In this document: piece after piece, positions 1-64,000 of the stretch
Position numbering within the stretch: position 1 is the first letter of the stretch
Layout of the letters: every line of letters starts with the position of its first letter
From: Candidatus Spongiihabitans thiooxidans
GTDB taxonomy: Bacteria; Pseudomonadota; Gammaproteobacteria; Arenicellales; Poriferihabitantaceae
Direction: 5' to 3'
NCBI GenBank assembly: GCA_001543005.1
Contig: LFLB01000008.1
Span: 1 to 64,000, forward strand
DNA: 64,000 nt
Translations under genes and position numbers: made by a program
The notes under the pieces: model-generated
The model's input: only the letters and a program-made list of their open reading frames with translations
Database searches by the model: none
Told to the model about the DNA's origin: nothing

Positions 1-7
1 ACAACAG

Positions 8-75
8 ATTGCGGCGTAAATCCGCTTCGCAGCAATCGGGATATTTCCCCTTTCGGCTACGCCTTCAGGGGAAAT
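8..75. repeat. Two adjacent small palindromes
   Basis: Two imperfect hairpins lie side by side in the non-coding start of the window. The first pairs gattgc near 8-13 with gcaatc near 32-37. The second pairs atttcccc (43-50) with ggggaaat (68-75) around a core reading ttcggctacgcc. The same core sits at the tip of the perfect hairpin downstream of parE (48760-48798), which suggests a small dispersed palindrome family. No gene is visible in 1-232. Confidence 0.45.
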
Positions 76-91
76 CCACAACAAACAAAAG

Positions 92-139
92 CGGACAATT
101 CACGTGTTATAAATTCGGACAGTTCTATTTACTTCTAAC
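92..139. repeat. Imperfect 24-bp direct repeat, possible IS-end remnant
   Basis: Two consecutive 24-bp units both begin cggaca(a/g)ttc (92-115 and 116-139). Arrays of such short direct repeats occur at the ends of some insertion sequences, but no transposase fragment is visible here. The IS assignment is a guess; the repeat itself is directly visible. Confidence 0.3.
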
Positions 140-232
140 AGCGACACAGTTGACAGCAACAATGCGACGCCGGCAGGAGTGAAAAATCAAACACCAAACC
201 AATATAATTGAACAGACCGCTGTAAAATACCA

Positions 233-568
233 ATGAACCCCATCATGAACTCAGGCACAACTGTTAAGTCAGTCATTCAGGTAAAATTGCGCCGGTTTGC
301 GCCGACCCACCTGGAGGTGGTGAATGAAAGTTTTATGCACAGCGTCCCGGAGGGCGCCGAATCCCATTTTAATATCACCCTCGTCTCCGAACAATTTGCG
401 GGCAAAACGCTGGTCGCCCGCCAGCGTATGGTGAACCAGGTGCTTGCCGAGGAATTGGCAGGAACAATCCATGCGCTTGCATTGCATACCCTGACCCCGG
501 ACGAGTGGTTCGAGAATGGTGGACAAACCCCGGACTCCCCGCCTTGTCTCGGTGGCTCGAAAAGTTGA
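233..568 (+). CDS. bolA: BolA family protein
   Basis: This 111-residue protein matches the BolA/IbaG family. The diagnostic central stretch with the SHFNITLVSEQF motif (about residues 43-54) is followed by a KxLVxRQRxVNxxL helix and an H-A-LxLHTxTPxEW segment near residues 80-94. BolA proteins are small class-II KH-fold proteins that act with monothiol glutaredoxins in Fe-S cluster trafficking and also affect cell shape and stress transcription. The His in the SHF motif is the expected cluster ligand. A second in-frame ATG at 245 could be the true start, since no strong ribosome-binding site separates the two. The C-terminal tail (last ~15 residues) is low complexity. It is followed closely by the djlA-like gene on the same strand. 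Confidence 0.9.
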   Translation: MNPIMNSGTTVKSVIQVKLRRFAPTHLEVVNESFMHSVPEGAESHFNITLVSEQFAGKTLVARQRMVNQVLAEELAGTIHALALHTLTPDEWFENGGQTPDSPPCLGGSKS

Positions 569-615
569 AAAGTTTTTGAATGATTAACGCTTGATTATTA
601 AAGCGAAATAAACTG

Positions 616-1392
616 ATGGCATGGTGGGGAAAAGTTGTAGGCGGCACATTTGGATTTCTTATTGGCGGGCCAATAGGCGCGATGTTGGGCGCCTCATTGG
701 GCCACAGGATAGACCGGGGTTTTAGCCGGAGCGATCAACGCCAACGTTATTTCCTCGGCGATCAGGAGCGCACTCAGGCGGCATTTTTCACCGCGACCTT
801 TGCGGTCATGGGGCATATTTCCAAAGCGGATGGAAAAGTTTCAGCGGATGAGATATCACTGGCCAACCAGTTGATGAGTCATATGCAGTTGGATCAGGCC
901 CAGAAAAAGTCAGCCATCGAATTATTCGATCTCGGCAAGGCCGCGGAATTCGATTTGGCCGGCGTTTTGATGCAGTTTCGTCAGGAATGTCATCGCCGAT
1001 CGACTTTGTTGCGCATGTTTCTCGAAATCCAGGTACAAATGGCCTTCGCGGATGGCCGATTAGACTCGAAGGAAAATATCATCTTGCGCGAGATTGCCCA
1101 AGCCCTGGGTTTTCGGCAATCCGATTTGCAAATGATCATTGAAATGATTCGCGGCGGCTCCACACCTACCCAAAAAGGCTCCAATCTTGACCCCTATAAA
1201 GTTCTGGGTGTGACACCCAAAACCCCATTTAATGAAATCAAAAAAGCCTATCGCCGATTACTCAGCCAGCATCATCCTGATAAATTGGTATCCAAAGGGT
1301 TGCCGGAAGAGATGGTGAAACTGGCCAACGAAAAAACCCATGAAATTCGCATGGCGTGGCAACGAGTCCAGGAGATTCATAAGGGAAAATGA
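616..1392 (+). CDS. djlA: DjlA-like membrane-anchored DnaJ co-chaperone
   Basis: The 258-residue protein has the three-part layout of DjlA. A glycine-rich hydrophobic N-terminal segment (about residues 7-30) acts as a single membrane anchor. A TerB-like helical domain follows (about 50-180, with ADGKVSADE and ADGRLDSKE, the two typical TerB acidic motifs). The C-terminal J domain (about 193-258) carries HPD within QHHPDK. DjlA stimulates the ATPase of DnaK at the inner membrane and in E. coli influences the Rcs response. It starts 47 bp after bolA on the same strand. Length and domain order are normal for the family. Confidence 0.92.
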   Translation: MAWWGKVVGGTFGFLIGGPIGAMLGASLGHRIDRGFSRSDQRQRYFLGDQERTQAAFFTATFAVMGHISKADGKVSADEISLANQLMSHMQLDQAQKKSAIELFDLGKAAEFDLAGVLMQFRQECHRRSTLLRMFLEIQVQMAFADGRLDSKENIILREIAQALGFRQSDLQMIIEMIRGGSTPTQKGSNLDPYKVLGVTPKTPFNEIKKAYRRLLSQHHPDKLVSKGLPEEMVKLANEKTHEIRMAWQRVQEIHKGK

Positions 1393-1598
1393 CAGCTTCC
1401 CTACCAGGATATTGTTGAATAGCGAACTTCAACGGAACCTGGAAATCGTTTGCTTGTTTTTTTAGTTTACCCCCGTGTATGGGTTGGAGTAATTGCACAA
1501 AAGCCCTGATTTTTGTTGTATTATCCGCCCGCTTTGGAAAAGTTGCCAGGACGGGCAGTTTGTCACTCAAATTTAGAGGAAATTCAACACAATAAGCC

Positions 1599-3683
1599 AT
1601 GACAGAATTATCAAATTATAGAAATATTGGAATATTCGCTCACGTGGATGCTGGTAAAACCACCATCACTGAGAGAATATTGAGTCTCACCGGAAAGATT
1701 CACAAAATAGGGGAAGTTCACGATGGTGAAGCCACAACGGATTTCATGGATCAGGAGCGAGAGCGAGGAATCACCATACAGTCTGCTGCGACCAGCACAT
1801 TTTGGGATGATCATCGCCTGAATATTATTGATACTCCGGGCCACGTTGATTTCACTATTGAAGTTTATCGGTCATTAAAAGTGCTGGACGGCGGAATTGG
1901 GGTGTTTTGTGGCTCCGGAGGTGTTGAACCTCAATCTGAAACCAACTGGCGTTATGCCAATGATTCAGAAGTCGCACGAATTATTTTCGTGAATAAACTG
2001 GATCGTATTGGCGCTTCTTTTTATCGTGTTGTCGCGCAAATTAAGGAAGTGCTTGGCGCACAGCCATTGGTGATGGTTTTGCCAATCGGTATCGAGGATG
2101 ATTTTACTGGCGTAATTGATTTGTTGACCCGTAAGGCCTGGATTTGGGATGGCTCCGGCGATCCTGAAAACTACCACATTGAGGAAGTACCCGCAGATAT
2201 GGTCGATGAGGTGGAAAGCTATCGCCAAGCGTTGGTTGAAACTGCGCTTGAGTACGACGATGACGCTATGGGCAAATATCTCGATGGTGAAGATCCGGAC
2301 ATCGATACGGTAAAAGCCGGTATCCGAAAGGGCACGATTGCGCTGGATTTTTTCCCCACTTATTGCGGCTCTGCCTTTAAAAATAAAGGGATTCAATTGA
2401 TTCTCAATGCGGTTGTCGATTATCTGCCCAATCCAATGGAAGTCAAGCCGCAACCGGAAACTGATTTAGAGGGCAATGAAACAGGAGAATTTGCCATCGT
2501 TGATCCACAGAAACCATTGCGCGCCCTGGCATTCAAAATAATGGATGACCGATTTGGGGCGCTCACATTTCTGCGTATGTATGCCGGAAAGATTAGCAAG
2601 GGTTCGAATGTATTAAATACCGCTACAGGTAAAACCGAGCGGATTGGACGGATTGTGGAAATGCATGCAAATTCTCGTGAGGAGCGCAGTTCGGCTCAAG
2701 CGGGCGACATTGTTGCCGTGTTGGGCATGAAAAATGTCAAAACCGGACATACGCTGTGCGACCCGGATCATCCTGCAACCTTGGAGCCAATGGTTTTCCC
2801 GGACCCGGTCATTTCCATGTCGGTAAATCCTAAAGACAAAAGCGCTTCGGAGAAAATGGGTGTGGCCCTCGGGAAAATGATATGGGAAGATCCATCATTT
2901 CACGTTACCACCGACCCGGATAGCGGTGAAACCATTCTCAAAGGAATGGGGGAACTACATTTGGACATCAAAGTCGATTTGCTCAGGCGCACGCATGGTG
3001 TTGACGTAGTAGTCGGCAAGCCACAAGTCGCCTACCGTGAAACCATTACCGAAAGCATAGAAGACACTTATACGCACAAAAAACAAACCGGCGGCGCGGG
3101 TCAATTTGGTCGAATCGATTACCGGATCGAGCCGGGTGAAATCGGCTCGGGCTACTTGTTTGAATCCAAAGTAACCGGCGGAAATGTGCCGCGGGAATTT
3201 TGGCCAGCAATAAATAAAGGTTTTGCCGGCTGCATGGAGCAGGGGGTATTGGCCGGCTATCCTTGTATCGACGTCAAAGTAACATTACTGGATGGTGCGT
3301 TCCACGCCGTGGATTCGTCAGCGGTGGCGTTTGAATTGGCGGCGAGAGCAGCATATCGTCAATCCATGGTTAAAGCGGCCCCACAATTGCTGGAGCCCAT
3401 TATGAAAGTGGATGTTTTTACTCCGCAACAGCATGTGGGTGACGTGATCGGCGATCTGAATCGCCGTCGGGGAATGATTAAGTCTCAGGATGTCGGTCCT
3501 GCGGGGGTGCGAATCAAGGGCGATCTTCCCTTGGCGGATATGTTTGGTTACATCGGTGATTTGCGTACTATCACGTCTGGGCGAGGTCAGTTTTCCATGG
3601 AATTTTCTCACTATATGCCGTGCCCGAAGAATGTGGCCGAAGAAGTGATTAAGGAAGCCCGCGAAAGAAACGCCGCAAAGTAA
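1599..3683 (+). CDS. fusA: Elongation factor G, secondary (FusA2-like) copy
   Basis: This 694-residue translational GTPase has the full EF-G domain set: P-loop AHVDAGKT (residues 14-21), switch II with DTPGH, the NKLD guanine-specificity motif, then domains II-V ending in the conserved [19 protein letters not shown] segment. EF-G moves tRNAs and mRNA through the ribosome during translocation and acts with RRF in recycling. It is not in a str operon (no rpsL, rpsG or tuf nearby), so it is probably a paralogue of a main fusA elsewhere. An in-frame TAA two codons upstream fixes the start at 1599 or later. The nearest GAGGA is about 20 bp away, an unusually long spacing. Confidence 0.9.
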
Positions 3684-3703
3684 TCCGTAGCGATCTGCCG
3701 CAC

Positions 3704-3730
3704 TACATAAGTTCAGATACCGCTGGCGCC
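3704..3730 (+). repeat. Copy 1 of a dispersed ~27-bp repeat
   Basis: This copy reads tacataagttcagatac followed by cgctggcgcc. Related copies with consensus TATAAGYTCAGATACC then NNTGGC lie near 18560-18590, 37663-37690 (weaker) and, inverted, 43471-43500. All four are in spacers just outside genes. Confidence 0.5.
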
Positions 3731-3776
3731 TTTTTGCAATTATAATTGATCAAACAGAGTTAGCCGGGGTATCGGA

Positions 3777-4547
3777 ATGAAAATAGTGACTTCAAAATTT
3801 CCCGCTAATAAATTTAGCGATGAAGAATGGCAGGTTAGACAAGATCTGGCAGCCTGTTACCGGTTGTTTGTTTATTACGGCTGGACCGACCTGATTTTTA
3901 CGCATCTCAGTGCGCGGGTTCCGGGGCGTTGTGATCAATACATTATCAATCCTTACGGCTTGCTGTTCTCCGAAGTCACCGCGAGTAATTTGATCAAAGT
4001 TGATTTTGACGGCAATGTTCTGGAAGGGGACTACCCGTACAATTCGGCCGGCCACTCCATTCACACCGCCATCCTTAAAGCCCGCCCTGAGGTGAATACG
4101 GTGTTGCATAGCCATACACGGGCTGGAATGGCGGTATCCTGCATGGAATGCGGTTTATTACCGCTGACCCAACAAGCCAACGAGGTCGGTGGCATAGTGT
4201 GCTATCACAAATATGATATGGTGACGGACAATCCAGAAGAATGCCGAAAGCTCGGAGAAGATATGGGGGACAAATGGTTAATGATTATGAACAACCACGG
4301 ACTACTCGCCGCCGGAAGAACGGTCGCAGAAGCTTTCTACTATTTATACACGCTGGAAAATGCCTGCAAGGTGCAAGTGGATGTCATGGCTTCCGGCGCG
4401 AAACAATGGATACTGGAAGCCAGCGTTGTCAAAGCGCTCAATGATTATGGCGTACCGCCACAATCAGCCCCGGCGGATTTTGTAACGCGCTCGTGGGATG
4501 CGGTCATCAGGATGCTTGATCGGCAGGATCCTGCCTACAAACAATGA
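3777..4547 (+). CDS. Class II aldolase/adducin family protein
   Basis: The 256-residue protein belongs to the class II aldolase/adducin N-terminal family (araD/fucA-like fold). Visible hallmarks are the phosphate/substrate loop NPYGLLFSEVTASNLIKVD (about 58-76), the metal-binding LHSHT motif near residue 111 and a second metal-site NNHG near residue 175. Members cleave or epimerise phosphorylated sugars, or act as decarboxylases, with a divalent metal. The highly similar stand-alone proteins in many proteobacteria have no proven substrate. It is a single gene between fusA and the thioredoxin-like gene. The family is certain, the reaction is not. Confidence 0.85.
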   Translation: MKIVTSKFPANKFSDEEWQVRQDLAACYRLFVYYGWTDLIFTHLSARVPGRCDQYIINPYGLLFSEVTASNLIKVDFDGNVLEGDYPYNSAGHSIHTAILKARPEVNTVLHSHTRAGMAVSCMECGLLPLTQQANEVGGIVCYHKYDMVTDNPEECRKLGEDMGDKWLMIMNNHGLLAAGRTVAEAFYYLYTLENACKVQVDVMASGAKQWILEASVVKALNDYGVPPQSAPADFVTRSWDAVIRMLDRQDPAYKQ

Positions 4548-4707
4548 CAGTTTTTCAAAAGCGATTATCCCGACAGGGGTGAAGCGATGGAGAGATATCG
4601 CACTGACCGTAGCACGCAAAACGATGGCTCACTCGATTTGAAAGCGCTCATCTTGCGTCATATCTTAAACCTTCCGGCGCTTTTTTGAAAAATGTGAGCG
4701 CGTTGAA

Positions 4708-5514
4708 ATGACCGGACAAAATTATATTTTCGACATTACCCCGGAGTCATTTAATTCAATGGTGCTGGAAAATTCAATAAAGGGGCCGGTGCTACTTTAT
4801 TATTGGTCTGAAAATGCCGGCCCTTGTATGAAGTTATTGCCTAGACTGGTTAAGCTCGCAGATGAATACGGCGGTCAATTTTTATTGATGTTACTTGATA
4901 CCGATCGGTTCAAAAATTTTTCCAATGACAAGGGGGTCATCAGCATCCCCACGGTGCAGGTTTATTTCCAGGAGAAAATTATTGATACTGTTCGCGGCGC
5001 CTATTCTGAAAAACATTTTCGCACGGCCATTGAAAAAGCACTCCCCCGGCATGCAATTATTTCTGCCCGCTTTCAAGCAATAAATGCCAATGAACGCGCT
5101 CAATTTCGAGCAAAACTGGATACAGCAAAGCGGTGGGTTGAAAACGGTGAAGTGCATAAGGCGGTAACAATTTTGGATAAACTGCCGGCCCAAGCCATGC
5201 AGGACCCGGAGATAGAACTGCTTTATACGCATTTGGATATGATTCGAATGGCACAATTGGCGCCGGATCTCAAAACGCTGGAGAAAAATCTCATTGACCA
5301 CCCTGACGACACCGAGGTCAAGTTTAAGATTGCAGCGCGTTATCTGGTCAACGATGAATTCGATGCAGCGTTGCAAACACTGATATCATTGCGGGAATCC
5401 GAAAATCACCGGGTAAAATCCAGGGCGATACGCTCAACACTGGCAATATTCGCATTGCTTGGCGAGTCCCATTCGTTGGTAAAGAAATATCCCTTCCCAC
5501 GAGGAATTTCATGA
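4708..5514 (+). CDS. Thioredoxin-TPR protein (CnoX/YbbN-like)
   Basis: The 268-residue protein has an N-terminal thioredoxin fold (about 1-108) followed by a TPR-like helical tail (about 115-265), the architecture of CnoX/YbbN, a chaperedoxin that hands clients to GroEL and DnaK. The active-site segment reads SENAGPCMK, so the first Cys of the thioredoxin CGPC motif is Ala and only the resolving-position Cys remains. This matches the family habit of losing classical disulfide reductase activity. It ends in an ATGA overlap (5511-5514) with what appears to be the original start of the downstream EamA permease gene, indicating translational coupling. Confidence 0.85.
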   Translation: MTGQNYIFDITPESFNSMVLENSIKGPVLLYYWSENAGPCMKLLPRLVKLADEYGGQFLLMLLDTDRFKNFSNDKGVISIPTVQVYFQEKIIDTVRGAYSEKHFRTAIEKALPRHAIISARFQAINANERAQFRAKLDTAKRWVENGEVHKAVTILDKLPAQAMQDPEIELLYTHLDMIRMAQLAPDLKTLEKNLIDHPDDTEVKFKIAARYLVNDEFDAALQTLISLRESENHRVKSRAIRSTLAIFALLGESHSLVKKYPFPRGIS

Positions 5515-5655
5515 GCAAGTTCATGGGAAAATTCACAGTGAATCAAAATAAATATTCTTACCGCTAAGGCAACGCTAAGAGCGTATGCGCTATTATCGGC
5601 CACCGCATTTTTTTGGGGTTGCAACACGATCTTCGCCAAGTTAGCCGTTGGGCAG

Positions 5656-6465
5656 GTGTCGCCTATGGTATTGGTGAGTCTGCGTTGGCTGGGCGCGGTG
5701 TTGTTGCTATTGATATTTGCCCACAAATTATTGGTGCGCGACTGGGGTAAACTGCGTCGTAATCTTGCAACTCTTGTGTTGATGGGTGTTCTGGGATTTA
5801 CCGCGTTCAACGCGTTGTTTTATATTGCGGCCCATACAACATCCGGGCTGAATATGGGCATTATTCAAGGCGCGATTCCTGTCTTTGTGCTGATCGGCGC
5901 CTTTATCATCTACCGCACGACAGTGTCTCCATTACAAATAATGGGTGTGGTGCTGACCATCATCGGGGTGTCTATGGTGGCTTCCGCCGGCAATTTACAG
6001 CGGCTAACCTCGCTCACCTTAAACCAGGGCGATTATCTTATGATCCTCGCTTGTTTGCTGGCTGCAGGATACACGCTGGCGCTCAGGCGATTTACCTCGG
6101 TGTCACCTTTAAGCGTGCTCTCGGTAATTGCACTATCGGCGTTTATGACATCCCTCCCGTTAAGCGTCGTTGAATTTCTGCTGGGAAATTTGCAATGGCC
6201 CACCGCAAAAGGCTGGATCATCGTTGCCTTGATTACATTTTTTCCGTCATTTCTCGCGCAGATTTTTTTCATCCAGGGGGTTGCTGCTATCGGGCCCGGG
6301 CGTGCTGGAATATTCGTAAATCTGGTTCCCATTTTCGCATCTGTTCTGGCGGTTTCGATATTGAACGAGCCGTTCAAAGCCTATCACGGCATTGCCCTGG
6401 TGCTGGTTCTCGGCGGAATTTGGCTATCCGAGCAGAACAACAAAGGCGTAACTGGAATCCACTAA
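5656..6465 (+). CDS. EamA/DMT-family permease, 5' end apparently frameshifted
   Basis: This is a drug/metabolite transporter superfamily (EamA) membrane protein with two EamA repeats. The callable start is GTG 5656 (269 aa), but the reading frame stays open upstream to 5542, just after a TGA at 5539-5541. The extra 38 codons encode exactly the missing first helix (ALLSATAFFWGCNTIFAKLAV). No ATG, GTG or TTG is available in that extension. The ATG at 5511, overlapping the stop of the previous gene, opens a different frame that ends after 18 codons at 5567. A single indel between 5511 and 5565 would restore a normal ~315-residue protein. DMT proteins export or import small metabolites; the substrate here is unknown. 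Confidence 0.8.
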
Positions 6466-6533
6466 ACAGCGACGCTGGCTTTCCGCAACCCTATGGTAGA
6501 ATTCTTGATATTTACAATCAAACGATTAGCATT

Positions 6534-7418
6534 ATGAATAACGAAGTCATCATCACTTGTGCGGTTACTGGCGCCGGGGATACCACCGCTAAAAGTCATT
6601 TAATACCGATTACGCCGAAACAAGTCGCCAATGCGGCCATTGAGGCGGCCAAAGCCGGCGCAGCAGTTGCACATATTCATGTTCGTGATCCCGAAACCGG
6701 CAAAGGCTCGCGTGACACAGCGTTGTTCAAAGAAGCGGTAGATCGAGTGCGGGACAGCGGTGTCGATGTCATCATCAATCTCACAGCCGGAATGGGGGGT
6801 GATTGGGTACCGAGCGATGCAGACCCTTCCATGCCCGGTCCTGGCACTGACATGGTAGGGCCCGAACAGAGACTGGCTCATGTTGTTGAGTGTCTGCCTG
6901 ATATCTGTAGCCTTGATTGTGGAACCATGATATTTGGAAATGAAAAAGATCTCTATATAAACACCCCGGTTTATTTAAGAACGATGGCCAAAATCACTCA
7001 AGAGTTAGGTGTCAAACCCGAGCTTGAGGTTTTCGACTTCGGACAGATACGTCTGGCGCGCGCTTTGATCGAAGAAGGTTTAATTGATGCGCCGCCGATG
7101 TTTCAGTTATGTTTGGGGATTCCCTGGGGCGCTGGCGCTGACACCGAAACCATGGCTGCAATGAAACAAGCATTGCCCGACAACGCGCTTTGGGCCGGGT
7201 TTGGAATTTCCCGGATGCAGATGCCTATGGTTGCCCAGGCGGTGGTGCTTGGCGGTAATTGTCGGGTTGGTCTTGAAGACAATATTTATCTGGATCGGGG
7301 CGTGCTTGCGACTAACGGTATGCTGGTTGAACGCGCGGTAGAGATTATCGAACGCCTGGGCGCGAAAGTGCTGTCAGCGGATGAAGCCCGAGAAAAAATA
7401 GGGTTGCAGAAAAAATAA
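6534..7418 (+). CDS. BKACE-family beta-keto acid cleavage enzyme (DUF849)
   Basis: The 294-residue protein is a member of the BKACE family (formerly DUF849, relatives of 3-keto-5-aminohexanoate cleavage enzyme). These Zn-dependent TIM-barrel enzymes condense a beta-keto acid with acetyl-CoA to give acetoacetate and a new CoA ester. The HIHVRD motif (H47 and H49, zinc ligands), NLTAGMGG, the central ELEVFDFG and the late [11 protein letters not shown] segments are all present. Some characterised members act on dehydrocarnitine. The start ATG 6534 gives a normal family length, although the frame is open further upstream inside the EamA gene. Neighbouring peptide-type ABC importers could supply substrate, but the actual keto acid cannot be read from sequence. 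Confidence 0.88.
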
Positions 7419-7421
7419 GCA

Positions 7422-7690
7422 GAGACCTTTGCATAATTCAAGATGACCCTCCGGTAGAGGGGTGCCCGCAGGACGGGGTGGTTTTTGCAGGGTAGAAGAT
7501 TATGACTCGTTCCCATGCTCCTGCGTGGGAACGGGGGTTATGGAAGGCTAGGGTGTGTGGGGAGTGCCGTATGCATTCCCACGCGGGAGCATGGGAACGA
7601 GAAACATTACCCAGTTATTCGGAAACAGGACTTTAGTCCCGCTATTGGCAATGGGCGAGACTGAAGCCTCACTTCCGGCGCTCATTCATG
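7422..7690. mobile_element. Split copy of a MITE-like element
   Basis: The left end, gagacctttgcataa at 7422-7436 followed by ttcaagat.accc, matches the inverted right end of the intact 113-bp element at 61245-61357. The element's core (ggactttagtcccgc, then ttggcaatgggcgag, then tgaagcctcacttccgg) reappears at about 7630-7680. The ~180 bp between them are foreign and carry the REP-like palindrome pair at 7508-7601. The right terminal repeat is missing. The whole 7419-7743 spacer is accounted for by repeats and holds no gene. Confidence 0.6.
7508..7601. repeat. REP-like palindrome pair (cgttccca family)
   Basis: An imperfect palindrome with arms cgttccca and tgggaacg lies at 7508-7533, and an inverted relative (attcccacgcgggagcatgg...) at 7575-7601. 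The same family recurs at 18649-18700 and 24783-24835. All copies are intergenic, as expected of REP/BIME-type elements. Confidence 0.7.
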
Positions 7691-7743
7691 ATTGTCCTGT
7701 TTCTGAGGTGGGCGCTGCGCCGTATACGGGAAAAATCATCTGT

Positions 7744-9393
7744 TCAGTTCCCGGCTGCCTCCACACCCTCTTTGGTTTTTCGTTCCGCCAGCACGTTGTC
7801 CATCCAGTCCGGATCCATTTCAGGCACCGAAGACAGCAACAGATCGGTGTATTCATGGTGGGGCGGTGAAAAAATATCGTCTTTAGGCCCTTGTTCGACG
7901 ATACGCCCTTTAAGCATCACGATGACTTCATCGGCGATGGCACTGACCGTTGCCAGATCATGGGTGATAAACATGTAAGCCAGATTTAACTCCTGCTGCA
8001 ACCGGTCGAGCAATTTGAGGATGCCTTCGGCGACCAGTTGGTCCAGCGCTGAGGTGACTTCGTCGCAGATGATAAAAGTCGGATTGGCTGCCAGTGCCCG
8101 GGCGATGCAGATGCGTTGTTTTTGGCCGCCAGACAACTCCCCCGGAAGCCGGTCAAGAAACACGTTTGGATCCATCTCGATCATGTCCATCAACTCGTGC
8201 AGCCGTTGTTCTTTTTCCGCGCCTTGAAGACCTAGATAAAAAGTCAGCGGGCGACCGACGATGTCACGGATTTTTTGTCTCGGATTGACTGCGGTATCCG
8301 CCATCTGGTAGATCATCTGAGCCTGGCGCAGTTGCTCCTTGTTACGCTTGCGATAATCCCTTGGATACTTAACGCCGTCATAGTACACATCACCTTGCTT
8401 GGGCGGCAACAGTCCGGTGATGACTCGGGCGGCGGTGCTTTTGCCGCTACCGGACTCACCCACCACGGCGACGGTGTGGCCACGATGAATCTCAAAATCT
8501 ATATCATACAGCACCGTCATCGTGCCGTAAGCGGCGGTCACGTTTTCCACCTTGATCAATGGAACATCTTCGGGAGGGGGGGCGACTTCCTGCTTTTTGA
8601 ACGATCGCACCGCCCACAATGACTTGGTGTACTCCTGTGTGGGCGACGACAACATTGTACGGGTGTCGGCATCTTCGACGGTCTCGCCGTATCGCAACAC
8701 CTTGATTTTGTCTGCCATCTGTGCCACTACCGCGAGGTCGTGGGTAATGTAAATCGCGGCACAATTATACTGCTCGACGATATCGCGCATGGTCACCAGC
8801 ACTTCAATCTGGGTGGTAACATCAAGGGCGGTGGTGGGCTCGTCAAAGATCAGCAAGTCAGGTCGACAGGAAAGCGCCATGGCGGTCATGGCGCGTTGCA
8901 ATTGCCCGCCGGAAACCTGATGCGGATAGCGGAATCCTATCTGGTTGGGATTGGGCATTCTGATCTTGGCGTATAACTCTTTGGCATCGGCGTAAGCCTC
9001 TTCTTTGGTTCCCACTTTGTGCTCAATCACAGTTTCGGCGAACTGGTCAATCAGCTTGTGGGCCGGATTGAACGACGCGGCCGCGCTTTGCGCCACATAG
9101 GCGATCCTTGATCCTCGCAGTTTTCGCTTTTCTTCTTCCGATGCCTTGACCAGGTCAAGGCCGTCAAACATGATGCTGCCGCCGTTAATGCGGCAACCCG
9201 GTTTGGCATAACCCATTGCGGCAATGCCGATGGTTGATTTGCCGGCGCCAGATTCGCCGATCAAACCGAGCACTTCTCCTCGGTACAGGGTTATATCAAC
9301 ATCCTTGACGATCTGGTGCCATTTTTCGTCCGAGAAGCCTTCAATCCGAAGGCCCCTCATTTCCAGCAAAGGCTTCTTGTCGACAGTACTCAT
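7744..9393 (-). CDS. Dpp/Opp-type ABC transporter, fused two-domain ATPase (cluster 1)
   Basis: This 549-residue ATPase contains two complete ABC cassettes in tandem, equivalent to DppD fused to DppF. Walker A motifs GESGAGKST and GESGSGKST, signatures VSGGQLQRA and LSGGQKQRI, and Walker B segments ending in DEPTTALD and DEVTSALD are all intact. It powers import of oligopeptides or similar solutes bound by the neighbouring binding protein. The start at 9393 follows the permease stop after one base; an ATG at 9405 overlapping the permease is also possible. It is the last gene of a four-gene minus-strand operon (binding protein, permease, permease, ATPase). Substrate specificity is unknown. Confidence 0.92.
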   Translation of the reverse strand: MSTVDKKPLLEMRGLRIEGFSDEKWHQIVKDVDITLYRGEVLGLIGESGAGKSTIGIAAMGYAKPGCRINGGSIMFDGLDLVKASEEEKRKLRGSRIAYVAQSAAASFNPAHKLIDQFAETVIEHKVGTKEEAYADAKELYAKIRMPNPNQIGFRYPHQVSGGQLQRAMTAMALSCRPDLLIFDEPTTALDVTTQIEVLVTMRDIVEQYNCAAIYITHDLAVVAQMADKIKVLRYGETVEDADTRTMLSSPTQEYTKSLWAVRSFKKQEVAPPPEDVPLIKVENVTAAYGTMTVLYDIDFEIHRGHTVAVVGESGSGKSTAARVITGLLPPKQGDVYYDGVKYPRDYRKRNKEQLRQAQMIYQMADTAVNPRQKIRDIVGRPLTFYLGLQGAEKEQRLHELMDMIEMDPNVFLDRLPGELSGGQKQRICIARALAANPTFIICDEVTSALDQLVAEGILKLLDRLQQELNLAYMFITHDLATVSAIADEVIVMLKGRIVEQGPKDDIFSPPHHEYTDLLLSSVPEMDPDWMDNVLAERKTKEGVEAAGN

Positions 9394-9394
9394 T

Positions 9395-10306
9395 TTAATA
9401 CTCATCTTTGATGCCGCTCGTTTTGTGCAGGAACCAGTCAACCACGAAATTAACGCCGATGGTCAATAGCGCAATCGCTGCCGCTGGCAGTAGCGGGGTA
9501 ATATCGCCGTAAGTAATTAGCGTGGCGTTGTCCCTCACCATGGAGCCCCAGTCGGCGGTGGGCGGCTGCAGGCCAAGCCCGAGGAAGCTGAGCGCGCTGA
9601 TAGTGAGGAACACGAAACAAAAGCGTAAACCAAATTCGGCCACCAAGGGCGGCATGATGTTGGGCAATACTTCCCTCAACGCGATCCAGGTTACCTTCTC
9701 GCCGCGCAATTTGGCTGACTCAATGTAGTCCATCACCACCACATTGAGACTCACCGCGCGTGCGATTCGAAATACCCTGGTGGAATCAAGAACGCCAATG
9801 ATTATAATCAGGGAGGGTATTGATGTGCCGAAGATGGTAAGCAACAGCATGGCGAAGATGAGCCCTGGAATGGCCATCAACACATCCACGGCGCGGCTGG
9901 TTAACTGATCGTACCAACCGCCCAGCACCGCCGCCATGATGCCGAGGGTACCGCCCAGAAAAAATGCGAGCAGCGTGGTAATCAAGGCAATGCCGACGGT
10001 ATTTCGAGCGCCGTATATCAGCCGGGTCATCATATCGCGTCCGAGATTGTCGGTGCCAAGCGGGAACTGGTTGCTCCAAACATCATACTCGGTGCCAACG
10101 ATTTCCGATTCTCCATAAGGCGCCAGTACCGGCGCGAACACCGCCACTGTGATGTATGTGATGATAATAAGGATGCCGAACTGGGCGGTGAAGGGCGCCT
10201 TCTTCAATTCCCGCCAAGCGATTGATGCCTTGCTTTCATCACGTGGTGGTGGCGGCATCGCGTCCGCGGATTCAATAGTGCTCGTTGGTTTCGTCGGTTC
10301 TGTCAT
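9395..10306 (-). CDS. Dpp/Opp-type ABC permease, DppC-like (cluster 1)
   Basis: The 303-residue inner-membrane permease is DppC-like: an N-terminal hydrophilic Pro-rich tail (about 1-45), a first membrane helix (about 47-67), the OppC-type extracellular segment with PLGTDNLGRDMMTR, then five further helices. The cytoplasmic EAA-type loop (SAKLRGE...ALREVLPN) docks on the ATPase. Start ATG overlaps the stop of the upstream DppB-like gene by four bases (10303-10306), a sign of coupled translation. It closes the import channel with its DppB-like partner. Confidence 0.92.
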   Translation of the reverse strand: MTEPTKPTSTIESADAMPPPPRDESKASIAWRELKKAPFTAQFGILIIITYITVAVFAPVLAPYGESEIVGTEYDVWSNQFPLGTDNLGRDMMTRLIYGARNTVGIALITTLLAFFLGGTLGIMAAVLGGWYDQLTSRAVDVLMAIPGLIFAMLLLTIFGTSIPSLIIIIGVLDSTRVFRIARAVSLNVVVMDYIESAKLRGEKVTWIALREVLPNIMPPLVAEFGLRFCFVFLTISALSFLGLGLQPPTADWGSMVRDNATLITYGDITPLLPAAAIALLTIGVNFVVDWFLHKTSGIKDEY

Positions 10307-11259
10307 TTTGGATGCAACAGCCTCGGATTGGTGAGGATGGAAAGAATATCCGCAATCAGGTTCAGCAATACATAGGTTGCCGCGAAAATCAGGCTACAAG
10401 CCTGCACCACCGGCAGATCCCGCCGTTGAACGGAATCGACCAACAATTGGCCCAAACCAGGATAGACAAACACCACCTCGACAATAACCACGCCAACGAT
10501 CAAGTACGCCAGGTTGATGACGATGACGTTGATGATCGGCGCCCAGGCGTTAGGCAGTGCATGCCGGACGATGATTTGCCATTTCGGGATTCCTTTGAGC
10601 GCCGCCATTTCGATATACGGGCTGGCCAACAGGCTGATAATCGCGGCCCGGGTCATTCGCATCATGTGGGCTACCACCACCAGTGTCAGCGTGGTTGCCG
10701 GCAGGATGCAGGCATAAATCCGAGCAAAAAACGGCGTATCCGGGCTGACGTTGGCGAGACTCGGAAACCACCCCAGGTTCACCGCGAATACCAGAATCAG
10801 GATATAGGCGACGAAAAATTCCGGCGTGGATATGGACGACAGGGTGATGACATTGACCAGGCGGTCGTACACACTGTTTCGGTACAGCGCCGCCAGGATG
10901 CCGAGGGTCAAGGCGATGGGTACCGAAATAATGGCCGCCATTACCGCCAGAAACAGCGTATTGGCGAATCTTCCGCCGAGCAATTCCCCTATCTGCCGTT
11001 GATTGGATATGGAAATGCCGAAATCCCCCTGAAGGATGCCGCCAAGCCAGGAAAAGTAGCGGAGGTAGCCGGGTTGATCGAGTCCCATTTGCAATCGAAG
11101 CGCAGCCACGGTTTCCGGTGTTGCTGACTGCCCGAGCATCGCCTGGGCAGCGTCCCCTGGAAGTAAGCTGACCCCAAGGAAAATAATCAAGGAAATGACA
11201 AACAACGTGACTAAGCCCAGCGACAATCGCTGCGCCAGCATTGTGATTATATCGTTCAC
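10303..11259 (-). CDS. Dpp/Opp-type ABC permease, DppB-like (cluster 1)
   Basis: The 318-residue inner-membrane protein is DppB-like: a first transmembrane helix at about 9-30, the OppB-type LLPGDAAQAMLGQ segment, and five more helices in the BPD permease domain. The EAA loop reads MAALKGIPKWQIIVRHALPN. It forms the translocation pore with the DppC-like protein. It lies about 90 bp downstream of the binding-protein gene. It is clearly paralogous to the permease at 15729-16688, with near-identical motif spacing. Confidence 0.92.
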   Translation of the reverse strand: MNDIITMLAQRLSLGLVTLFVISLIIFLGVSLLPGDAAQAMLGQSATPETVAALRLQMGLDQPGYLRYFSWLGGILQGDFGISISNQRQIGELLGGRFANTLFLAVMAAIISVPIALTLGILAALYRNSVYDRLVNVITLSSISTPEFFVAYILILVFAVNLGWFPSLANVSPDTPFFARIYACILPATTLTLVVVAHMMRMTRAAIISLLASPYIEMAALKGIPKWQIIVRHALPNAWAPIINVIVINLAYLIVGVVIVEVVFVYPGLGQLLVDSVQRRDLPVVQACSLIFAATYVLLNLIADILSILTNPRLLHPK

Positions 11260-11352
11260 GATGGGTTACCGCTGGTGACTATGATGAGCGTAACCGTGGC
11301 CGACACGAAACGACAGTCGGCCTACGGTTGCGGAAAGCCTAGTGTTGCGATC

Positions 11353-12957
11353 TTACGCAAACCACCAGTGTTGAATACCCATATAGCCATCCAGGTCGGC
11401 ATCCGATGCCCAACCATCTTTCAGGTACTGCACTTTCTTTGAGGTAGCCGATACATAGTTATAAAACATCGGCACAATGGCACCGCCTTCGTCACTGACA
11501 ATTCGCTGCATTTCATAATACATGCCGCGTCGTTTGGCATCGTCAAGTTCAGTACGCGCCTGCACCAGTAGTTGATCAAACTTCTCATGTTTGAAATGAG
11601 TGTCATTCCAAGGTACGCCTGTGGCATAAGCGGTCGAAAACATCTGGTCCTCGACTTGTCTGCCGCCCCAGTAGCACGCGACGAATGGTTTGGTCAACCA
11701 TATATTATCCCAATACCCATCACTCGGCACACGAACCACATTAATGTTAATGCCGGCGGCGTTTGCATGTTCCTTGTACAGTACGCCTGCGTCCACCGCT
11801 CCCGCAAAGGCGGCATCGGCGACGCTAAGATCCACATCCAGCGAGCTAAGCCCGGATTGTTTCAAGTACCACTTGGCTTTTTCGGGGTCGTAAACCCGCT
11901 GCGGCAAGTCTTTGTTGTGGTAACGGTTGGCCGTGGCAATGGGGTGATCATTGCCAACTACGCCGTGGCCTTTCAATATAGTTTTGACCAGCGCTTCACG
12001 GTCAATGGCGTGTTTCAGTGCCATGCGTACATTGTTATCATCAAATGGCGCAACGTCGGTAAACATGGGGAAGGTGTAATGGCCAGTGCCAGTAACTTCC
12101 ACCACATTGACATCACTATTGCGCTCCAACAAGTGTACTGTTTTGAGGTCGCACCGGTCCATCGCGTCGATGGCGCCCGTGGTCAGCGCACTGGTTCTTG
12201 CCACGACGTCAGATATGGTGGTCATTTCGATCTCGTCGAAATGACCGCGCGATTCGTCCCAATAGTTAGCAAACTTTTTCAGGCGAGCGCGCACGCCGGG
12301 CTCATAAGCTGCCATAATGTAAGCGCCTGTACCGACACCGGATTGCCAATCAATCGTGCCGTCGGAGTTGGCCGGGCAGATTTGCACATGGTAATCGTAT
12401 ACGGTGAATGGGAAGTCCGCGTTTCCTCCTTTCAAGGTGAACACAACCGTATTTTTTCCATCCGCCTTTACGCTTTCAATCGGCTCTACAATGGGTTTTG
12501 CGGCAGAGGTAGTGCCTTCCGCAACGTGGTGCTTGATTGAGGCGACCACGTCATTGGCATCCAGTGTTTTGCCATTGTGAAACTCAACCCCTTTGCGTAA
12601 TTTGAAAGTCCAGGTGACGGCGTCGGGCGAGGCCTCCCAACTTTCCGCCAATTCGCCAACCAGTTCATTGGTGTTGGTATATCGAACCAGGTTGTTGCGC
12701 ACGCCGCCGCGCAACATCACCTGCGAAAATAAACTGGTGATTAAACCCGGGTCCAATGAATCGGTGGTATTGCCGGCACCAATCCCGACTCGGAATACAC
12801 CGCCTTTTTTGGGTGCAGCGTTGGCCGCTTCGCTGTACAAACTTGGCGCCAGTGCGCCTACACCCAATGCCATGGCACTGGTCATAAACGCTCGGCGGCT
12901 CATTTGATTTTCGATAACTTGTGATTGAAGTTTTTTAATTTCTTTGTCTAAATTCAT
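11353..12957 (-). CDS. Tat-exported ABC substrate-binding protein, SBP family 5 (cluster 1)
   Basis: The 534-residue periplasmic binding protein belongs to family 5 (DppA/OppA-like). The chosen ATG at 12957 is preceded by GGGGAG with 7-base spacing. The N-terminus carries a cytoplasmic helix (about 1-20), then a twin-arginine motif SRRAFM (about 22-27), a hydrophobic stretch and a likely cleavage after an Ala-rich NAA. This indicates export folded through Tat. The mature part has the usual family-5 features (LAESWEASPDAVTWTFKLRKGV; HAIDREALVKTILKGHG). It should deliver peptides or other amphipathic solutes to the downstream permeases. The first ~55 residues are almost identical to those of the paralogue at 16791-18392, whereas the mature parts differ considerably. 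Confidence 0.92.
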   Translation of the reverse strand: MNLDKEIKKLQSQVIENQMSRRAFMTSAMALGVGALAPSLYSEAANAAPKKGGVFRVGIGAGNTTDSLDPGLITSLFSQVMLRGGVRNNLVRYTNTNELVGELAESWEASPDAVTWTFKLRKGVEFHNGKTLDANDVVASIKHHVAEGTTSAAKPIVEPIESVKADGKNTVVFTLKGGNADFPFTVYDYHVQICPANSDGTIDWQSGVGTGAYIMAAYEPGVRARLKKFANYWDESRGHFDEIEMTTISDVVARTSALTTGAIDAMDRCDLKTVHLLERNSDVNVVEVTGTGHYTFPMFTDVAPFDDNNVRMALKHAIDREALVKTILKGHGVVGNDHPIATANRYHNKDLPQRVYDPEKAKWYLKQSGLSSLDVDLSVADAAFAGAVDAGVLYKEHANAAGININVVRVPSDGYWDNIWLTKPFVACYWGGRQVEDQMFSTAYATGVPWNDTHFKHEKFDQLLVQARTELDDAKRRGMYYEMQRIVSDEGGAIVPMFYNYVSATSKKVQYLKDGWASDADLDGYMGIQHWWFA

Positions 12958-13035
12958 GTGCATTCTCCCCAAAAAAAATGAAAAATTATTCTCCCGGCTA
13001 CTTAAAGATTGGGCGGGAAGTCTTAGTTTATAATT
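12958..13035 (-). promoter_or_regulatory. Conserved hairpin leader of ABC cluster 1
   Basis: Immediately upstream of the binding-protein start, the minus-strand leader contains CTTCCCGCCC pairing with GCCGGGAG, followed by an AATAATTTTT tract and then the ribosome-binding site. The leader of the paralogous cluster (18393-18480) keeps the same order of elements. This could be an attenuator-like or stabilising structure. Its role is inferred only from conservation between the two copies. The remaining spacer to 13221 shows no gene. Confidence 0.4.
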
Positions 13036-13221
13036 GTGACTTTGCAATACTCAACTAATCCGTGTCAAAAGTCAACCATATGTATAAGTCCACCCCCTAT
13101 GGGACAAAACAGGCATGCGAAAATCCGTGGATCAATGACAGCGGTCTGGCTTGAACAGAGGCAGGAACCAGTCTCAGTCTCATAGGTGTCTGAGCCCGGA
13201 CACAGGCACTGAACTGTTTTT

Positions 13222-14880
13222 TCAGGATTGTCCGAGTGATTCTGAAGTGGGTAATTCACCTCGTTGTCTTTTTTCCACTAAATTGTCCAACCAGTCGGGA
13301 TCCATTTCCGGCACCGATGAAAGCAGTAACTCAGTGTACGGCGCATAGGGCGGCGCAAGAATATCCGCCTTAGCGCCCTGTTCGACCACGCCGCCCTGAT
13401 ACATCACCACGATTTCATCGGCGATGGCCTTTACCGTGGCCAGATCGTGAGTGATAAACAGATACGACACGTCGAGTTCTTTTTGCAGGTTGAGCAACAA
13501 ATCGAGAATGCCTTCGGCGACCAGCTGATCGAGTGCCGAGGTAACCTCATCACAAATAATCAGTTCCGGTTCGGCGGCCAGCGCACGGGCGATACAGACA
13601 CGCTGTTTTTCACCACCCGACAATTGCAACGGGTAGCGTTCGGCATAATCTTCGGGAAGTTCAATTTTACGCAGTAAATCGAGTACGCGGTCGTCGTGCT
13701 GTTTACCGGTGATGCCAAGATAAAATTCCAACGGACGCCCAATAATATCCTTGATTTTTTGGCGCGGGTTCATCGCCACGTCGGCCATCTGGTAAATCAT
13801 TTGAATCGATTGCAGATCTTTTTTCGGCCGCGTTTTAAGCGCAGGCGTCAACTCACGGCCATGAAATTTCACTGAACCCTGACTGGGCGGCAGCAGTCCG
13901 GTAATCACGCGTGCCAGCGTACTTTTGCCACTGCCGGATTCGCCCACGACAGCAACTGTTTTACCTTTGACGACATTGACATTGACATTCGTGAGTACGT
14001 CGATGTTTGTTCCCGGATATCTGGCGGTAATGTTCTCTACATTTAACTGAATGTCTTCCTCATCAAGGCCAGTTCTGCCGACGCGCTGCGAGCGAACATT
14101 GAGTAATTTTTGAGTGTATTCTTGCTTCGGATTTGCCAGCATTTCCCGCGCATTACCTTCCTCAATCAAATCACCGTAACGCAATACCATCATACGATCC
14201 GCCATTTGCGCGACCACCGCAAGGTCGTGGCTGATGTAAATGGCCGCGACATTTCGCGCCTTTACCGCTTCCTTGATAGCGCCTAGCACCTCGATTTGCG
14301 TGGTTACGTCCAGCGCGGTAGTGGGTTCATCAAAAATAATAATGTCTGGGTCGGAACCCAGCGCCATCGCGGTCATTGCGCGTTGTAACTGTCCTCCCGA
14401 TACTTGATGCGGATAACGCTCGCCAATGTTCTCGGGATCGGGCATATCGAGCAGTCTGAACATTTCAACGCTACGTTTGCGCGCTTCCGACATTTTCATT
14501 TTGCCGTGTTGTACCGGCGATTCGGTAAATTGCTCGGCCAGTGTGTGCGCGGGATTAAACGAGGCTGCGGCACTCTGCGCGACATAAGCCACCCGGTTGC
14601 CACGAATTTTGCGCAACTCGGCGTCGGATTTTCCGACCAATTCGACCCCATCAAGCTTGATCGAACCCGACACGATTCGACAGCCGGGTTTGGTGTATCC
14701 CAGCGCGGTCAATCCAAAGGTTGATTTACCGGCGCCGGACTCGCCGATCAAGCCGATAATTTCTCCACGCTCCAGTGTCATCGACAGGCTGTTGATGATG
14801 GGCTTCCACTCACCCTCGATATCCGCTTCGATCAACAGGTCGTTTATTTCGAGTAATTTTTTGCCCACTTTTTTGCTCAC
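13222..14880 (-). CDS. Dpp/Opp-type ABC transporter, fused two-domain ATPase (cluster 2)
   Basis: The 552-residue protein has two ABC ATPase domains in one chain, paralogous to the protein at 7744-9393. It has Walker A GESGAGKST and GESGSGKST, signatures VSGGQLQRA and LSGGEKQRV, and Walker B segments ending DEPTTALD and DEVTSALD. A C-terminal oligopeptide/dipeptide ABC tail with PYAPYTELLLSSVPEMDPDW is present in both copies. It energises the cluster 2 importer. It starts 11 bp after the DppC-like permease of this cluster and is the last gene of that operon. Confidence 0.92.
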   Translation of the reverse strand: MSKKVGKKLLEINDLLIEADIEGEWKPIINSLSMTLERGEIIGLIGESGAGKSTFGLTALGYTKPGCRIVSGSIKLDGVELVGKSDAELRKIRGNRVAYVAQSAAASFNPAHTLAEQFTESPVQHGKMKMSEARKRSVEMFRLLDMPDPENIGERYPHQVSGGQLQRAMTAMALGSDPDIIIFDEPTTALDVTTQIEVLGAIKEAVKARNVAAIYISHDLAVVAQMADRMMVLRYGDLIEEGNAREMLANPKQEYTQKLLNVRSQRVGRTGLDEEDIQLNVENITARYPGTNIDVLTNVNVNVVKGKTVAVVGESGSGKSTLARVITGLLPPSQGSVKFHGRELTPALKTRPKKDLQSIQMIYQMADVAMNPRQKIKDIIGRPLEFYLGITGKQHDDRVLDLLRKIELPEDYAERYPLQLSGGEKQRVCIARALAAEPELIICDEVTSALDQLVAEGILDLLLNLQKELDVSYLFITHDLATVKAIADEIVVMYQGGVVEQGAKADILAPPYAPYTELLLSSVPEMDPDWLDNLVEKRQRGELPTSESLGQS

Positions 14881-14891
14881 GGCGATTTTTC

Positions 14892-15725
14892 CTATTGATC
14901 ATCCCGCAAACCGCTGGCCTTGTGCACCCAACGGTCGATCAGCAGGTTAATGCCAATCGTCAATAAGGCGATGCAGGCGGCCGGCATGATCGGATGCAAA
15001 AATCCCCAGGCAATGCCATCAGCGTTGCCACGCACCATCGCACCCCAGTCGGCCAATGGGGGTTGCAAGCCTAGACCGAGGAAGCTCAGGCTCGCAATCA
15101 GCAAAAACACAAAGCAGAAACGCACACCGAATTCAGCCGCTAGCGGGGTCAAGGCATTGGGCAGAATTTCCTTGCGCATCAACCACCACAGACCTTCACC
15201 GCGAAGCCGGGCGGCTTCGACATAGTCCATCACTTCGATATCCATGGCCACCGCGCGCGCAATACGAAATACCGGCAGGGCGTAAATGATGCCGATGACC
15301 AATATCAGAGTCTGTGTCGCAGTGCCCACTGCGGAGAGGACGATTAGCGAGGCAATCAGCGTCGGAATCGAAATACACACATCGACGATACGACTGAGTA
15401 CCTGATCGACACGGCCACTCATGGTAGCGGCAATAAATCCGAGTACGGCGCCTGCGGTAAACGAAACCGCGGTCGAAACGATGGCCAATGCCATGGTATT
15501 GCGCGCGCCAAAAATCAGGCGTGATAACAGGTCGCGTCCTATCTGGTCAGTGCCAAAGAAAAACTCTCCAAAGAGCGGTTCCCAGACGTCGCCGACAATT
15601 TGACTCTCGCTATAGGGCGCCAGCCAGGGCGCGAATATTCCACAAGTTGTAAAAAACAAGACGATGCCCAGACCAATGCGGGCACTCAGGTTGAGGTCAT
15701 CCCAAATGGCGGATAAATACGTCAT
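14892..15725 (-). CDS. Dpp/Opp-type ABC permease, DppC-like (cluster 2)
   Basis: This 277-residue DppC-like permease is shorter than its cluster 1 paralogue because it lacks the Pro-rich N-terminal tail. It has six predicted membrane helices, the FFGTDQIGRDLLSR segment after the first helix, and an EAA loop EAARLRGEGLWWLMRKEILP that contacts the ATPase. It begins 3 bp after the DppB-like gene and partners with it in the membrane channel. Confidence 0.92.
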   Translation of the reverse strand: MTYLSAIWDDLNLSARIGLGIVLFFTTCGIFAPWLAPYSESQIVGDVWEPLFGEFFFGTDQIGRDLLSRLIFGARNTMALAIVSTAVSFTAGAVLGFIAATMSGRVDQVLSRIVDVCISIPTLIASLIVLSAVGTATQTLILVIGIIYALPVFRIARAVAMDIEVMDYVEAARLRGEGLWWLMRKEILPNALTPLAAEFGVRFCFVFLLIASLSFLGLGLQPPLADWGAMVRGNADGIAWGFLHPIMPAACIALLTIGINLLIDRWVHKASGLRDDQ

Positions 15726-15728
15726 CGA

Positions 15729-16688
15729 TTACCGCCGGTGCCGCAGCCGCGGATTGGCCAGCATCGACAGCATATCCGCCAGTATAAATAACAAAACATA
15801 AGCAGCGGCAAACACCATCGCGGTGGCCTGGATGACGGGTAAATCCCGGTTCAATACGGCATCGACAATTAGCGCGCCGAGCCCCGGGTAAACAAACACG
15901 ACCTCGATAACAACGACGCCGACCACCATGTAGGCGAGATTAAGCACCACAACCTGGATAATGGGCGACCAGGCATTGGGCAACGCATGTTTGATGATTA
16001 TTCGGCCCGGTGTCAAGCCCTTGAGTTTGGCCATTTCGATATAAGGACTGGCGAGCAGGCTGACGATCGACGCTCGGGTCATGCGCATCATATGCGCGAC
16101 TGTTATCAGCGCCAAGGTTGCCACCGGCAATGCAGAGGCCTGCAGGCGTTCCAGGAATCCCATCGACGGACTGACATTGGAAATTGCCGGCAGCCAGCCA
16201 AGTTTAACGGCGAAAATTGCCATTAAAATGTAGGCGAGAAAAAATTCGGGAGAGGATATCGTAGTCAGCGTCGTGGTTGAAATGATATGGTCAATTGCGC
16301 TATTGCGATACAGTGCCGCAATAACGCCCAGCAATATGCCGATGGGAACTGCAAACATTGCGGTTGTTAACGCCAAGTAAAGCGTATTGCCCAGGCGCTT
16401 TCCTATTTGTTCCGAAACCTCCCGGTTATTTGCCAGTGAAGTGCCAAAATCACCCTGTATGGCGTTGACCAACCAATTCCCGTAGCGAACGTGCATGGGG
16501 TCGTTGAGGCCAAGTTTCGCCTGACAGGCCGCGACAGTCGCCGGTTCTGCGGCCTGGCCGAGTATCGCTGAGCAGACATCGCCGGCTAATGCTTCAACGC
16601 CTAAGGTGATTAGAATCGACACCCCGAACAGGATAAAAATACCGATTACCAAGCGTTGCAAAACAATGTCGATCAATATATTTTTCAC
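15729..16688 (-). CDS. Dpp/Opp-type ABC permease, DppB-like (cluster 2)
   Basis: The 319-residue permease is DppB-like, with a leading transmembrane helix (about 9-31), the extracytoplasmic loop containing DVCSAILGQAAEPATVAAC, and a BPD permease domain whose EAA loop reads MAKLKGLTPGRIIIKHALPN. Sequence and length closely parallel the cluster 1 protein (318 aa). It lies about 100 bp downstream of its binding-protein gene and forms the pore together with the DppC-like protein. Confidence 0.92.
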   Translation of the reverse strand: MKNILIDIVLQRLVIGIFILFGVSILITLGVEALAGDVCSAILGQAAEPATVAACQAKLGLNDPMHVRYGNWLVNAIQGDFGTSLANNREVSEQIGKRLGNTLYLALTTAMFAVPIGILLGVIAALYRNSAIDHIISTTTLTTISSPEFFLAYILMAIFAVKLGWLPAISNVSPSMGFLERLQASALPVATLALITVAHMMRMTRASIVSLLASPYIEMAKLKGLTPGRIIIKHALPNAWSPIIQVVVLNLAYMVVGVVVIEVVFVYPGLGALIVDAVLNRDLPVIQATAMVFAAAYVLLFILADMLSMLANPRLRHRR

Positions 16689-16790
16689 AATGATTAGACC
16701 GGCGCGCGGTTAAGGGATAAAGGGGGTCAGATGATAACCCACCTGACCACCTCGGTTGGCGCTACATAAAACCCGAAGCTCCAGGCAGCC

Positions 16791-18392
16791 TTAAATGAAC
16801 CACCATCGAGCGATGCTTCGACAGCCATCCATCTCAAAGTTACCCGCCAGTTTGTCGGGCCGGCCCAGTTTGTCGGAAGCGGCATCAACGTTGTTGACGA
16901 AGCAGGGGATTACCGAGCCGCCTTGGTCGCGACAAATCGACTGCATTTCCCGGTAGATATCGCCACGCTTGGCTTCGTCGAGTTCGGCGCGACCGGCGAC
17001 CAGCAACTCTTCGAATCTCGCGTTGTCCCAGAAGGTTTCGGTCCAGTTTCCGCCGGCCGCCCAGCCAATGGTGAACATCCAGTCGGCGGTCGGGCGGCCA
17101 CTCCAGTAACTCGCACTCCAAGGCACTTTCATCCAGGTATTGCTCCAGTAGCCATCGGCTGATGCGCGTTTGACGGTAAGGTTGATATTCGCCGCTTTAA
17201 GCGCCTCAGCATAGAGCTGGGTGGCGTCGACTGCGCCGTCAAAGGCGGCGTCGGAGGCCGACATCTCCACATCGAGACTGCTAAGGCCGGCCTGCTTGAG
17301 ATGCCATTTGGCTTTTTCCGGGTCATATTTGCGTTGTGGCAGGTCGGAGGCATGGTAGTTCTGCGATGTACCGATCGGATGGTCGTTGCCAAGCGCACCG
17401 TAGCCTCTCAACACCGCATTCACAAATGCGTCGCGGTCAATGCCGAGTTTTAACGCCAGACGAACGTCGTTATTATCGAACGGCGCCAGGCGCACATCCA
17501 TCGGGTAAGTGTAATGCTTGGTACCCGCGATTTGCAGAACGCTAATGCCTGGCTTGCTGTCCAGCAGGTGAGCGGTCTTCAAATCACAGCGAGCGATAGC
17601 ATCGACCTGTCCGGTGGTCATTGCATTCATGCGTGCCGCCACGTCGTTGATAGCAATCGCTTTGACTTCGTCGAAGTTGCCTTCATCCGGCTTGAAGTAA
17701 CTCGGGTGACGCACCAGATCAGCACGAACGCCCGGCTCGAAATTCTTGAGGCTGTAAGGGCCGGTGCCGTCACCGGCATGCCAGTCGATCTTGCCATCGC
17801 TGCCCACCGGGCCAATGGTGATGTGGTAGTCACTGAGCAGGAATGGAAAGTCGGCATTGCCGCTTTCGAGTTCAAAAATGATGGAATTCTTGCCATCTTT
17901 TTTGATCTTGCCCATGGACTCAGCCACCGATTTGGCCGCTGAATCAGTCGCTTCACCACGGTGATGCTCTATCGACGCAATAACGTCATCGGCATCGAGA
18001 GTTTTGCCGCTGTGGAATGTGACGCCCTGGCGTACCTTGACCACCCAGGTCGCGGCATCGGCAGAGGGCTCGAGGCTTTCAGCAAGTTCGGGTATTGCCT
18101 GGCCATCTGCGGTGACTTCGGTGATACAGTTGCGCACCGCGCCTTGCGCCACAGTGATCATAAAATTGTCACTATTGGTGCCGGTATCAAAATTGTCGCC
18201 AGTATTGGCGGCCGGGAGACCGACGCGATACAAACCGCCTTTTTTAGGGGCCGCTTTGGCCGCTTCGCTGTACAAACCTGGCGCCAACGCGCCCACACCC
18301 AGAGCCATAGCGCTGGTCATAAATGTGCGGCGGCTCATTTGATTTGCCGAAACTTGCGACTGAAGTTTCTTAATTTCTTTGTCTAAACTCAT
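16791..18392 (-). CDS. Tat-exported ABC substrate-binding protein, SBP family 5 (cluster 2)
   Basis: The 533-residue periplasmic binding protein is a DppA/OppA-like family 5 member. ATG 18392 is supported by GGAGGAG about 8 bases upstream. Tat signal SRRTFM follows an N-terminal helix (MSLDKEIKKLQSQV), and the signal region is nearly the same as in the paralogue at 11353-12957. The ligand-binding lobes diverge more, suggesting a different solute. It is the first gene of the second importer operon. The first 43 codons open upstream of this ATG are not used in this call. Confidence 0.92.
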   Translation of the reverse strand: MSLDKEIKKLQSQVSANQMSRRTFMTSAMALGVGALAPGLYSEAAKAAPKKGGLYRVGLPAANTGDNFDTGTNSDNFMITVAQGAVRNCITEVTADGQAIPELAESLEPSADAATWVVKVRQGVTFHSGKTLDADDVIASIEHHRGEATDSAAKSVAESMGKIKKDGKNSIIFELESGNADFPFLLSDYHITIGPVGSDGKIDWHAGDGTGPYSLKNFEPGVRADLVRHPSYFKPDEGNFDEVKAIAINDVAARMNAMTTGQVDAIARCDLKTAHLLDSKPGISVLQIAGTKHYTYPMDVRLAPFDNNDVRLALKLGIDRDAFVNAVLRGYGALGNDHPIGTSQNYHASDLPQRKYDPEKAKWHLKQAGLSSLDVEMSASDAAFDGAVDATQLYAEALKAANINLTVKRASADGYWSNTWMKVPWSASYWSGRPTADWMFTIGWAAGGNWTETFWDNARFEELLVAGRAELDEAKRGDIYREMQSICRDQGGSVIPCFVNNVDAASDKLGRPDKLAGNFEMDGCRSIARWWFI

Positions 18393-18480
18393 GTGTATTC
18401 TCCTCCAGAATAGATGAAAATTATTCTCCCGCCTCCAGATTATCGCACAGCGATTGGGTGGGAGGTCTTGATTTGTAATT
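18393..18480 (-). promoter_or_regulatory. Conserved hairpin leader of ABC cluster 2
   Basis: The minus-strand leader has CTCCCACCC pairing with GGCGGGAG, followed by AATAATTTTC and a strong GGAGGAG ribosome-binding site. It matches the cluster 1 leader in order and in both arms, while the loop between the arms differs in length and sequence. Covariation-like changes in the stem hint at an RNA-level function, but two sequences are too few to be sure. Confidence 0.4.
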
Positions 18481-18559
18481 TTATACATAATAACGCCTTT
18501 TTTTGTTTCAATGCAATCCATTTTGCATTATTTATCATTAACACACTGGGATGCCCATT

Positions 18560-18590
18560 GTATAAGCTCAGATACCTTTGGCACTCCTGT
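18560..18590 (+). repeat. Copy 2 of the dispersed ~27-bp repeat
   Basis: The segment reads gtataagctcagatacc, then tttggcac, matching the consensus seen at 3704-3730 and inverted at 43471-43500. It lies in the long spacer 18393-19008, which otherwise holds a leader, a REP-like element and no gene. Confidence 0.5.
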
Positions 18591-18648
18591 CCAGAAGGAG
18601 AGCCATGCAATATCACCATGTCGGATACCGAATAAAAGGGTTTCTCCT

Positions 18649-18700
18649 CGTTCCCACGCTCCCACCACTCCTCGTTCCCACGCAGGAGCATGGGAACGAG
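18649..18700. repeat. REP-like palindrome (cgttccca family)
   Basis: The unit is a cgttccca-type half followed by ccaccactcct, then a second full palindrome with arms cgttccca and tgggaacg. Organisation is the same as at 24783-24835, including the ccaccact spacer. Together the two copies frame the large surface-protein pseudogene. Confidence 0.7.
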
Positions 18701-19295
18701 AAATAACACACACTGGGACGCCTATTCGACTGAATGAAGAGTTGCGCTTATGATGTGAATTCGCCTTTGTAGGTTAACATAAACAAAATAGTTACCTAAG
18801 TTTATTAAGGATAAGGTCAAGTGTTCATTGGAAATTTTATGTTCAGTATCTTGATGGATTGTATATTGTGGAGCGTAGAAGGCGAGCGGGTTATTCCGGT
18901 TGTTATTAGCGCCCCGGTGTTCGCCGGCGAGGCCCGTAGGCGCCCAACTGAGCGGTCTTGACGTCGTGCTTCGTCCCGGTCAATACGGTATTTGCTCCCG
19001 AGTCGGGGGGGGTGATTACGCGAAGTCGTTGCTCCCGCCTCGGCGCGTCGCTTGTCCTCGCCGTCGCCCTCCTCACTGCTTTGGCGTCCCAGCGCGTCAG
19101 CGCGCAGGGGGTTCCTGCCCCCCCGGTCTGCGACCGCACCGAGCAAGTGCGAGTCACAATCTTGGCGGCTATCGGCGTGTCCGACTGTGGCGATGTCACT
19201 GCCGAACAATTGAGACAGGTCACGCTCCTTAGTTTGTTTAACATGGACATCAGCGCCTTGAAATCAGGCGACTTTGCCGGTCTGACCAGCCTATA

Positions 19296-19508
19296 ACCAA
19301 CCTGTTTCTGTACAACAATTCACTGACCACGCTACCCGCCGGCGTCTTTGACGGTCTGACCAACCTGACCAACCTGTTTCTGTACAACAATTCACTGACC
19401 ACGCTGCCCGCCGGCGTCTTTGCCGGCCTGACCAAACTGACCTTCCTGTACTTGTACAACAATTCACTGAAGACGCTGCCCGTCGGCATCTTTAACGGCC
19501 TCAACCTG
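19296..19508 (+). repeat. 72-bp LRR-coding tandem repeats
   Basis: About three units of 72 bp (24 residues, consensus LxNLFLYNNSLTTLPAGVFxGL) start at 19296, 19368 and about 19440. The first two are nearly identical in DNA. The pattern is the LPxGVFxGL leucine-rich repeat also seen in lamprey variable lymphocyte receptors and many bacterial surface proteins. Confidence 0.75.
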
Positions 19509-21189
19509 ACAATCCTGTCGCTGGACCGGCTGGCGCCGACCGGCTTGACCGGCCTGACCGCCACGACCGGGGCCGGCCAAATCGCATTGAGCTGGACCGC
19601 GCCGCCCATCGGCCGGGGCACTTTCAGGGGCGCGAACTATGCCACCACCATTACCGGCTATCGCATTCAGGTCTCCACGGCTGGCAGCGCCTTCACCGAT
19701 CTGGTGGCCAACACCGGGAGCGCTGACACCACCTACACGCACACCGGCCTGAACTTGGATGACACGCATAACTATCGGGTGGCCACCCTCATTATGGATA
19801 GCACGAATACCCAAGCCGGGCGCCCAGATCTTTATGGTCGGCATATCGGTCAGCGTGGAACTGCCGCAAGCCACCGACGACATCGGGCCGTACACCTACA
19901 CCCTGACCGGGCCGAACGACGCGGCTGTGAGCGCCACCGTCCCAGGCCTGACCTTTGACCCTGAAAGCCGCATCCTGTCTGGCGCACCGGTTACCGCCGC
20001 CGCTCCCGTCACGCTGACCTACAGGGTCACCGGCAAATTCGGCACCACCGCCATGCAGACCTTTTCCGTGACCGTCGGCCTCGCGTCGGCACGTACCCCC
20101 GATGCGTCGACTAATCTGATAGCAACCCCGATGGGCACCCAGGTAGCGCTAACCTGGACAGCCCCGAGCAATAACGGCGGTGCTGCTATTATCGGCTACA
20201 CGCTGCAACGCGCAGAAGGTACGAGTGGTGGCACATTCAACAATGTTTCTGGCACAGTTACCGGCACCAGCCACACCGATACCGGACTAAGCCCCGGCAC
20301 CGGGGATTATTCTAATGGGTTACTGCCAGCATTGTTTCCGTCGATGACTTTATCACCACTTGGCGGACAACCACTGCGAGTGAGCAAATCACCTTCCCCG
20401 GCGAAGGGGCTTATAGTATTGACTGGAGAGACGGCACGACTGAGCAAGTAACCGGTGCAACTACTCACAGCTACGCCACCGCCGGCGACTACGACATCAT
20501 CGTTAGCAACAACATTACCCACTTTAACTTAAATGATGGCGCGGACAAAGACAAACTCATAGAGGTCAAACAGTGGGGGACTGCGTCCTGGAGGAATATG
20601 GAAGGCGCATTTCGTGGTGCCAGCAATATGCAGATAACCGCCACAGAGAAGCCTGACCTTTCGGGGGTTACTTCCATGGCGGTAATGTTCTTTGGTGCCT
20701 ACACCTTTAACGGCAACATTAGCGGCTGGAATGTTAGCGCGGTAACGAATATGTCTTTCATGTTCTTTCACGCCACCGCCTTTAACGGCGACATCGGCGG
20801 CTGGGATGTTAGCGCGGTCAGGACTATGGCCTTCATGTTCAAAGACGCCACCGCCTTTCGCCAAAATCTGGGTCTCTGGTATATTGTGCCTGGCACAACC
20901 GCCAGCTACGATGGCAAAACGAATCTTGAAGTGCTTGGCCTCAGCGCACAAAATGCCGTTTTAGACGGACAAACCCCAGAATATAGACTGGTTGCAGGCG
21001 AGGGCGATGGCGATAATGGTAGCTTCACCCTCACGGACGGGGCATTAAACATTAAGGCTGCCGAAGCCAGCGGCGGCGACTACCGCATACGCATTGCCGC
21101 CGGCGGTGTGGCATTCGGCACCAATAACGCCAGAGCAATAACCGTGGTCGTGCCAGTAAGCACCCCCGATGCGCCGACTAGCTTGACGG

Positions 21190-21870
21190 CAGTCTCAACC
21201 CCAAATGGCACGGGTGCAACAATAACCTGGACAGCCCCAAGCAATACCGGCGGTGCTGCTATTACCGGCTACACTGTCCAACGCGCACCAGGTACGAGTG
21301 GTGGCACATTCGCCACCGTCAGCCCTGCACACACTGGCACCGGGACCACTTATACCGATAGCGGACTAAGCCCCGGCACCACCTATCGCTACCAGGTTGC
21401 CGCTAACAACGGCACACGCACCAGTGCTACTGCTGAAGCCAGCGTAACCACCTTTGCCGTCCCCGATGCCCCGACCATCTCGACGATAGTCTCAACCTCA
21501 AATGGCACGGGTGCAACAATAACCTGGACAGCCCCAAGCAATACCGGTGGTGCTGCTATTACCGGCTACACTGTCCAACGCGCACCAGGTACGAGTGGTG
21601 GCACATTCGCCACCGTCAGCCCTGCACACACTGGCACCGGGACCACTTATACCGATAGCGGACTAAGCCCCGGCACCACCTATCGCTACCAGGTTGCCGC
21701 TAACAACGGCACACGCACCAGTGCTACTGCTGAAGCCAGCGTAACCACCTTTGCCGTCCCCGATGCCCCGACCATCTCGACGATAGTCTCAACCTCAAAT
21801 GGCACGGGTGCAACAATAACCTGGACAGCCCCAACCAATACCGGTGGTGCTGCTATTACCGGCTACAGGC
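21190..21870 (+). repeat. 297-bp FN3-coding tandem repeats
   Basis: The marker cgggtgcaac recurs at 21211, 21508 and 21805, a period of exactly 297 bp (99 codons, one fibronectin type III domain plus linker). The first two units are almost identical; the third matches for only its first ~60 bp before diverging. This indicates a recent unequal-crossover or slippage duplication. Confidence 0.85.
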
Positions 21871-23540
21871 TAGAACGCGCAGGAACGGACGGCTCATTCT
21901 CCTCTGTATACACTGGTCCCAGTACCAATTATGTCGACCGCAATCTACCCACCGGCACCACCTATCGCTACCGGGTTCTCGCTACTAACGACGTAGGCGA
22001 AGGTTCTTATTCTACTGAAGCCGACGTAACCATCTTTGCCGTCCCCGATGCCCCGACCAACGTGGTGGTAGTTTTAATACGCGGAAGTGGCACGAGTGCA
22101 AGATTAACCTGGGGAGAACCGACCAAGACGGGCGGCGATGTCATCACCGGCTACGCCATCGAACGTGAGAGTGGTGGCTCCACCACCATCATCAGCACTG
22201 GCGCCGGGACCGTGAGCCCTTATGACGATACCGGTTTAACCTTCGGCACCACCTATCGCTATCAGGTTGCCGCTATTAACAGCGCAGGCACCGGTGCTTA
22301 TTCTGGTAGTGTTTTTGTTACTATCAACCCAGCACTAACACTGGCCGCTTCCGACCAGATCTACACGGTAGACGTGGCGAGGAGCCTGACATTGCCAGCA
22401 GCTACTGACGGCACGGCTCCCTACACCTCCTACACCCTAACTCCTTTGCCAGCCAACCTGGCGTTTGATGGCGACGTCACCAAGCGCATCCTGTCTGGCG
22501 CGCCGACTGTAATAACTACGGGAATCGAGCTGACCTACATGGTCACCGATAGCAACGATGTCACTGCTGAGGACACATTCAGGGTCATCGTCAATGCCGC
22601 ACCAGTAGCACTGGAGCTTTCCGATCCGGACGACCTGATATACACTGCCGGGGAGCCGATCACCGATGTGCCATTGCCGAGTGCCGCCGGCGGCACCGGC
22701 ACCCTCAACTACGCCCTGATTGGCACCTTGCCAGACGGACTGACGGTGACCCCAGCGGTCTTCCCGAGCACGACCGCACCAGTAATCAGCGGCATGCCAC
22801 GCACCCAATCAGCTGCGGTCACGCTGACCTACGAGGTCACCGACAGTGCCAGCACGCCCATCACCAAGACGCAGACCTTCACCATCACCGTTAACCCGGC
22901 GCTGACGCTTACCAAGCCAGCCGACCGGATGTTCACTGCCAATATGGCGATTGGCGATGTGCCATTGCCGGGCGCCACCGCGCCGTACACCTACGCCTTG
23001 ACCGGGCCGAACGATGTGGCTGTGGGTGCCGCTATCCCCAACCTGAGCTTTGACCGCACCACCCACATCCTGTCCGGCACGCTGACCGGGGATGTAGAGA
23101 CGGTCACGCTGACCTACACGGTTACCGATAGCAACGGTGCTACTGCTGAGGATACCTTCACCGTCACTGTCAATGCCGCACTAACGCTGAACGCACCCAG
23201 CGATCAGACCTACACGATGGGCACGAGGATCACCACTCTGACATTGCCCGTGGCAGCAGGTGGCACCGGCGCCCTCAGCTACACGCTGACCGGCGACCTG
23301 CCGGCCGGACTGAGCTTTGATGCCGACACCCGTATGCTGAGTGGTACGCCGAAAACGGAGGGGACAACCACGCTGACCTACAGGGTCACCGACACCAACG
23401 GCGCCAGCGCTGAGGTCACCTTCACAGTCACCGTCAATGCCGGACTAACGCTGAACGCACCCAGCGATCAGACCTACACCCTGAACACGGCGATTGCCGA
23501 TCTGACATTGCCCGTAGCCGCAGGTGGTACGGCTCCCTAC

Positions 23541-23890
23541 ACCTACACCCTGACCGGCACCCTGCCAACCGGACTGAACTTTAATGCCGCCACCCACATG
23601 CTGAGGGGTACGCCGACTGTGGTCACAGCCGCGGTCACGCTGACCCACACGGTCCTTGATGCCAACGGTGCCGCAGCTCTTGCCACATTCACGGTTACCG
23701 TCACCCTCGCGCCGCTGGCACTTACCGATCCAGCGAACCAGACATTCACTGTCGGAGCGAGGATCACCGATCTGACATTGCCGCAAGCCACCGGCGGTAT
23801 CGGGTCGTACACCTACACCCTGACCGGCACCCTGCCAACCGGACTGAACTTTAATGCCGCCACCCACATGCTGAGGGGTACGCCGACTGC
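23541..23890 (+). repeat. Duplicated segment in Ig-like domains
   Basis: A stretch of about 75 bp encoding YTYTLTGTLPTGLNFNAATH and the following residues occurs at about 23541 and again, identical by eye, at about 23811. The spacing matches one putative-Ig domain (~270 bp), so neighbouring domains have exchanged or duplicated sequence recently. Confidence 0.75.
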
Positions 23891-24782
23891 GGTGGCAGCA
23901 GCGGTCACGCTGAGCTACAGAGTCACCGACAGCGCCACCCCGTCCGCCACCGAGACGCAAGAATTCACCATCACCATTGACCCAGAGAACGGTTTCGCCG
24001 AACTCAACGAAGCCATTTCGCTGCAAATCGTTAGTGCCATAGTCAGCAATACAACCGGCGCAATTGGGGACAGAACAAGTAAAGCTGCCAGCGGTATCGT
24101 TGCTGCTGTTTCATGGGACGAGCAAATAAGCAAATCCCTGACCTCACTATCGAATAGCAATGGCGACATCGACCTCAAAAAAGCCCTCAGCACCGTTGAT
24201 ATTGCGATGCCATTATTAAACGCCAGCGGCTCTAATGCCCGAAACTCACTCTCCTTATGGATCGGTGGTAACTACCGCAACATTAGTGGCAAAAGGGGCG
24301 TAATCAATTGGGACGGCGAGCTATACGGTATTAATGCTGGCATAGACACCCAAATTGCCAAAAACATTCTGGCAGGTGTCGCCGTCTCATGGTCGCAAGG
24401 CGACCTGGATTACAAAAATGACGACAAAAAAGGCGACTACGAAATTGATATGTTAAGCGTCAACCCCTATCTTGGCTGGAATATTGGCAAAGTTGATATG
24501 TGGGGAACGCTCGGCTACGGGCAAGGTAATTTAGAAACCACCCCGGAAATGACCTTAACCTGATCAATGCAGCCTTGGGTGCCAGCGGCGAAATATGGCG
24601 CAACGAAAACACCCAATTGCGCTTAAAAAGCGAAGCCAGTACTGCTCGTCTGGAAGTCGAAAAAAGTAAACAAGACGGTAGTGTAGACCAAGACATTGAT
24701 ACCTTCCTATTACGTTTAGGCTTATCAAGCAATAACACGAGGTACAGTTTTAATTAACGCTACACTTGCCCCCTGATTGACG

Positions 24783-24835
24783 CGTTCCCATGCTCTCCAC
24801 CACTTCTCGTTCCCACGCGGGAGCATGGGAACGAG
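24783..24835. repeat. REP-like palindrome (cgttccca family)
   Basis: This copy has the same layout as 18649-18700: a half-site, a ccaccactt spacer, then a palindrome with arms cgttccca and tgggaacg. The spacer 24758-25126 contains only this element and two copies of ggacttatacan.gaaattg (about 24895 and 25072). Confidence 0.7.
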
Positions 24836-25126
24836 TCACTAAAATCAGAGTTTTAAGACCTGAAAATTAAAGTTGAGACTCTATGTGTGGATTTGGGACT
24901 TATACAGAAATTGCAATAACATAAATAATTATCTATACTTTCTTAACCAACAACCCGTTTTTAAGGTGGAAGCATGCAATTTAAAGAGTACCTTGTTTGC
25001 CAACAAACGCATCGGCCTACAATCTCCTGTAAACTTTCTCATCCATAATCAACCCGAGTGCCAAAGGGGTTGGACTTATACACGAAATTGACATGCAATG
25101 ACGCAATAGGTACAGTCCACTTTCAT

Positions 25127-25213
25127 GCCGGGGTGGCGGAATTGGTAGACGCGCTAGCTTCAGGTGCTAGTGGGCAATTGCCCGTGAAGGTTCAAGTCCT
25201 TTCCTCGGTACCA
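25127..25213 (+). tRNA. tRNA-Leu (CAG anticodon)
   Basis: This 87-nt cloverleaf has acceptor arm GCCGGGG paired with CCTCGGT (two G-U pairs). The D-arm segment is TGGTAGACGCG and the anticodon stem CTAGC/GCTAG encloses loop TTCAGGT, giving anticodon CAG (codon CUG). A long variable arm typical of leucine tRNAs and a T-arm with GGTTCAAGTCC follow, with encoded CCA. The defence island begins a few hundred bases downstream. Confidence 0.95.
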
Positions 25214-25243
25214 TACCTTAACGCCTACGCGCCAAAATATACT

Positions 25244-25444
25244 ATGCTTAATGCCTGCAGATCTCACTTAGCCGAAGTTGAAGAAAGTTACTTTGAACAC
25301 CAAGGCGTGGCATTTCGTTACGCCGGAAATTGTTTGAAAGCGGCGACAATGGCATTCGTTCACGGAATGGTGCCAGGCTGGTTTCAAACCAGTGCCAGCG
25401 ATCTGGTTAAGAAGCTCGCGAATAATAGAAAACTTCAAGCCTGA
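25244..25444 (+). CDS. Small DUF6356-type protein
   Basis: The 66-residue protein resembles the small DUF6356 family: an N-terminal HxxxVxExYxEHxxxA pattern (here HLAEVEESYFEHQGVA), a hydrophobic middle containing VHGMVPGWF, and a C-terminal helix with LVKKLANN. Function is unknown for the family. It begins 31 bp after the tRNA-Leu and ends 29 bp before hsdM. An open frame runs back through the tRNA, so ATG 25244 was chosen as the first start beyond it. No clear ribosome-binding site is visible. The family assignment is from memory of the pattern. Confidence 0.6.
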   Translation: MLNACRSHLAEVEESYFEHQGVAFRYAGNCLKAATMAFVHGMVPGWFQTSASDLVKKLANNRKLQA

Positions 25445-25473
25445 TTCATGGTTGCACAGGGCCGCCGTACCGC

Positions 25474-27621
25474 ATGCCACAACTCGAACACATTGAAGTG
25501 ATTGAACGGCGTCTCTGGGGCGCGGCGGACACGCTACGCGCGAACTCCAACTACGCCAGCAATGAATACTTCCTGCCGGTCATGGGCCTGGTGTTCCTGC
25601 GCCATGCCTACAGCCGCTACCTGGCGGTCAAGGACAAGATCGAGGCCAATCTGCCCACCCGCGGCGGCCGGAAACGAGCACCGACCAAAGAGGACTTCTC
25701 CCAGCAGAGCGCCATTTTCCTGCGGCCCGAGGCGCGGTTCGACCATCTCGTGGCGCTGCCCGACAGCAATGACCGCGCCAGGGCCATTAGCGATGCAATG
25801 GAGTCCATCGAGGCTGACTACGCAAGTTTGCGCGGCGTCCTGCCCAAGGGCGAATATCAGGAACTGGACAACGATGTCCTCGGCCAACTCCTGCGCACCC
25901 TCAACCCCGACGAACTCAAGCAGGTGTCAGGTGATGTGTTCGGCCGCATCTACGAATACTTCCTGACCCAGTTCGCCGACCAGAAAGCCCACGACGGCGG
26001 CGAGTTCTTCACGCCGGTCTCATTGGTGTCGCTGATCGCCCACGTGCTCGACCCCGACCGCGGCACCGTATTCGACCCGGCCTGCGGCTCCGGCGGCATG
26101 TTCGTGCAGAGCGCCCGCACCGTGGAGGAACACGGTCAAAACCCCACCGAGCGGCTCACCTTCCGCGGCCTGGAGAAGAATGAAACCACCATCCGTCTGG
26201 CCAAGATGAACCTGGCCGTCCACGGCCTCGAAGGCGACATCAAAAAGGCCATCACCTACTACCAGGACCCGCACGCGTTGCTGGGCAAGGCCGACTATGT
26301 GATGGCCAATCCTCCCTTCAACGTGGACGAGATAGACGCCGACAAGATCAAGACCGACCCGCGTCTGCCTTTCGGCCTGCCCGGCGTCAACAAAAAGGAC
26401 AAGGTTTCCAATGGCAACTATGTCTGGATCAGTTACTTCTACAGTTACCTGAACGAGAAGGGGCGGGCCGGCTTCGTCATGTCATCCCAAGCCTCCAGCG
26501 CCGGCGGCGGCGAGGCAAAAGTGCGGCAGAAACTGGTGGAGAGCGGCGACGTGGACGCGATGATCGCCATCCGCTCCAACTTCTTCTACACCCGCACCGT
26601 GCCCTGCGAGTTATGGTTCCTGAACCGCGCCAAACCCGGGAAACACCGCGACAAAGTGCTGATGATTGACGCGCGCAATGTGTATCGGAAAGTTACGCGC
26701 AAGATCTACGACTTCAGCCCCGAACAACAGCACAACCTGCTGGCCATCGTCTGGCTCTACCGCGGCGAGACCGGGCGCTACCTCGACCTGGTGTCCGGCT
26801 ACTGCGCCCGCACCCTGGATGAAAGCCAGGCCTGCTGCGGCGCCGGGAATGAACAGGGTCAGGAGGTTAAACCATTGCCCGATTTCCTCGCCGCGCTCAC
26901 CAGTTTGCAGGACGCGCTGGCCCCCTTCCTCAAAACCCTGGCTACGGACGATGCGCACGCCGCGGCGTCCAAAGAACTGATGGATGCCCTGCCCGTATTC
27001 AAGGTCAATGTGGACGCCTTCAACAAGGCGGTCGCCACAGAGCAGGCGGCATGGAGCCGTCAAAAAACCGACAACGGCGCCCTCAAACAGGCCGTGGAGC
27101 GCCTCGCCCCGTTAACCGAGACCAGCCGCGACCTCATCAGGCAGACCGACCTGCTGTATAAATTCGCCACCCGCCTGATAGAAACCTGCGAGAAAGAATG
27201 TGGCGCCAGGTCCAGCGACGCCTGGAACGGCCGCGACATCACCCGCGCTCGAAAAGAAGCCGATCGTTTTCGATTACTACTCACATCGCACGACATCAAG
27301 AAACCGGTTGATGAATGGGGTGTGCTTCCCAGGGTGCGCTACTTCTGGCGCCAGGCCCACTGGCTCACCGAGCGTTTCCCCGAAGCCGAACTCTGCGATG
27401 TGGAAGGGCTGGTCAAACTGGTTGCCCGCGAAGAGATTGCCGCCAACGACTGGAGCCTGACCCCCGGCCGCTATGTGGGCGTCGCCCCCGAGGAGGAAGA
27501 CGCGGACTTCGACTTTGAAGAGTCCCTGCGCGAGATACACATCGAACTGGAAGACCTCAACGCCGAAGCCGTCACTCTGGCGGCGACCATCAAAAAGAAC
27601 TTCGAGGAGTTGGGGATATGA
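25474..27621 (+). CDS. hsdM: Type I restriction-modification DNA methyltransferase subunit HsdM
   Basis: The 715-residue protein is the modification subunit of a type I R-M system. It has an N-terminal HsdM helical domain (about 1-150) and a SAM-binding motif FDPACGSGGMF starting at residue 200. The catalytic N6-adenine motif NPPF is at 279-282, and a long C-terminal helical region (about 480-715) ends in a coiled segment used for subunit contacts. With HsdS it methylates adenine in the recognition sequence; with HsdR it forms the restriction complex. It is the first gene of the island operon and its stop overlaps the next gene by four bases. GC content is clearly higher than in the hsdS-Argonaute part downstream. 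Confidence 0.96.
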   Translation: MPQLEHIEVIERRLWGAADTLRANSNYASNEYFLPVMGLVFLRHAYSRYLAVKDKIEANLPTRGGRKRAPTKEDFSQQSAIFLRPEARFDHLVALPDSNDRARAISDAMESIEADYASLRGVLPKGEYQELDNDVLGQLLRTLNPDELKQVSGDVFGRIYEYFLTQFADQKAHDGGEFFTPVSLVSLIAHVLDPDRGTVFDPACGSGGMFVQSARTVEEHGQNPTERLTFRGLEKNETTIRLAKMNLAVHGLEGDIKKAITYYQDPHALLGKADYVMANPPFNVDEIDADKIKTDPRLPFGLPGVNKKDKVSNGNYVWISYFYSYLNEKGRAGFVMSSQASSAGGGEAKVRQKLVESGDVDAMIAIRSNFFYTRTVPCELWFLNRAKPGKHRDKVLMIDARNVYRKVTRKIYDFSPEQQHNLLAIVWLYRGETGRYLDLVSGYCARTLDESQACCGAGNEQGQEVKPLPDFLAALTSLQDALAPFLKTLATDDAHAAASKELMDALPVFKVNVDAFNKAVATEQAAWSRQKTDNGALKQAVERLAPLTETSRDLIRQTDLLYKFATRLIETCEKECGARSSDAWNGRDITRARKEADRFRLLLTSHDIKKPVDEWGVLPRVRYFWRQAHWLTERFPEAELCDVEGLVKLVAREEIAANDWSLTPGRYVGVAPEEEDADFDFEESLREIHIELEDLNAEAVTLAATIKKNFEELGI

Positions 27622-28145
27622 AGCCCGGCAAGAAAATCATCATCATCGCCGGACCAAACGGGGCGGGTAAGACAACCTTTGCCAGGGAATACTTGCCCAA
27701 CGAGGCGGATTGCCCGGTTTTTGTCAATGCTGATCTGATAGCGGCAGGCATCGCCCCATTTTTGCCGGGCACCGTTGCCTTGCGCGCCGGGCGGCAGATG
27801 CTGGAGGAAATCAACAACCACGCCCGCAAGGGCAGGAGTTTTGCCTTTGAAACCACGCTTTCAGGCCGGGGCTATATCAGGAAGATCCGTCAATGGCGCA
27901 CCGATGGCTACAGGGTGAATCTGATATTTCTGTCGCTCGCGTCGCCTGGAGAAGCCGTCAGGCGCGTACACTTACGGGAGCAACAAGGCGGGCACCCTAT
28001 CCCGGAAGCGGTCATACTTCGTCGCTTCCATGCCGGTTTGCGCAATTTTCATGATATCTATCGCCATTGTGTTGACCACTGGCAGCACTTTGACAACAGC
28101 GGCGCCGGGCTTGTCCTGAAAGATGAAGGAGGCGACAACCGATGA
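27618..28145 (+). CDS. Zeta-toxin-like P-loop kinase
   Basis: The 175-residue protein is a zeta-toxin-family P-loop kinase: Walker A GPNGAGKTT (12-20), the substrate-site NADLIAAGI (about 36-44), the FETTLSGRGYI segment (about 76-86) and a later RRVHLRE motif that fits the lid arginine. Characterised zeta toxins phosphorylate UDP-N-acetylglucosamine and poison cell-wall synthesis. Short stand-alone relatives such as this one are common beside R-M genes and may phosphorylate other substrates. It overlaps hsdM (ATGA) upstream and the small gene downstream by four bases, so the three are translationally coupled. Codon use is like hsdM. Confidence 0.82.
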   Translation: MKPGKKIIIIAGPNGAGKTTFAREYLPNEADCPVFVNADLIAAGIAPFLPGTVALRAGRQMLEEINNHARKGRSFAFETTLSGRGYIRKIRQWRTDGYRVNLIFLSLASPGEAVRRVHLREQQGGHPIPEAVILRRFHAGLRNFHDIYRHCVDHWQHFDNSGAGLVLKDEGGDNR

Positions 28146-28336
28146 AAGAGAGCAAATACACAATACCCGTATCCAAACTGTCGGACCCCGACATGCAAGC
28201 CGTGCCGGCCGCACTCATGCGTGCCGCCCGCCGCGCCCACCTGATTGCGCATCAAACTGGCACAGGAGTGATCATCATGCGCGACGGCAAGGTAGTGGAA
28301 ATTGAACCCGACCCGGAGATGTATGAGAATGTTTGA
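28142..28336 (+). CDS. Small protein paired with the zeta-like kinase, probable antitoxin
   Basis: This 64-residue protein begins inside the stop of the kinase gene (four-base overlap). It has an N-terminal strand-like part (KYTIPVSKLSDPD), a basic alpha-helical middle (AALMRAARRAHLIAHQTG) and a strand pair ending VIIMRDGKVVEIEPD. Kinase genes of this class regularly have such a small downstream partner, and a neutralising role is the natural inference, but it is not an epsilon antitoxin by sequence. The gap to hsdS (28337-28403) contains no further gene. Confidence 0.65.
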   Translation: MKESKYTIPVSKLSDPDMQAVPAALMRAARRAHLIAHQTGTGVIIMRDGKVVEIEPDPEMYENV

Positions 28337-28403
28337 GGTGGGTGGGTTGATGTTGTATTTAGGCTTTAACTTTCTCTCTTTAAAAAACTGAGGAGTCGGG
28401 GGT

Positions 28404-29495
28404 ATGAGTTGGGAACAGGTCCAATTAGTGGACATCGTTTCTTTGAGGACGGGCAAACTCGATTCCAACGCAGCTGTAGAAGATGGCAGCCACCCATTCT
28501 TCACTTGTGCGCAACAAACGTTCAGGATTGATGAACCTGCATTCAATACAAAGGCAGTCCTATTAGGCGGGAACAACGCCGCTGGTATCTTCCCACTCAA
28601 ATACTACGAAGGGCAGTTCAATGCTTACCAGCGAACGTATGTGATCGAATCCCTTGATCCCAACGTTCTGATTATTCGGTTTCTCTATTATGCGCTCAGG
28701 CCGGCGCTATCGCACTTCCAATCAGCCTCTATCGGGGCTGCTACCCAGTATTTGACTAAAGGAATCCTCGATAGTTTCAAAGTAGGCATACCGCCAATCG
28801 CCACGCAAAATTGCATCGTCTCCATCCTCTCCACCTACGACAACCTGATTGAAAACAACCGACGGCGTATTCAATTGCTGGAACAAGCGGCGTGGCTACT
28901 CTACAAGGAATGGTTCGTCCACCTCCGCTTCCCCGGCCACGAACACACCACCATCACCAACGGCATCCCGGCAGGGTGGGAGAGGAAGACCTTAGGCGAT
29001 GTAGTAAAGGTGGTAAAGGGAAAGAACATCACAAAGGATTCGGTCAAGAACGGTTCCGTGCCAGTTGTCGCCGGTGGTTTATCTCCAGCCTATTACCACG
29101 ATACGGCTAATGCGGTGGGACCAGTCATCACTGTTAGCGCCTCTGGAGCCAATGCTGGATATGTGAACCTCTATCATGAGGACATTTGGGCATCTGACTG
29201 CTCTTATATCAGCACAACGTCAACTGAATATCTATGCTATTTCTACCTGCTTCTCACATCAAAGCAGAAAGAAGTATTCGGTTTCCAAAAGGGTGTTGCA
29301 CAGCCTCATGTCTATCCGAAGGACTTGCAAAGGTTGCCATTGTTTGAACCAACAAAAAACATTGTCAGGTTATTTGAGGAATTTGTTTTATGCAATTTCA
29401 AGCAAGTCAAGATACTTCTTGCACAAAACAAGTTACTCACCCAAGCCCGCGACCTGCTCCTGCCACGTTTGATGAACGGAGTTATATCAATGTGA
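28404..29495 (+). CDS. hsdS: Type I restriction-modification specificity subunit HsdS
   Basis: The 363-residue protein has two target-recognition domains separated by conserved helices. TRD1 covers about 1-130, with the first conserved region (NRRRIQLLEQAAWLLYKEWF) at about 153-172. TRD2 spans about 190-320, with the second (AQNKLLTQARDLLLPRLMNG) near the C-terminus. HsdS chooses the bipartite DNA target for methylation and cleavage. It is slightly short for the family but both halves are complete. A ribosome-binding-like GAGG precedes the ATG. The zeta-like kinase pair separates it from hsdM, and the Argonaute gene begins 8 bp after its stop. Confidence 0.94.
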   Translation: MSWEQVQLVDIVSLRTGKLDSNAAVEDGSHPFFTCAQQTFRIDEPAFNTKAVLLGGNNAAGIFPLKYYEGQFNAYQRTYVIESLDPNVLIIRFLYYALRPALSHFQSASIGAATQYLTKGILDSFKVGIPPIATQNCIVSILSTYDNLIENNRRRIQLLEQAAWLLYKEWFVHLRFPGHEHTTITNGIPAGWERKTLGDVVKVVKGKNITKDSVKNGSVPVVAGGLSPAYYHDTANAVGPVITVSASGANAGYVNLYHEDIWASDCSYISTTSTEYLCYFYLLLTSKQKEVFGFQKGVAQPHVYPKDLQRLPLFEPTKNIVRLFEEFVLCNFKQVKILLAQNKLLTQARDLLLPRLMNGVISM

Positions 29496-29503
29496 ACATA
29501 CGC

Positions 29504-31447
29504 ATGAATAGATACAATTCGATGGATAGTCATCAGGATAGCTATCGTCTTTCCTTAAATTTTCTTCCGTTATTGGATCCAATCCCAGAGTTCACTGTTT
29601 ACCGACAGGCTAAAGATTCACCCCAAGCACTTCGCCCAGATGACCAAGTGCGTTCATACAAGCTCCCGGAAAATATTGAACATTCTCACAATGGCAATCC
29701 ATGGAGTTCCTATTGGATCTCCTATCAGCAACGAGATAATTTTACTTCATTTACTGTTTCAGCTGAAATGAATCTCTGGCTCACCCGCAGTGCGATATTT
29801 TGGGCGCTATCAAATAAAGTCCGTGAAACCCTGCCATCCGACAAATTTAATATTCCGAAAAAGAGCTTTATTGAACAGATAGAATTTGTTCAGAAAACCC
29901 ACAATGAAGGCGAAGAAATTCTCATTATTCAACCATACTTCCTGAAAATAACAAGGCAATTTGGTGTTCTAGCCGATTTTCGTTTCCGTCTTCGGGGTGG
30001 TGTCTCATTTTCACGGCGTGTGCAACAACTCAGCTTAAGTTTGAATAGCGATTATCGCCGTAATTTGGATTACTGTGCGGATAGGTGGTCTCGAATACAC
30101 GAGTTCCTTAACGAAAGAAAAGACATTCTAAAGGATGTTCGTTTACCTAGTGCAAATGATACTCTCAATTTTGCTGAGAGTTTTATCGATCTTTCAGCGG
30201 ATACTTTGGAAAACAAGACGTATATCTTTGGAGATGGAAAACAATCCAAGGAGCAATTTACAGGCCTTCGTAGTTATGGTCCCTTAAAACCGTTAGAAAG
30301 TGGTATTAATCTTCTTTTCATCTTTCGGGAGCAAGATAGACATGCAGCACGTCTTCTGGCTAAAGGCTTGAAAAGCAACCAACCCATTTTCCCTGGATTT
30401 GATAATCTCTTTCGATGCACACTTCAAATAGACAAGGAACCGTTCGTACTTCCTGACCTGAGCCAGGAATCTATTCAAGAGGCATTAATCTACACCCAGC
30501 AGAAAAATGATACTCACTCTACGTTGGTTCCAATCCTTATCTTGCCAGAGGATGACGACAGTTATTTTATTCAGAAGTCCTTGTTTTCTAATGCCTTAAT
30601 TGCTAGTCAGGTCTGCACGTTGAAAACTTTGAAAGATAGCTACTCATTAAAATGGTCTCTCTCTAACATTGCTTTACAAATATTTTGCAAGGCTGGTGGA
30701 TATCCATGGAAGGTGATGCCCTCTAGTGATGACTCACTGATTATTGGCATAAGTCAGTCACACAAATATAGAGAAGACAATGACTATCCACAAATTGAAA
30801 AATACTTTGCCTTCTCTATTATGACGGATAACAGCGGTTTATTTCAGAATTTGCAGATACTCGGTGAAGGAGATAATGAAGATAACTACATAAATGATTT
30901 AAAAAATAATCTGAAAGAAATGCTTATCCGAAAAGTCGGTGATTTTTCTCGCATTGTTGTTCATACATCTTTTAAATTAAAATATCATGAAATAACGGCA
31001 ATCAAGGATGTCATTACTGAGATTGCGCAGGATGAATCATCGTCTTGCCATTTTGTGGTCATGAAAGTAAACCACCAACATCGATTTTTTGGAGTTAATA
31101 AAAGAGTCAATAGTTTGGTGCCTTATGAGGCGACTTATGTCAAGTTGGCGAGGCAAGAATATCTCGTATGGTTCGAGGGGATAGGGCTAGGCAAAACAAC
31201 TGTCAGTAAAGCCTTTCCTGGCCCAACTCATTTAGAAGTGCTGTATAACAGCAATGATGACATTGATCATAAGATATTATTGCAGGACTTAGTCAATCTG
31301 TCAGGAGCCAATTGGCGTGGCTTCAATGCAAAAAGTTCTCCTGTTTCAGTTTATTATTGTCACTTGGTTGCGGATTTTATCCGTAAATTCCATGAGCATG
31401 GCCTACCTATACCTGAAGTAAGGAATATCCAACTGTGGTTCCTTTAG
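29504..31447 (+). CDS. Prokaryotic Argonaute, catalytically inactive, apparently PAZ-less
   Basis: The 647-residue protein reads as an Argonaute. The N-terminal part (about 1-260) has N/L1/L2- or APAZ-like features, including PYFLKITRQFGVLADFRFRL and GLRSYGPLKP. A MID domain (about 262-405) has the guide 5'-phosphate pocket pattern Y354-K358-Q369-K396 (CKAGGYPW). A PIWI domain follows (about 406-647). The first catalytic Asp of PIWI is Ser (IIGIS, 412-416), and the second site reads VVHTSFK rather than HRDG, so slicing activity should be absent. There is little room for a PAZ domain. ATG 29504 is the first start after the hsdS stop; ATG 29522 is possible. It forms a tight pair with the SIR2 gene 10 bp downstream, and both are AT-richer than hsdM and hsdR. 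A guide-directed sensor role is inferred. Confidence 0.85.
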   Translation: MNRYNSMDSHQDSYRLSLNFLPLLDPIPEFTVYRQAKDSPQALRPDDQVRSYKLPENIEHSHNGNPWSSYWISYQQRDNFTSFTVSAEMNLWLTRSAIFWALSNKVRETLPSDKFNIPKKSFIEQIEFVQKTHNEGEEILIIQPYFLKITRQFGVLADFRFRLRGGVSFSRRVQQLSLSLNSDYRRNLDYCADRWSRIHEFLNERKDILKDVRLPSANDTLNFAESFIDLSADTLENKTYIFGDGKQSKEQFTGLRSYGPLKPLESGINLLFIFREQDRHAARLLAKGLKSNQPIFPGFDNLFRCTLQIDKEPFVLPDLSQESIQEALIYTQQKNDTHSTLVPILILPEDDDSYFIQKSLFSNALIASQVCTLKTLKDSYSLKWSLSNIALQIFCKAGGYPWKVMPSSDDSLIIGISQSHKYREDNDYPQIEKYFAFSIMTDNSGLFQNLQILGEGDNEDNYINDLKNNLKEMLIRKVGDFSRIVVHTSFKLKYHEITAIKDVITEIAQDESSSCHFVVMKVNHQHRFFGVNKRVNSLVPYEATYVKLARQEYLVWFEGIGLGKTTVSKAFPGPTHLEVLYNSNDDIDHKILLQDLVNLSGANWRGFNAKSSPVSVYYCHLVADFIRKFHEHGLPIPEVRNIQLWFL

Positions 31448-31457
31448 GACATCAATT

Positions 31458-32552
31458 ATGTTAATTAGTCAATCCAATGACATCATTTTTCTGTTAGGTG
31501 CTGGCGCAAGCGCTGATGCTGGAATTCCCACATCTGAAAATATGATCTGTCGGATTGAGGAAAATCTTAAAGAGAAGGATGACTGGAAAAGATATGATCT
31601 TCTCTATAATCATGTAAAAAGTGCTATTCACTATGCGGCAGGGTTGCGAGGTTGCTTTGGACAGGATATCAACTATAACATTGAGACACTCGTCAACACG
31701 CTCTATGAATTGGAAAGGAATGAGGAACATCCACTATATCCTTTTATAGCGTCTTGGAACTTTCGTTTTGTTGGCTTGGCTCAACCAGACTTTTCCGAAG
31801 TCAAATGCTTTCGCCGGCTCATTCTGAATGATTTGAAAAGGTGGATGTGTCCCGATGATTCTGCTGCCGCAGATTACTATAAAGGATTTATTCTCCTGCA
31901 ACAAAAGCTCAACTTCCCTTTGCTTATTTTCTCTCTTAACTATGATACGTGCGTCGAATGCCTTGCAAGTAAAGCAGAAGGAAAGTTTCAAGTGGAGTCC
32001 GGATTTTCTGGATACGGGCCTCAGCATATATGGGATTGGAGACGATTTAGCGAAAAAGACCAAGGGCCACTCTCACAGATAATTCTTTACAAACTGCATG
32101 GCTCAATCAATTGGAAGCGTGGCGAATCAACAAAGCAATTGTTTTCTGTTGCGCAGATGGAGAGCGTTGATGTAGACAATATGGAGCTGGTTTTCGGTCG
32201 GGATTTCAAGCTAGAGGCCGCTGATCCATATCTTTTCTACGCATACGAGTTTCGACGCTATACGTTACTGGCTAAACTTATCGTTGTCATCGGGTATGGT
32301 TTTGATGATACACACATCAACAAGATGCTTTCTCAAGGACTTCAAGGAGATCCAAACAGAAAGATTCTTATCGTTCAACCAGCCTTAGATGATGCGAAAA
32401 CGAAAAGAATTAAGCAGAAACTTGAATTGGGAAATAGCGGAGATGATAGGCTAATACAATGTCCGAAAAAGGCAAAAGAGTTATTAGAAGACCCAAACTT
32501 ATTTGAATTTTTGCGGGAGAATATCCCAGGGGATACAGACTTGCCATTCTGA
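31458..32552 (+). CDS. SIR2-family NADase effector paired with Argonaute
   Basis: The 364-residue protein is a stand-alone SIR2-like domain of the defence type. NAD-binding GAGASADAGIP lies at 14-24, SLNYD at 159-163, the catalytic-His motif LHGSINW at 213-219 (H214), and VIGYGFDDTHIN at 277-288. In Argonaute-linked and other anti-phage systems such domains hydrolyse NAD+ and stop growth when invading nucleic acid is sensed. No APAZ extension is visible after the SIR2 domain. Start ATG 31458 has AGGA at 8-base spacing, and the gene lies 10 bp behind the Argonaute gene, so co-expression is likely. A deacetylase role is unlikely because the zinc-binding Cys set is absent. Confidence 0.9.
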   Translation: MLISQSNDIIFLLGAGASADAGIPTSENMICRIEENLKEKDDWKRYDLLYNHVKSAIHYAAGLRGCFGQDINYNIETLVNTLYELERNEEHPLYPFIASWNFRFVGLAQPDFSEVKCFRRLILNDLKRWMCPDDSAAADYYKGFILLQQKLNFPLLIFSLNYDTCVECLASKAEGKFQVESGFSGYGPQHIWDWRRFSEKDQGPLSQIILYKLHGSINWKRGESTKQLFSVAQMESVDVDNMELVFGRDFKLEAADPYLFYAYEFRRYTLLAKLIVVIGYGFDDTHINKMLSQGLQGDPNRKILIVQPALDDAKTKRIKQKLELGNSGDDRLIQCPKKAKELLEDPNLFEFLRENIPGDTDLPF

Positions 32553-32709
32553 AGTGATCTATATTGATGAAGCGCAAACCTACATATCAGTTATACACCG
32601 AGTGCACTATCATCCAGCAAACCACCGCCTGGCCCTGACATCACCAGTACATTTGCCTACGCGAGACAATTTAGAATCTTTCCGACAGTTGCCATTCCAG
32701 CCATAAGAT

Positions 32710-32730
32710 GGATATACTTGAAGTATATCC
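32710..32730 (+). promoter_or_regulatory. Perfect palindrome upstream of vapB1, likely autoregulatory operator
   Basis: Ten-base arms ggatatactt and aagtatatcc surround a single central g, ending 21 bp before the vapB1 start. VapB antitoxins repress their own promoters at such palindromes, so this is the natural operator candidate. The spacer 32553-32751 has no other feature. Confidence 0.6.
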
Positions 32731-32751
32731 AAACTCACAGAGGAGAATTAT

Positions 32752-32988
32752 ATGCCCACTGCACATACCAAGATCTTCATGAGCAACAAAAGTCAGGCGG
32801 TCAGGCTGCCCAAGGCGGTTGCGTTGCCGGAATCGTTGCGAGAGGTGGATATCGTGGCGATTGGTTCAAAGCGCATCATTACCCCTGCCGGGGAGAGTTG
32901 GGACGAGTGGTTTGACGGGGCTGGTGTCTCGGAGGATTTTATGTCTTCACGGGAGCAACCGAAGGACCAGCAGCGGGAAATACTCTGA
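32752..32988 (+). CDS. vapB: VapB-type antitoxin, AbrB/SpoVT fold
   Basis: This 78-residue antitoxin has an N-terminal swapped-hairpin AbrB-like DNA-binding region (KIFMSNKSQAVRLPKAVALP, then a REVDIVAIGSKRIITP strand pair). The acidic C-terminal tail contains the WDEWF segment that wraps its toxin. A strong GAGGAG ribosome-binding site precedes it. Its stop overlaps the toxin start (TGATG at 32986-32990). It probably represses its own promoter through the palindrome at 32710-32730. Confidence 0.88.
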   Translation: MPTAHTKIFMSNKSQAVRLPKAVALPESLREVDIVAIGSKRIITPAGESWDEWFDGAGVSEDFMSSREQPKDQQREIL

Positions 32989-33413
32989 TGATCCGGTATC
33001 TGCTGGATACCAACATAATGATTTATGCCATCAGGAACCGGCCTCGGTTATTGCGTGAAAAATTCAATCGCTTACCAGATCAGATGGCGATTTCTTCCGT
33101 CACCTGGGGGGAGCTTGTCTATGGGGTTGAACGCTCCGCTCAACCTGATCGTAATTTGGCGGATATTGAATCCATGGCGGCCAGACTTGAGGTGATACCG
33201 TTTGATCAATCGGCGGCGAATCATTGTGGCCGGATTCGGGCGGATCTGCATCGTGTCGGTACGCCCATTGGTCCTTACGACATGATGATTGCCGGTCAGG
33301 CACGCGCCCGCGGCCTGGTTCTGGTAACGAATAACCTGCGGGAGTTTAGGCGAGTTACGGGATTGATGCTGGAGAACTGGATGGCCCGGTCACCTGCCGG
33401 CAAACCGAAATGA
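32988..33413 (+). CDS. vapC: VapC-type PIN-domain toxin
   Basis: The 141-residue toxin has a PIN ribonuclease domain with acidic residues in LLDTN (D7), WGELVYG and PYDMMIA, as in VapC toxins that cleave tRNA or rRNA. It is paired with the AbrB-type antitoxin upstream. Its stop codon overlaps the ATG of the hsdR remnant that follows (33410-33413), which shows that this module once sat directly against hsdR. Confidence 0.9.
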   Translation: MIRYLLDTNIMIYAIRNRPRLLREKFNRLPDQMAISSVTWGELVYGVERSAQPDRNLADIESMAARLEVIPFDQSAANHCGRIRADLHRVGTPIGPYDMMIAGQARARGLVLVTNNLREFRRVTGLMLENWMARSPAGKPK

Positions 33414-33550
33414 CTCCAACCCCCTACACCGAAGCCGCCCTCGTCCGGGAAACCACTGCCGATTGCCTGGAATAGCAACCTGGCATGGAACGATCCTTCG
33501 CCTGCAACAACCTGTCAGTTGAATATAATGACCCTGACGAGAGGCTCCGA
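33410..33550 (+). pseudogene. Truncated remnant of the hsdR 5' end
   Basis: From ATG 33410 the frame reads MTPTPYTEAALVRETTADCL before a TAG at 33473. It then remains recognisable (CNNLSVEYND) before fading. The intact hsdR at 34281 begins MTPTPYTEDTLVQQTTAEYL and continues YNNEDFGVDSL. The fragment is thus a diverged, truncated copy of about the first 45 codons. It marks the earlier junction of hsdR with the first VapBC pair. Confidence 0.75.
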
Positions 33551-33576
33551 CCATCATCCTGTTTGCGTTTTTCCTC

Positions 33577-33596
33577 TATGCATATAAAATAGCATA
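33577..33596 (+). promoter_or_regulatory. Candidate operator or promoter of vapBC2
   Basis: Short inverted arms tatgc (33577-33581) and gcata (33592-33596) surround an A/T-rich centre, about 40 bp before vapB2. It may serve as an autoregulatory site, but the symmetry is short. Confidence 0.25.
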
Positions 33597-33635
33597 TATT
33601 GATGTCTTTCAGCACATACTTTTGGAGGCGTTGCG

Positions 33636-33833
33636 ATGAGAACCACCTTGAACATAGACGATGAATTATTGAAAAAAGCGCAAAAAATCACGGGAATGGC
33701 GGGGAAAACCGCCTTGGTCAGAGAAGGTCTGCGCGCCTTGATTGAACGGGAAAGCGCCCGGCGGCTGGCACGGCTGGGGGGGAGCGAGCCACAGTTGCAA
33801 GTTGCCACTCGACGGCAATCCAAATCAGCGTGA
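33636..33833 (+). CDS. vapB: VapB-type antitoxin, ribbon-helix-helix fold
   Basis: The 65-residue protein begins MRTTLNIDDELLKKAQKITG, the classical ribbon-helix-helix start of this antitoxin class, followed by KTALVREGLRALIERE and a basic tail. It is a different antitoxin family from the AbrB-type vapB1, so the two modules are not simple duplicates. A GGAGG lies about 8 bases upstream. The stop overlaps the GTG start of its toxin. Confidence 0.88.
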   Translation: MRTTLNIDDELLKKAQKITGMAGKTALVREGLRALIERESARRLARLGGSEPQLQVATRRQSKSA

Positions 33834-34198
33834 TTCTGGTGGACACCTCCGTTTGGATGGATCATTTGCGTCGCGTGGATGACGGTCTGGCATCGATGCT
33901 GAATGACAATCAGGCCATGATCCATCCTTTTGTGATTGGCGAACTGGCGTGCGGCAATTTGAAAAATCGCACCGAGGTGCTATCGAGACTCCAGGATTTG
34001 TTCACGGTTCCTGCCGCCACTGACGCCGAAGTGCTTTTCTTTATTGAACGGCAACAGTTGATGGGGCAGGGGATTGGATATGTTGATGCCCATCTGCTAA
34101 CCGCTACCGCTCTGCTCTCGTCGGCGTGTCTATGGACGCGGGACAAGCGGTTGCGGAGCGTCGCGGCTTCCCTTGAACTGCTTTACAAAACTCATTGA
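33830..34198 (+). CDS. vapC: VapC-type PIN-domain toxin
   Basis: The 122-residue PIN-domain protein has VDTSVW at the N-terminus (first Asp), IGELACG in the middle and GYVDAHLL near the third acidic position. It starts with GTG at 33830, overlapping the antitoxin stop. It is distinct in sequence from VapC at 32988. It precedes the intact hsdR by 82 bp. Confidence 0.9.
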   Translation: MILVDTSVWMDHLRRVDDGLASMLNDNQAMIHPFVIGELACGNLKNRTEVLSRLQDLFTVPAATDAEVLFFIERQQLMGQGIGYVDAHLLTATALLSSACLWTRDKRLRSVAASLELLYKTH

Positions 34199-34280
34199 TG
34201 GTCGTAGCACGGAACTCGCCCCATAGAGTCCTGATGAACAGGAAACCGATAGCGTATTGAAGCAGGCAAAGCAACCCAGC

Positions 34281-37200
34281 ATGACTCCAACCCCCTACAC
34301 CGAAGACACCCTCGTCCAGCAGACCACGGCGGAGTATCTGCAGCGGCAACTCGGCTGGGACTCGGTGTATACCTATAACAACGAGGACTTCGGGGTGGAC
34401 AGTCTGTTGGGGCGCGCTTCCGACTGCGATGTGGTGTTGACGCGCGCGCTACGCGAGACATTGGTGGAGTTGAACCCGTGCCTGCCCGGTGCCGCCTACG
34501 ACGATGCGGTGCGGCAGATCACCGCCACCGCCGCATCGCAGACCACCATTGCCGCCAACCGCGAAAAGTACAACCTCCTACGGGACGGCGTGCGAGTCGC
34601 CTTCCGCGACGATGAAGGCAATCAGCAGCGGGAGCACCTGCGGGTCTTTGATTTTGATACGCCGGAGAACAATCACTTCCTTTGTGTCCGCGAACTGTGG
34701 ATACGCGGCGATCTCTATCGCCGCCGGGCTGACATCATCGGCTTTGTCAATGGCCTGCCGTTGCTGTTCATGGAGTGCAAGAATATCTACCATGACCTCA
34801 AGGTTGCCTTTGAACAGAACTACTCCGACTACCACGACACCATCCCGCACATATTCCATCACAACGCGGTGGTGATGTTCGGCAACGGGGAGAAGGCGAA
34901 GATCGGCTCCATCACCAGCGAGTGGGGGCATTTTCACGAGTGGAAGCGGCTGGCCGAGCAGGAGCCCGGCGCGGTGGACATGGAGACGTTGCTCAAGGGC
35001 GTGTGCGAGAAGCGCAATTTCATGGATCTGCTGGAGAATTTCATTCTCTTTGATGAGTCCTCGGGCCAGCTGAAAAAAATCCTGGCCCGCAATCACCAGT
35101 TTCTCGGCGTCAATCTGGCCATTGCAGCAGTGCGGGAGCGCACGGCGCGACAGGGCAAACTCGGTGTTTTCTGGCACACCCAGGGCGCCGGCAAGAGTTA
35201 CTCCATGGTGATGTTCACCCGCAAGGTGCATCGCAAACTGGGCGGCAACTTCACGTTTCTGGTGCTGACGGATCGCGACGACCTGGATTCGCAGATATAC
35301 AAGACCTTCGCCGGCTGTGGCGTGGTGAATCACGACCGCGACCCCTGCCGCGCTGCCAACGGAGAGCACCTGCGCGCGCTGCTGGCCGAGCACAAGTCGC
35401 ATATCTTCTCGCTGATCCAGAAGTTCAACCGGGATGTGGACCCCGACGAAGGCTACACCCGGCGCGACGATGTCATTGTCATCACCGACGAGGCCCACCG
35501 CACCCAATACGGCACGCTGGCGCTCAATATGCGCAATGCCTTGCCCCATGCCAGTTATATCGGCTTCACCGGCACGCCGCTTTTCAAGGACGACCAGATC
35601 ACGCGGCGGATTTTCGGCGAATATGTCTCAACCTATGATTTTCAGCGGGCGGTGGAAGACCAGGCCACGGTGCCGCTCTACTACGATGCCCGTGGCGACA
35701 AACTGAAGGTGACAATCGGCGACCTGAACGAGCGCATCGCCGAGAAACTGGAGGAACTGGAGACCGACGACATGGATGTGGAACAGCGGCTGGAACGGGA
35801 ACTGAAGCGCGACTACCACATCATCACCGCCGGCAAGCGGCTCGACCAGGTGGCGCGGGACTTCGTTCAGCACTACTCGACAGCATGGGAGAACGGCAAG
35901 GTGATGCTGGTGTGCATCGACAAGGTGACCTGTGTGCGGATGTTCAAGCTGATTGAGTCCTACTGGGACGAGCGCGTCGAGGAGTTGGAAAAGCATCTGG
36001 CGCGGGCGGCCGACGCGCAGAAAGCGGCCGAACTGCGGCGGCAGATAGACTGGATGCGCGAGACCCGCATGGCGGTGGTGGTGAGCGAGGAGCAAGGCGA
36101 GGTGGATAAGTTCCGTCAGTGGGATCTGGATATCAAACCCCATCGTCGGCTCATCAAGGAGGGTATGGACCTGCCCGAGGTGGTGAGCGACAAACCGCAG
36201 TTCCGCAACATGCAACGGATGGAACTGGACGAGGCTTTCAAGGAAGAGGAGCATCCGTTCCGTATCGCCATCGTCTGCGCCATGTGGCTGACCGGTTTTG
36301 ATGTGCCGAGTCTCTCCACGCTCTACCTCGACAAGCCGCTCAAGGCGCATACCCTGATGCAGGCCATCGCCCGCGCCAATCGGGTGAACGAAGGCAAGAA
36401 TAATGGCCTGATCGTGGATTACTGCGGCATCCTGAAGCACCTGCGCAAGGCGCTGGCGACCTTCGCCGGAACCAAACCGGGAAAAGACGGCGGAGTTCTC
36501 GACCCTGCGCGTCCCGAGGCAGAACTGCTGGCTGACCTGGCCGAGGCGATCGCTTTGGTGCGGGCGTTTCTCGGGGAACGGCAAGCTCCGCTGGACAAGG
36601 TCGTCGGGAAGGTCGGCTTTGAACGCAACGCCGCCATCGTGGCCTGCAAGGAAGCGGTCAACGAGAACGACGAGACCCGCAAACGCTTTGAGGTAATGTG
36701 TCGCGAGGTATTCAAGAAGTTCAAGGCGTGCATCAACGTGCAAGGCGTCAACGCCCACCGGACCGACCGCGACGCCATCAACATTATCTACAAGAGCCTG
36801 CAGCAGGATCGGGAGCAGGCCGACATCAGCGACATCATCCGCAAGTTGCATGAGGTGGTGAGCGATTTGATTGAAGTTCAACCTGATGCGGCCTACAAAC
36901 AAGCGACTTACGACATCAGCCGCATCGATTTCGACCGACTCAAGCAGGAGTTTGCGCGAAGCACCAGCAAGCGCACCACCGTCCAGACGCTCAAGGACTG
37001 CGTGGAGAAGAAACTCGCGCGTCTGTTGGCACGCAACCCTCTGCGCGCTAATTTCCAGGAGCACTACGAGGAGATCATTGTGCAGTATAACCGTGAAAAA
37101 GACCGGGCGACCATTGAGCAGACCTTTGAGGCGCTGCTGAAACTTGTTGGTGAACTGGACGAGGAAGACAAGCGCGCCGTGCGTGAAGGTCTGGACGAGG

Positions 37201-37520
37201 AATCGCTGGCGATCTTTGACCTGCTCAGGAAACCCGAACTCAGCGCGGCGGAGATCAAGCGGATCAAGGAGGTTTCAGTCGCGCTGCTCGTCGTTTTGAA
37301 GGAAGGAATACTCCGTATTGACCAGTGGCGGGATAAAGAAGCGACCCGTGACGCGGTGCAGGTCGCTATTCGTGACTTTCTCTGGGACGATGACACCGGG
37401 CTGTCGCCGGATTGCTACAAGGAAGCCGATGTGGAAATCCGGGTGCACGATGTGTTCAAGCACGTATACCGTGCTTACCCCGAGGTGCCGTCGCCGTACT
37501 ACGAAAGTGCGACGGTATGA
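34281..37520 (+). CDS. hsdR: Type I restriction enzyme endonuclease/translocase subunit HsdR
   Basis: The 1079-residue protein is the restriction subunit of the type I system. The N-terminal PD-(D/E)xK nuclease region has E165-C-K167 (LLFMECKN). The SF2 translocase has Walker A GAGKS at 302-306, DEAHR from 403 and GFTGTP shortly after. A long C-terminal helical region binds the HsdM/HsdS core. It uses ATP to pull DNA and cuts at a distance when methylation is lacking. ATG 34281 is chosen because the remnant at 33410 begins with the same residues; a TTG at 34257 is also open. It is the last gene of the island and GC-rich like hsdM. Confidence 0.95.
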   Translation: MTPTPYTEDTLVQQTTAEYLQRQLGWDSVYTYNNEDFGVDSLLGRASDCDVVLTRALRETLVELNPCLPGAAYDDAVRQITATAASQTTIAANREKYNLLRDGVRVAFRDDEGNQQREHLRVFDFDTPENNHFLCVRELWIRGDLYRRRADIIGFVNGLPLLFMECKNIYHDLKVAFEQNYSDYHDTIPHIFHHNAVVMFGNGEKAKIGSITSEWGHFHEWKRLAEQEPGAVDMETLLKGVCEKRNFMDLLENFILFDESSGQLKKILARNHQFLGVNLAIAAVRERTARQGKLGVFWHTQGAGKSYSMVMFTRKVHRKLGGNFTFLVLTDRDDLDSQIYKTFAGCGVVNHDRDPCRAANGEHLRALLAEHKSHIFSLIQKFNRDVDPDEGYTRRDDVIVITDEAHRTQYGTLALNMRNALPHASYIGFTGTPLFKDDQITRRIFGEYVSTYDFQRAVEDQATVPLYYDARGDKLKVTIGDLNERIAEKLEELETDDMDVEQRLERELKRDYHIITAGKRLDQVARDFVQHYSTAWENGKVMLVCIDKVTCVRMFKLIESYWDERVEELEKHLARAADAQKAAELRRQIDWMRETRMAVVVSEEQGEVDKFRQWDLDIKPHRRLIKEGMDLPEVVSDKPQFRNMQRMELDEAFKEEEHPFRIAIVCAMWLTGFDVPSLSTLYLDKPLKAHTLMQAIARANRVNEGKNNGLIVDYCGILKHLRKALATFAGTKPGKDGGVLDPARPEAELLADLAEAIALVRAFLGERQAPLDKVVGKVGFERNAAIVACKEAVNENDETRKRFEVMCREVFKKFKACINVQGVNAHRTDRDAINIIYKSLQQDREQADISDIIRKLHEVVSDLIEVQPDAAYKQATYDISRIDFDRLKQEFARSTSKRTTVQTLKDCVEKKLARLLARNPLRANFQEHYEEIIVQYNREKDRATIEQTFEALLKLVGELDEEDKRAVREGLDEESLAIFDLLRKPELSAAEIKRIKEVSVALLVVLKEGILRIDQWRDKEATRDAVQVAIRDFLWDDDTGLSPDCYKEADVEIRVHDVFKHVYRAYPEVPSPYYESATV

Positions 37521-37662
37521 GCTTGCATCCGCGCATTCATGGACAACTCCTGTGATTCTTGACAAAGGGCTACAAACCTTCTCCCTACATTGCTACCCGT
37601 GTTGCCTTGCCTGACTTTCGCTCGTCAGAAAGACCTATTTCTATTGTAGGTCTATACAAAGT

Positions 37663-37690
37663 GTGTATCAGCTCAGAAACATATGGCACT
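37663..37690 (+). repeat. Copy 3 (diverged) of the dispersed ~27-bp repeat
   Basis: The segment gtgtatcagctcagaaac followed by atatggcac resembles the repeat near 18560 and 3704 but with several mismatches. The spacer 37521-37827 contains nothing else recognisable and no clear terminator for hsdR. Confidence 0.35.
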
Positions 37691-37827
37691 CCGATTCAGG
37701 ATAATCTCTCGCATGATTCTGGGTTATGGACCGGAGCGATTAATTTTTGAATCAAGTCCGTGTTTACAGAACAAATTATTTTACATTGAATGCGAATCGC
37801 ATTTACGCTTTCCCGATCTTTGATTGA

Positions 37828-38349
37828 CTATATATTAAAACCCTCGTGATTTAACAACCAGGCTTTTCGGCCTGTCCCGCCGGCATAACCTCGCAACGAT
37901 CCGTCTTTACCGATAACCCGGTGGCAGGGAATTATAATTGCAAGCGGGTTGTTTGCATTTGCGTTGGCCACCGCCCGCACTGCTTTTGGTTGTTTAATGG
38001 CGTTTGCCAATTGGCGATAGGAAATTGCCTCGCCCACGGGAATTGTTTTCAGCGAATTCCATACTCGTTGTTGAAAGACTGTGCCATCGGCAGCAATCTG
38101 CCCAGATTTTAAGTCATCAAATGCCTTCCAGTCACCGCTGAAATAGCGATCCATCCTGCTTTGCATATTCAACACATTTGCTTTCCGAGTGATTTCGAAA
38201 TTTCCGTATCTTCGCCTAAGCAGTCTTTCAACACGCTCATCGTTATCCGCAAAATCAAGGAAACATAATTGATCGCCATCGACAATCATCAAAATTTCGC
38301 CAATGCCGTCAATCGGGCTTTTGTAAATCGCTGAATCAAGTTGTTTCAT
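37828..38349 (-). CDS. ogt: Methylated-DNA-protein cysteine methyltransferase (Ogt/AdaB type)
   Basis: The 173-residue protein repairs O6-methylguanine by transferring the methyl group to its own Cys. The active-site motif PCHRV lies at 141-145 (C142), preceded by IPVGEAISYRQLA (helix-turn-helix DNA reader, about 103-115) and followed by GYAGG. The N-terminal ribonuclease-like domain (about 1-80) is present. It lies 42 bp downstream of the AdaA-like regulator on the same strand. Together they correspond to the two halves of E. coli Ada split into separate genes. Confidence 0.93.
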   Translation of the reverse strand: MKQLDSAIYKSPIDGIGEILMIVDGDQLCFLDFADNDERVERLLRRRYGNFEITRKANVLNMQSRMDRYFSGDWKAFDDLKSGQIAADGTVFQQRVWNSLKTIPVGEAISYRQLANAIKQPKAVRAVANANANNPLAIIIPCHRVIGKDGSLRGYAGGTGRKAWLLNHEGFNI

Positions 38350-38391
38350 TTTTAGTTGTTTGATGTTTGCAAATGTATTGCATGTATGGTT

Positions 38392-38973
38392 TTAATTAGA
38401 ATGTGCCTGGCGGGCATAAGCATGACGCAACTGGCTGGGCGGCACGCCATATAATTTATGAAAAGTATCATTGAACTGGCGCACGCTACTGAAACCCGCC
38501 TTATGAGCGACCGTAGTCATTGAATCGGCACTGTCTGAAATCAATCGCTTGGCCAACAATACCCGCCTTGAGCGCGCTACGGCCCTTGGACTTGCACCGA
38601 CATGTTCGGAAAATAACCGTCTAAGATATCGATCACTTATCCCTAACCGTTCAGCCAATTCACGCACGGTATGGTTATCCAACGCCCCTTGATCGATCAG
38701 CGTTAGCGCTCTTTTCACTGTTGTTTTGACACCATTCCAGGCCGGGCTGTTCGGTGCCGATTCCGGCCGACAGCGCAAGCATGGTCGATACCCTGCTACC
38801 ATGGCCGCAGCAGATGAGGGGTAAAATTCACAATTCTCGGGCTTAGGCGTTACCGCGGGACAAACCGGGCGGCAGAATATCCCGGTGCTGCTCACTCCGG
38901 TAAAAAATACCCCGTCATATCGAGCATCCCGATTTTTAACGGCATCATAACAAGTGTCAAAATCAAATAACAT
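38392..38973 (-). CDS. AdaA-like methylphosphotriester sensor and AraC-type regulator
   Basis: The 193-residue protein joins the Ada zinc domain (about 1-75) to an AraC-type double helix-turn-helix (about 90-190). The zinc/methyl-acceptor cysteines are C34, C38, C65 and C68 (FCRPVCPA and PCLRCRP). The first of these normally accepts methyl groups from DNA phosphotriesters and switches the protein into an activator. The AlkA glycosylase and the C-terminal methyltransferase domains of larger Ada proteins are absent. The latter is encoded by the next gene. It probably activates both genes after alkylation damage. Confidence 0.92.
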   Translation of the reverse strand: MLFDFDTCYDAVKNRDARYDGVFFTGVSSTGIFCRPVCPAVTPKPENCEFYPSSAAAMVAGYRPCLRCRPESAPNSPAWNGVKTTVKRALTLIDQGALDNHTVRELAERLGISDRYLRRLFSEHVGASPRAVARSRRVLLAKRLISDSADSMTTVAHKAGFSSVRQFNDTFHKLYGVPPSQLRHAYARQAHSN

Positions 38974-39095
38974 GCCGACGAGTATACCTGCTTGGCTAGC
39001 CAGCCACTGGCGAAAATCGGACCTGAACGTCGCCTGATTTTTCCGCCTCTGATGTTATTTCTGCGAAGCAGTAATATTAGTCAGCGAGATTAAAA

Positions 39096-40358
39096 TCAAT
39101 CAACGTCCCGATATACCGGAAACCTGCCGCACAATTCGACAACTTTGGTTTTCACTGCTTGAATAACTGAATCGTCTTCCAGATTTTCCAGCACATCACA
39201 GATCCAACCAGTAATCTGTTTGGCCTCGCCGACACCAAATCCGCGAGTAGTTATGGCCGGGGTGCCTAACCTCAGACCGCTCGTTACAAACGGCGATCTT
39301 GGATCATTGGGCACTGCGTTTTTGTTTACCGTAATATTCGCCTGACCCAATGCCGCATCAGCATCTTTTCCGGTGATGTTTTTATCAATCAAGTCCAACA
39401 GAAACAAGTGATTGTCCGTTCCACCAGAAACAATGTTGTAGCCACGCTCCTGGAATACCCTAACCATTGCTTTGGCATTGTCCACAACCATTTGTTGATA
39501 GTCTTTGAAAGAAGGCTGCATAGCCTCCTTGAACGCAACCGCTTTGCCGGCAATGACATGCATCAACGGACCGCCCTGAGTGCCCGGAAAAACCAATGAA
39601 TTTAATTTTTTGGTGATGGCTTCATTCTCCCGTGCCAGAATCATGCCGCCTCTGGGGCCGCGCAAGGTTTTATGGGTGGTCGTGGTCGTCACATCGGCAA
39701 TCGGCACCGGGTTGGGATAATGACCGGTAACCACCAACCCGGCAACATGCGCCATATCCACAAACAGGTAGGCACCCACCTGGTCTGCAATTTCCCGAAA
39801 TCGCTGCCAATCCATTATTCTTGAATAAGCAGAAAATCCTGCAACTATCATCCTCGGCTTATGCGCTTTGGCCAGCGCTTCCACTTCATGGTAATCAACC
39901 TCGCCGGTTGCGTCATCCAGCCCATATTGGATCGCATTATAGATTTTCCCCGAAAAACTGACCGGGGCACCGTGGGTTAAGTGCCCGCCATGCGCCAAGC
40001 TCATTCCGAGAATGGTGTCGCCCGGTTCGACCAACGCCATATACACTGCTAAATTCGCTGAAGATCCAGAATGCGGCTGGACATTGGCATAATCCGCATC
40101 AAACAGCTTTTTCGCGCGCTCAATGGCGATGGATTCAACCATATCAACGAATTCGCAACCGCCATAATAGCGTTTGCCGGGATAGCCTTCCGCGTACTTG
40201 TTGGTCAGCACCGACCCTTGCGCTGCCAACACTCGAGGACTGGTGAAGTTCTCCGAAGCGATTAATTCTATGTGTTGTTCCTGGCGTTGTTCCTCTTTGA
40301 CCATGGCCGCCCACAATTCGGGATCCAGATCAGCGATACTTTCATTTTTTTTAAACAT
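39096..40358 (-). CDS. glyA: Serine hydroxymethyltransferase
   Basis: The 420-residue PLP enzyme interconverts serine and glycine with tetrahydrofolate. It contains the lysine-bearing [11 protein letters not shown] motif, IELIASENF near the N-terminus (about 34-42), and the [14 protein letters not shown] region. The frame is open for 52 codons upstream, but that part overlaps the end of tgt and does not look like SHMT. The start was set at ATG 40358 ([15 protein letters not shown]), giving the normal family length. It follows queA-tgt on the same strand. Confidence 0.94.
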
Positions 40359-40476
40359 GTTAGGCACCAGATATAGTGTTAAGCCTGCAAAACCTGAGGC
40401 GTTTTCGAGCCATTGATTGTATAGAAAGAAACCCTGTAATTGCACATTAAATTTATTGCCAGTAACATTTTTATAC

Positions 40477-41592
<1,116 letters not shown>

Positions 41593-41616
41593 TTATATAG
41601 CTTGTTTTATCTTGAC

Positions 41617-42687
41617 TTATGGCTGTCGTTGCAAAAACATTGCATCTCCATAACTATAAAAACGGTAGCCATTATCAATCGCATACCGATACGCCGCCAT
41701 TGTTCTTTCATAACCCGCAAACGCACTGACCATGATCAGCAATGTGGATTTGGGTAAGTGGAAATTGGTAACCAAGGCATCAACGATGTTAAATTTATAT
41801 CCCGGAAATATAAACAAATCAGTATCCATGGAAGCGGGCGTTAATCTGCCGGATTGTGCAGCGCTTTCAAGCGCTCTGACCACCGTGCTGCCCACGGCAA
41901 TGATTCTGCCACCCTGAGCCTGGGTTTGGGCAATTTGCTGACAAACTTGTTCGCCAACCTCGACGCACTCATGATGCATCTGATGGGATCGAATGTCCCG
42001 GCATCGCACCGGCTGAAAAGTACCCGCCCCCACATGTAGCGTAATCGCACCCCAAGCCACACCACGCTGACGAAGACGATCAATCAAGGGTTGGTCAAAG
42101 TGCAACCCCGCTGTTGGCGCAGCGACCGCACCAGGGGTTTTAGAATAGACCGTTTGGTAACGGTGGCTGTCGAATGCGCTGGCATCACGAGTGATATAGG
42201 GTGGTAGCGGCATGCAACCCCATCGCTCAAAAGTGTCCCTGACGTTATAACCTTCCGGAAACAGCAACTCAAAAAACTGACCCTGACGGCCGCCAACCAC
42301 TAGCGTGCAATTGCCGGGCGTTAATTTATGCTCGTTGTCGGGCACTAAATGATGCTCGTTGCCGAGCAATAACACCTGGCCCTTTCGAATCGGTTTGCTT
42401 GAACCCAGCATAACCAACGCACATTGATCATCCACAATCCGCTCCAACATGATTTCCACTTTGCCTCCGCTCGGTTTTTTTCCAAACATTCTGGCCGGCA
42501 GTACCCGGGTATCATTGACTACGAGCAAATCACCTGGATTGAGCTGGTCGATGATGTTCTTGAATTGAATATCCCGATAACCCTCATCTGATTCGACAAC
42601 AAGCAATCGGCTGGACGACCGCTTCGGTGTGGGGAATTGTGCGATTAGCGATTCTGGCAAGGAGTAGTCGTACTGACTGATATCCAT
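41617..42687 (-). CDS. queA: S-adenosylmethionine:tRNA ribosyltransferase-isomerase
   Basis: The 356-residue enzyme makes epoxyqueuosine by moving the ribosyl group of SAM onto preQ1-tRNA. The N-terminal YDYSLPESLIAQFP, the DTRVLPARMFG and PTAGLHFD motifs and the C-terminal NFHLPKSTLLIMVSAF are typical. An in-frame partial repeat of about 24 bp (42311-42358) gives the unusual NEHHLVPDNEHKLTPGN stretch, an insertion by family standards. It is upstream of tgt and glyA in a probable operon. Confidence 0.95.
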   Translation of the reverse strand: MDISQYDYSLPESLIAQFPTPKRSSSRLLVVESDEGYRDIQFKNIIDQLNPGDLLVVNDTRVLPARMFGKKPSGGKVEIMLERIVDDQCALVMLGSSKPIRKGQVLLLGNEHHLVPDNEHKLTPGNCTLVVGGRQGQFFELLFPEGYNVRDTFERWGCMPLPPYITRDASAFDSHRYQTVYSKTPGAVAAPTAGLHFDQPLIDRLRQRGVAWGAITLHVGAGTFQPVRCRDIRSHQMHHECVEVGEQVCQQIAQTQAQGGRIIAVGSTVVRALESAAQSGRLTPASMDTDLFIFPGYKFNIVDALVTNFHLPKSTLLIMVSAFAGYERTMAAYRYAIDNGYRFYSYGDAMFLQRQP

Positions 42688-42713
42688 GTTGTAATTACAA
42701 GTTAATGTCTGCT

Positions 42714-42739
42714 GATTTTATTGGCCGATTTTATTGGAC
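42714..42739. repeat. 13-bp tandem duplication upstream of queA
   Basis: gattttattggcc (42714-42726) is followed by gattttattggac (42727-42739), 12 of 13 positions identical. Confidence 0.85.
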
Positions 42740-42826
42740 ATCGGCTATGAGGGGTTATTTCTTTTCAGTTAGCACGCCCTGCCTGATGACGATTCAGATC
42801 GAAATAAATTTCCCCCTCCCCATATC

Positions 42827-42862
42827 ATTGGAGATGGCATTGGAAATGGCACTGAAAATGTT
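42827..42862. repeat. 12-bp tandem repeat, three units
   Basis: Units cattggagatgg, cattggaaatgg and the more diverged cactgaaaatgt occupy 42827-42862 between queA and the tRNA-Leu. Confidence 0.75.
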
Positions 42863-42899
42863 GCATCCCGGATAAAAACCTATTATGTTCCAGCTGTGT

Positions 42900-42986
42900 G
42901 CCGGGGTGGCGAAATTGGTAGACGCGCCAGATTCAAAATCTGGTTGGGGCAACTCAGTGTCGGTTCGAGTCCGACCCTCGGTACCA
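42900..42986 (+). tRNA. tRNA-Leu (CAA anticodon)
   Basis: This 87-nt cloverleaf shares the acceptor arm and D-arm of the tRNA-Leu at 25127. The anticodon stem CCAGA/TCTGG encloses loop TTCAAAA, giving anticodon CAA for UUG. It has a long variable arm, T-arm CGGTTCGAGTCCG and encoded CCA. Confidence 0.95.
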
Positions 42987-43017
42987 TTTCTTTTTGAACT
43001 TTTTGGGTAATCAGTCC

Positions 43018-43191
43018 ATGGAAACACACAAATGTCCCCATAAGAGCGCCTATAAAACAATCAAGCCAAGAAACAAAAACGCCCTCTCCCCGTTGTTGAA
43101 AAAAAGCCATGTCCATCAATCCAAAAAGGATTACAACCGACAAAAAGAGAAGGAAAAGCTAAAAAATGCTTTGTCTCAAGATGATAAATAA
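43018..43191 (+). CDS. Small basic hypothetical protein
   Basis: This 57-residue open frame begins 31 bp after the tRNA-Leu. It is strongly basic with a lysine-rich C-terminal half (KKSHVHQSKKDYNRQKEKEK) and one CPHK near the N-terminus. I do not recognise a family. The composition would fit a nucleic-acid- or ribosome-associated protein. A weak gggt precedes the ATG. The spacer 43192-43470 beyond it shows no gene. Confidence 0.45.
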   Translation: METHKCPHKSAYKTIKPRNKNALSPLLKKSHVHQSKKDYNRQKEKEKLKNALSQDDK

Positions 43192-43470
43192 GCAACCCGA
43201 GTGCGAAAGGTGGGGCACCGATAATCCAGGGCGCAAGACATCGGTTCACTGTTTGGTTCCGGCTGTTGTTTCCGAGCGCGAATGACAACTTGGGCATAAA
43301 GCCGGCGCTTATCTGTCTGCGCCAGAAGCTTTTCCCCGAAGCGCTCTCATTTCAATTCATGTCACACAGCATGAATCATGACTAACCTCCCACAAGACAG
43401 CCCATCCGCCTCCTTGGCCGCAACGTTAAGCCAAAAATCCCGACCGCCACGGTCAGGACGAAGACCGCCG

Positions 43471-43500
43471 GCCTGGCGCAAGGTATCTGAACTTATACAC
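43471..43500 (-). repeat. Copy 4 (inverted) of the dispersed ~27-bp repeat
   Basis: On the minus strand it reads GTGTATAAGTTCAGATACC then TTGCGCC, matching the copies at 3704 and 18560. It overlaps the stop codon of dxs (43493-43495). Confidence 0.5.
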
Positions 43501-45460
43501 TGACTACGGTACTTGTTTTCGGCTTCTGTGTTTTAACCTGCTGCGTTTTAACCTGTTGTTGTGGCTCCGACATGATAGTCAACCTGGAAAGGATCTGCCG
43601 TTTAATGCCTTCGGCATCCAAACCGATGGCCGCGAGTTGTTGCTGTTGGCTGCCCTGATCGAGGTGCTTATCGGGAATGCCTAAATTCAAAATGGCGGTA
43701 TGACGATTATTTTTCGCCAGGTATTCGTTTACCGCAGATCCAGCGCCTCCCATCACGACATTCTCCTCAACCGTTACCAGCAATGAGTAGGCGTCTGCCA
43801 ATGTCAAAATCAATTGTTCATCCAACGGTTTAACAAAGCGCATGTTCACGACCGTAGCATCAAGTGCGTCACCGACCTCAACGGCGGGTGTCAGCATCGT
43901 TCCAAAAGCCAAAATTGCAACCTGTTTTATTTTTCCTTTGGTTTTTCGGCGAACTTCCGCCTTGCCGATCGTGAGCGCGCTCATCCTGGTTTTTTCCGCC
44001 ACCCCGGGTCCGCCGCCGCGCGGGTAGCGCACCGAGGCCGGTCCAACGTGTTGATAACCGGTATAGAGCATGTTGCGACATTCGGCCTCGTCTGCGGGGG
44101 CCATAACCACCATGCCGGGAATGCATCGGAGAAAGGAATAGTCGTAGGCGCCGGCGTGGGTAGCGCCATCGGCACCGACCAGCCCGGCGCGATCGATGGC
44201 AAATAAAACATCCAAATTCTGGAGTGCGATATCGTGAATCAATTGATCGTAAGCGCGCTGTAAAAACGTGGAATAAATTGCCACCACAGGCTTTAATCCT
44301 TCGCATGACAATCCGGCGGCAAAGGTTAATGAATGTTGCTCGGCGATACCGACATCGAAGTATCGATCCCGGAATTCCTGAGAAAAACGAACCAAACCCG
44401 AACCTTCTCGCATGGCCGGCGTAATACCAATGAGTTTTTCATCCTGTGCTGCCATGTCGCACAACCAGTCGCTAAATACGTTGGTATAAGTTCGGCCTTT
44501 TTTCTTTTTTTCCATTTTTCCGGTATCAGGATTAAATGGCGTGACACCATGAAACACACAGGGATCTCCCTCAGCAGGTTCAAATCCTTTTCCTTTCTGC
44601 GTAACCACATGCAAAAATCGTGGCCCCTTCATTTTCCGCATATTTTTTAACGTGGTCACCGTAGTCTGAAGATTGTGTCCATCGATGGGGCCGATGTAAT
44701 AAAACCCGAGTTCCTCGAACAAAGTGCTCGGCATCACCATGCCCTTTAAATGTTCTTCCCAGCGTCGAGCATAGTTTTTGATCGACGGTGGCAATGTGCT
44801 CAAAACCGTCTTGCTGCCTTCGCGCACCGTTGAATAAGCATGACCAGAAAGAATTCTGGCGAGGTAATTTGAAATGGCACCGACATTCTTTGATATGGAC
44901 ATTTCGTTGTCATTTAAAATAACCAACAAGTTGGCATCAAGATCGCCGGCATTGTTCAACGCTTCGAAAGCCATACCGCCAGTCAGCGCACCGTCACCAA
45001 TAATCGCGACAACTTCACGCTCAATGCCCTCTCGCCCTGCCGCCACCGCCATTCCCAGTGCCGCGCTGATGGAGGTGCTCGCATGTCCGGCGCCAAATGT
45101 GTCGTATTTACTTTCGCTGCGTTTCAGAAAGCCCGACAGCCCTTGGTGCTGACGAATGGTATGGAAACGATCTCGACGGCCGGTTAAAATTTTATGGGGA
45201 TAGGCCTGGTGACCAATATCCCATACCAGACGATCTTCGGGGGTGTTGAAAACGTAATGCAGGGCAATGGTCAACTCTACGGTACCGAGACCCGGGGCCA
45301 AATGACCGCCGGTTTGGGCGGTAATTTCAATTAAGTACTTTCTGAGCTCAACCGCAAGCACGACTAGTTGATCTCGATCCAGTTCTCTTAACTGGCTCGG
45401 ATCATCAATGCCAAATAATAAAGGATAGCGGGTGCTGCCGTCGGGCATCTGCTGGTTCAT
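43493..45460 (-). CDS. dxs: 1-deoxy-D-xylulose-5-phosphate synthase
   Basis: The 655-residue thiamine-diphosphate enzyme condenses pyruvate and glyceraldehyde 3-phosphate in the first step of the MEP isoprenoid pathway. The TPP motif [18 protein letters not shown] is near residue 155, and [18 protein letters not shown] lies in the pyrimidine-binding domain. The C-terminal transketolase domain ends in a longer low-complexity tail ([16 protein letters not shown]), generated partly by a 15-bp duplication (43530-43559). Its ATG overlaps the ispA stop (TGATG), making a coupled isoprenoid operon xseB-ispA-dxs. Confidence 0.96.
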
Positions 45461-46383
45461 CAGTGGTTCCGGGTTACGACGAATTGTGCGAGTTGTTCAA
45501 GGAATCGCCCATTATCCCCTAAACCTTGAATCGATTCGATAGCTTGCGCGGATATTTTATTGGCTTGGGCTCTGGCCGCATCAACACCCAACAGTGATAT
45601 ATAGGTTGCTTTATTCATTCTACGATCGGCGTTACTGGATTTTCCTAAAGTCTCGCTATCCGCGGTATGGTCAAGTATATCGTCAGCTGTTTGAAAGGCC
45701 AGCCCGATTGCTGATGCGTATTGCGCCAGTTTTTCTAACAACACTTGATCAATGCGCCGGGATGTCAATCCGCCCATGATCGCCGCGGCTTTTATCAATG
45801 CGCCGGTTTTAAGTCGATGAATTTGCACCAGCTCCTGGTATTCAATGGCTTTGCCGGTCGCTTCCATGTCTAACGCTTGACCACCGGCCATGCCCAATGA
45901 GCCAATGGCGAGGGCCAGCTCTTGTACCATACGTAGCCGTTGAATTGGCGGAATGTCATTGTCCTGCTCGTCATTATCTTGCCCCGATGCCAAAATTTCG
46001 AAAGCACGCGACTGTAATGCATCCCCAACCAACACGGCAGTGGCCTCATCAAAAGCGATGTGGCAGGAAGCACGTCCTCGCCGCAGATCATCATCGTCCA
46101 TTACCGGCAGATCATCGTGGACTAAAGAGTAAGCGTGCACCATTTCTACAGCGCAGGCGGGGGTATCCAATTGCTCCAGATCCGCGCCGGCAACTTCACC
46201 GCAAGCATACACCAGCATTGCCCGCAAGCGTTTGCCGCCGCCGAGGCACATGTATTCCATGGCCTGGTGTAGTCGTGCGGATGCTTTTGCATGCCTGTTT
46301 AGCGGGCTGATTAGCCTGGATTGGAGCGCTTTTTCCGTGCGTTGGCTGTAACCCTCCCAAACAGATTCAAACTCACTGTTCAT
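45460..46383 (-). CDS. ispA: Farnesyl (geranyl) diphosphate synthase
   Basis: The 307-residue class I prenyltransferase has the first Asp-rich motif in [16 protein letters not shown] and the second in [10 protein letters not shown], so it elongates DMAPP with IPP to farnesyl diphosphate. ATG 46383 overlaps the end of xseB by 11 bases, and the frame upstream of it lies entirely within xseB. It links dxs-derived precursors to quinone, undecaprenyl and other isoprenoid synthesis. Confidence 0.95.
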
Positions 46384-46639
46384 CGTATTGTTCATCGTCC
46401 AGGTCATATTCCAGAGGCTCAAGTTTATAGCTGCCGTGTTTTTTAACCAGCTTTTCCACTTTTTGTTGGGCCTGATCAAGACTTTTTTGACACTTTTCAG
46501 ACAACACCATACCACGCTCAAAATCCTTGAGCGTATCATATAGAGTCTGTTCGCCCTGTTCCATTCTTTTCACTATTTTCCCCAGCTCTGCCAAGGATTT
46601 TTCAAAATCCGGCATTTTAGTATTTTTAGATTGAGGCAT
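46373..46639 (-). CDS. xseB: Exodeoxyribonuclease VII small subunit
   Basis: The 88-residue protein has the XseB pattern FEKSLAELGKIVKRMEQGEQTLYDTLKDFERGM followed by a Lys/Gln-rich helix (QKSLDQAQQKVEKLV). It partners with XseA in degrading single-stranded DNA. The acidic tail DDEQYDEQ is produced by a 12-bp tandem duplication at 46377-46400. It heads the xseB-ispA-dxs cluster, the usual neighbourhood. Confidence 0.93.
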   Translation of the reverse strand: MPQSKNTKMPDFEKSLAELGKIVKRMEQGEQTLYDTLKDFERGMVLSEKCQKSLDQAQQKVEKLVKKHGSYKLEPLEYDLDDEQYDEQ

Positions 46640-46858
46640 TTTTGTTCAGAAATGGGGATGAATTTAATCCGTCTATAGTATCAAATTTGACGTACTGATG
46701 AACCCATGATGGACGGGTATGGCGAAAATCATCAGTGCGTTGAAATATCATTTTTTTAACCAATATAAAAACAGATAATTGTGAATTTGTTTGTTGGATT
46801 TTTTTAGCCGGCGATAAATCTGCGTTATCATCCGTACTCAAATTGTGTCCACATCTTA

Positions 46859-48760
46859 ATGAGCAGTAATTACACCGCATCCGCCATCGAAGTACTTACA
46901 GGCATCGAACCTGTTCGCAAACGGCCGGGTATGTACACTGACACCGAGCGGCCAAATCACCTCGCCCATGAGGTTATCGACAACAGTGTTGACGAAGCCA
47001 TTGCCGGTCATGCGGACTCCATCGAAGTACAGCTACACCAGGATGGCTCGGTCACTGTTGCCGATAATGGTCGAGGAATGCCGGTTGACATACACCAGGA
47101 AGAAGGGGTTAGTGGTGTAGAATTAATCATGACCCGGCTTCATGCTGGCGGTAAATTTTCAGGGGAGCACTACCAGTACTCAGGCGGTTTGCACGGCGTT
47201 GGCGTTTCGGTGGTCAATGCATTATCAACCCGTCTGGAGGTCTGGATTCGTAGAAACGGCGAACAACACCATATTAGTTTCGCTAACGGCGACAAAAAGA
47301 CCGACCTCAAAGTTACCGAAAAAATCGCGAAAAAAGTGACCGGCACGACGATTCGTTTTCATCCGGATGCCAAGTATTTCGACTCACCCAAGTTTCATGT
47401 TCCTCGGCTAAAACGTGTATTGCGTGCAAAAGCAGTGCTCTGCCCAGGTTTGTACGTCAGTTTTGTTGATGACAACAATGAACAGAACAACGAGAGCTGG
47501 CAATACCAGGATGGGCTACAGCAATATCTTTGCGGTTATTTAGGGGATGCCGATCTGGTTCCCGCAACGCCATATATTGGAATGTATCGGAGTGACGATG
47601 GCGAATTGGCCGGCGAATTGGATTGGGCCGTTGCCTGGGTGATAGATGGCGGGGAATGCATCACAGAAAGCTACGTCAACCTGGTTCCCACCGTCCAGGG
47701 CGGCACCCACGTCACTGGATTCAGAAGCGGATTGACCGAAGCGATTCGGGCCTTCTGCGAATTTCGCGGCACGTTGCCGCGAGGCGTGAAATTAACACCG
47801 GAAGATATCTGGGTGAACTGCACCTATATCCTCTCTATTCGTATCAATGAACCTCAGTTCAGTGGTCAAACCAAAGACAGATTATCCTCGCGGGAAACAA
47901 CACCCATGGTCCAGACTGCGGTGAGGGACGCTTTTGGGCTGTGGCTGAATCAGCATTTTAGCGATGCTGAAAAAATTGCCCAAATTGCCATCGACAATGC
48001 CCAGCGTCGATTGCGCGCCGGAAAACGAGTGCAACGCAAAAAGATTACCAGCGGTCCGGCACTGCCCGGGAAACTCGCGGATTGCACCAGCGATGACCTG
48101 GAAATGACCGAATTATTTTTAGTGGAGGGTGATTCAGCGGGCGGGTCGGCAAAACAGGCTCGCGACCGGATATTTCAAGCAGTGATGCCGTTGAGGGGAA
48201 AGATTCTTAATACCTGGGAAGTGATATCCACCGAGGTTCTGGCCTCTCAAGAAGTGCATGACATTGCGGTCGCATTAGGCATCGATCCGGGATCCGATGA
48301 TTTATCAGGACTCCGATACGGCCGAATTTGTATTTTAGCCGATGCGGATTCTGACGGCGCCCATATTGCTACCTTGCTGTGCGCGCTTTTCCTGCGCCAT
48401 TTTCCAGCGTTAGTAGAAGCCGGCAGAGTATGTATCGCTATGCCGCCACTGTTTCGAATCGACGTTGCCAAAAAGGTTTACTATGCGCTGGACGAATCAG
48501 CTAAAAACGTGATTCTCGAACATATTGAATCCGAAAAAATCCGTGGAAAAGTCAATATACAGCGATTCAAGGGACTCGGCGAAATGAATCCTCCTCAGCT
48601 CCGGGAAACCACAATGAATCCTTCCACCCGTAGTTTGCTCCAACTCGAAGTAAAACGTGGAGACGGTACGCACTCATTGATGGACATGCTACTTGCTAAA
48701 AAGCGGGCCGCCGATCGAAAGTCCTGGCTCAACGACAAAGGCGATAAGGCGGATATTTAG
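46859..48760 (+). CDS. parE: DNA topoisomerase IV subunit B
   Basis: The 633-residue type IIA topoisomerase ATPase subunit has RKRPGMYTD, the GHKL ATPase motifs EVIDNSVDEAIAG and DNGRGMPVD, and the GGLHGVGVSVVNALS lid. The TOPRIM domain has EGDSAGGSAKQARDR and DADSDGAHI. The length and the lack of a GyrB-specific insert favour ParE over GyrB. With ParC it decatenates daughter chromosomes. It is divergent from xseB and convergent with hemL. Confidence 0.94.
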   Translation: MSSNYTASAIEVLTGIEPVRKRPGMYTDTERPNHLAHEVIDNSVDEAIAGHADSIEVQLHQDGSVTVADNGRGMPVDIHQEEGVSGVELIMTRLHAGGKFSGEHYQYSGGLHGVGVSVVNALSTRLEVWIRRNGEQHHISFANGDKKTDLKVTEKIAKKVTGTTIRFHPDAKYFDSPKFHVPRLKRVLRAKAVLCPGLYVSFVDDNNEQNNESWQYQDGLQQYLCGYLGDADLVPATPYIGMYRSDDGELAGELDWAVAWVIDGGECITESYVNLVPTVQGGTHVTGFRSGLTEAIRAFCEFRGTLPRGVKLTPEDIWVNCTYILSIRINEPQFSGQTKDRLSSRETTPMVQTAVRDAFGLWLNQHFSDAEKIAQIAIDNAQRRLRAGKRVQRKKITSGPALPGKLADCTSDDLEMTELFLVEGDSAGGSAKQARDRIFQAVMPLRGKILNTWEVISTEVLASQEVHDIAVALGIDPGSDDLSGLRYGRICILADADSDGAHIATLLCALFLRHFPALVEAGRVCIAMPPLFRIDVAKKVYYALDESAKNVILEHIESEKIRGKVNIQRFKGLGEMNPPQLRETTMNPSTRSLLQLEVKRGDGTHSLMDMLLAKKRAADRKSWLNDKGDKADI

Positions 48761-48798
48761 GGGCAGTAATTTTCGGCTACGCCGAAAATTACTGCCCC
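48760..48798. terminator. Perfect 18-bp hairpin between convergent parE and hemL
   Basis: Arms 48760-48777 (beginning ggggcagtaattttc) and 48781-48798 are perfect complements around tac. The tip ttcggctacgcc is shared with the palindrome at 43-75. The hairpin overlaps the last base of parE and could end transcription on both strands, although only a short T-run follows. It may also be a dispersed palindromic element. Confidence 0.55.
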
Positions 48799-48885
48799 TT
48801 ATGTCGGCGCCAATCGCGCCAGCGATTTGCACCGACTTGCCCAACCCCCCAGATCTGCCCAACAACCGATCCAAGCCCCTCCAAT

Positions 48886-48951
48886 TTCCACTGGATTATC
48901 AGGTCAAGCCCGGTCATGTTCCACTGGATTATCGCGTCAAGCCCGATAATG
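48886..48951. repeat. 33-bp direct repeat, two units
   Basis: Units at 48886-48918 and 48919-48951 both begin ttccactggattatc and continue with gtcaagccc. A related inverted fragment (gcttgacccgataatccag) lies near 51896-51915. The spacer 48799-48997 has no gene. Confidence 0.75.
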
Positions 48952-48997
48952 ACGGGACGAGGATAATGATAGGGGCAAATCTCGGTCGCTGCATTGT

Positions 48998-50281
48998 TCA
49001 TGATTTAAGGGTTAAAAACACGGCGTCTGCTGCTTCGATTGTTCTCTCAATGTCTTCGTCTGTGTGTGCTGAGGAAACAAAGCCGACTTCAAAGGCGGAG
49101 GGTGCCAGGTAGATTCCTCGATCCAGCATGCCATGGAAAAATTGATTAAATTTTCCCAGGTCACAGGCCATCACCTCAGAAAATGTAACGATGGGATTTT
49201 GATGGGTAAAGAATAACCCAAACATCCCGACTACTCGATTCGCGGTTAGCGCTATTCCATGAATGGCCGCAACATTCAAAATGCCTGCCACAAGCTTTTC
49301 GGTTTGCGCGCTTAATCTTTCAAAAAAGTCCGGCTGCTCAATGGCTTTAAGCGTTGCTAAACCAGCCGCCATTGCCACCGGGTTACCCGACAAGGTGCCT
49401 GCTTGATACACCTGGCCCTGCGGGGCAAGATGGGCCATAATATCCCCGCGCCCGCCAAAAGCCCCTACCGGCATACCCCCGCCAATAATTTTCCCCAGCG
49501 TAGTCAAGTCCCCGTACACACCATATAACCCCTGCGCGCCGCGCGCGCCCACCCGAAAGCCGGTCATTACCTCATCCATTATCAAAACACTTTGAAATTC
49601 ATCGCATAATGAACGCAACCCCGACAAAAACCCCTCCACTGGCACAACGCAATTCATATTTCCAGCCACAGGTTCGAGGATTACCGCTGCAATCTGGTCT
49701 CCGATTTCAGTAAAAATCGAGGCCACTGAGTCCAAATCATTAAACGTCGCAATCAAAGTATGCTCGGCCATCGAATGCGGAACCCCGAGCGAAGTCGGCA
49801 CACCAAATGTTAATGCCCCGGATCCCGCTTTTACCAATAAGCTATCAACATGCCCATGGTAACAGCCTTCAAATTTGATTATCTTGTCTCGACCGGTAAA
49901 GCCTCTGGCGAGTCTGATTGCAGACATGGTGGCTTCGGTGCCCGAATTCACCATGCGGACTTTTTCGATCCAGGGCAGGCGCGCGCAAATCAACTCTGCC
50001 ATTTCTGTTTCAAGGACCGTCGGCGCACCAAAACTCAACCCCGATTCACATTGCTTTTGTACCGCTTGAATAACATTTTTATCGGCGTGGCCCAGAATCA
50101 TCGGCCCCCATGACCCGACATAATCAATGTATTCTTTTCCATCTTCAGCAATCAGGCGTGCGCCTTTGCCACGATTGATAAATACCGGGACACCGCCCAC
50201 GGATTTAAATGCCCTGACCGGCGAATTCACACCGCCGGGAATGACTTTTTTGGCTCTTTCAAAGAGCTCTGAATTTTTCAT
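48998..50281 (-). CDS. hemL: Glutamate-1-semialdehyde 2,1-aminomutase
   Basis: The 427-residue PLP enzyme produces 5-aminolevulinate in the C5 haem pathway. Visible features are [12 protein letters not shown] at the N-terminus, the DEVMTGFR aspartate motif, and the PLP lysine in [15 protein letters not shown]. Length is normal. It is on the minus strand downstream of prmB and convergent with parE. Confidence 0.96.
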
Positions 50282-50314
50282 AGCGTGATTTTCTCATGAA
50301 TATTGCCGAATTAT

Positions 50315-51217
50315 TTACCGGTTGGCAGAAAGTATCGCGGCCTGTTTTCTTAACTCACGGGCAGACAGCGTAAAGAGCACCATTTCATCATAAGCGGTAC
50401 TCAACCAGGTAAACGGAATAGTGGGGTAGCGTTCCTCCAGCGCATGGGATGCGGAACCCGCTTCAACAATTAATGTACCCTCATTGGTCAGATAATTTTC
50501 AACCTGACGCAACATCGGGGTCATAAAATCAAGTCCGTGCCGACCTCCCCTCAATGCGCTATCCGGCTCATGACAGTATTCCGGGGGCAGTCTATCCATG
50601 CGTTCATCGGATACATAGGGTGGATTACAAACAATCAGATCAAATTGCTCATTAATCCCTTCAAAGCCATCTCCGTGGTTTAATTTCACCCGTTCGCCGA
50701 GTCGGTAGTTATCAATGTTAATGCCAGCAACTTCCAATGCTTGAGTTGAAAGGTCGCTGGCCAATACTGTTGCCTGGGGAAATACCAGTGCACAACTGAT
50801 TGCGATACAGCCGCAACCAGTGCATAAATCCAATACAGAATGAACTTTGTTCGCGTCCACCCAGGGTTGAAAGGCATCAGGAATCCATTCGCTTAAATAA
50901 GATCTGGGAATAATTGCTCGCCGATCGATATAAAATTTATTGCCCGCAAACCAGGTTTGGTTGGCCAAATAGGCAAACGGGGTACGGGTTTGTATTCGTT
51001 TTTCTACCATGTGATCTATGGCCGCCAAATCGGGCTGATTGAGCACTCTCTGCCAATCAAAGTTGTTATTGTCCAGCACCGAGGCCCTATCAAATCCGAG
51101 CACGTATAATACCATCCAGGTAGATTCATCCCACCCATCATCTGTGCCATGGCCGTAAAATAGAGCGGCTTGCTCCAGCCTGGTTTGCACGGCCGCAATT
51201 TTTTCTTCCAGGTTCAT
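50315..51217 (-). CDS. prmB: Ribosomal protein L3 N5-glutamine methyltransferase
   Basis: The 300-residue SAM-dependent methyltransferase has DLCTGCGCIAI (SAM site), NPPYVSDERM (the NPPY catalytic motif for glutamine amide) and an N-terminal helical domain. The YVSDERM and IIPRSYLSEWI segments point to PrmB (L3) rather than PrmC (release factors). It lies upstream of hemL on the same strand with a 33-bp gap. Confidence 0.9.
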   Translation of the reverse strand: MNLEEKIAAVQTRLEQAALFYGHGTDDGWDESTWMVLYVLGFDRASVLDNNNFDWQRVLNQPDLAAIDHMVEKRIQTRTPFAYLANQTWFAGNKFYIDRRAIIPRSYLSEWIPDAFQPWVDANKVHSVLDLCTGCGCIAISCALVFPQATVLASDLSTQALEVAGINIDNYRLGERVKLNHGDGFEGINEQFDLIVCNPPYVSDERMDRLPPEYCHEPDSALRGGRHGLDFMTPMLRQVENYLTNEGTLIVEAGSASHALEERYPTIPFTWLSTAYDEMVLFTLSARELRKQAAILSANR

Positions 51218-51273
51218 TTAAGTTTTCCGGTGTTTTGCTCTTAATCAGGTTTTTAGGGCAACCGCGCCCAAGA

Positions 51274-51299
51274 AATTACCTGAATCAATTACCTGAGCC
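51274..51299. repeat. 13-bp tandem duplication upstream of prmB
   Basis: aattacctgaatc (51274-51286) is followed by aattacctgagcc (51287-51299), with a third weak echo (aatcacatag). Confidence 0.8.
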
Positions 51300-51344
51300 A
51301 ATCACATAGAACAATTACACGGTGCAATGAATGACAGACAAATA

Positions 51345-51374
51345 AAAAAGGACAACCCGTAGAGTGTCCTTTTT
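51345..51374 (-). terminator. Rho-independent terminator of rpmE
   Basis: Arms aaaaaggaca and tgtccttttt are perfect complements with a ten-base loop, giving a stem followed by a T-run on the minus strand, 50 bp after the rpmE stop. Confidence 0.85.
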
Positions 51375-51424
51375 TGTTCAGTTTCCTTTAGCTGCGGGTC
51401 CGAAATAATACCCACCTTGAGAAC

Positions 51425-51628
51425 TTACTTCCTGTTGTATCTGGCCTGAAACTTACCCACGCGCCCAGCACTGTCCATGATTTTTTGTTTCCCAGTATAG
51501 AAAGGGTGGCATTCAGAACAAATCTCTACGTGTAGCTCTTTGCCCAGTGTCGATTTCGTTTCAAAGGAATTGCCACATGCGCAAACTACTTTAATTTCGC
51601 CGTATGCTGGATGAATGTCTGGTTTCAT
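51425..51628 (-). CDS. rpmE: Ribosomal protein L31 (zinc-binding type)
   Basis: The 67-residue protein is L31 of the zinc-ribbon type, with cysteines C16, C18, C37 and C40 (VCACGN and [12 protein letters not shown]). It bridges the ribosomal subunits and stores zinc. The sequence EEFC-type loss of zinc ligands is not seen, so this is the zinc form. A good terminator follows. Confidence 0.97.
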
Positions 51629-51710
51629 AGTGAATTCCTCTGGGTTTCCTGGTCGGGGTTAACGATCAAATCTAATCGGCATACCAGCCACAACAACGGC
51701 TATGTTCACC

Positions 51711-52020
51711 TTAATTTTGGGGCTTAATTTTGGGGCGGCGATAATATGAAAATTTTCTATCTAAATCAAGCCCATGTATAAAGCCGTGTGCAAATCCGCC
51801 ACATTTGTTGGGTTGAGTTTGAATCAAGGAAGTATACCGAAGATCACCTGCCGAAGCCATGATTGAACGGACATGATCGAGCGGACATGATTAAGGCTTG
51901 ACCCGATAATCCAGTGAGACACCTGCAGCGCAAGCCGCGACATTTACCGTATTGAATGGTTGCACTTAGGGTTGAATTCAAGAAATACTACATGTTTGAT
52001 AACATCACGTTTGATAACCA
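51711..52020. repeat. Spacer with three separate short tandem duplications
   Basis: The rpmE-sseA spacer contains ttaattttggggc twice without mismatch (51711-51723, 51724-51736). A 14-bp pair (gattgaacggacat, gatcgagcggacat) lies at 51861-51888, and a 15-bp pair (catgtttgataacat, cacgtttgataacca) at 51991-52020. No gene is seen in 51629-52035; promoters of the divergent genes must lie here. Confidence 0.85.
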
Positions 52021-52035
52021 TTACAATTCTAACCC

Positions 52036-52881
52036 ATGAATAATGATTCCATACCCTACTTAATCGAACCGCGCAAGCTCGAGTCGCTATTGGCGGATGA
52101 GAACTTACTCATCGTCGATGTTGGTGCCCGCGAAACCTATCTCCAATGCCATCTGCCCGGCGCCATCCATCTCGATTACAATGATTTGATTCTCGGCCGG
52201 CCACCGGCCCCGGGGTTGTTGCCGCCACTGGATAAACTTCAAACGGTGTTGCAATCCATTGGCTTGACTGCGGAAAAACAGGTAATCGCCTACGATGATC
52301 AGGGCAATGGTCGGGCCAGCCGACTGTTGTGGACGCTGGAAGCAGTCGGACATAAAAAATCCTCGCTGTTAAACGGCGGTTTATGCGCTTGGAGCAACGA
52401 AGGCCACGCAACCGAAAGTGCGCCCACTCAGGCTGAGCCGCGCCTGTACCACATTGACAAACCCGGCATTGACGAGTCGCCCATTGAATGGAATTCATCG
52501 GTGATCGCGGACCAGGCTTATGTGCTGGCATCACTTGCGGATGCACATATTATGATTCTCGATGCGCGCTCGCCGGACGAATATAACGGCCTCAAATCGC
52601 CCTCCCTTCGCAATGGCCACATCCCGGGAGCGGTCAATCTCAATTGGCTTGACAGCATCGACCGCGCTAACAATTTGCGCTTCAAACCCGCAGCGACCTT
52701 GAACTCGATGCTGGCGCAACTCGGGATTGTGCGCGAAAAGGAAATTATCGTGCATTGCCAAACCCACCATCGCTCCTCGCACAGTTTTGTAATGTTGCGG
52801 CACCTCGGTTTTGATAAAATTCGCGGCTACGCGGGCTCGTGGTCGCAATGGGGTAACGACCCCAGTCTTCCAATCGAATAA
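52036..52881 (+). CDS. sseA: Rhodanese-family sulfurtransferase, two-domain
   Basis: The 281-residue protein has two rhodanese domains. The N-terminal one is inactive (about 10-120), and the C-terminal one carries the reactive C241 in the loop CQTHHRSS. This loop fits thiosulfate/mercaptopyruvate sulfurtransferases but not the classical CRKGVT or CGTGVT signatures exactly. It moves sulfane sulfur from thiosulfate or 3-mercaptopyruvate to acceptors. The gene is plus strand with the DAHP-synthase-like gene 50 bp downstream. Confidence 0.82.
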   Translation: MNNDSIPYLIEPRKLESLLADENLLIVDVGARETYLQCHLPGAIHLDYNDLILGRPPAPGLLPPLDKLQTVLQSIGLTAEKQVIAYDDQGNGRASRLLWTLEAVGHKKSSLLNGGLCAWSNEGHATESAPTQAEPRLYHIDKPGIDESPIEWNSSVIADQAYVLASLADAHIMILDARSPDEYNGLKSPSLRNGHIPGAVNLNWLDSIDRANNLRFKPAATLNSMLAQLGIVREKEIIVHCQTHHRSSHSFVMLRHLGFDKIRGYAGSWSQWGNDPSLPIE

Positions 52882-52931
52882 CCGTCATTTAATAACCGGC
52901 ACTTTAACAATCAACTGAAATTTCCGACCCC

Positions 52932-54044
52932 ATGATCGTCATTCTCGACCCACAACTGGGCAATGATTCGCCCGAAACCGCTACCATACTCGAATACCTT
53001 CGCGCCATACCCGGCGTAACGCCCAAGGTTCACTGCGTAACCGGTGCCCAGCAGGTGCTCACGGAAATTTATCTGGTGGGCGATACCTCGACGCTGGATC
53101 GCAACGCAATCGAAAGCCTGTCCGGGGTCAGCCGGGTAGTCAAGGTGTCGCGCCCCTACGCTGTTGTTGGCCGCCACGCCGGGGATTCGCGCTCGTATGG
53201 ATTCAACTACAACGGCGTCACCTTTAACCAGGACAATCTCAATATTTTCGCCGGACTGTGCGCGGTGGACACCGCCAAACACGTCGAGCAGATGATGCAA
53301 GCGGTGGCGCAAGCCGGGCTCGAATGTACCCGTATGGGCGCATACAAACCGAGAACCAACCCGTATTCTTTTCAAGGGCATGGCGCCGAATGTCTGCCGT
53401 GGGTTTTCGAGCTGGCCGGGAAATACGGCATCAAGGTAATCGCCATGGAAATTACCCACGACACCCACATTGCAGAAATCAATCAGGCGCTCGAACAAAG
53501 CGGACACCCGACCGGGGTGATGCTACAGATTGGAACGCGCAACACCCAGAACTTTGAATTGCTCAAGGCTTGTGGACGACAAAATGAGCACCCGATTCTG
53601 CTCAAGCGCGGCTTCGGCATTACCCTGGAAGAGTCGTTAAACGCGGCCGAGTACCTCGCCAGCGAAGGCAATCGCAAGGTGATTTTTTGCTTGCGCGGAA
53701 TGAAAACCAATATGGGCGACCCGCATCGCAACCTGGTTGATTTCAGCCATGTGCCGGTGATCAAGCGCATGACCCACATGCCGGTGTGCATCGATCCATC
53801 GCACTCGGTCGGTACCCGCGAACGTGCGCCGGATGGATTGCTCGATTTGTTCCACGCAACCGCTCAGGGGATTATTGTCGGCGCCAACATGGTGCTCATC
53901 GACTTCCACCCCAAGCCAGTGAGCGCGTTGGTGGACGGGCCACAGGCGCTCACCCTGGACGAGTTAGGCCACTACCTCAAAGACATCAACATCGCCCGCG
54001 AAGCCTATCTCAAGCGCCAGCATCTGGCCGGTCAGGAGAAGTAG
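52932..54044 (+). CDS. DAHP synthase-like (KDO8P/DAHP type I-beta) protein
   Basis: The 370-residue protein has an N-terminal ferredoxin-like regulatory domain (about 1-85, as in Thermotoga-type DAHP synthase) and a C-terminal aldolase barrel (about 95-355). The barrel contains MGAYKPRTNPYSFQG, LLKRG, ICIDPSHSVGTR-like and FHPKPVSALVDGPQAL segments typical of 3-deoxy-7-phosphoheptulonate synthase. The usual AGPC(A/S)VE loop at the metal/PEP site reads FAGLCAVDT, with Pro replaced by Leu and Glu by Asp. The enzyme would join PEP and erythrose 4-phosphate at the start of the shikimate pathway. The altered loop leaves some doubt about the exact reaction. Confidence 0.72.
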   Translation: MIVILDPQLGNDSPETATILEYLRAIPGVTPKVHCVTGAQQVLTEIYLVGDTSTLDRNAIESLSGVSRVVKVSRPYAVVGRHAGDSRSYGFNYNGVTFNQDNLNIFAGLCAVDTAKHVEQMMQAVAQAGLECTRMGAYKPRTNPYSFQGHGAECLPWVFELAGKYGIKVIAMEITHDTHIAEINQALEQSGHPTGVMLQIGTRNTQNFELLKACGRQNEHPILLKRGFGITLEESLNAAEYLASEGNRKVIFCLRGMKTNMGDPHRNLVDFSHVPVIKRMTHMPVCIDPSHSVGTRERAPDGLLDLFHATAQGIIVGANMVLIDFHPKPVSALVDGPQALTLDELGHYLKDINIAREAYLKRQHLAGQEK

Positions 54045-54125
54045 CGCCTGATTCAGTTGCCGAGGATTTCCCGGTAACTGCGACTGATGGGGCATGTACC
54101 CCTGTATTCAAGAGGCGGCGGGGGA

Positions 54126-54201
<76 letters not shown>

Positions 54202-54369
54202 ATTTCGGGCCATGACTGAGGTGATTATAAAGGGGCGATTATAAGGATGGCGGCTGTTTTGGTCTATGCGGAATTGGGGGTGGGACGGGTGTGGATTGTG
54301 AAGTTATTAACTAAAGATCAGGTTGCTTTCCGTTATTAAATTTCGGAATTTGCTGTCTCGGACGCGCTC

Positions 54370-55320
54370 TTATCTGGTTGGTTCCTGGTTTCTCGGTTCT
54401 TGATTTCTCAGGCGGCTCGGCAAAGAGAATGAAATATTTTCACTCGGGCCATCTAATTCAATCGCACGGGTATCGCCTTTTTCGAGTCGTTCAATGACTT
54501 GTGTTACCAACGATTCCGGTGCGGAGGCGCCGGCCGTGACTCCGGCACAGGTTTTTCCATCCAGCCATTTATCTTGTATTTCTTCGGGTCCATCTATCAG
54601 GTAAGCCGGGACCTGTCGTAACTCAGCAATTTCGCGCAAGCGATTCGAGTTCGAGCTATTCGTAGACCCGACGACAAATATCACATCACATTTATCCCCC
54701 AGTTTTTTTACCGCATCTTGCCGATTCTGGGTGGCGTAACAAATATCATCTTTGCGCGGACCCCTGATGTTCGGGTAGCGCGCCTTAAGTGCGTCAACAA
54801 TTTTTACGGTATCATCCATAGATAATGTGGTTTGACTCACATAGGCCAACTTGTTTGGGTCAGCGACGGTCAGATTATCCAGGTCTTCAATCTTTTCCAC
54901 CAGCTGTATGCCGCTATCAACTTGCCCCATGGTGCCTTCGACCTCAGGATGACCGGCATGTCCGATCAGTAAAATATCCAGGCCTTGTTGACGGTATTTT
55001 GTGACTTCGATATGAACCTTGGTCACCAGCGGACAGGTGGCATCAAATACATTCAAGTTTCGTTTCTGTGCGTCTGCTCGAACCGCCTGAGAGACACCGT
55101 GAGCACTAAACACCACGGTCGAATGCTCGGGGATTTGGTCGAGCTCATCCACAAAAATCGCCCCTTTTTTCATCAGGCTATTGACCACAAATTTATTGTG
55201 AACGACTTCATGTCTCACATATATCGGCGCGCCCTGTTTTTGCAAAGCGCGCTCAACGATCTCGATTGCGCGATCCACACCGGCACAAAATCCTCTCGGA
55301 TTTGCCAGCACTACTTGCAT
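54370..55320 (-). CDS. ispH: 4-hydroxy-3-methylbut-2-enyl diphosphate reductase
   Basis: The 316-residue [4Fe-4S] enzyme makes IPP and DMAPP in the last MEP step. [13 protein letters not shown] (first cluster Cys), [11 protein letters not shown] (second Cys) and the later VTAGASAPE segment with its upstream Cys ([10 protein letters not shown]) are present. ATG 55320 ([11 protein letters not shown]) gives the E. coli length and has CAGG five bases before it. Upstream ATGs at 55332 and 55353 are possible. Further upstream, the open frame runs into a 24-bp tandem repeat that is not part of the enzyme. Confidence 0.95.
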
Positions 55321-55366
55321 TGGCACCTGCATTTTTTGTATCGACTTGTTCATATCCTCAAGTTTA

Positions 55367-55491
55367 TATTGGAGATCGGGGTCAGAGTAGTATTGGAGAT
55401 CGGGGTCAGAGTAGAAATTATTGTTTCTCAGGTCATCATGCAATAAATCCATTTTCTTAACAAATAATTTCTACTCTGACCCCGATCTCCC
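55367..55491. repeat. 24-bp tandem repeat and ~30-bp inverted repeat between ispH and lspA
   Basis: Two exact 24-bp units (tattggagatcggggtcag..., 55367-55390 and 55391-55414) are followed by an inverted copy at about 55460-55491. The arms extend through gtagaaattatt to about 30 bp with a ~35-bp loop. The distal arm supplies the lspA stop codon and encodes the odd GRSGRSGSE tail of LspA. The structure could act as a terminator or mark a small mobile palindrome. Confidence 0.85.
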
Positions 55492-55998
55492 CGATCTCCC
55501 TTGATCGCGACCACGAAACCTAAAACTATCGGCGATTAAACAAATTGCACCTAACGTAATTGCCGAATCTGCAATGTTGAATGCGGGAAAATACCAGTCC
55601 TGATAATGAAAAGAAATAAAATCAATAACGTATCGATATAAAACCCGGTCGATCAAATTTCCAATCGCGCCGGCGAGTACCATCGCCAATCCCCAGGACA
55701 AAAATCGGTTATGGGTAAATGAACGCCACAACCACACCAATAGAATCATGGATATCACCATCGCCAAGCCGACGAAAAAGTAATGTTGAATTCCCCCGGC
55801 CTGGTTAAGAAAACCAAACGCGGCACCGCGGTTAAATACCAGCACCCATTGCAAAATTGGCAAAACATCGATTGGCGGCTGGCCGAGTAAATTTTGATAG
55901 GCGATTTGTTTTGTCCATTGATCCAAGCCAACCAGAACCATTGTCAGCCCAATGTACATAAAGTATTTTGGTGTGGACTTTTGCATGACCTTTTGCAT
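55471..55998 (-). CDS. lspA: Lipoprotein signal peptidase
   Basis: The 175-residue inner-membrane aspartic protease removes lipoprotein signal peptides. Four membrane helices, LVFNRGAAFGFL (third conserved box), GAIGNLIDRVLYRYVIDFISF (first catalytic Asp) and FNIADSAITLGA (second Asp) are all present. ATG 55998 overlaps the ribF stop in TAATG. In most gammaproteobacteria ileS lies between ribF and lspA; here it does not. The C-terminal tail derives from repeat DNA. Confidence 0.95.
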   Translation of the reverse strand: MQKVMQKSTPKYFMYIGLTMVLVGLDQWTKQIAYQNLLGQPPIDVLPILQWVLVFNRGAAFGFLNQAGGIQHYFFVGLAMVISMILLVWLWRSFTHNRFLSWGLAMVLAGAIGNLIDRVLYRYVIDFISFHYQDWYFPAFNIADSAITLGAICLIADSFRFRGRDQGRSGRSGSE

Positions 55999-56939
55999 TA
56001 CTGGCACGCCTCCAAAATTTCTTTTGCGCGCTCGCAATCCATAAAAATCTGGCTTTTTAATGCTTCGAACGATTCGAACTTTTTCTCATCACGTATCTTT
56101 GCGACAAATTCCACACAGATTCGATTGCCGTATATCTGCTCATTAAAATCAAAAAGGTGGACTTCCAATAGCGTTTTCATGCCATCAACAGTTGGGCGTA
56201 TTCCTAAATTTGCAACGCCCTTAATCTGAGCGTGAACGTGATTATCGTTTAAGCCGCGCACGGTTACCGCGAAAACACCGGTCATGGGAATTTTACGATT
56301 TATCGCAATATTTGCGGTCGGGAAACCCCATTCCCGACCTCGTTTATCGCCATGTATGATCCGCCCCACCATTGCGAATTTTCTTCCCAACAACACATCA
56401 ACCTGGTCAAAGCGCCCGGCGCTAAGGGCTTCGCATATTCTAGTGCTACTGACACGGCGATGGCCAACATTAATTGTTTCAAAACGCCCAACTTCAAATC
56501 CATTGTTGAGGCCGGCCTGTTTCAAAATCTGATAATCACCCTTTCTGTCCTTGCCAAACTTGAAGTCATCGCCAATTGAAATATATTTTGCCTTCAGCCC
56601 GTCTATCAAATACGTTTGTATGAAATTCTCAGCGCTTGTTTGGGCCAGCATCTTGTTAAACGGTATTGCCAGCATCAAACTTACCCCTTGATCGCGCAAC
56701 GCAAAATACTGACTGCTAATTGTAGTCAATCGCGGCGGTGCATCTTGCTTTCTAAAATATTCTTCTGGATTGGGTGCAAACGTCATCACCACGGCGGGCA
56801 AGCCCATTTTTTTCCCGACCTCGACTAACTGCTTTAATATTTTTTGATGGCCGATATGCACAGCATCAAATTTTCCGATTGTCAGTACACAACCAGAATT
56901 GGGTATTAACCTGGAATTTATTGAGCGCCCCAGTTTCAT
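55998..56939 (-). CDS. ribF: Bifunctional riboflavin kinase/FAD synthetase
   Basis: The 313-residue enzyme makes FMN and then FAD. The N-terminal nucleotidyltransferase domain has TIGKFDAVHIGHQKIL (Phe-Asp in place of the common Phe-Asp/Gly-Val variant) and DDFKFGKDRKGD. The C-terminal riboflavin kinase domain has HGDKRGREWGFPTANI. It is directly coupled to lspA and preceded by a 14-bp triple repeat that covers its start codon. Confidence 0.95.
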   Translation of the reverse strand: MKLGRSINSRLIPNSGCVLTIGKFDAVHIGHQKILKQLVEVGKKMGLPAVVMTFAPNPEEYFRKQDAPPRLTTISSQYFALRDQGVSLMLAIPFNKMLAQTSAENFIQTYLIDGLKAKYISIGDDFKFGKDRKGDYQILKQAGLNNGFEVGRFETINVGHRRVSSTRICEALSAGRFDQVDVLLGRKFAMVGRIIHGDKRGREWGFPTANIAINRKIPMTGVFAVTVRGLNDNHVHAQIKGVANLGIRPTVDGMKTLLEVHLFDFNEQIYGNRICVEFVAKIRDEKKFESFEALKSQIFMDCERAKEILEACQ

Positions 56940-56973
56940 TATTGCAGCTTCATTATTGCCGTTTCATTATTGA
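56932..56973. repeat. 14-bp tandem repeat, three units (murJ end / ribF start)
   Basis: Units agtttcattattgc, agcttcattattgc and cgtttcattattga run head to tail. They span the junction so that one unit includes the ribF start codon and another the murJ stop. Confidence 0.85.
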
Positions 56974-58535
56974 TTTGTATCTTTTGCCAACCATAAGTTT
57001 CGGGGCTTAATCCCCATTAAAAACAAAGATCCAAAATATACGGTCGCACCCAATAATAAAAGCATACTCAATTTTAACGCTCTGCTCCAAACTGAAATTT
57101 CCAACCACGCACTGCCGTCACCCATAAACCACCATAGTGCTGCCCCCATAAAGCTCGAACCCAACAATACTTTAAGCAAAAACATCAGCCACCCTGGCTC
57201 AGCCACTAATACTTTCTCTCGTCGCAATAAAACATACAACATTACCGCATTACACACTGCGGAAATTGTTGTGGCTAACGCCAGTCCGACATGCTTTAGA
57301 GGCGTTATCAATAATAAACAAAACACAATATTTACCGCCATGGCAATCATGGCGATTCTAACCGGTGTTTTTGTGTTCTCACGGGCGTAAAAACCGGGCG
57401 CGAGTGCTTTTACCATGACAATAGCGGTCAGGCCGATAGCGTAGGCGATCAAGCTCGCCGCAGTCATATTGATGCCGTTCACAGTGAAGTCGCCATGATA
57501 GTAAATTGTTGAAACCATGGGTTTAGCGAGCACGATCAATCCAACAGTCGCAGGCACGCAGACTAAATATATCCAGCGCAATCCCCAATTCAAGGTGTTA
57601 GAAAAATCAATTGTGGATCGCTGGGCATACTTACGGGATAAGTCAGGTAAAAGCACGGTACTTAATGCAATACCAAACACGCCAACCGGAAACTCCATTA
57701 ACCGATCGGAATAATATAACCAGGAAATACTTCCCGTTACTAAATACGATGCCAGCACCATGTTCACAATCATATTTAATTGCGCTACGGAAACGCCAAA
57801 TATCGCTGGCACCGTTAATCGAAATACTCTCTTTGCGCCCTCTGCCCCAATTTCATCCCCGACCCGTTTAATGATTCTTGGTTTTATAGTGAGCTTTTCC
57901 TTTTTCAAAAATGGCAATTGAAATAGTAGTTGAATCAGTCCCGCTACGAGTACCCCAAAAGATAATGCAATCGGTGAATCGTTAACAATCGGCACTAAAA
58001 TCAAGGCCGCGAAAATCAAACAGATATTTAATAAAACCGGCGTTGCGGCGGGCACCGCGAATCGACCACAAGTATTGAGCATTCCGCCTGCCATGGCCAC
58101 AAATGAGATAAAAAACACATAAGGAAAGGTGATTCGAGTAGCCTGAACTGCCAGATTAAACTTTTCTGTTTGATTAACAAACCCGATGGCCAACACGGAT
58201 ACCAGGCCTTCAGCAAAAACTACTCCTAGCACCGAAACGACCAGCAGAATCAAGCCAAATCGCCCAATCAAAATTTGCAGGAATCTATTGGTGTCAGACT
58301 CAGTATGATTCAGGCGATAATCGGTGAAAACCGGGACAAATGCTACCGAAAATGCGCCTTCCCCAGAGATTCTTCGGAAAAAATTGGGAATACGGAAGGC
58401 CACAAAAAATATGTCGGCAGCGGCCTTGTCTCCGAGAATATTGGCGAATATCACATCCCGAATCAGGCCAGTAATCCGTGACACCAACGTCATAGACCCA
58501 ACAACCGACACAGACTTAATTAATTTGGACGACAT
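56967..58535 (-). CDS. murJ: Lipid II flippase MurJ
   Basis: The 522-residue polytopic membrane protein (about 14 helices) flips lipid II for peptidoglycan assembly. It contains SRITGLIRDVIFANILG, the FRIPNFFRRISGEGAFSVAFVPVF segment and LAPGFYARENTKTPVRIAM, as in MurJ/MviN. ATG 58535 (MSSKLIKS) was chosen; an ATG four codons earlier is also open. It is divergent from rpsT, the classical arrangement. Confidence 0.95.
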   Translation of the reverse strand: MSSKLIKSVSVVGSMTLVSRITGLIRDVIFANILGDKAAADIFFVAFRIPNFFRRISGEGAFSVAFVPVFTDYRLNHTESDTNRFLQILIGRFGLILLVVSVLGVVFAEGLVSVLAIGFVNQTEKFNLAVQATRITFPYVFFISFVAMAGGMLNTCGRFAVPAATPVLLNICLIFAALILVPIVNDSPIALSFGVLVAGLIQLLFQLPFLKKEKLTIKPRIIKRVGDEIGAEGAKRVFRLTVPAIFGVSVAQLNMIVNMVLASYLVTGSISWLYYSDRLMEFPVGVFGIALSTVLLPDLSRKYAQRSTIDFSNTLNWGLRWIYLVCVPATVGLIVLAKPMVSTIYYHGDFTVNGINMTAASLIAYAIGLTAIVMVKALAPGFYARENTKTPVRIAMIAMAVNIVFCLLLITPLKHVGLALATTISAVCNAVMLYVLLRREKVLVAEPGWLMFLLKVLLGSSFMGAALWWFMGDGSAWLEISVWSRALKLSMLLLLGATVYFGSLFLMGIKPRNLWLAKDTNQ

Positions 58536-58552
58536 TTTGCTGCACAATTGCC

Positions 58553-58578
58553 TGATAATATATGTTGATAATATACGT
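58553..58578. repeat. 13-bp tandem duplication upstream of murJ
   Basis: tgataatatatgt (58553-58565) is followed by tgataatatacgt (58566-58578), one mismatch, in the murJ-rpsT divergent promoter region. Confidence 0.85.
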
Positions 58579-58669
58579 TGTCAGACTTGACTTTCGGGCC
58601 AAAATTGACCATATTCCCGCGTCCGTTGTTTGACCCCATTAATTGACTCTAAAAATCTGAGGATAACTG

Positions 58670-58936
58670 TTGGCCAATACACCCCAGGCACGAAAACGCG
58701 CCCGCCAAAATGCGAGACGACGAAGGCATAACATGAGCATTCGCTCATCGCTACGCACATCCATCAAAAAGTTGCTGAAACTGATTGCGGAAAAAAATAA
58801 AGAAGCAGCAAGTACAGCATACCGCGATGCGGTGTCCAGCATTGATAGTGCCGCATCAAAAGGCCTGCACCACAAAACCCGTGCCGCACGTTTGAAAAGT
58901 CGTCTTAACAACCGGTTAAAATCCCTAAACGCATAG
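58670..58936 (+). CDS. rpsT: Ribosomal protein S20
   Basis: The 88-residue basic protein binds 16S rRNA early in 30S assembly (ANTPQARKRARQNARRRRHN start, HHKTRAARLKSRLNNRL end). It begins with TTG preceded by GAGGA. E. coli rpsT also starts with UUG, which takes part in its autoregulation. It is divergent from murJ and convergent with proB. Confidence 0.96.
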   Translation: MANTPQARKRARQNARRRRHNMSIRSSLRTSIKKLLKLIAEKNKEAASTAYRDAVSSIDSAASKGLHHKTRAARLKSRLNNRLKSLNA

Positions 58937-58970
58937 CTCGCATCGTTCACATAATAGTGGTGCATCGGAT

Positions 58971-60095
58971 TCATGCCGTAATTGCAATATTGTCACGGTG
59001 AATTAATTCACTTTCACCACAATACCCCAAGATCGTTTCAATTTTATCGCTGGAGGTGCCAATGATTTTATTGGCCTCATCCGCATTGTAATTCACCAGG
59101 CCGCGCGCGATTTCATTGCCTGCCTGGTCAACACAAATAACAATTTCTCCGCGGGTAAACAACCCGTCCACCGCAGTCACGCCGATCGGCAATAGACTGC
59201 GCCCGGATTCTCTTAATACGCTCACCGCACCGTTATCGAGAACCAGTTTTCCAGTACCACGCAATTGACCTGCCAACCATTGTTTTCTGGCAGCAATTCG
59301 ACCACTGCCCGGCAACAGTGCCGTGCCCAAACCCTCGCCAGCTCGTAAACGCAGCAATATATCCTTTTCCTTGCCCGAAGCGATTATAGTGGTCGCGCCT
59401 GACCCGGATGCCTTTCGAGCCGCTTTGATTTTAGTCAACATGCCGCCACTGCCAGATACACCAGCGCAACCCGCCACTGCCAACAAGTCAGGGTCGTCCG
59501 CTTTTCCATATTGAATAAGATTTACCGGCCCGGAATTTCTGGGGTCGCGCTCACAAAGCCCAACCTGATCGGTAAGCAACACCAGACATTCCGCCTCCAC
59601 CAAATTCGTGGCCAATGCCGCTAACGTGTCATTGTCACCAAACCGTATTTCTTCGTTTACCACCGCATCATTTTCATTAACAATCGGAACCACACCAAGA
59701 TTTAAAAGCTCTCGCAACGTACTTCTTGCGTTTAGATATCGCTGTCTATTCGCCAGATCAGCATGGGTAAGCAGAATCTGTGCAGTCAAAATTTTGTATT
59801 TATCGAAAGCCGCCTGATAACTTTGCATCAACCCCATCTGACCGACAGCCGCGGCGGTTTGCAGTTTATGGACATCGCTGGGGCGATTTATCCAACCCAG
59901 GCGCCGCATACCCTCTCCAATGGAGCCGGATGAAACCAGTACGATATCCACACTCTGTTCTTTCAGTTCTGCGATTTGCCTGACCCATGAATCAATGGCA
60001 GATTGATTAAGACCGGATTGTGAATCGGTTAATAGCGACGTACCGATTTTGACAACCCACCGGGTTGATTCGGTTAGCGCCTTGCGCGATGTCAT
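58971..60095 (-). CDS. proB: Glutamate 5-kinase
   Basis: The 374-residue enzyme phosphorylates glutamate in proline synthesis. The amino-acid-kinase domain (about 1-255) has [21 protein letters not shown] and [12 protein letters not shown]. The C-terminal PUA domain (about 270-370) has the [10 protein letters not shown] and [15 protein letters not shown] segments. ATG 60095 overlaps the obgE stop by four bases. The gene follows rplU-rpmA-obgE in a conserved order. Confidence 0.95.
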
Positions 60096-61183
60096 TGTTT
60101 CAACACCTGATCCCATGCGTTGTCTAAATCCTGATCTCCTGACTCGTGATTCTCCAACCCGGTTTTAATTTCCTCATCAATCTGCAATAAACGATTCATT
60201 AAATCGTTAGTCAGCTTATCGCAGCCTTCCCCGGTTACCGCGGATATACGATAAACCTCACCACTATACAACAACTTTTTCTTCAATTCGGATTCAATTT
60301 CTATCGCCATTTCCTGATTGATAGTATCAATCTTGGTTAGTACCAGCCAGCGTTCCTTGTCTGCCAGTGATAGCTCGAAATTGCTCAATTCTCGTTCAAT
60401 CTCTCTCACGCCTTGCTCAAGATCTTTCTGGTCGATAGGCGCTATATCAACTAAATGCAGCAATATTCTGGTGCGTTTTAAATGCTTTAAAAACTGGATG
60501 CCTAACCCGGCTCCCTGAGCCGCGCCTTCAATTAAACCTGGAATGTCGGCAATCACAAAACTGTTGGAATGGCCGATATCCACCACGCCTAATTGCGGAT
60601 GCAAAGTGGTAAACGGATAATCCGCGATCTTGGGTCGGGCATGGGAAACCGCACTTAACAAAGTTGACTTTCCTGCATTGGGCAAGCCCAATAAACCTAC
60701 ATCAGCCAGCACCTTTAATTCCAGTTTCATTAATCGCTCATCTCCCACTTTTCCCGAAGTAGTACGACGCGGCGCACGGTTGGTGCTGGATTTAAAATTT
60801 GCATTGCCTAATCCACGTCTACCACCTTCGGCAACCAGCAAGTGCTCTCCTTCTTTGGTCACATCGCCGATTATCTCATTGGTTTGTGCATCGCTGACAA
60901 TGGTTCCCAGAGGAACGTCGATCAGCAAATCATCACCATTCTTTCCAAATCGGTCTTTTCCCGCACCGCCCTCTCCGCTTTTTGCGCGATACTGTCGAAT
61001 AAACCTGAAATCTGCCAACGTATTCAATCCACTTTTGGCAACCAGGTAAATACTGCCACCATTGCCACCGTTTCCGCCATCAGGGCCGCCCTTTGGACGA
61101 AATTTTTCACGCAGGAAACTCAGACAGCCGTTACCGCCCTTACCGGCGATTACCCTGATTGTCGCTTCATCAACGAATTTCAT
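60092..61183 (-). CDS. obgE: GTPase Obg/CgtA
   Basis: The 363-residue GTPase has the glycine-rich OBG fold (about 1-158, [13 protein letters not shown]...GGDGGNGG style), P-loop GLPNAGKST (about 166-174), DIPGLIEGA and TKID. It monitors 50S assembly and stringent state. ATG 61183 ([11 protein letters not shown]) was chosen because the 12 codons open upstream match the MITE-like element and not Obg. Confidence 0.95.
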
Positions 61184-61189
61184 GATTAT

Positions 61190-61357
61190 GAGACCTTTGC
61201 ATAATCCATAAACATCCACTCTAATTCCAATTTTTATACAATTCGAGACCTTTGCATAAGTACCGGAAGTGAGGCTTCAGCCTCGCCCATTGCAAATGGC
61301 GGGACTAAAGTCCCGCTTCCGAGATTGGCGGGTAATCTTGAATTATGCAAAGGTCTC
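61190..61357. mobile_element. MITE-like element with 15-bp inverted ends plus a solo end
   Basis: gagacctttgcataa at 61245-61259 and its inverse ttatgcaaaggtctc at 61343-61357 bound a 113-bp element. Its inside contains two nested palindromes (ggcttcagcc-type and ggactaaagtccc). A further solo end lies at 61190-61204. A disrupted second copy is at 7422-7690. There is no coding capacity. It sits between obgE and rpmA, breaking an otherwise conserved cluster. Confidence 0.75.
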
Positions 61358-61453
61358 ATTATATTTTAAAAAATGTTTAACTATAAACTTTTGTCATCAT
61401 CGCCGCTCTGCGCATCCGTGCGCCCGCGCCATACAGGCCAGCCTTGGCTATAA

Positions 61454-61487
61454 AAAACCCCGCTTTGGTGACAAAGCGGGGTTTTTG
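61454..61487. terminator. Terminator hairpin downstream of rpmA
   Basis: Arms aaaaaccccgctttg and caaagcggggttttt are perfect complements around gtga, giving U-runs in both directions. It follows the rpmA stop on the minus strand, so obgE probably needs its own promoter, possibly within or beside the MITE-like element. Confidence 0.9.
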
Positions 61488-61512
61488 TGTTTCATTATTT
61501 CCTGAATTTAAC

Positions 61513-61764
61513 TCAGACGATACTGATTGTTCTGCGCTTTTTCGGGCCTTTGATTTCAAATAACACTTTGCCTGGCGCGGTTGCGAACAATGTGAAATCT
61601 TTTCCGAGACGGGTGTGTTTTCCTGGATGAAAAGAACTACCGCGTTGTCTTACAATAATATTTCCTGCAACAACCTGTTGACCGCCGAACTTCTTAACGC
61701 CAAGCCGTTTGGATGCAGAGTCTCGACCGTTTCTGGAACTACCGCCTGCTTTTTTATGTGCCAT
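61513..61764 (-). CDS. rpmA: Ribosomal protein L27
   Basis: The 83-residue protein starts [20 protein letters not shown], the flexible N-terminus that reaches the peptidyl transferase centre, and contains the [12 protein letters not shown] segment. It lies 48 bp downstream of rplU, as usual. Confidence 0.97.
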
Positions 61765-61812
61765 TAAGACGCCTCTATCATTTTTTGGTTGAGTATCGGA
61801 TAAATAAATCGG

Positions 61813-62433
61813 CTATTTAGCCAGTTTATTCGCTTGTTGAACCCACTTTTCCCGCTCAATCCTGCCTTTCAAACTCAGCTGTTCATTAATCTGGTCAATT
61901 TTGGCTTGATCAAATCCAGCAATTTGCTTAAACGTGGTTATCTCAAGGGAGAGTAATTTTTTCTCGATCACTGGACCAATACCATTTATCCGGGTTAGGT
62001 CATCACCCATATTGTCGTCCTTCGTCGTTTTATTGCCTGCCGTCTTGGTCTTCTTGGCGGTGTTCTTGGCCACGCTCTTGCCAGCAGTCGTTTTCTTTTC
62101 AGAAGTTGATGCGCGAGAAGACTCGACGCCACCTATCTTCGTAATTTCGATCTCTGTGAATGATTGACGATGTCCCTGGGTACGACGATAGTTTTTACGT
62201 CGTTTCATTTTGAAAACCTTGATTTTCCTGGCTCGGCCATGGGACAGTACTGTCGCGATGACCGGGCTTTCAAGCACTGGCGATCCAACGGTGACCTGGT
62301 CGCCGTCCGCTATCATCAACACGCGCTCCAGATTAACCGAATCTCCCTCCGCAACAGCTAATTTTTCTACCTTTAACTTATCACCAATAGCAACTTTATA
62401 TTGTTTGCCGCCTGTTTCGATTACTGCATACAT
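61813..62433 (-). CDS. rplU: Ribosomal protein L21 with C-terminal helix-hairpin-helix extension
   Basis: The 206-residue protein is twice the normal length. Residues 1-102 are a complete L21 ([14 protein letters not shown] start, [17 protein letters not shown]-binding region). A Lys/Thr/Ala-rich linker (103-141) follows. A helix-hairpin-helix domain (about 142-206) has [15 protein letters not shown] and FKQIAGFDQ. Similar L21 tails are known in some proteobacteria. The extension may add RNA or DNA contact, but its role is unknown. Confidence 0.93.
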
Positions 62434-62486
62434 TGTATAAATTCTTCAATTGTTTATTCTATTCGCCACCGGATCAAATTTAGTCA

Positions 62487-62538
62487 AATACCTGAACCCA
62501 ATACTTGAACCCAATACTTAAACCCAATACTTACACCC
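62487..62538. repeat. 13-bp tandem repeat, four units, upstream of rplU
   Basis: Units aatacctgaaccc, aatacttgaaccc, aatacttaaaccc and aatacttacaccc run without gap from 62487 to 62538, about 50-100 bp upstream of the rplU start, so within its likely promoter region. The rest of 62434-62918 has no gene. Confidence 0.9.
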
Positions 62539-62918
62539 AATCGATCATTTCCCGCCTTAATGTCCACCTATCCACTGGCAGAAGGCATGAGGATATTTAC
62601 GGGGAAATTACCGACTTTACAAGGACGCGGGATTCTAGCCGTCTAAAGCCTTGCCGTCAAATACAATTGCCTGGAGAGATCGCCTGCCTGAGGGATTGCC
62701 ATAAAATCAGGCAATCTAAGTGCGTTGTTGATAATACCTATCGGTGTTTCCAATCCCGTTATGAGGTCAATAGGTATTGTAGCAAGTACGGCAGTCGGCT
62801 TACCTAACGAACAACAAATACCGAGCAGGATCGTAGCCTTCGGGCAAATGCCGGGAAACGACCGCTTGCGCCGCGCTGATGATACTTAACACATGCAACC
62901 CGACCAAACTGTTGTTAG

Positions 62919-64000
62919 CTATGGCTGCTCGCCATCAGCGGGCGCGAGCGCTTGGGTAGATCGGCGGCTGGCTCGGAACTGCGCCAGTATAACGGGTGCG
63001 GCAAACCCCAGGGCCGCCACATCGCTCTCCCAGCTGGGCGCCACCATCATCAACCCAGCGAAACCCATAAGGAAACGCCAACCAGCGTTCAACGGGGCGA
63101 CAAAGTACCCGGAGACCGCGGTCGCGATGGCGAAGATGCCAATGGCACAGGTCAGCGAGACCTGGACAAACGAAAACCAGGTGAAGTATTCCGGTATGAC
63201 GATCAGCATGGTCGGTGCATAAACGAAGACCATCGGCACCATCAGTTTACCAATGCCGAGACTAAACGCCGAGACCCCGGTACGGAACGGGTTGGCGCCG
63301 GCGATTCCAGCGGCGGCGTAGGCCGAGGCGCAGACCGGCGGCGTGATCTCGGAAATGACGCCGTAGTAGAGCACGAACATGTGTGTCGCCAGCACTGGCA
63401 CGCCCAATTCCGACAACGCCGGCTGGGCAACCGAAACCAGCATGATGTAGAGTGCCGTGGTCGGCAGGCCGGCACCCATCAGGATGCATGCGATGGCGAT
63501 CAGGAGTAGCGACAGGAACTGTTGGATGGAGGCTTGCGCAAACACCTCAAGCGGAATCCATCCGATTACCGCGTATAAAACTTCGGCCATGTCGCGGGCA
63601 CTGGTGGTCACCATGAAGCCGAGGCGAAAGGCGATGCCGGTGGTGTTGATGACGCCGACCACGATGCCGACAGCGGCGCAGGCGGCACCAACGGCCAGTG
63701 CGTATTGAACGCCGACATGAAAACTGTCGAACAGGGCTCTGATACCATGGCGTTGGCCCTTGTGCATGAGGCTGAGGATTAGCAATCCGCCAAAAATGCT
63801 GCCTATAACCGGCGAGAAGGCGCCGTTCGACACCCGCCACAAAATGAATGTCATCATGGCGGCAGGCAAGATCAGGGTCATCGGTTTCTGGTACGACGAA
63901 AAGCCAACGATGATGCAGAAAGTCAACCCCATGAAGGCGGCCATGTTCGGCGAATAACCGCTAAACAGTGTGATCAGCAGCGCTATCAGCGGCATGACCG
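62919..64000 (-). CDS. TRAP transporter permease, fused DctQM type (C-terminal part)
   Basis: The gene runs off the window end; at least 360 C-terminal residues are present. Multiple membrane helices with MGAGLPTTALYIMLVSVAQPALSELG, the VLYYGVISEITPPVCASAYAAAGIAGANP motif region and PMVFVYAPTMLIV match the large subunit of the 4TM/12TM fused TRAP permeases usually served by TAXI-type binding proteins. These use ion gradients to import organic acids or related compounds. The N-terminal part and binding protein lie outside the window. Confidence 0.88.
   Translation of the reverse strand, partial: VMPLIALLITLFSGYSPNMAAFMGLTFCIIVGFSSYQKPMTLILPAAMMTFILWRVSNGAFSPVIGSIFGGLLILSLMHKGQRHGIRALFDSFHVGVQYALAVGAACAAVGIVVGVINTTGIAFRLGFMVTTSARDMAEVLYAVIGWIPLEVFAQASIQQFLSLLLIAIACILMGAGLPTTALYIMLVSVAQPALSELGVPVLATHMFVLYYGVISEITPPVCASAYAAAGIAGANPFRTGVSAFSLGIGKLMVPMVFVYAPTMLIVIPEYFTWFSFVQVSLTCAIGIFAIATAVSGYFVAPLNAGWRFLMGFAGLMMVAPSWESDVAALGFAAPVILAQFRASRRSTQALAPADGEQP

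What the first reader, a model, noticed from the sequence alone, without database searches (positions are those of the whole stretch)
19009..24757. Giant adhesin-like gene decaying through at least four frame breaks
Breaks near 19292, 19830, 20313 and 24550 separate domains that clearly belong to one protein (signal peptide, LRR, FN3, Ig-like, BspA-type, autotransporter). The open 4.2-kb middle part is still intact, so decay is recent or expression is phase-switched.
Basis: seen in the sequence. Interest (0 to 1): 0.5.

Follow-up and report, generated by a model that had tools for sequence, protein, structure and literature searches.

The report
Decayed giant surface-adhesin gene
A bacterium's very large surface-attachment gene appears to have been broken recently in at least five places and to have lost part of its outer-membrane anchor, so it looks like an ordinary dying gene rather than a switchable one.

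Summary
One long surface-protein gene (about 19009-24753) is split between reading frames at the four places named. A fifth break was missed: near 24738 the autotransporter barrel lacks 189-224 residues against eight relatives, and the last codons (EVQF-stop, 24739-24753) lie in another frame. The pieces are a signal-peptide-like start, LRR, FN3, Ig-like, FN3, DUF285 (BspA-like), four FN3, six He_PIG and a partial barrel. In relatives of the same family and order, 12 of 14 inspected barrel ends are complete; the other two are cut by an assembly gap or contig end. The only other barrel locus found in this genome (contig C38) is also split over several frames. No slippable repeat lies at any break, and slippage cannot restore the missing barrel part, so phase switching is not supported. 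Ten window genes chosen as controls are full length, which argues against a generally error-ridden sequence; reads were not available. Best reading: recent pseudogenisation of a classical autotransporter-type adhesin, possibly part of a loss of barrel-anchored adhesins in this lineage. Ordinary; interest low.

The parts
19012..19293 (+). Signal-peptide-like start and LRR N-cap (frame 1); first piece
   Evidence: a relative of the signal region in contig C38, of the cap in C9; signal peptide by eye
19288..19298 (+). Break 1: frame 1 to frame 0 at the start of the LRR units
19296..19811 (+). Three 72-nt LRR units followed by an FN3 domain lacking its end (frame 0)
19805..19820 (+). Break 2: frame 0 to frame 1 where the FN3 end is missing and the Ig-like domain begins; deletion-like (by eye)
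19816..20319 (+). Ig-like (He_PIG type) and FN3 domains (frame 1)
20318..20335 (+). Break 3: frame 1 to frame 0 in the last strand of the FN3, just before the DUF285 module (placement by eye)
20331..24548 (+). Open 4.2-kb middle piece (frame 0): DUF285 about 20595-20885, four FN3, six He_PIG, first part of the autotransporter barrel 24258-24557
24548..24575 (+). Break 4: frame 0 to frame 2 in a barrel loop, a few residues short compared with relatives (by eye in the alignment)
24575..24736 (+). Barrel continuation (frame 2)
24736..24739 (+).
24739..24753 (+). Original C-terminus EVQF and stop (frame 1), the same ending as the contig C38 copy (L049:2530-2544)
24783..24835 (+). Dispersed REP-like palindromic repeat after the gene (another copy at 18649-18703 before it)

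Best explanation
This is a recently inactivated gene for a classical (type Va-like) autotransporter adhesin with a modular passenger of LRR, FN3, DUF285 and Ig-like domains. When intact (inferred from its design and relatives), a signal peptide would have taken it to the periplasm, and the C-terminal barrel would have inserted in the outer membrane and displayed the repeats. Shown here: the parts are split by five frame breaks, and the barrel has lost roughly half of its length, so no slippage event could give an anchored protein. The 4.2-kb open piece has no signal peptide in its own frame (by eye) and only part of a barrel. The one other barrel locus found in this genome is broken as well, so the lineage may be losing this class (inferred).
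For: Frames and domains. Barrel compared with relatives: (8 relatives, 189-224 residues missing). Complete C-terminal ends: 12 of the 14 I inspected, out of 19 non-own barrel matches listed. Second broken barrel gene, L049:473-2544, split over frames. Only these two barrel loci were found in the genome with a relative's barrel as query; PF03797 itself finds only the window's. No slippage repeats at the breaks. Ten of ten chosen control genes match nearly the whole length of their family models. If breaks fell evenly, all five landing in this gene and none in the 16.8 kb of control genes has probability about 0.001. No stop in 5682 nt of pieces bounds neutral change since loss at about 0.022 substitutions per site (0.030 from the middle piece alone), against dS of 0.23-0.31 to the C9 paralogue.
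Against: No reads or second assembly of this species could be examined. No 16S gene was found in the assembly, so it may be a metagenome assembly, in which repeats can be misjoined. Pairwise dN/dS with the C9 paralogue is near or above 1 (0.79, 1.13, 1.60); that fits diversifying selection, but would also fit long relaxed constraint. The control genes were chosen, not sampled. The ends of the pieces were set by me at the breaks, so the count of no stops depends on that placement.
Confidence: 0.85

Rival explanations
1. Assembly or base errors: the gene is intact in the organism and the breaks are artefacts of a repeat-rich locus.
For: The gene is full of repeats, up to a 297-nt pair that is 97% alike. 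No 16S was found in the assembly. One paralogue lies on a 9-kb contig and is cut by its end (C15).
Against: None of the five breaks lies in the 297-nt pair (21164-21757); break 1 is at the edge of the 72-nt LRR units, of which the first two are 94% alike. The barrel has only one other, diverged, copy found in the genome. Ten chosen control genes are intact. The C38 relative is broken too, in its own way.
Confidence: 0.12
2. Phase-variable adhesin: slippage at the breaks switches the gene on and off.
For: A G8 run at 19005-19012 lies next to a possible GTG start.
Against: No short tandem repeat above threshold within 60 nt of any of the five breaks. The G8 run is within chance. The barrel deletion cannot be reversed by slippage.
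Confidence: 0.02
3. Silent cassette: the broken copy donates segments to other copies by gene conversion.
For: Paralogues sharing modules exist in C9 (in a different order) and C15.
Against: The longest exact match between the window gene and the C9 stretch is 24 nt, C38 16 nt, C15 15 nt: no trace of recent exchange.
Confidence: 0.03

Closest known systems
Pseudogenised classical autotransporters BmaA/BmaB/BmaC of Brucella (PMC8111173; passages seen)
   Same: Large autotransporter adhesin loci split into several ORFs or having lost signal peptide or barrel, while other strains or species keep them complete
   Different: The passages speak of PATR domains in the passenger; many strains were compared there, whereas here there is a single genome
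FN3/cadherin/autotransporter proteins of sponge-symbiont cyanobacteria (PMC6506613; passages seen)
   Same: Eukaryotic-like FN3 domains combined with an autotransporter domain; a high share of nonsynonymous changes in such genes is mentioned
   Different: The passages I saw do not mention decay of these genes; the host or habitat of the present genome is unknown to me
   Same: Same barrel type, matching the window gene over barrel and part of the passenger
   Different: Complete C-terminal ends; I did not compare their module order with that of the window gene

Membership tests
Classical (type Va) autotransporter, as a working gene | N-terminal signal peptide in frame with the rest | tested here: not met
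   The signal-like start (frame 1) ends at 19293; the rest is in other frames. Signal peptide judged by eye only.
Classical (type Va) autotransporter, as a working gene | Complete C-terminal barrel (PF03797, 255 positions) | tested here: not met
   Only positions 2-102 match in one frame; 189-224 residues missing against eight relatives
Classical (type Va) autotransporter, as ancestor | Barrel homology and a terminal aromatic residue | tested here: met
   46.9 bits against a cut-off of 26; EVQF-stop at 24739-24753
DUF285 / BspA-like surface repeat (PF03382) | Score above the curated cut-off | tested here: met
   101.4 bits against 25
BspA-type LRR_5 (PF13306) | Score above the curated cut-off | tested here: not met
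   22.6 bits against 27.7; the LRR units fit LRR_8 instead (53.1 against 27)
Phase-variable gene by slipped-strand mispairing | Simple repeat tract at the frame breaks | tested here: not met
   None above threshold within 60 nt of the breaks
Pseudogene | Lack of a functional product | not testable with these tools
   Inferred from frames and the missing barrel part; no expression data

The most novel reading that the evidence does not exclude
Both barrel-anchored adhesins found in this genome were inactivated independently, while the paralogue in C9, which has a signal-peptide-like start and an open frame but no barrel (it may itself be truncated), and the C15 paralogue (open to its contig end) keep their frames. 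This would mark a recent change of lifestyle or host contact in which the outer-membrane-anchored adhesin class was dropped.
Probability: 0.25. Interest if true: 0.35.

Novelty: new member of a known kind. Interest (0 to 1): 0.15.

Why it matters
It is a clear snapshot of a giant modular adhesin soon after inactivation, and a caution against reading split adhesin genes as phase variation without checking the barrel. If both barrel genes were really lost recently, this genome would be a place to study loss of surface contact in a lineage whose relatives keep such proteins.

Tried and rejected
Phase variation: no tract at the breaks, G8 within chance. Gene-conversion cassettes: no long shared tracts. 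Fusion of two neighbouring genes at break 3: I first suspected it because in C9 the DUF285 module follows the signal-like start directly, but the FN3 end reads on into the DUF285 piece across the break (by eye), so one gene is simpler. Remnant of the missing barrel further downstream: none convincing in 23971-27000 (beyond 24775 only hits with E of 0.13 or worse). REP flanks in C42 and C35 as further gene remnants: no adhesin-like frame beside them (by eye). Empty-site comparison: the closest homologues of the neighbouring transporter gene lie at or near contig starts in G004 and G003, and in G025 the 2.9 kb before it show no match to the LRR or middle piece; not informative. Naming the organism: no 16S found, left open. 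The scan of named genomes gave one match, 31% identity over residues 243-659 (mostly the FN3 part), in Chengkuizengella marina, not pursued; records of the window's own or very near genomes may be left out there. A comparison with solved structures gave FN3 proteins such as titin and an Ig-like match in a bacterial adhesin; it added nothing decisive. Barrel matches that I did not inspect: 5 of 19 non-own (G012 C77, C158 and C159; G028 C16 and C106).

Full report
What is there. The window is the first 64 kb of contig C17 of a 2.69-Mb, 42-contig assembly, 96.9% complete. Between 19009 and 24753 the + strand carries pieces of one long surface-protein gene in alternating frames: frame 1 (18952-19293), frame 0 (19242-19955), frame 1 (19753-20448), frame 0 (20316-24560), frame 2 (to 24754), and finally frame 1 for the last four codons and stop (24739-24753). 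Pfam finds LRR_8 (53.1 bits) in the second piece. fn3 is below its cut-off in the second and third pieces (21.0 and 24.6 against 25) and strong in the middle piece (147.3 bits, four stretches), which also has He_PIG (114.1 bits, six stretches) and DUF285 (101.4 bits). The first piece (18958-19293) and the last (24530-24754) match no Pfam family at E 0.01 (all). PF03797 covers 24258-24557, model positions 2-102 of 255. The third piece matches the middle piece itself at E 1.1e-18 and 2.6e-15.

The breaks. Break 1 lies at the start of the LRR units. At break 2 the end of an FN3 domain is missing and the frame changes as the Ig-like domain begins. At break 3 the frame changes within the last strand of the next FN3 domain, just before DUF285. 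These three placements rest on comparison with sister repeats by eye. Break 4 is in a barrel loop. Against eight relatives, 189 to 224 residues are missing. The ending EVQF-stop and the bases just after it resemble those of a second autotransporter gene on contig C38 (16 identical bases; L049:2530-2544).

Not a switch. No homopolymer of six or more, no dinucleotide run of four or more units and no run of three or more 3-6-nt units lies within 60 nt of 19292, 19815, 20305, 24555 or 24757. The G8 run at 19005-19012 is the only one in the window, where 2.2 are expected in shuffles. A missing half barrel cannot be restored by slippage.

Not simply bad sequence. Ten window genes (EF-G, dxs, parE, hsdR, glyA, tgt, queA, hemL, murJ, obgE), which I chose because they are easy to recognise, match their NCBIfam models almost end to end. 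With five breaks in 5.7 kb here and none in 16.8 kb of these genes, an even spread of errors has probability about 0.001. This does not exclude misjoining in repeats, and no reads were at hand.

Relatives. In 40 genomes searched (the own genome and 39 relatives), 9 have a match to the middle piece, the own genome included. One search lists 19 non-own matches that reach the barrel; I inspected 14 of them. Twelve have a complete C-terminal end, 11 in F and 1 in W; one is interrupted by Ns (L039) and one by the contig end (L044). Several of the twelve are cut at their 5' side by contig starts (L021, L025, L027, L029, L041), so only their ends are known to be complete. In the own genome a relative's barrel finds only the window gene and C38. 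The C38 gene has its passenger and barrel split over several frames, and its passenger runs directly into mid-barrel. Other paralogues: C9 (L012:3952-5565; signal-like start, DUF285, LRR, part of an FN3, no barrel) and C15 (L013:5826-9050; open to the contig end).

Age. With no premature stop in 5682 nt of pieces, the 95% bound on neutral change since inactivation is about 0.022 substitutions per site (0.030 from the middle piece alone), assuming equal rates and my placement of the piece ends. Simple pairwise dN/dS with C9 is 0.79 (DUF285, 269 codons), 1.60 (LRR cap, 61 codons) and 1.13 (LRR-FN3, 99 codons), with dS 0.23-0.31. An open 4.2-kb frame together with dN/dS near 1 suggests diversification while functional, then recent loss; long relaxed constraint is less likely but not excluded.

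Literature. I searched the held library four times. PMC8111173 (passages) describes pseudogenised type Va autotransporters in Brucella, the closest known phenomenon I found. PMC6506613 (passages) describes FN3-cadherin-autotransporter proteins in sponge symbionts. I see nothing here that goes beyond such known cases.

Noticed in passing
L049:473-2544 (contig C38): A second, smaller autotransporter gene of the same genome, split over several frames and with part of its barrel missing.
   Followed up: partly
29390-32552: A pAgo (PADLOC pAgo_II, E 1.5e-203) next to a SIR2 protein (Aga_SIR2, E 5.7e-121), inside a type I restriction-modification locus (hsdM 25474, hsdS 28404, hsdR 34257) just after tRNA-Leu.
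   Followed up: partly
18649-18703, 24783-24835: REP-like palindromic repeat on both sides of the gene; 24 matches to the 24760-24860 stretch in the genome, itself included.
   Followed up: partly
L012:3952-5565 (contig C9): Paralogue with DUF285 before LRR (the reverse order of the window gene), ending within an FN3 domain and without a barrel.
   Followed up: partly
19005-19012: G8 run just before a possible GTG start; within chance by shuffling.
   Followed up: yes
11353-13047 and 16791-18521: Two nearby peptide-transporter substrate-binding genes, 55% identical, each accompanied by permease and ATPase genes: looks like a duplicated operon (gene names by inspection).
   Followed up: no

What the first reader, a model, noticed from the sequence alone, without database searches (positions are those of the whole stretch)
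29504..31447. Argonaute with APAZ-like N-terminus fused to MID-PIWI and no room for PAZ
The protein is 647 aa. MID begins near residue 262 and the ~260 residues before it show L1/L2- or APAZ-like motifs (GLRSYGPLKP), leaving little space for a ~120-residue PAZ. In usual SPARSA systems APAZ is fused to SIR2. Here the boundary seems shifted: SIR2 alone, APAZ-like part on the Argonaute. This could be an intermediate between long-B and short pAgo systems or an undescribed subtype.
Basis: inference. Interest (0 to 1): 0.82.

Follow-up and report, generated by a model that had tools for sequence, protein, structure and literature searches.

The report
PAZ-less long-B Argonaute with SIR2 partner
This is an ordinary member of a published bacterial immune system (called BPAS) in which an Argonaute that has lost its PAZ and its cutting activity probably senses invading DNA and switches on a neighbouring NAD-destroying SIR2 enzyme; the missing PAZ is real but already known for this group.

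Summary
In detail: window 29504-31447 encodes a 647-aa Argonaute with no PAZ, and a separate SIR2 gene starts 10 bases downstream. An AlphaFold2 model (pLDDT 92) shows N-L1-L2-MID-PIWI. About 85 residues are missing ahead of the MID motif relative to RsAgo, which has a reduced PAZ.

The interpretation of a shifted APAZ boundary, or an undescribed intermediate subtype, does not hold. The protein matches PADLOC pAgo_II (PDLC02381) over its whole length (E 1e-203), and the partner matches PADLOC Aga_SIR2 Class II (E 6e-121). I found 70 relatives in many bacterial phyla and one archaeal MAG. All have a SIR2 gene next to the Ago, and intact members are about 636 aa. One is from Epilithonimonas bovis, source of EbAgo, an example in Manakova et al. 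2024, who state that single-chain long-B pAgos may lack PAZ. Long-B pAgo plus Sir2_2 was named BPAS by Song et al. 2023 and shown to deplete NAD+.

"GLRSYGPLKP" is not an APAZ motif; it opens the MID-PIWI half in long-B, split and most short pAgos examined.

Verdict: new member of a known kind. Mildly interesting: the ago-sir2 pair sits as a low-GC cassette inside a type I restriction operon, as in at least six relatives.

The parts
29504..31447 (+). Long-B-type, PAZ-less, catalytically inactive Argonaute (N-L1-L2-MID-PIWI), 647 aa; start may be 29522
   Evidence: PADLOC PDLC02381 residues 15-647, E 1.3e-203; Pfam Piwi E 8e-21; AF2 model pLDDT 92; AfAgo Z 31.9 over 229-647, RsAgo Z 30 with about 579 residues aligned over 14-647
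29504..30187 (+). N-L1-L2 part, about residues 1-228, structural counterpart of AfAgo-N / APAZ; no PAZ inserted
   Evidence: secondary structure; no Pfam PAZ in 50 N-terminal halves; length deficit. Domain naming inferred from fold matches and topology
30263..30292 (+). GLRSYGPLKP motif opening the MID-PIWI half
   Evidence: same motif in AfAgo, EcAgo and RsAgo, and short pAgos
30563..30691 (+). MID 5'-phosphate pocket residues Y354, K358, Q369, K396
   Evidence: invariant 65/65; correspond to RsAgo Y463, K467, Q478, K506 (published mutants, PMC4919518)
30752..30970 (+). PIWI positions where slicer Argonautes have catalytic Asp (417, 489): S/G/A and P/S/T, so no catalytic tetrad
   Evidence: columns of 65 relatives
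31458..32552 (+). SIR2_2-type effector (bAgaS-like), 364 aa, starts 10 bases after the ago stop codon
   Evidence: PADLOC Aga_SIR2 PDLC02408 E 5.7e-121; Pfam SIR2_2 E 4.6e-9; AF2 pLDDT 87; PsSIR2 Z 26.4; N161 and H214 invariant 29/29
25474..29495 (+). Host operon, upstream part: hsdM 25474-27621, zeta-toxin-like kinase 27618-28145, hsdS 28404-29495
   Evidence: Pfam/PADLOC
34257..37520 (+). Host operon, downstream part: hsdR of a type I restriction system
   Evidence: Pfam/PADLOC

Best explanation
A BPAS-type defence pair: a catalytically inactive, PAZ-less long-B Argonaute and a SIR2_2 NADase made from adjacent genes. Most likely the two form a complex in which the Argonaute restrains the SIR2 protein. 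The Argonaute binds a 5'-phosphorylated small guide (RNA, by analogy with RsAgo and EcAgo) in the conserved MID pocket. On pairing with complementary invader DNA it releases or activates the SIR2 enzyme, which depletes NAD+ and stops or kills the cell before the invader spreads. Shown here: gene pair, domain architecture, absent PAZ, absent catalytic residues, intact 5'-phosphate pocket, intact SIR2 active-site residues, universal gene pairing in relatives. Inferred from homology: guide and target type, complex formation, NAD+ depletion, abortive outcome.
For: Full-length PADLOC matches for both proteins. 70 loci found, all with a SIR2 homologue adjacent downstream. AF2 model with N-L1-L2-MID-PIWI, best matches AfAgo and RsAgo. 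Tree: SIR2-associated clade 100/99, joined with the long-B group and separated from short pAgos at 100/100. MID residues invariant, PIWI Asp absent, SIR2 N161 and H214 invariant. The E. bovis DSM 19482 locus (L040), species of EbAgo in PMC10954474 Fig. 6C, matches the same PADLOC models. BPAS function: GbAgaS kills alone, is held back by GbAgo, co-purifies with it, and depletes NAD+ when an invading plasmid is present; N155A abolishes this (PMC10620215).
Against: No complex could be predicted. The N-L1-L2 assignment rests on fold matches and topology; sequence profiles of this half match nothing relevant in the PDB. Long-A pAgos were not included in the tree.
Confidence: 0.9

Rival explanations
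1. An intermediate or undescribed subtype between SPARSA and long-B systems: APAZ has moved from the SIR2 protein onto the Argonaute.
For: N-L1-L2 is the structural counterpart of APAZ (PMC10954474), and the SIR2 protein has no APAZ.
Against: MID-PIWI groups with long-B and away from short pAgos with full support. The SIR2 is SIR2_2 type, closest to the SIR2 of SIR2-HerA systems (Z 26.4) and less like the SPARSA SIR2 (Z 15). The architecture is widespread and already modelled in PADLOC.
Confidence: 0.04
2. A long-B Argonaute with a cryptic, highly reduced PAZ* (for example a single-helix remnant, as published for some long-B pAgos) rather than complete loss.
For: PMC10954474 reports all stages of PAZ reduction; H190-209 follows the L1-type end.
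Against: Only about 10 residues separate the L1-type end (LSLSL, to 180) from H190, and H190-209 is where the L2 helix is expected. No extra barrel strands are seen.
Confidence: 0.12
3. The gene pair does not act as an NADase defence module here: SIR2 hydrolyses DNA or modifies proteins, or the operon is silent.
Against: NAD-pocket residues are invariant in 29 relatives and the gene pairing is universal. The tested BPAS system depletes NAD+ (PMC10620215).
Confidence: 0.08

Closest known systems
[quoted passage not shown] Song et al. 2023, PMC10620215)
   Same: inactive long-B-type Ago gene directly upstream of a separate SIR2_2 protein gene; two-gene unit; NAD-pocket Asn conserved
   Different: the paper's text calls long-B pAgos four-domain; this one and its clade lack PAZ.
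EbAgo, Epilithonimonas bovis (Manakova et al. 2024, PMC10954474 Fig. 6C)
   Same: the E. bovis DSM 19482 Ago (L040) is about 33% identical over the full length, 636 aa, with the same PADLOC models and the same downstream SIR2
   Different: host and neighbourhood; whether the figure marks EbAgo itself as PAZ-less could not be read from the legend
AfAgo-N/AfAgo (split PAZ-less long-B) and SiAgo-Aga1
   Same: N-L1-L2 + MID-PIWI without PAZ; AfAgo MID-PIWI matches at Z 31.9
   Different: two polypeptides; different effector
RsAgo and EcAgo (BPAN)
   Same: long-B, inactive PIWI, same MID pocket
   Different: longer before the MID motif (reduced PAZ shown for RsAgo); EcAgo pairs with a nuclease
SPARSA (short pAgo + SIR2-APAZ)
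   Same: SIR2 effector controlled by an inactive Argonaute; works alike
   Different: there Ago is MID-PIWI only and SIR2 is fused to APAZ; different SIR2 branch and different Ago clade

Membership tests
BPAS (long-B pAgo + Sir2_2) | Argonaute belongs to long-B by MID-PIWI | tested here: met
   tree (joined with EcAgo/RsAgo-like rows, apart from short at 100/100); PDB profile ranks AfAgo, EcAgo, RsAgo first. Long-A rows not included
BPAS (long-B pAgo + Sir2_2) | no DEDX tetrad in PIWI | tested here: met
   columns 417 (G/S/A) and 489 (P/S/T) in 65 relatives
BPAS (long-B pAgo + Sir2_2) | YK-type 5'-phosphate pocket in MID | tested here: met
   Y354, K358, Q369, K396 invariant
BPAS (long-B pAgo + Sir2_2) | Sir2_2-domain gene directly downstream of ago | tested here: met
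   PF13289 and PDLC02408; present in all 70 relatives
BPAS (long-B pAgo + Sir2_2) | sequence kinship with the tested GbBPAS | not tested
   accession not given in the main text
BPAS (long-B pAgo + Sir2_2) | invader-triggered NAD+ depletion | not testable with these tools
   needs an assay; N161 and H214 conserved
SPARSA | SIR2 fused to APAZ (same polypeptide) | tested here: not met
   SIR2 protein is 364 aa, SIR2 fold covers 2-350; only 32 residues match SIR2-PNTD1-PNTD2 models
SPARSA | Argonaute of MID and PIWI only, in the short clade | tested here: not met
   about 228 further N-terminal residues, folded; outside the short clade
Long Argonaute with canonical PAZ | PAZ between L1 and L2 | tested here: not met
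   no Pfam PAZ in 65; no space in model or length

The most novel reading that the evidence does not exclude
The recurrent insertion of a PAZ-less ago-sir2 pair between hsdM/hsdS and hsdR of type I restriction operons (this window, L007, L009, L015, L036, L057, L058) could reflect functional coupling, for example restriction products feeding guides or targets to the Argonaute, with SIR2 as back-up when restriction fails.
Probability: 0.08. Interest if true: 0.5.

Novelty: new member of a known kind. Interest (0 to 1): 0.17.

Why it matters
It shows that the whole sampled SIR2-associated clade (70 loci found here, with intact members of 595-649 aa) has a compact PAZ-less form, not just the odd example. 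PAZ loss is therefore a stable property of this branch. That fits the published scenario in which inactive Argonautes become guide-programmed switches for toxic effectors. For this window itself, the finding is ordinary.

Tried and rejected
Single-sequence scan of genome contigs found nothing; an alignment query found 70 loci. Viral contigs and phage records gave no relatives. The search for relatives in the window's own taxonomic family found only the window. Profile-profile comparison of N-terminal halves with EcAgo-like proteins was not significant, and the N-terminal profile found no relevant PDB chain, so the domain assignment rests on the fold model. Apparent split ago genes in L015 and L064 proved to be interrupted by insertions (IS66-type transposase; transposase plus a metal-ATPase/regulator segment), not natural split Argonautes (element names judged by eye). 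Simple promoter/terminator scans were near shuffle expectation and not used. No attachment-site-like repeat of the upstream tRNA-Leu was found after hsdR; the only shared words are in the second tRNA-Leu.

Full report
What is in the window. ORF 29504-31447 (+) encodes 647 aa. It lies 8 bases after the stop of hsdS (29495) and 10 bases before a second gene, 31458-32552, 364 aa. Alignment with relatives suggests the start could be M7 (29522). Pfam finds only Piwi in the first protein (E 8e-21) and SIR2_2 in the second (E 4.6e-9). PADLOC finds pAgo_II PDLC02381 over residues 15-647 (E 1.3e-203) and Aga_SIR2 Class II PDLC02408 over residues 5-364 (E 5.7e-121). Both proteins were thus already modelled, at full length and at this size (617 and 343 positions), in a 2023 defence database.

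Relatives. tblastn in plasmids found Leptolyngbya (35%) and Hymenobacter (30%) homologues; the Hymenobacter ones shown are followed by an annotated SIR2 gene. An alignment-based scan of one genome per species returned 70 loci from many bacterial phyla and one archaeal MAG. Iterated HMM searches found a SIR2 homologue next to the Argonaute in every one of them. The 65 aligned Argonautes (A2) are 595-649 aa, median 636. L040 is Epilithonimonas bovis DSM 19482, the species whose Argonaute (EbAgo) is one of the single-chain long-B examples in PMC10954474 Fig. 6C; L040 gives the same PADLOC hits.

Is PAZ absent? Pfam PAZ matches none of 65 full-length relatives and none of 50 N-terminal halves. The anchor motif G-L-x-x-x-G-P begins at residue 254 here (median about 234 in relatives), at 310-340 in four EcAgo-like proteins and at about 345 in RsAgo (read), whose PAZ is already reduced (PMC4919518). 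The AlphaFold2 model (65 sequences, mean pLDDT 92) shows an N-domain helix 91-109, strands 126-132, 136-147 and 152-163, helix 171-176, the LSLSL segment 176-180, then helix 190-204 and the L2/MID region. The order helix-strand-strand-strand-helix-strand up to residue 180 corresponds by pattern to N+L1 of RsAgo and EcAgo (inference from comparing with the sequences); where those proteins then insert PAZ there is a turn of about 10 residues. By VIA-align the model matches RsAgo over 14-647 (Z 30, about 579 residues aligned, rmsd 3.9-4.0) and AfAgo MID-PIWI over 229-647 (Z 31.9, rmsd 3.3). The stated refutation, a clear PAZ fold in residues 80-240, did not appear.

Is the N-terminal half APAZ? 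The literature equates APAZ structurally with N-L1-L2 of long Argonautes (PMC10954474), so the statement is true in the sense that it applies to every PAZ-less long Argonaute. It does not mean that a domain moved from SIR2 to Ago. The cited motif GLRSYGPLKP is not an APAZ mark: it occurs at residue about 30 of AfAgo and at residues 24-37 of 8 of 10 short pAgos, that is, at the start of the MID-PIWI half.

Phylogeny. A PMSF tree of MID-PIWI (32 rows) separates short pAgos from all long-B rows (100/100), unites the SIR2-associated clade (100/99) and unites the EcAgo/RsAgo-like group (100/99). The protein is not intermediate. Limits: no long-A rows were deliberately included; L003 and the split Haloplanus protein are long branches.

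Function-bearing residues. MID Y354, K358, Q369 and K396 are invariant in 65/65 and correspond to RsAgo Y463, K467, Q478 and K506, mutations of which impair RsAgo silencing (PMC4919518). The positions of PIWI catalytic Asp are G/S/A and P/S/T, so no slicing is expected. The SIR2 model (pLDDT 87) matches PsSIR2 of SIR2-HerA systems best (Z 26.4, 307 aligned), canonical sirtuins and ThsA at Z about 16, and SPARSA SIR2 at Z 15. N161 and H214 are invariant in 29/29; N161 lies in the SLNYD motif and is taken to correspond to ThsA N112 and GbAgaS N155 (inference). The SIR2 fold covers residues 2-350, leaving no room for APAZ.

Literature. Ryazansky et al. 2018 (PMC6299218) already reported 31 long pAgos without PAZ, the long-B group with inactive PIWI and YK motif, and SIR2 and HsdS orthogroups in pAgo operons. 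Song et al. 2023 (PMC10620215) named BPAS for long-B Ago plus Sir2_2; the SIR2 protein kills alone, is restrained by and co-purifies with its Ago, and depletes NAD+ when triggered by a plasmid. Manakova et al. [quoted passage not shown]

Mechanism. By homology: guide-loaded, catalytically dead Ago restrains SIR2; target DNA recognition unleashes NAD+ hydrolysis; the infected cell stops. The anatomy is shown here; the reactions are inferred.

Context. The pair sits between hsdM-zeta-like kinase-hsdS and two PIN genes-hsdR. GC falls to 37-42% across the pair against about 60% in hsdM and hsdR, consistent with a later-arrived cassette. Relatives of both hsdM and hsdR lie on the same strand in L007, L009, L015, L036, L057 and L058. 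Association of pAgo operons with HsdS was already listed in 2018, so this is an extension, not a discovery.

Verdict. Observation right; interpretation as a new subtype not supported; new member of a known kind.

Noticed in passing
window 25474-37520; L007, L009, L015, L036, L057, L058: ago-sir2 pair embedded between hsdM/hsdS and hsdR of a type I restriction operon, recurring in at least six distant relatives; the pair is much lower in GC (37-42%) than the hsd genes (about 60%).
   Followed up: partly
window 27618-28145: Zeta-toxin-like P-loop kinase gene overlapping the 3' end of hsdM and lying between hsdM and hsdS (Pfam Zeta_toxin E 2e-10); no partner antitoxin looked for.
   Followed up: no
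window 32753-34198: Two PIN-domain genes (32988-33413, 33830-34198) between sir2 and hsdR; an unlisted reading frame upstream of the first (from about 32753) looks like a VagC/VapB-type antitoxin by eye.
   Followed up: no
L015 2570-7200; L064 237-7354: Relatives whose ago (and sir2 in L015) is broken by mobile elements: IS66-type transposase copies in a Candidatus Entotheonella genome; a transposase and metal-ATPase segment in Anoxybacillus.
   Followed up: partly
L077 3152-5344 (Shewanella putrefaciens plasmid pSA70-2): An EcAgo-like (BPAN) long-B Argonaute annotated as 'lipase chaperone' on a conjugative plasmid; matches solved EcAgo 23wq end to end.
   Followed up: partly
window 20598-24563: 1321-aa repetitive protein with BspA-like, fibronectin-type and cadherin-like repeats and an autotransporter-like C-terminus by eye, upstream of the tRNA-Leu that precedes the defence island.
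   Followed up: no
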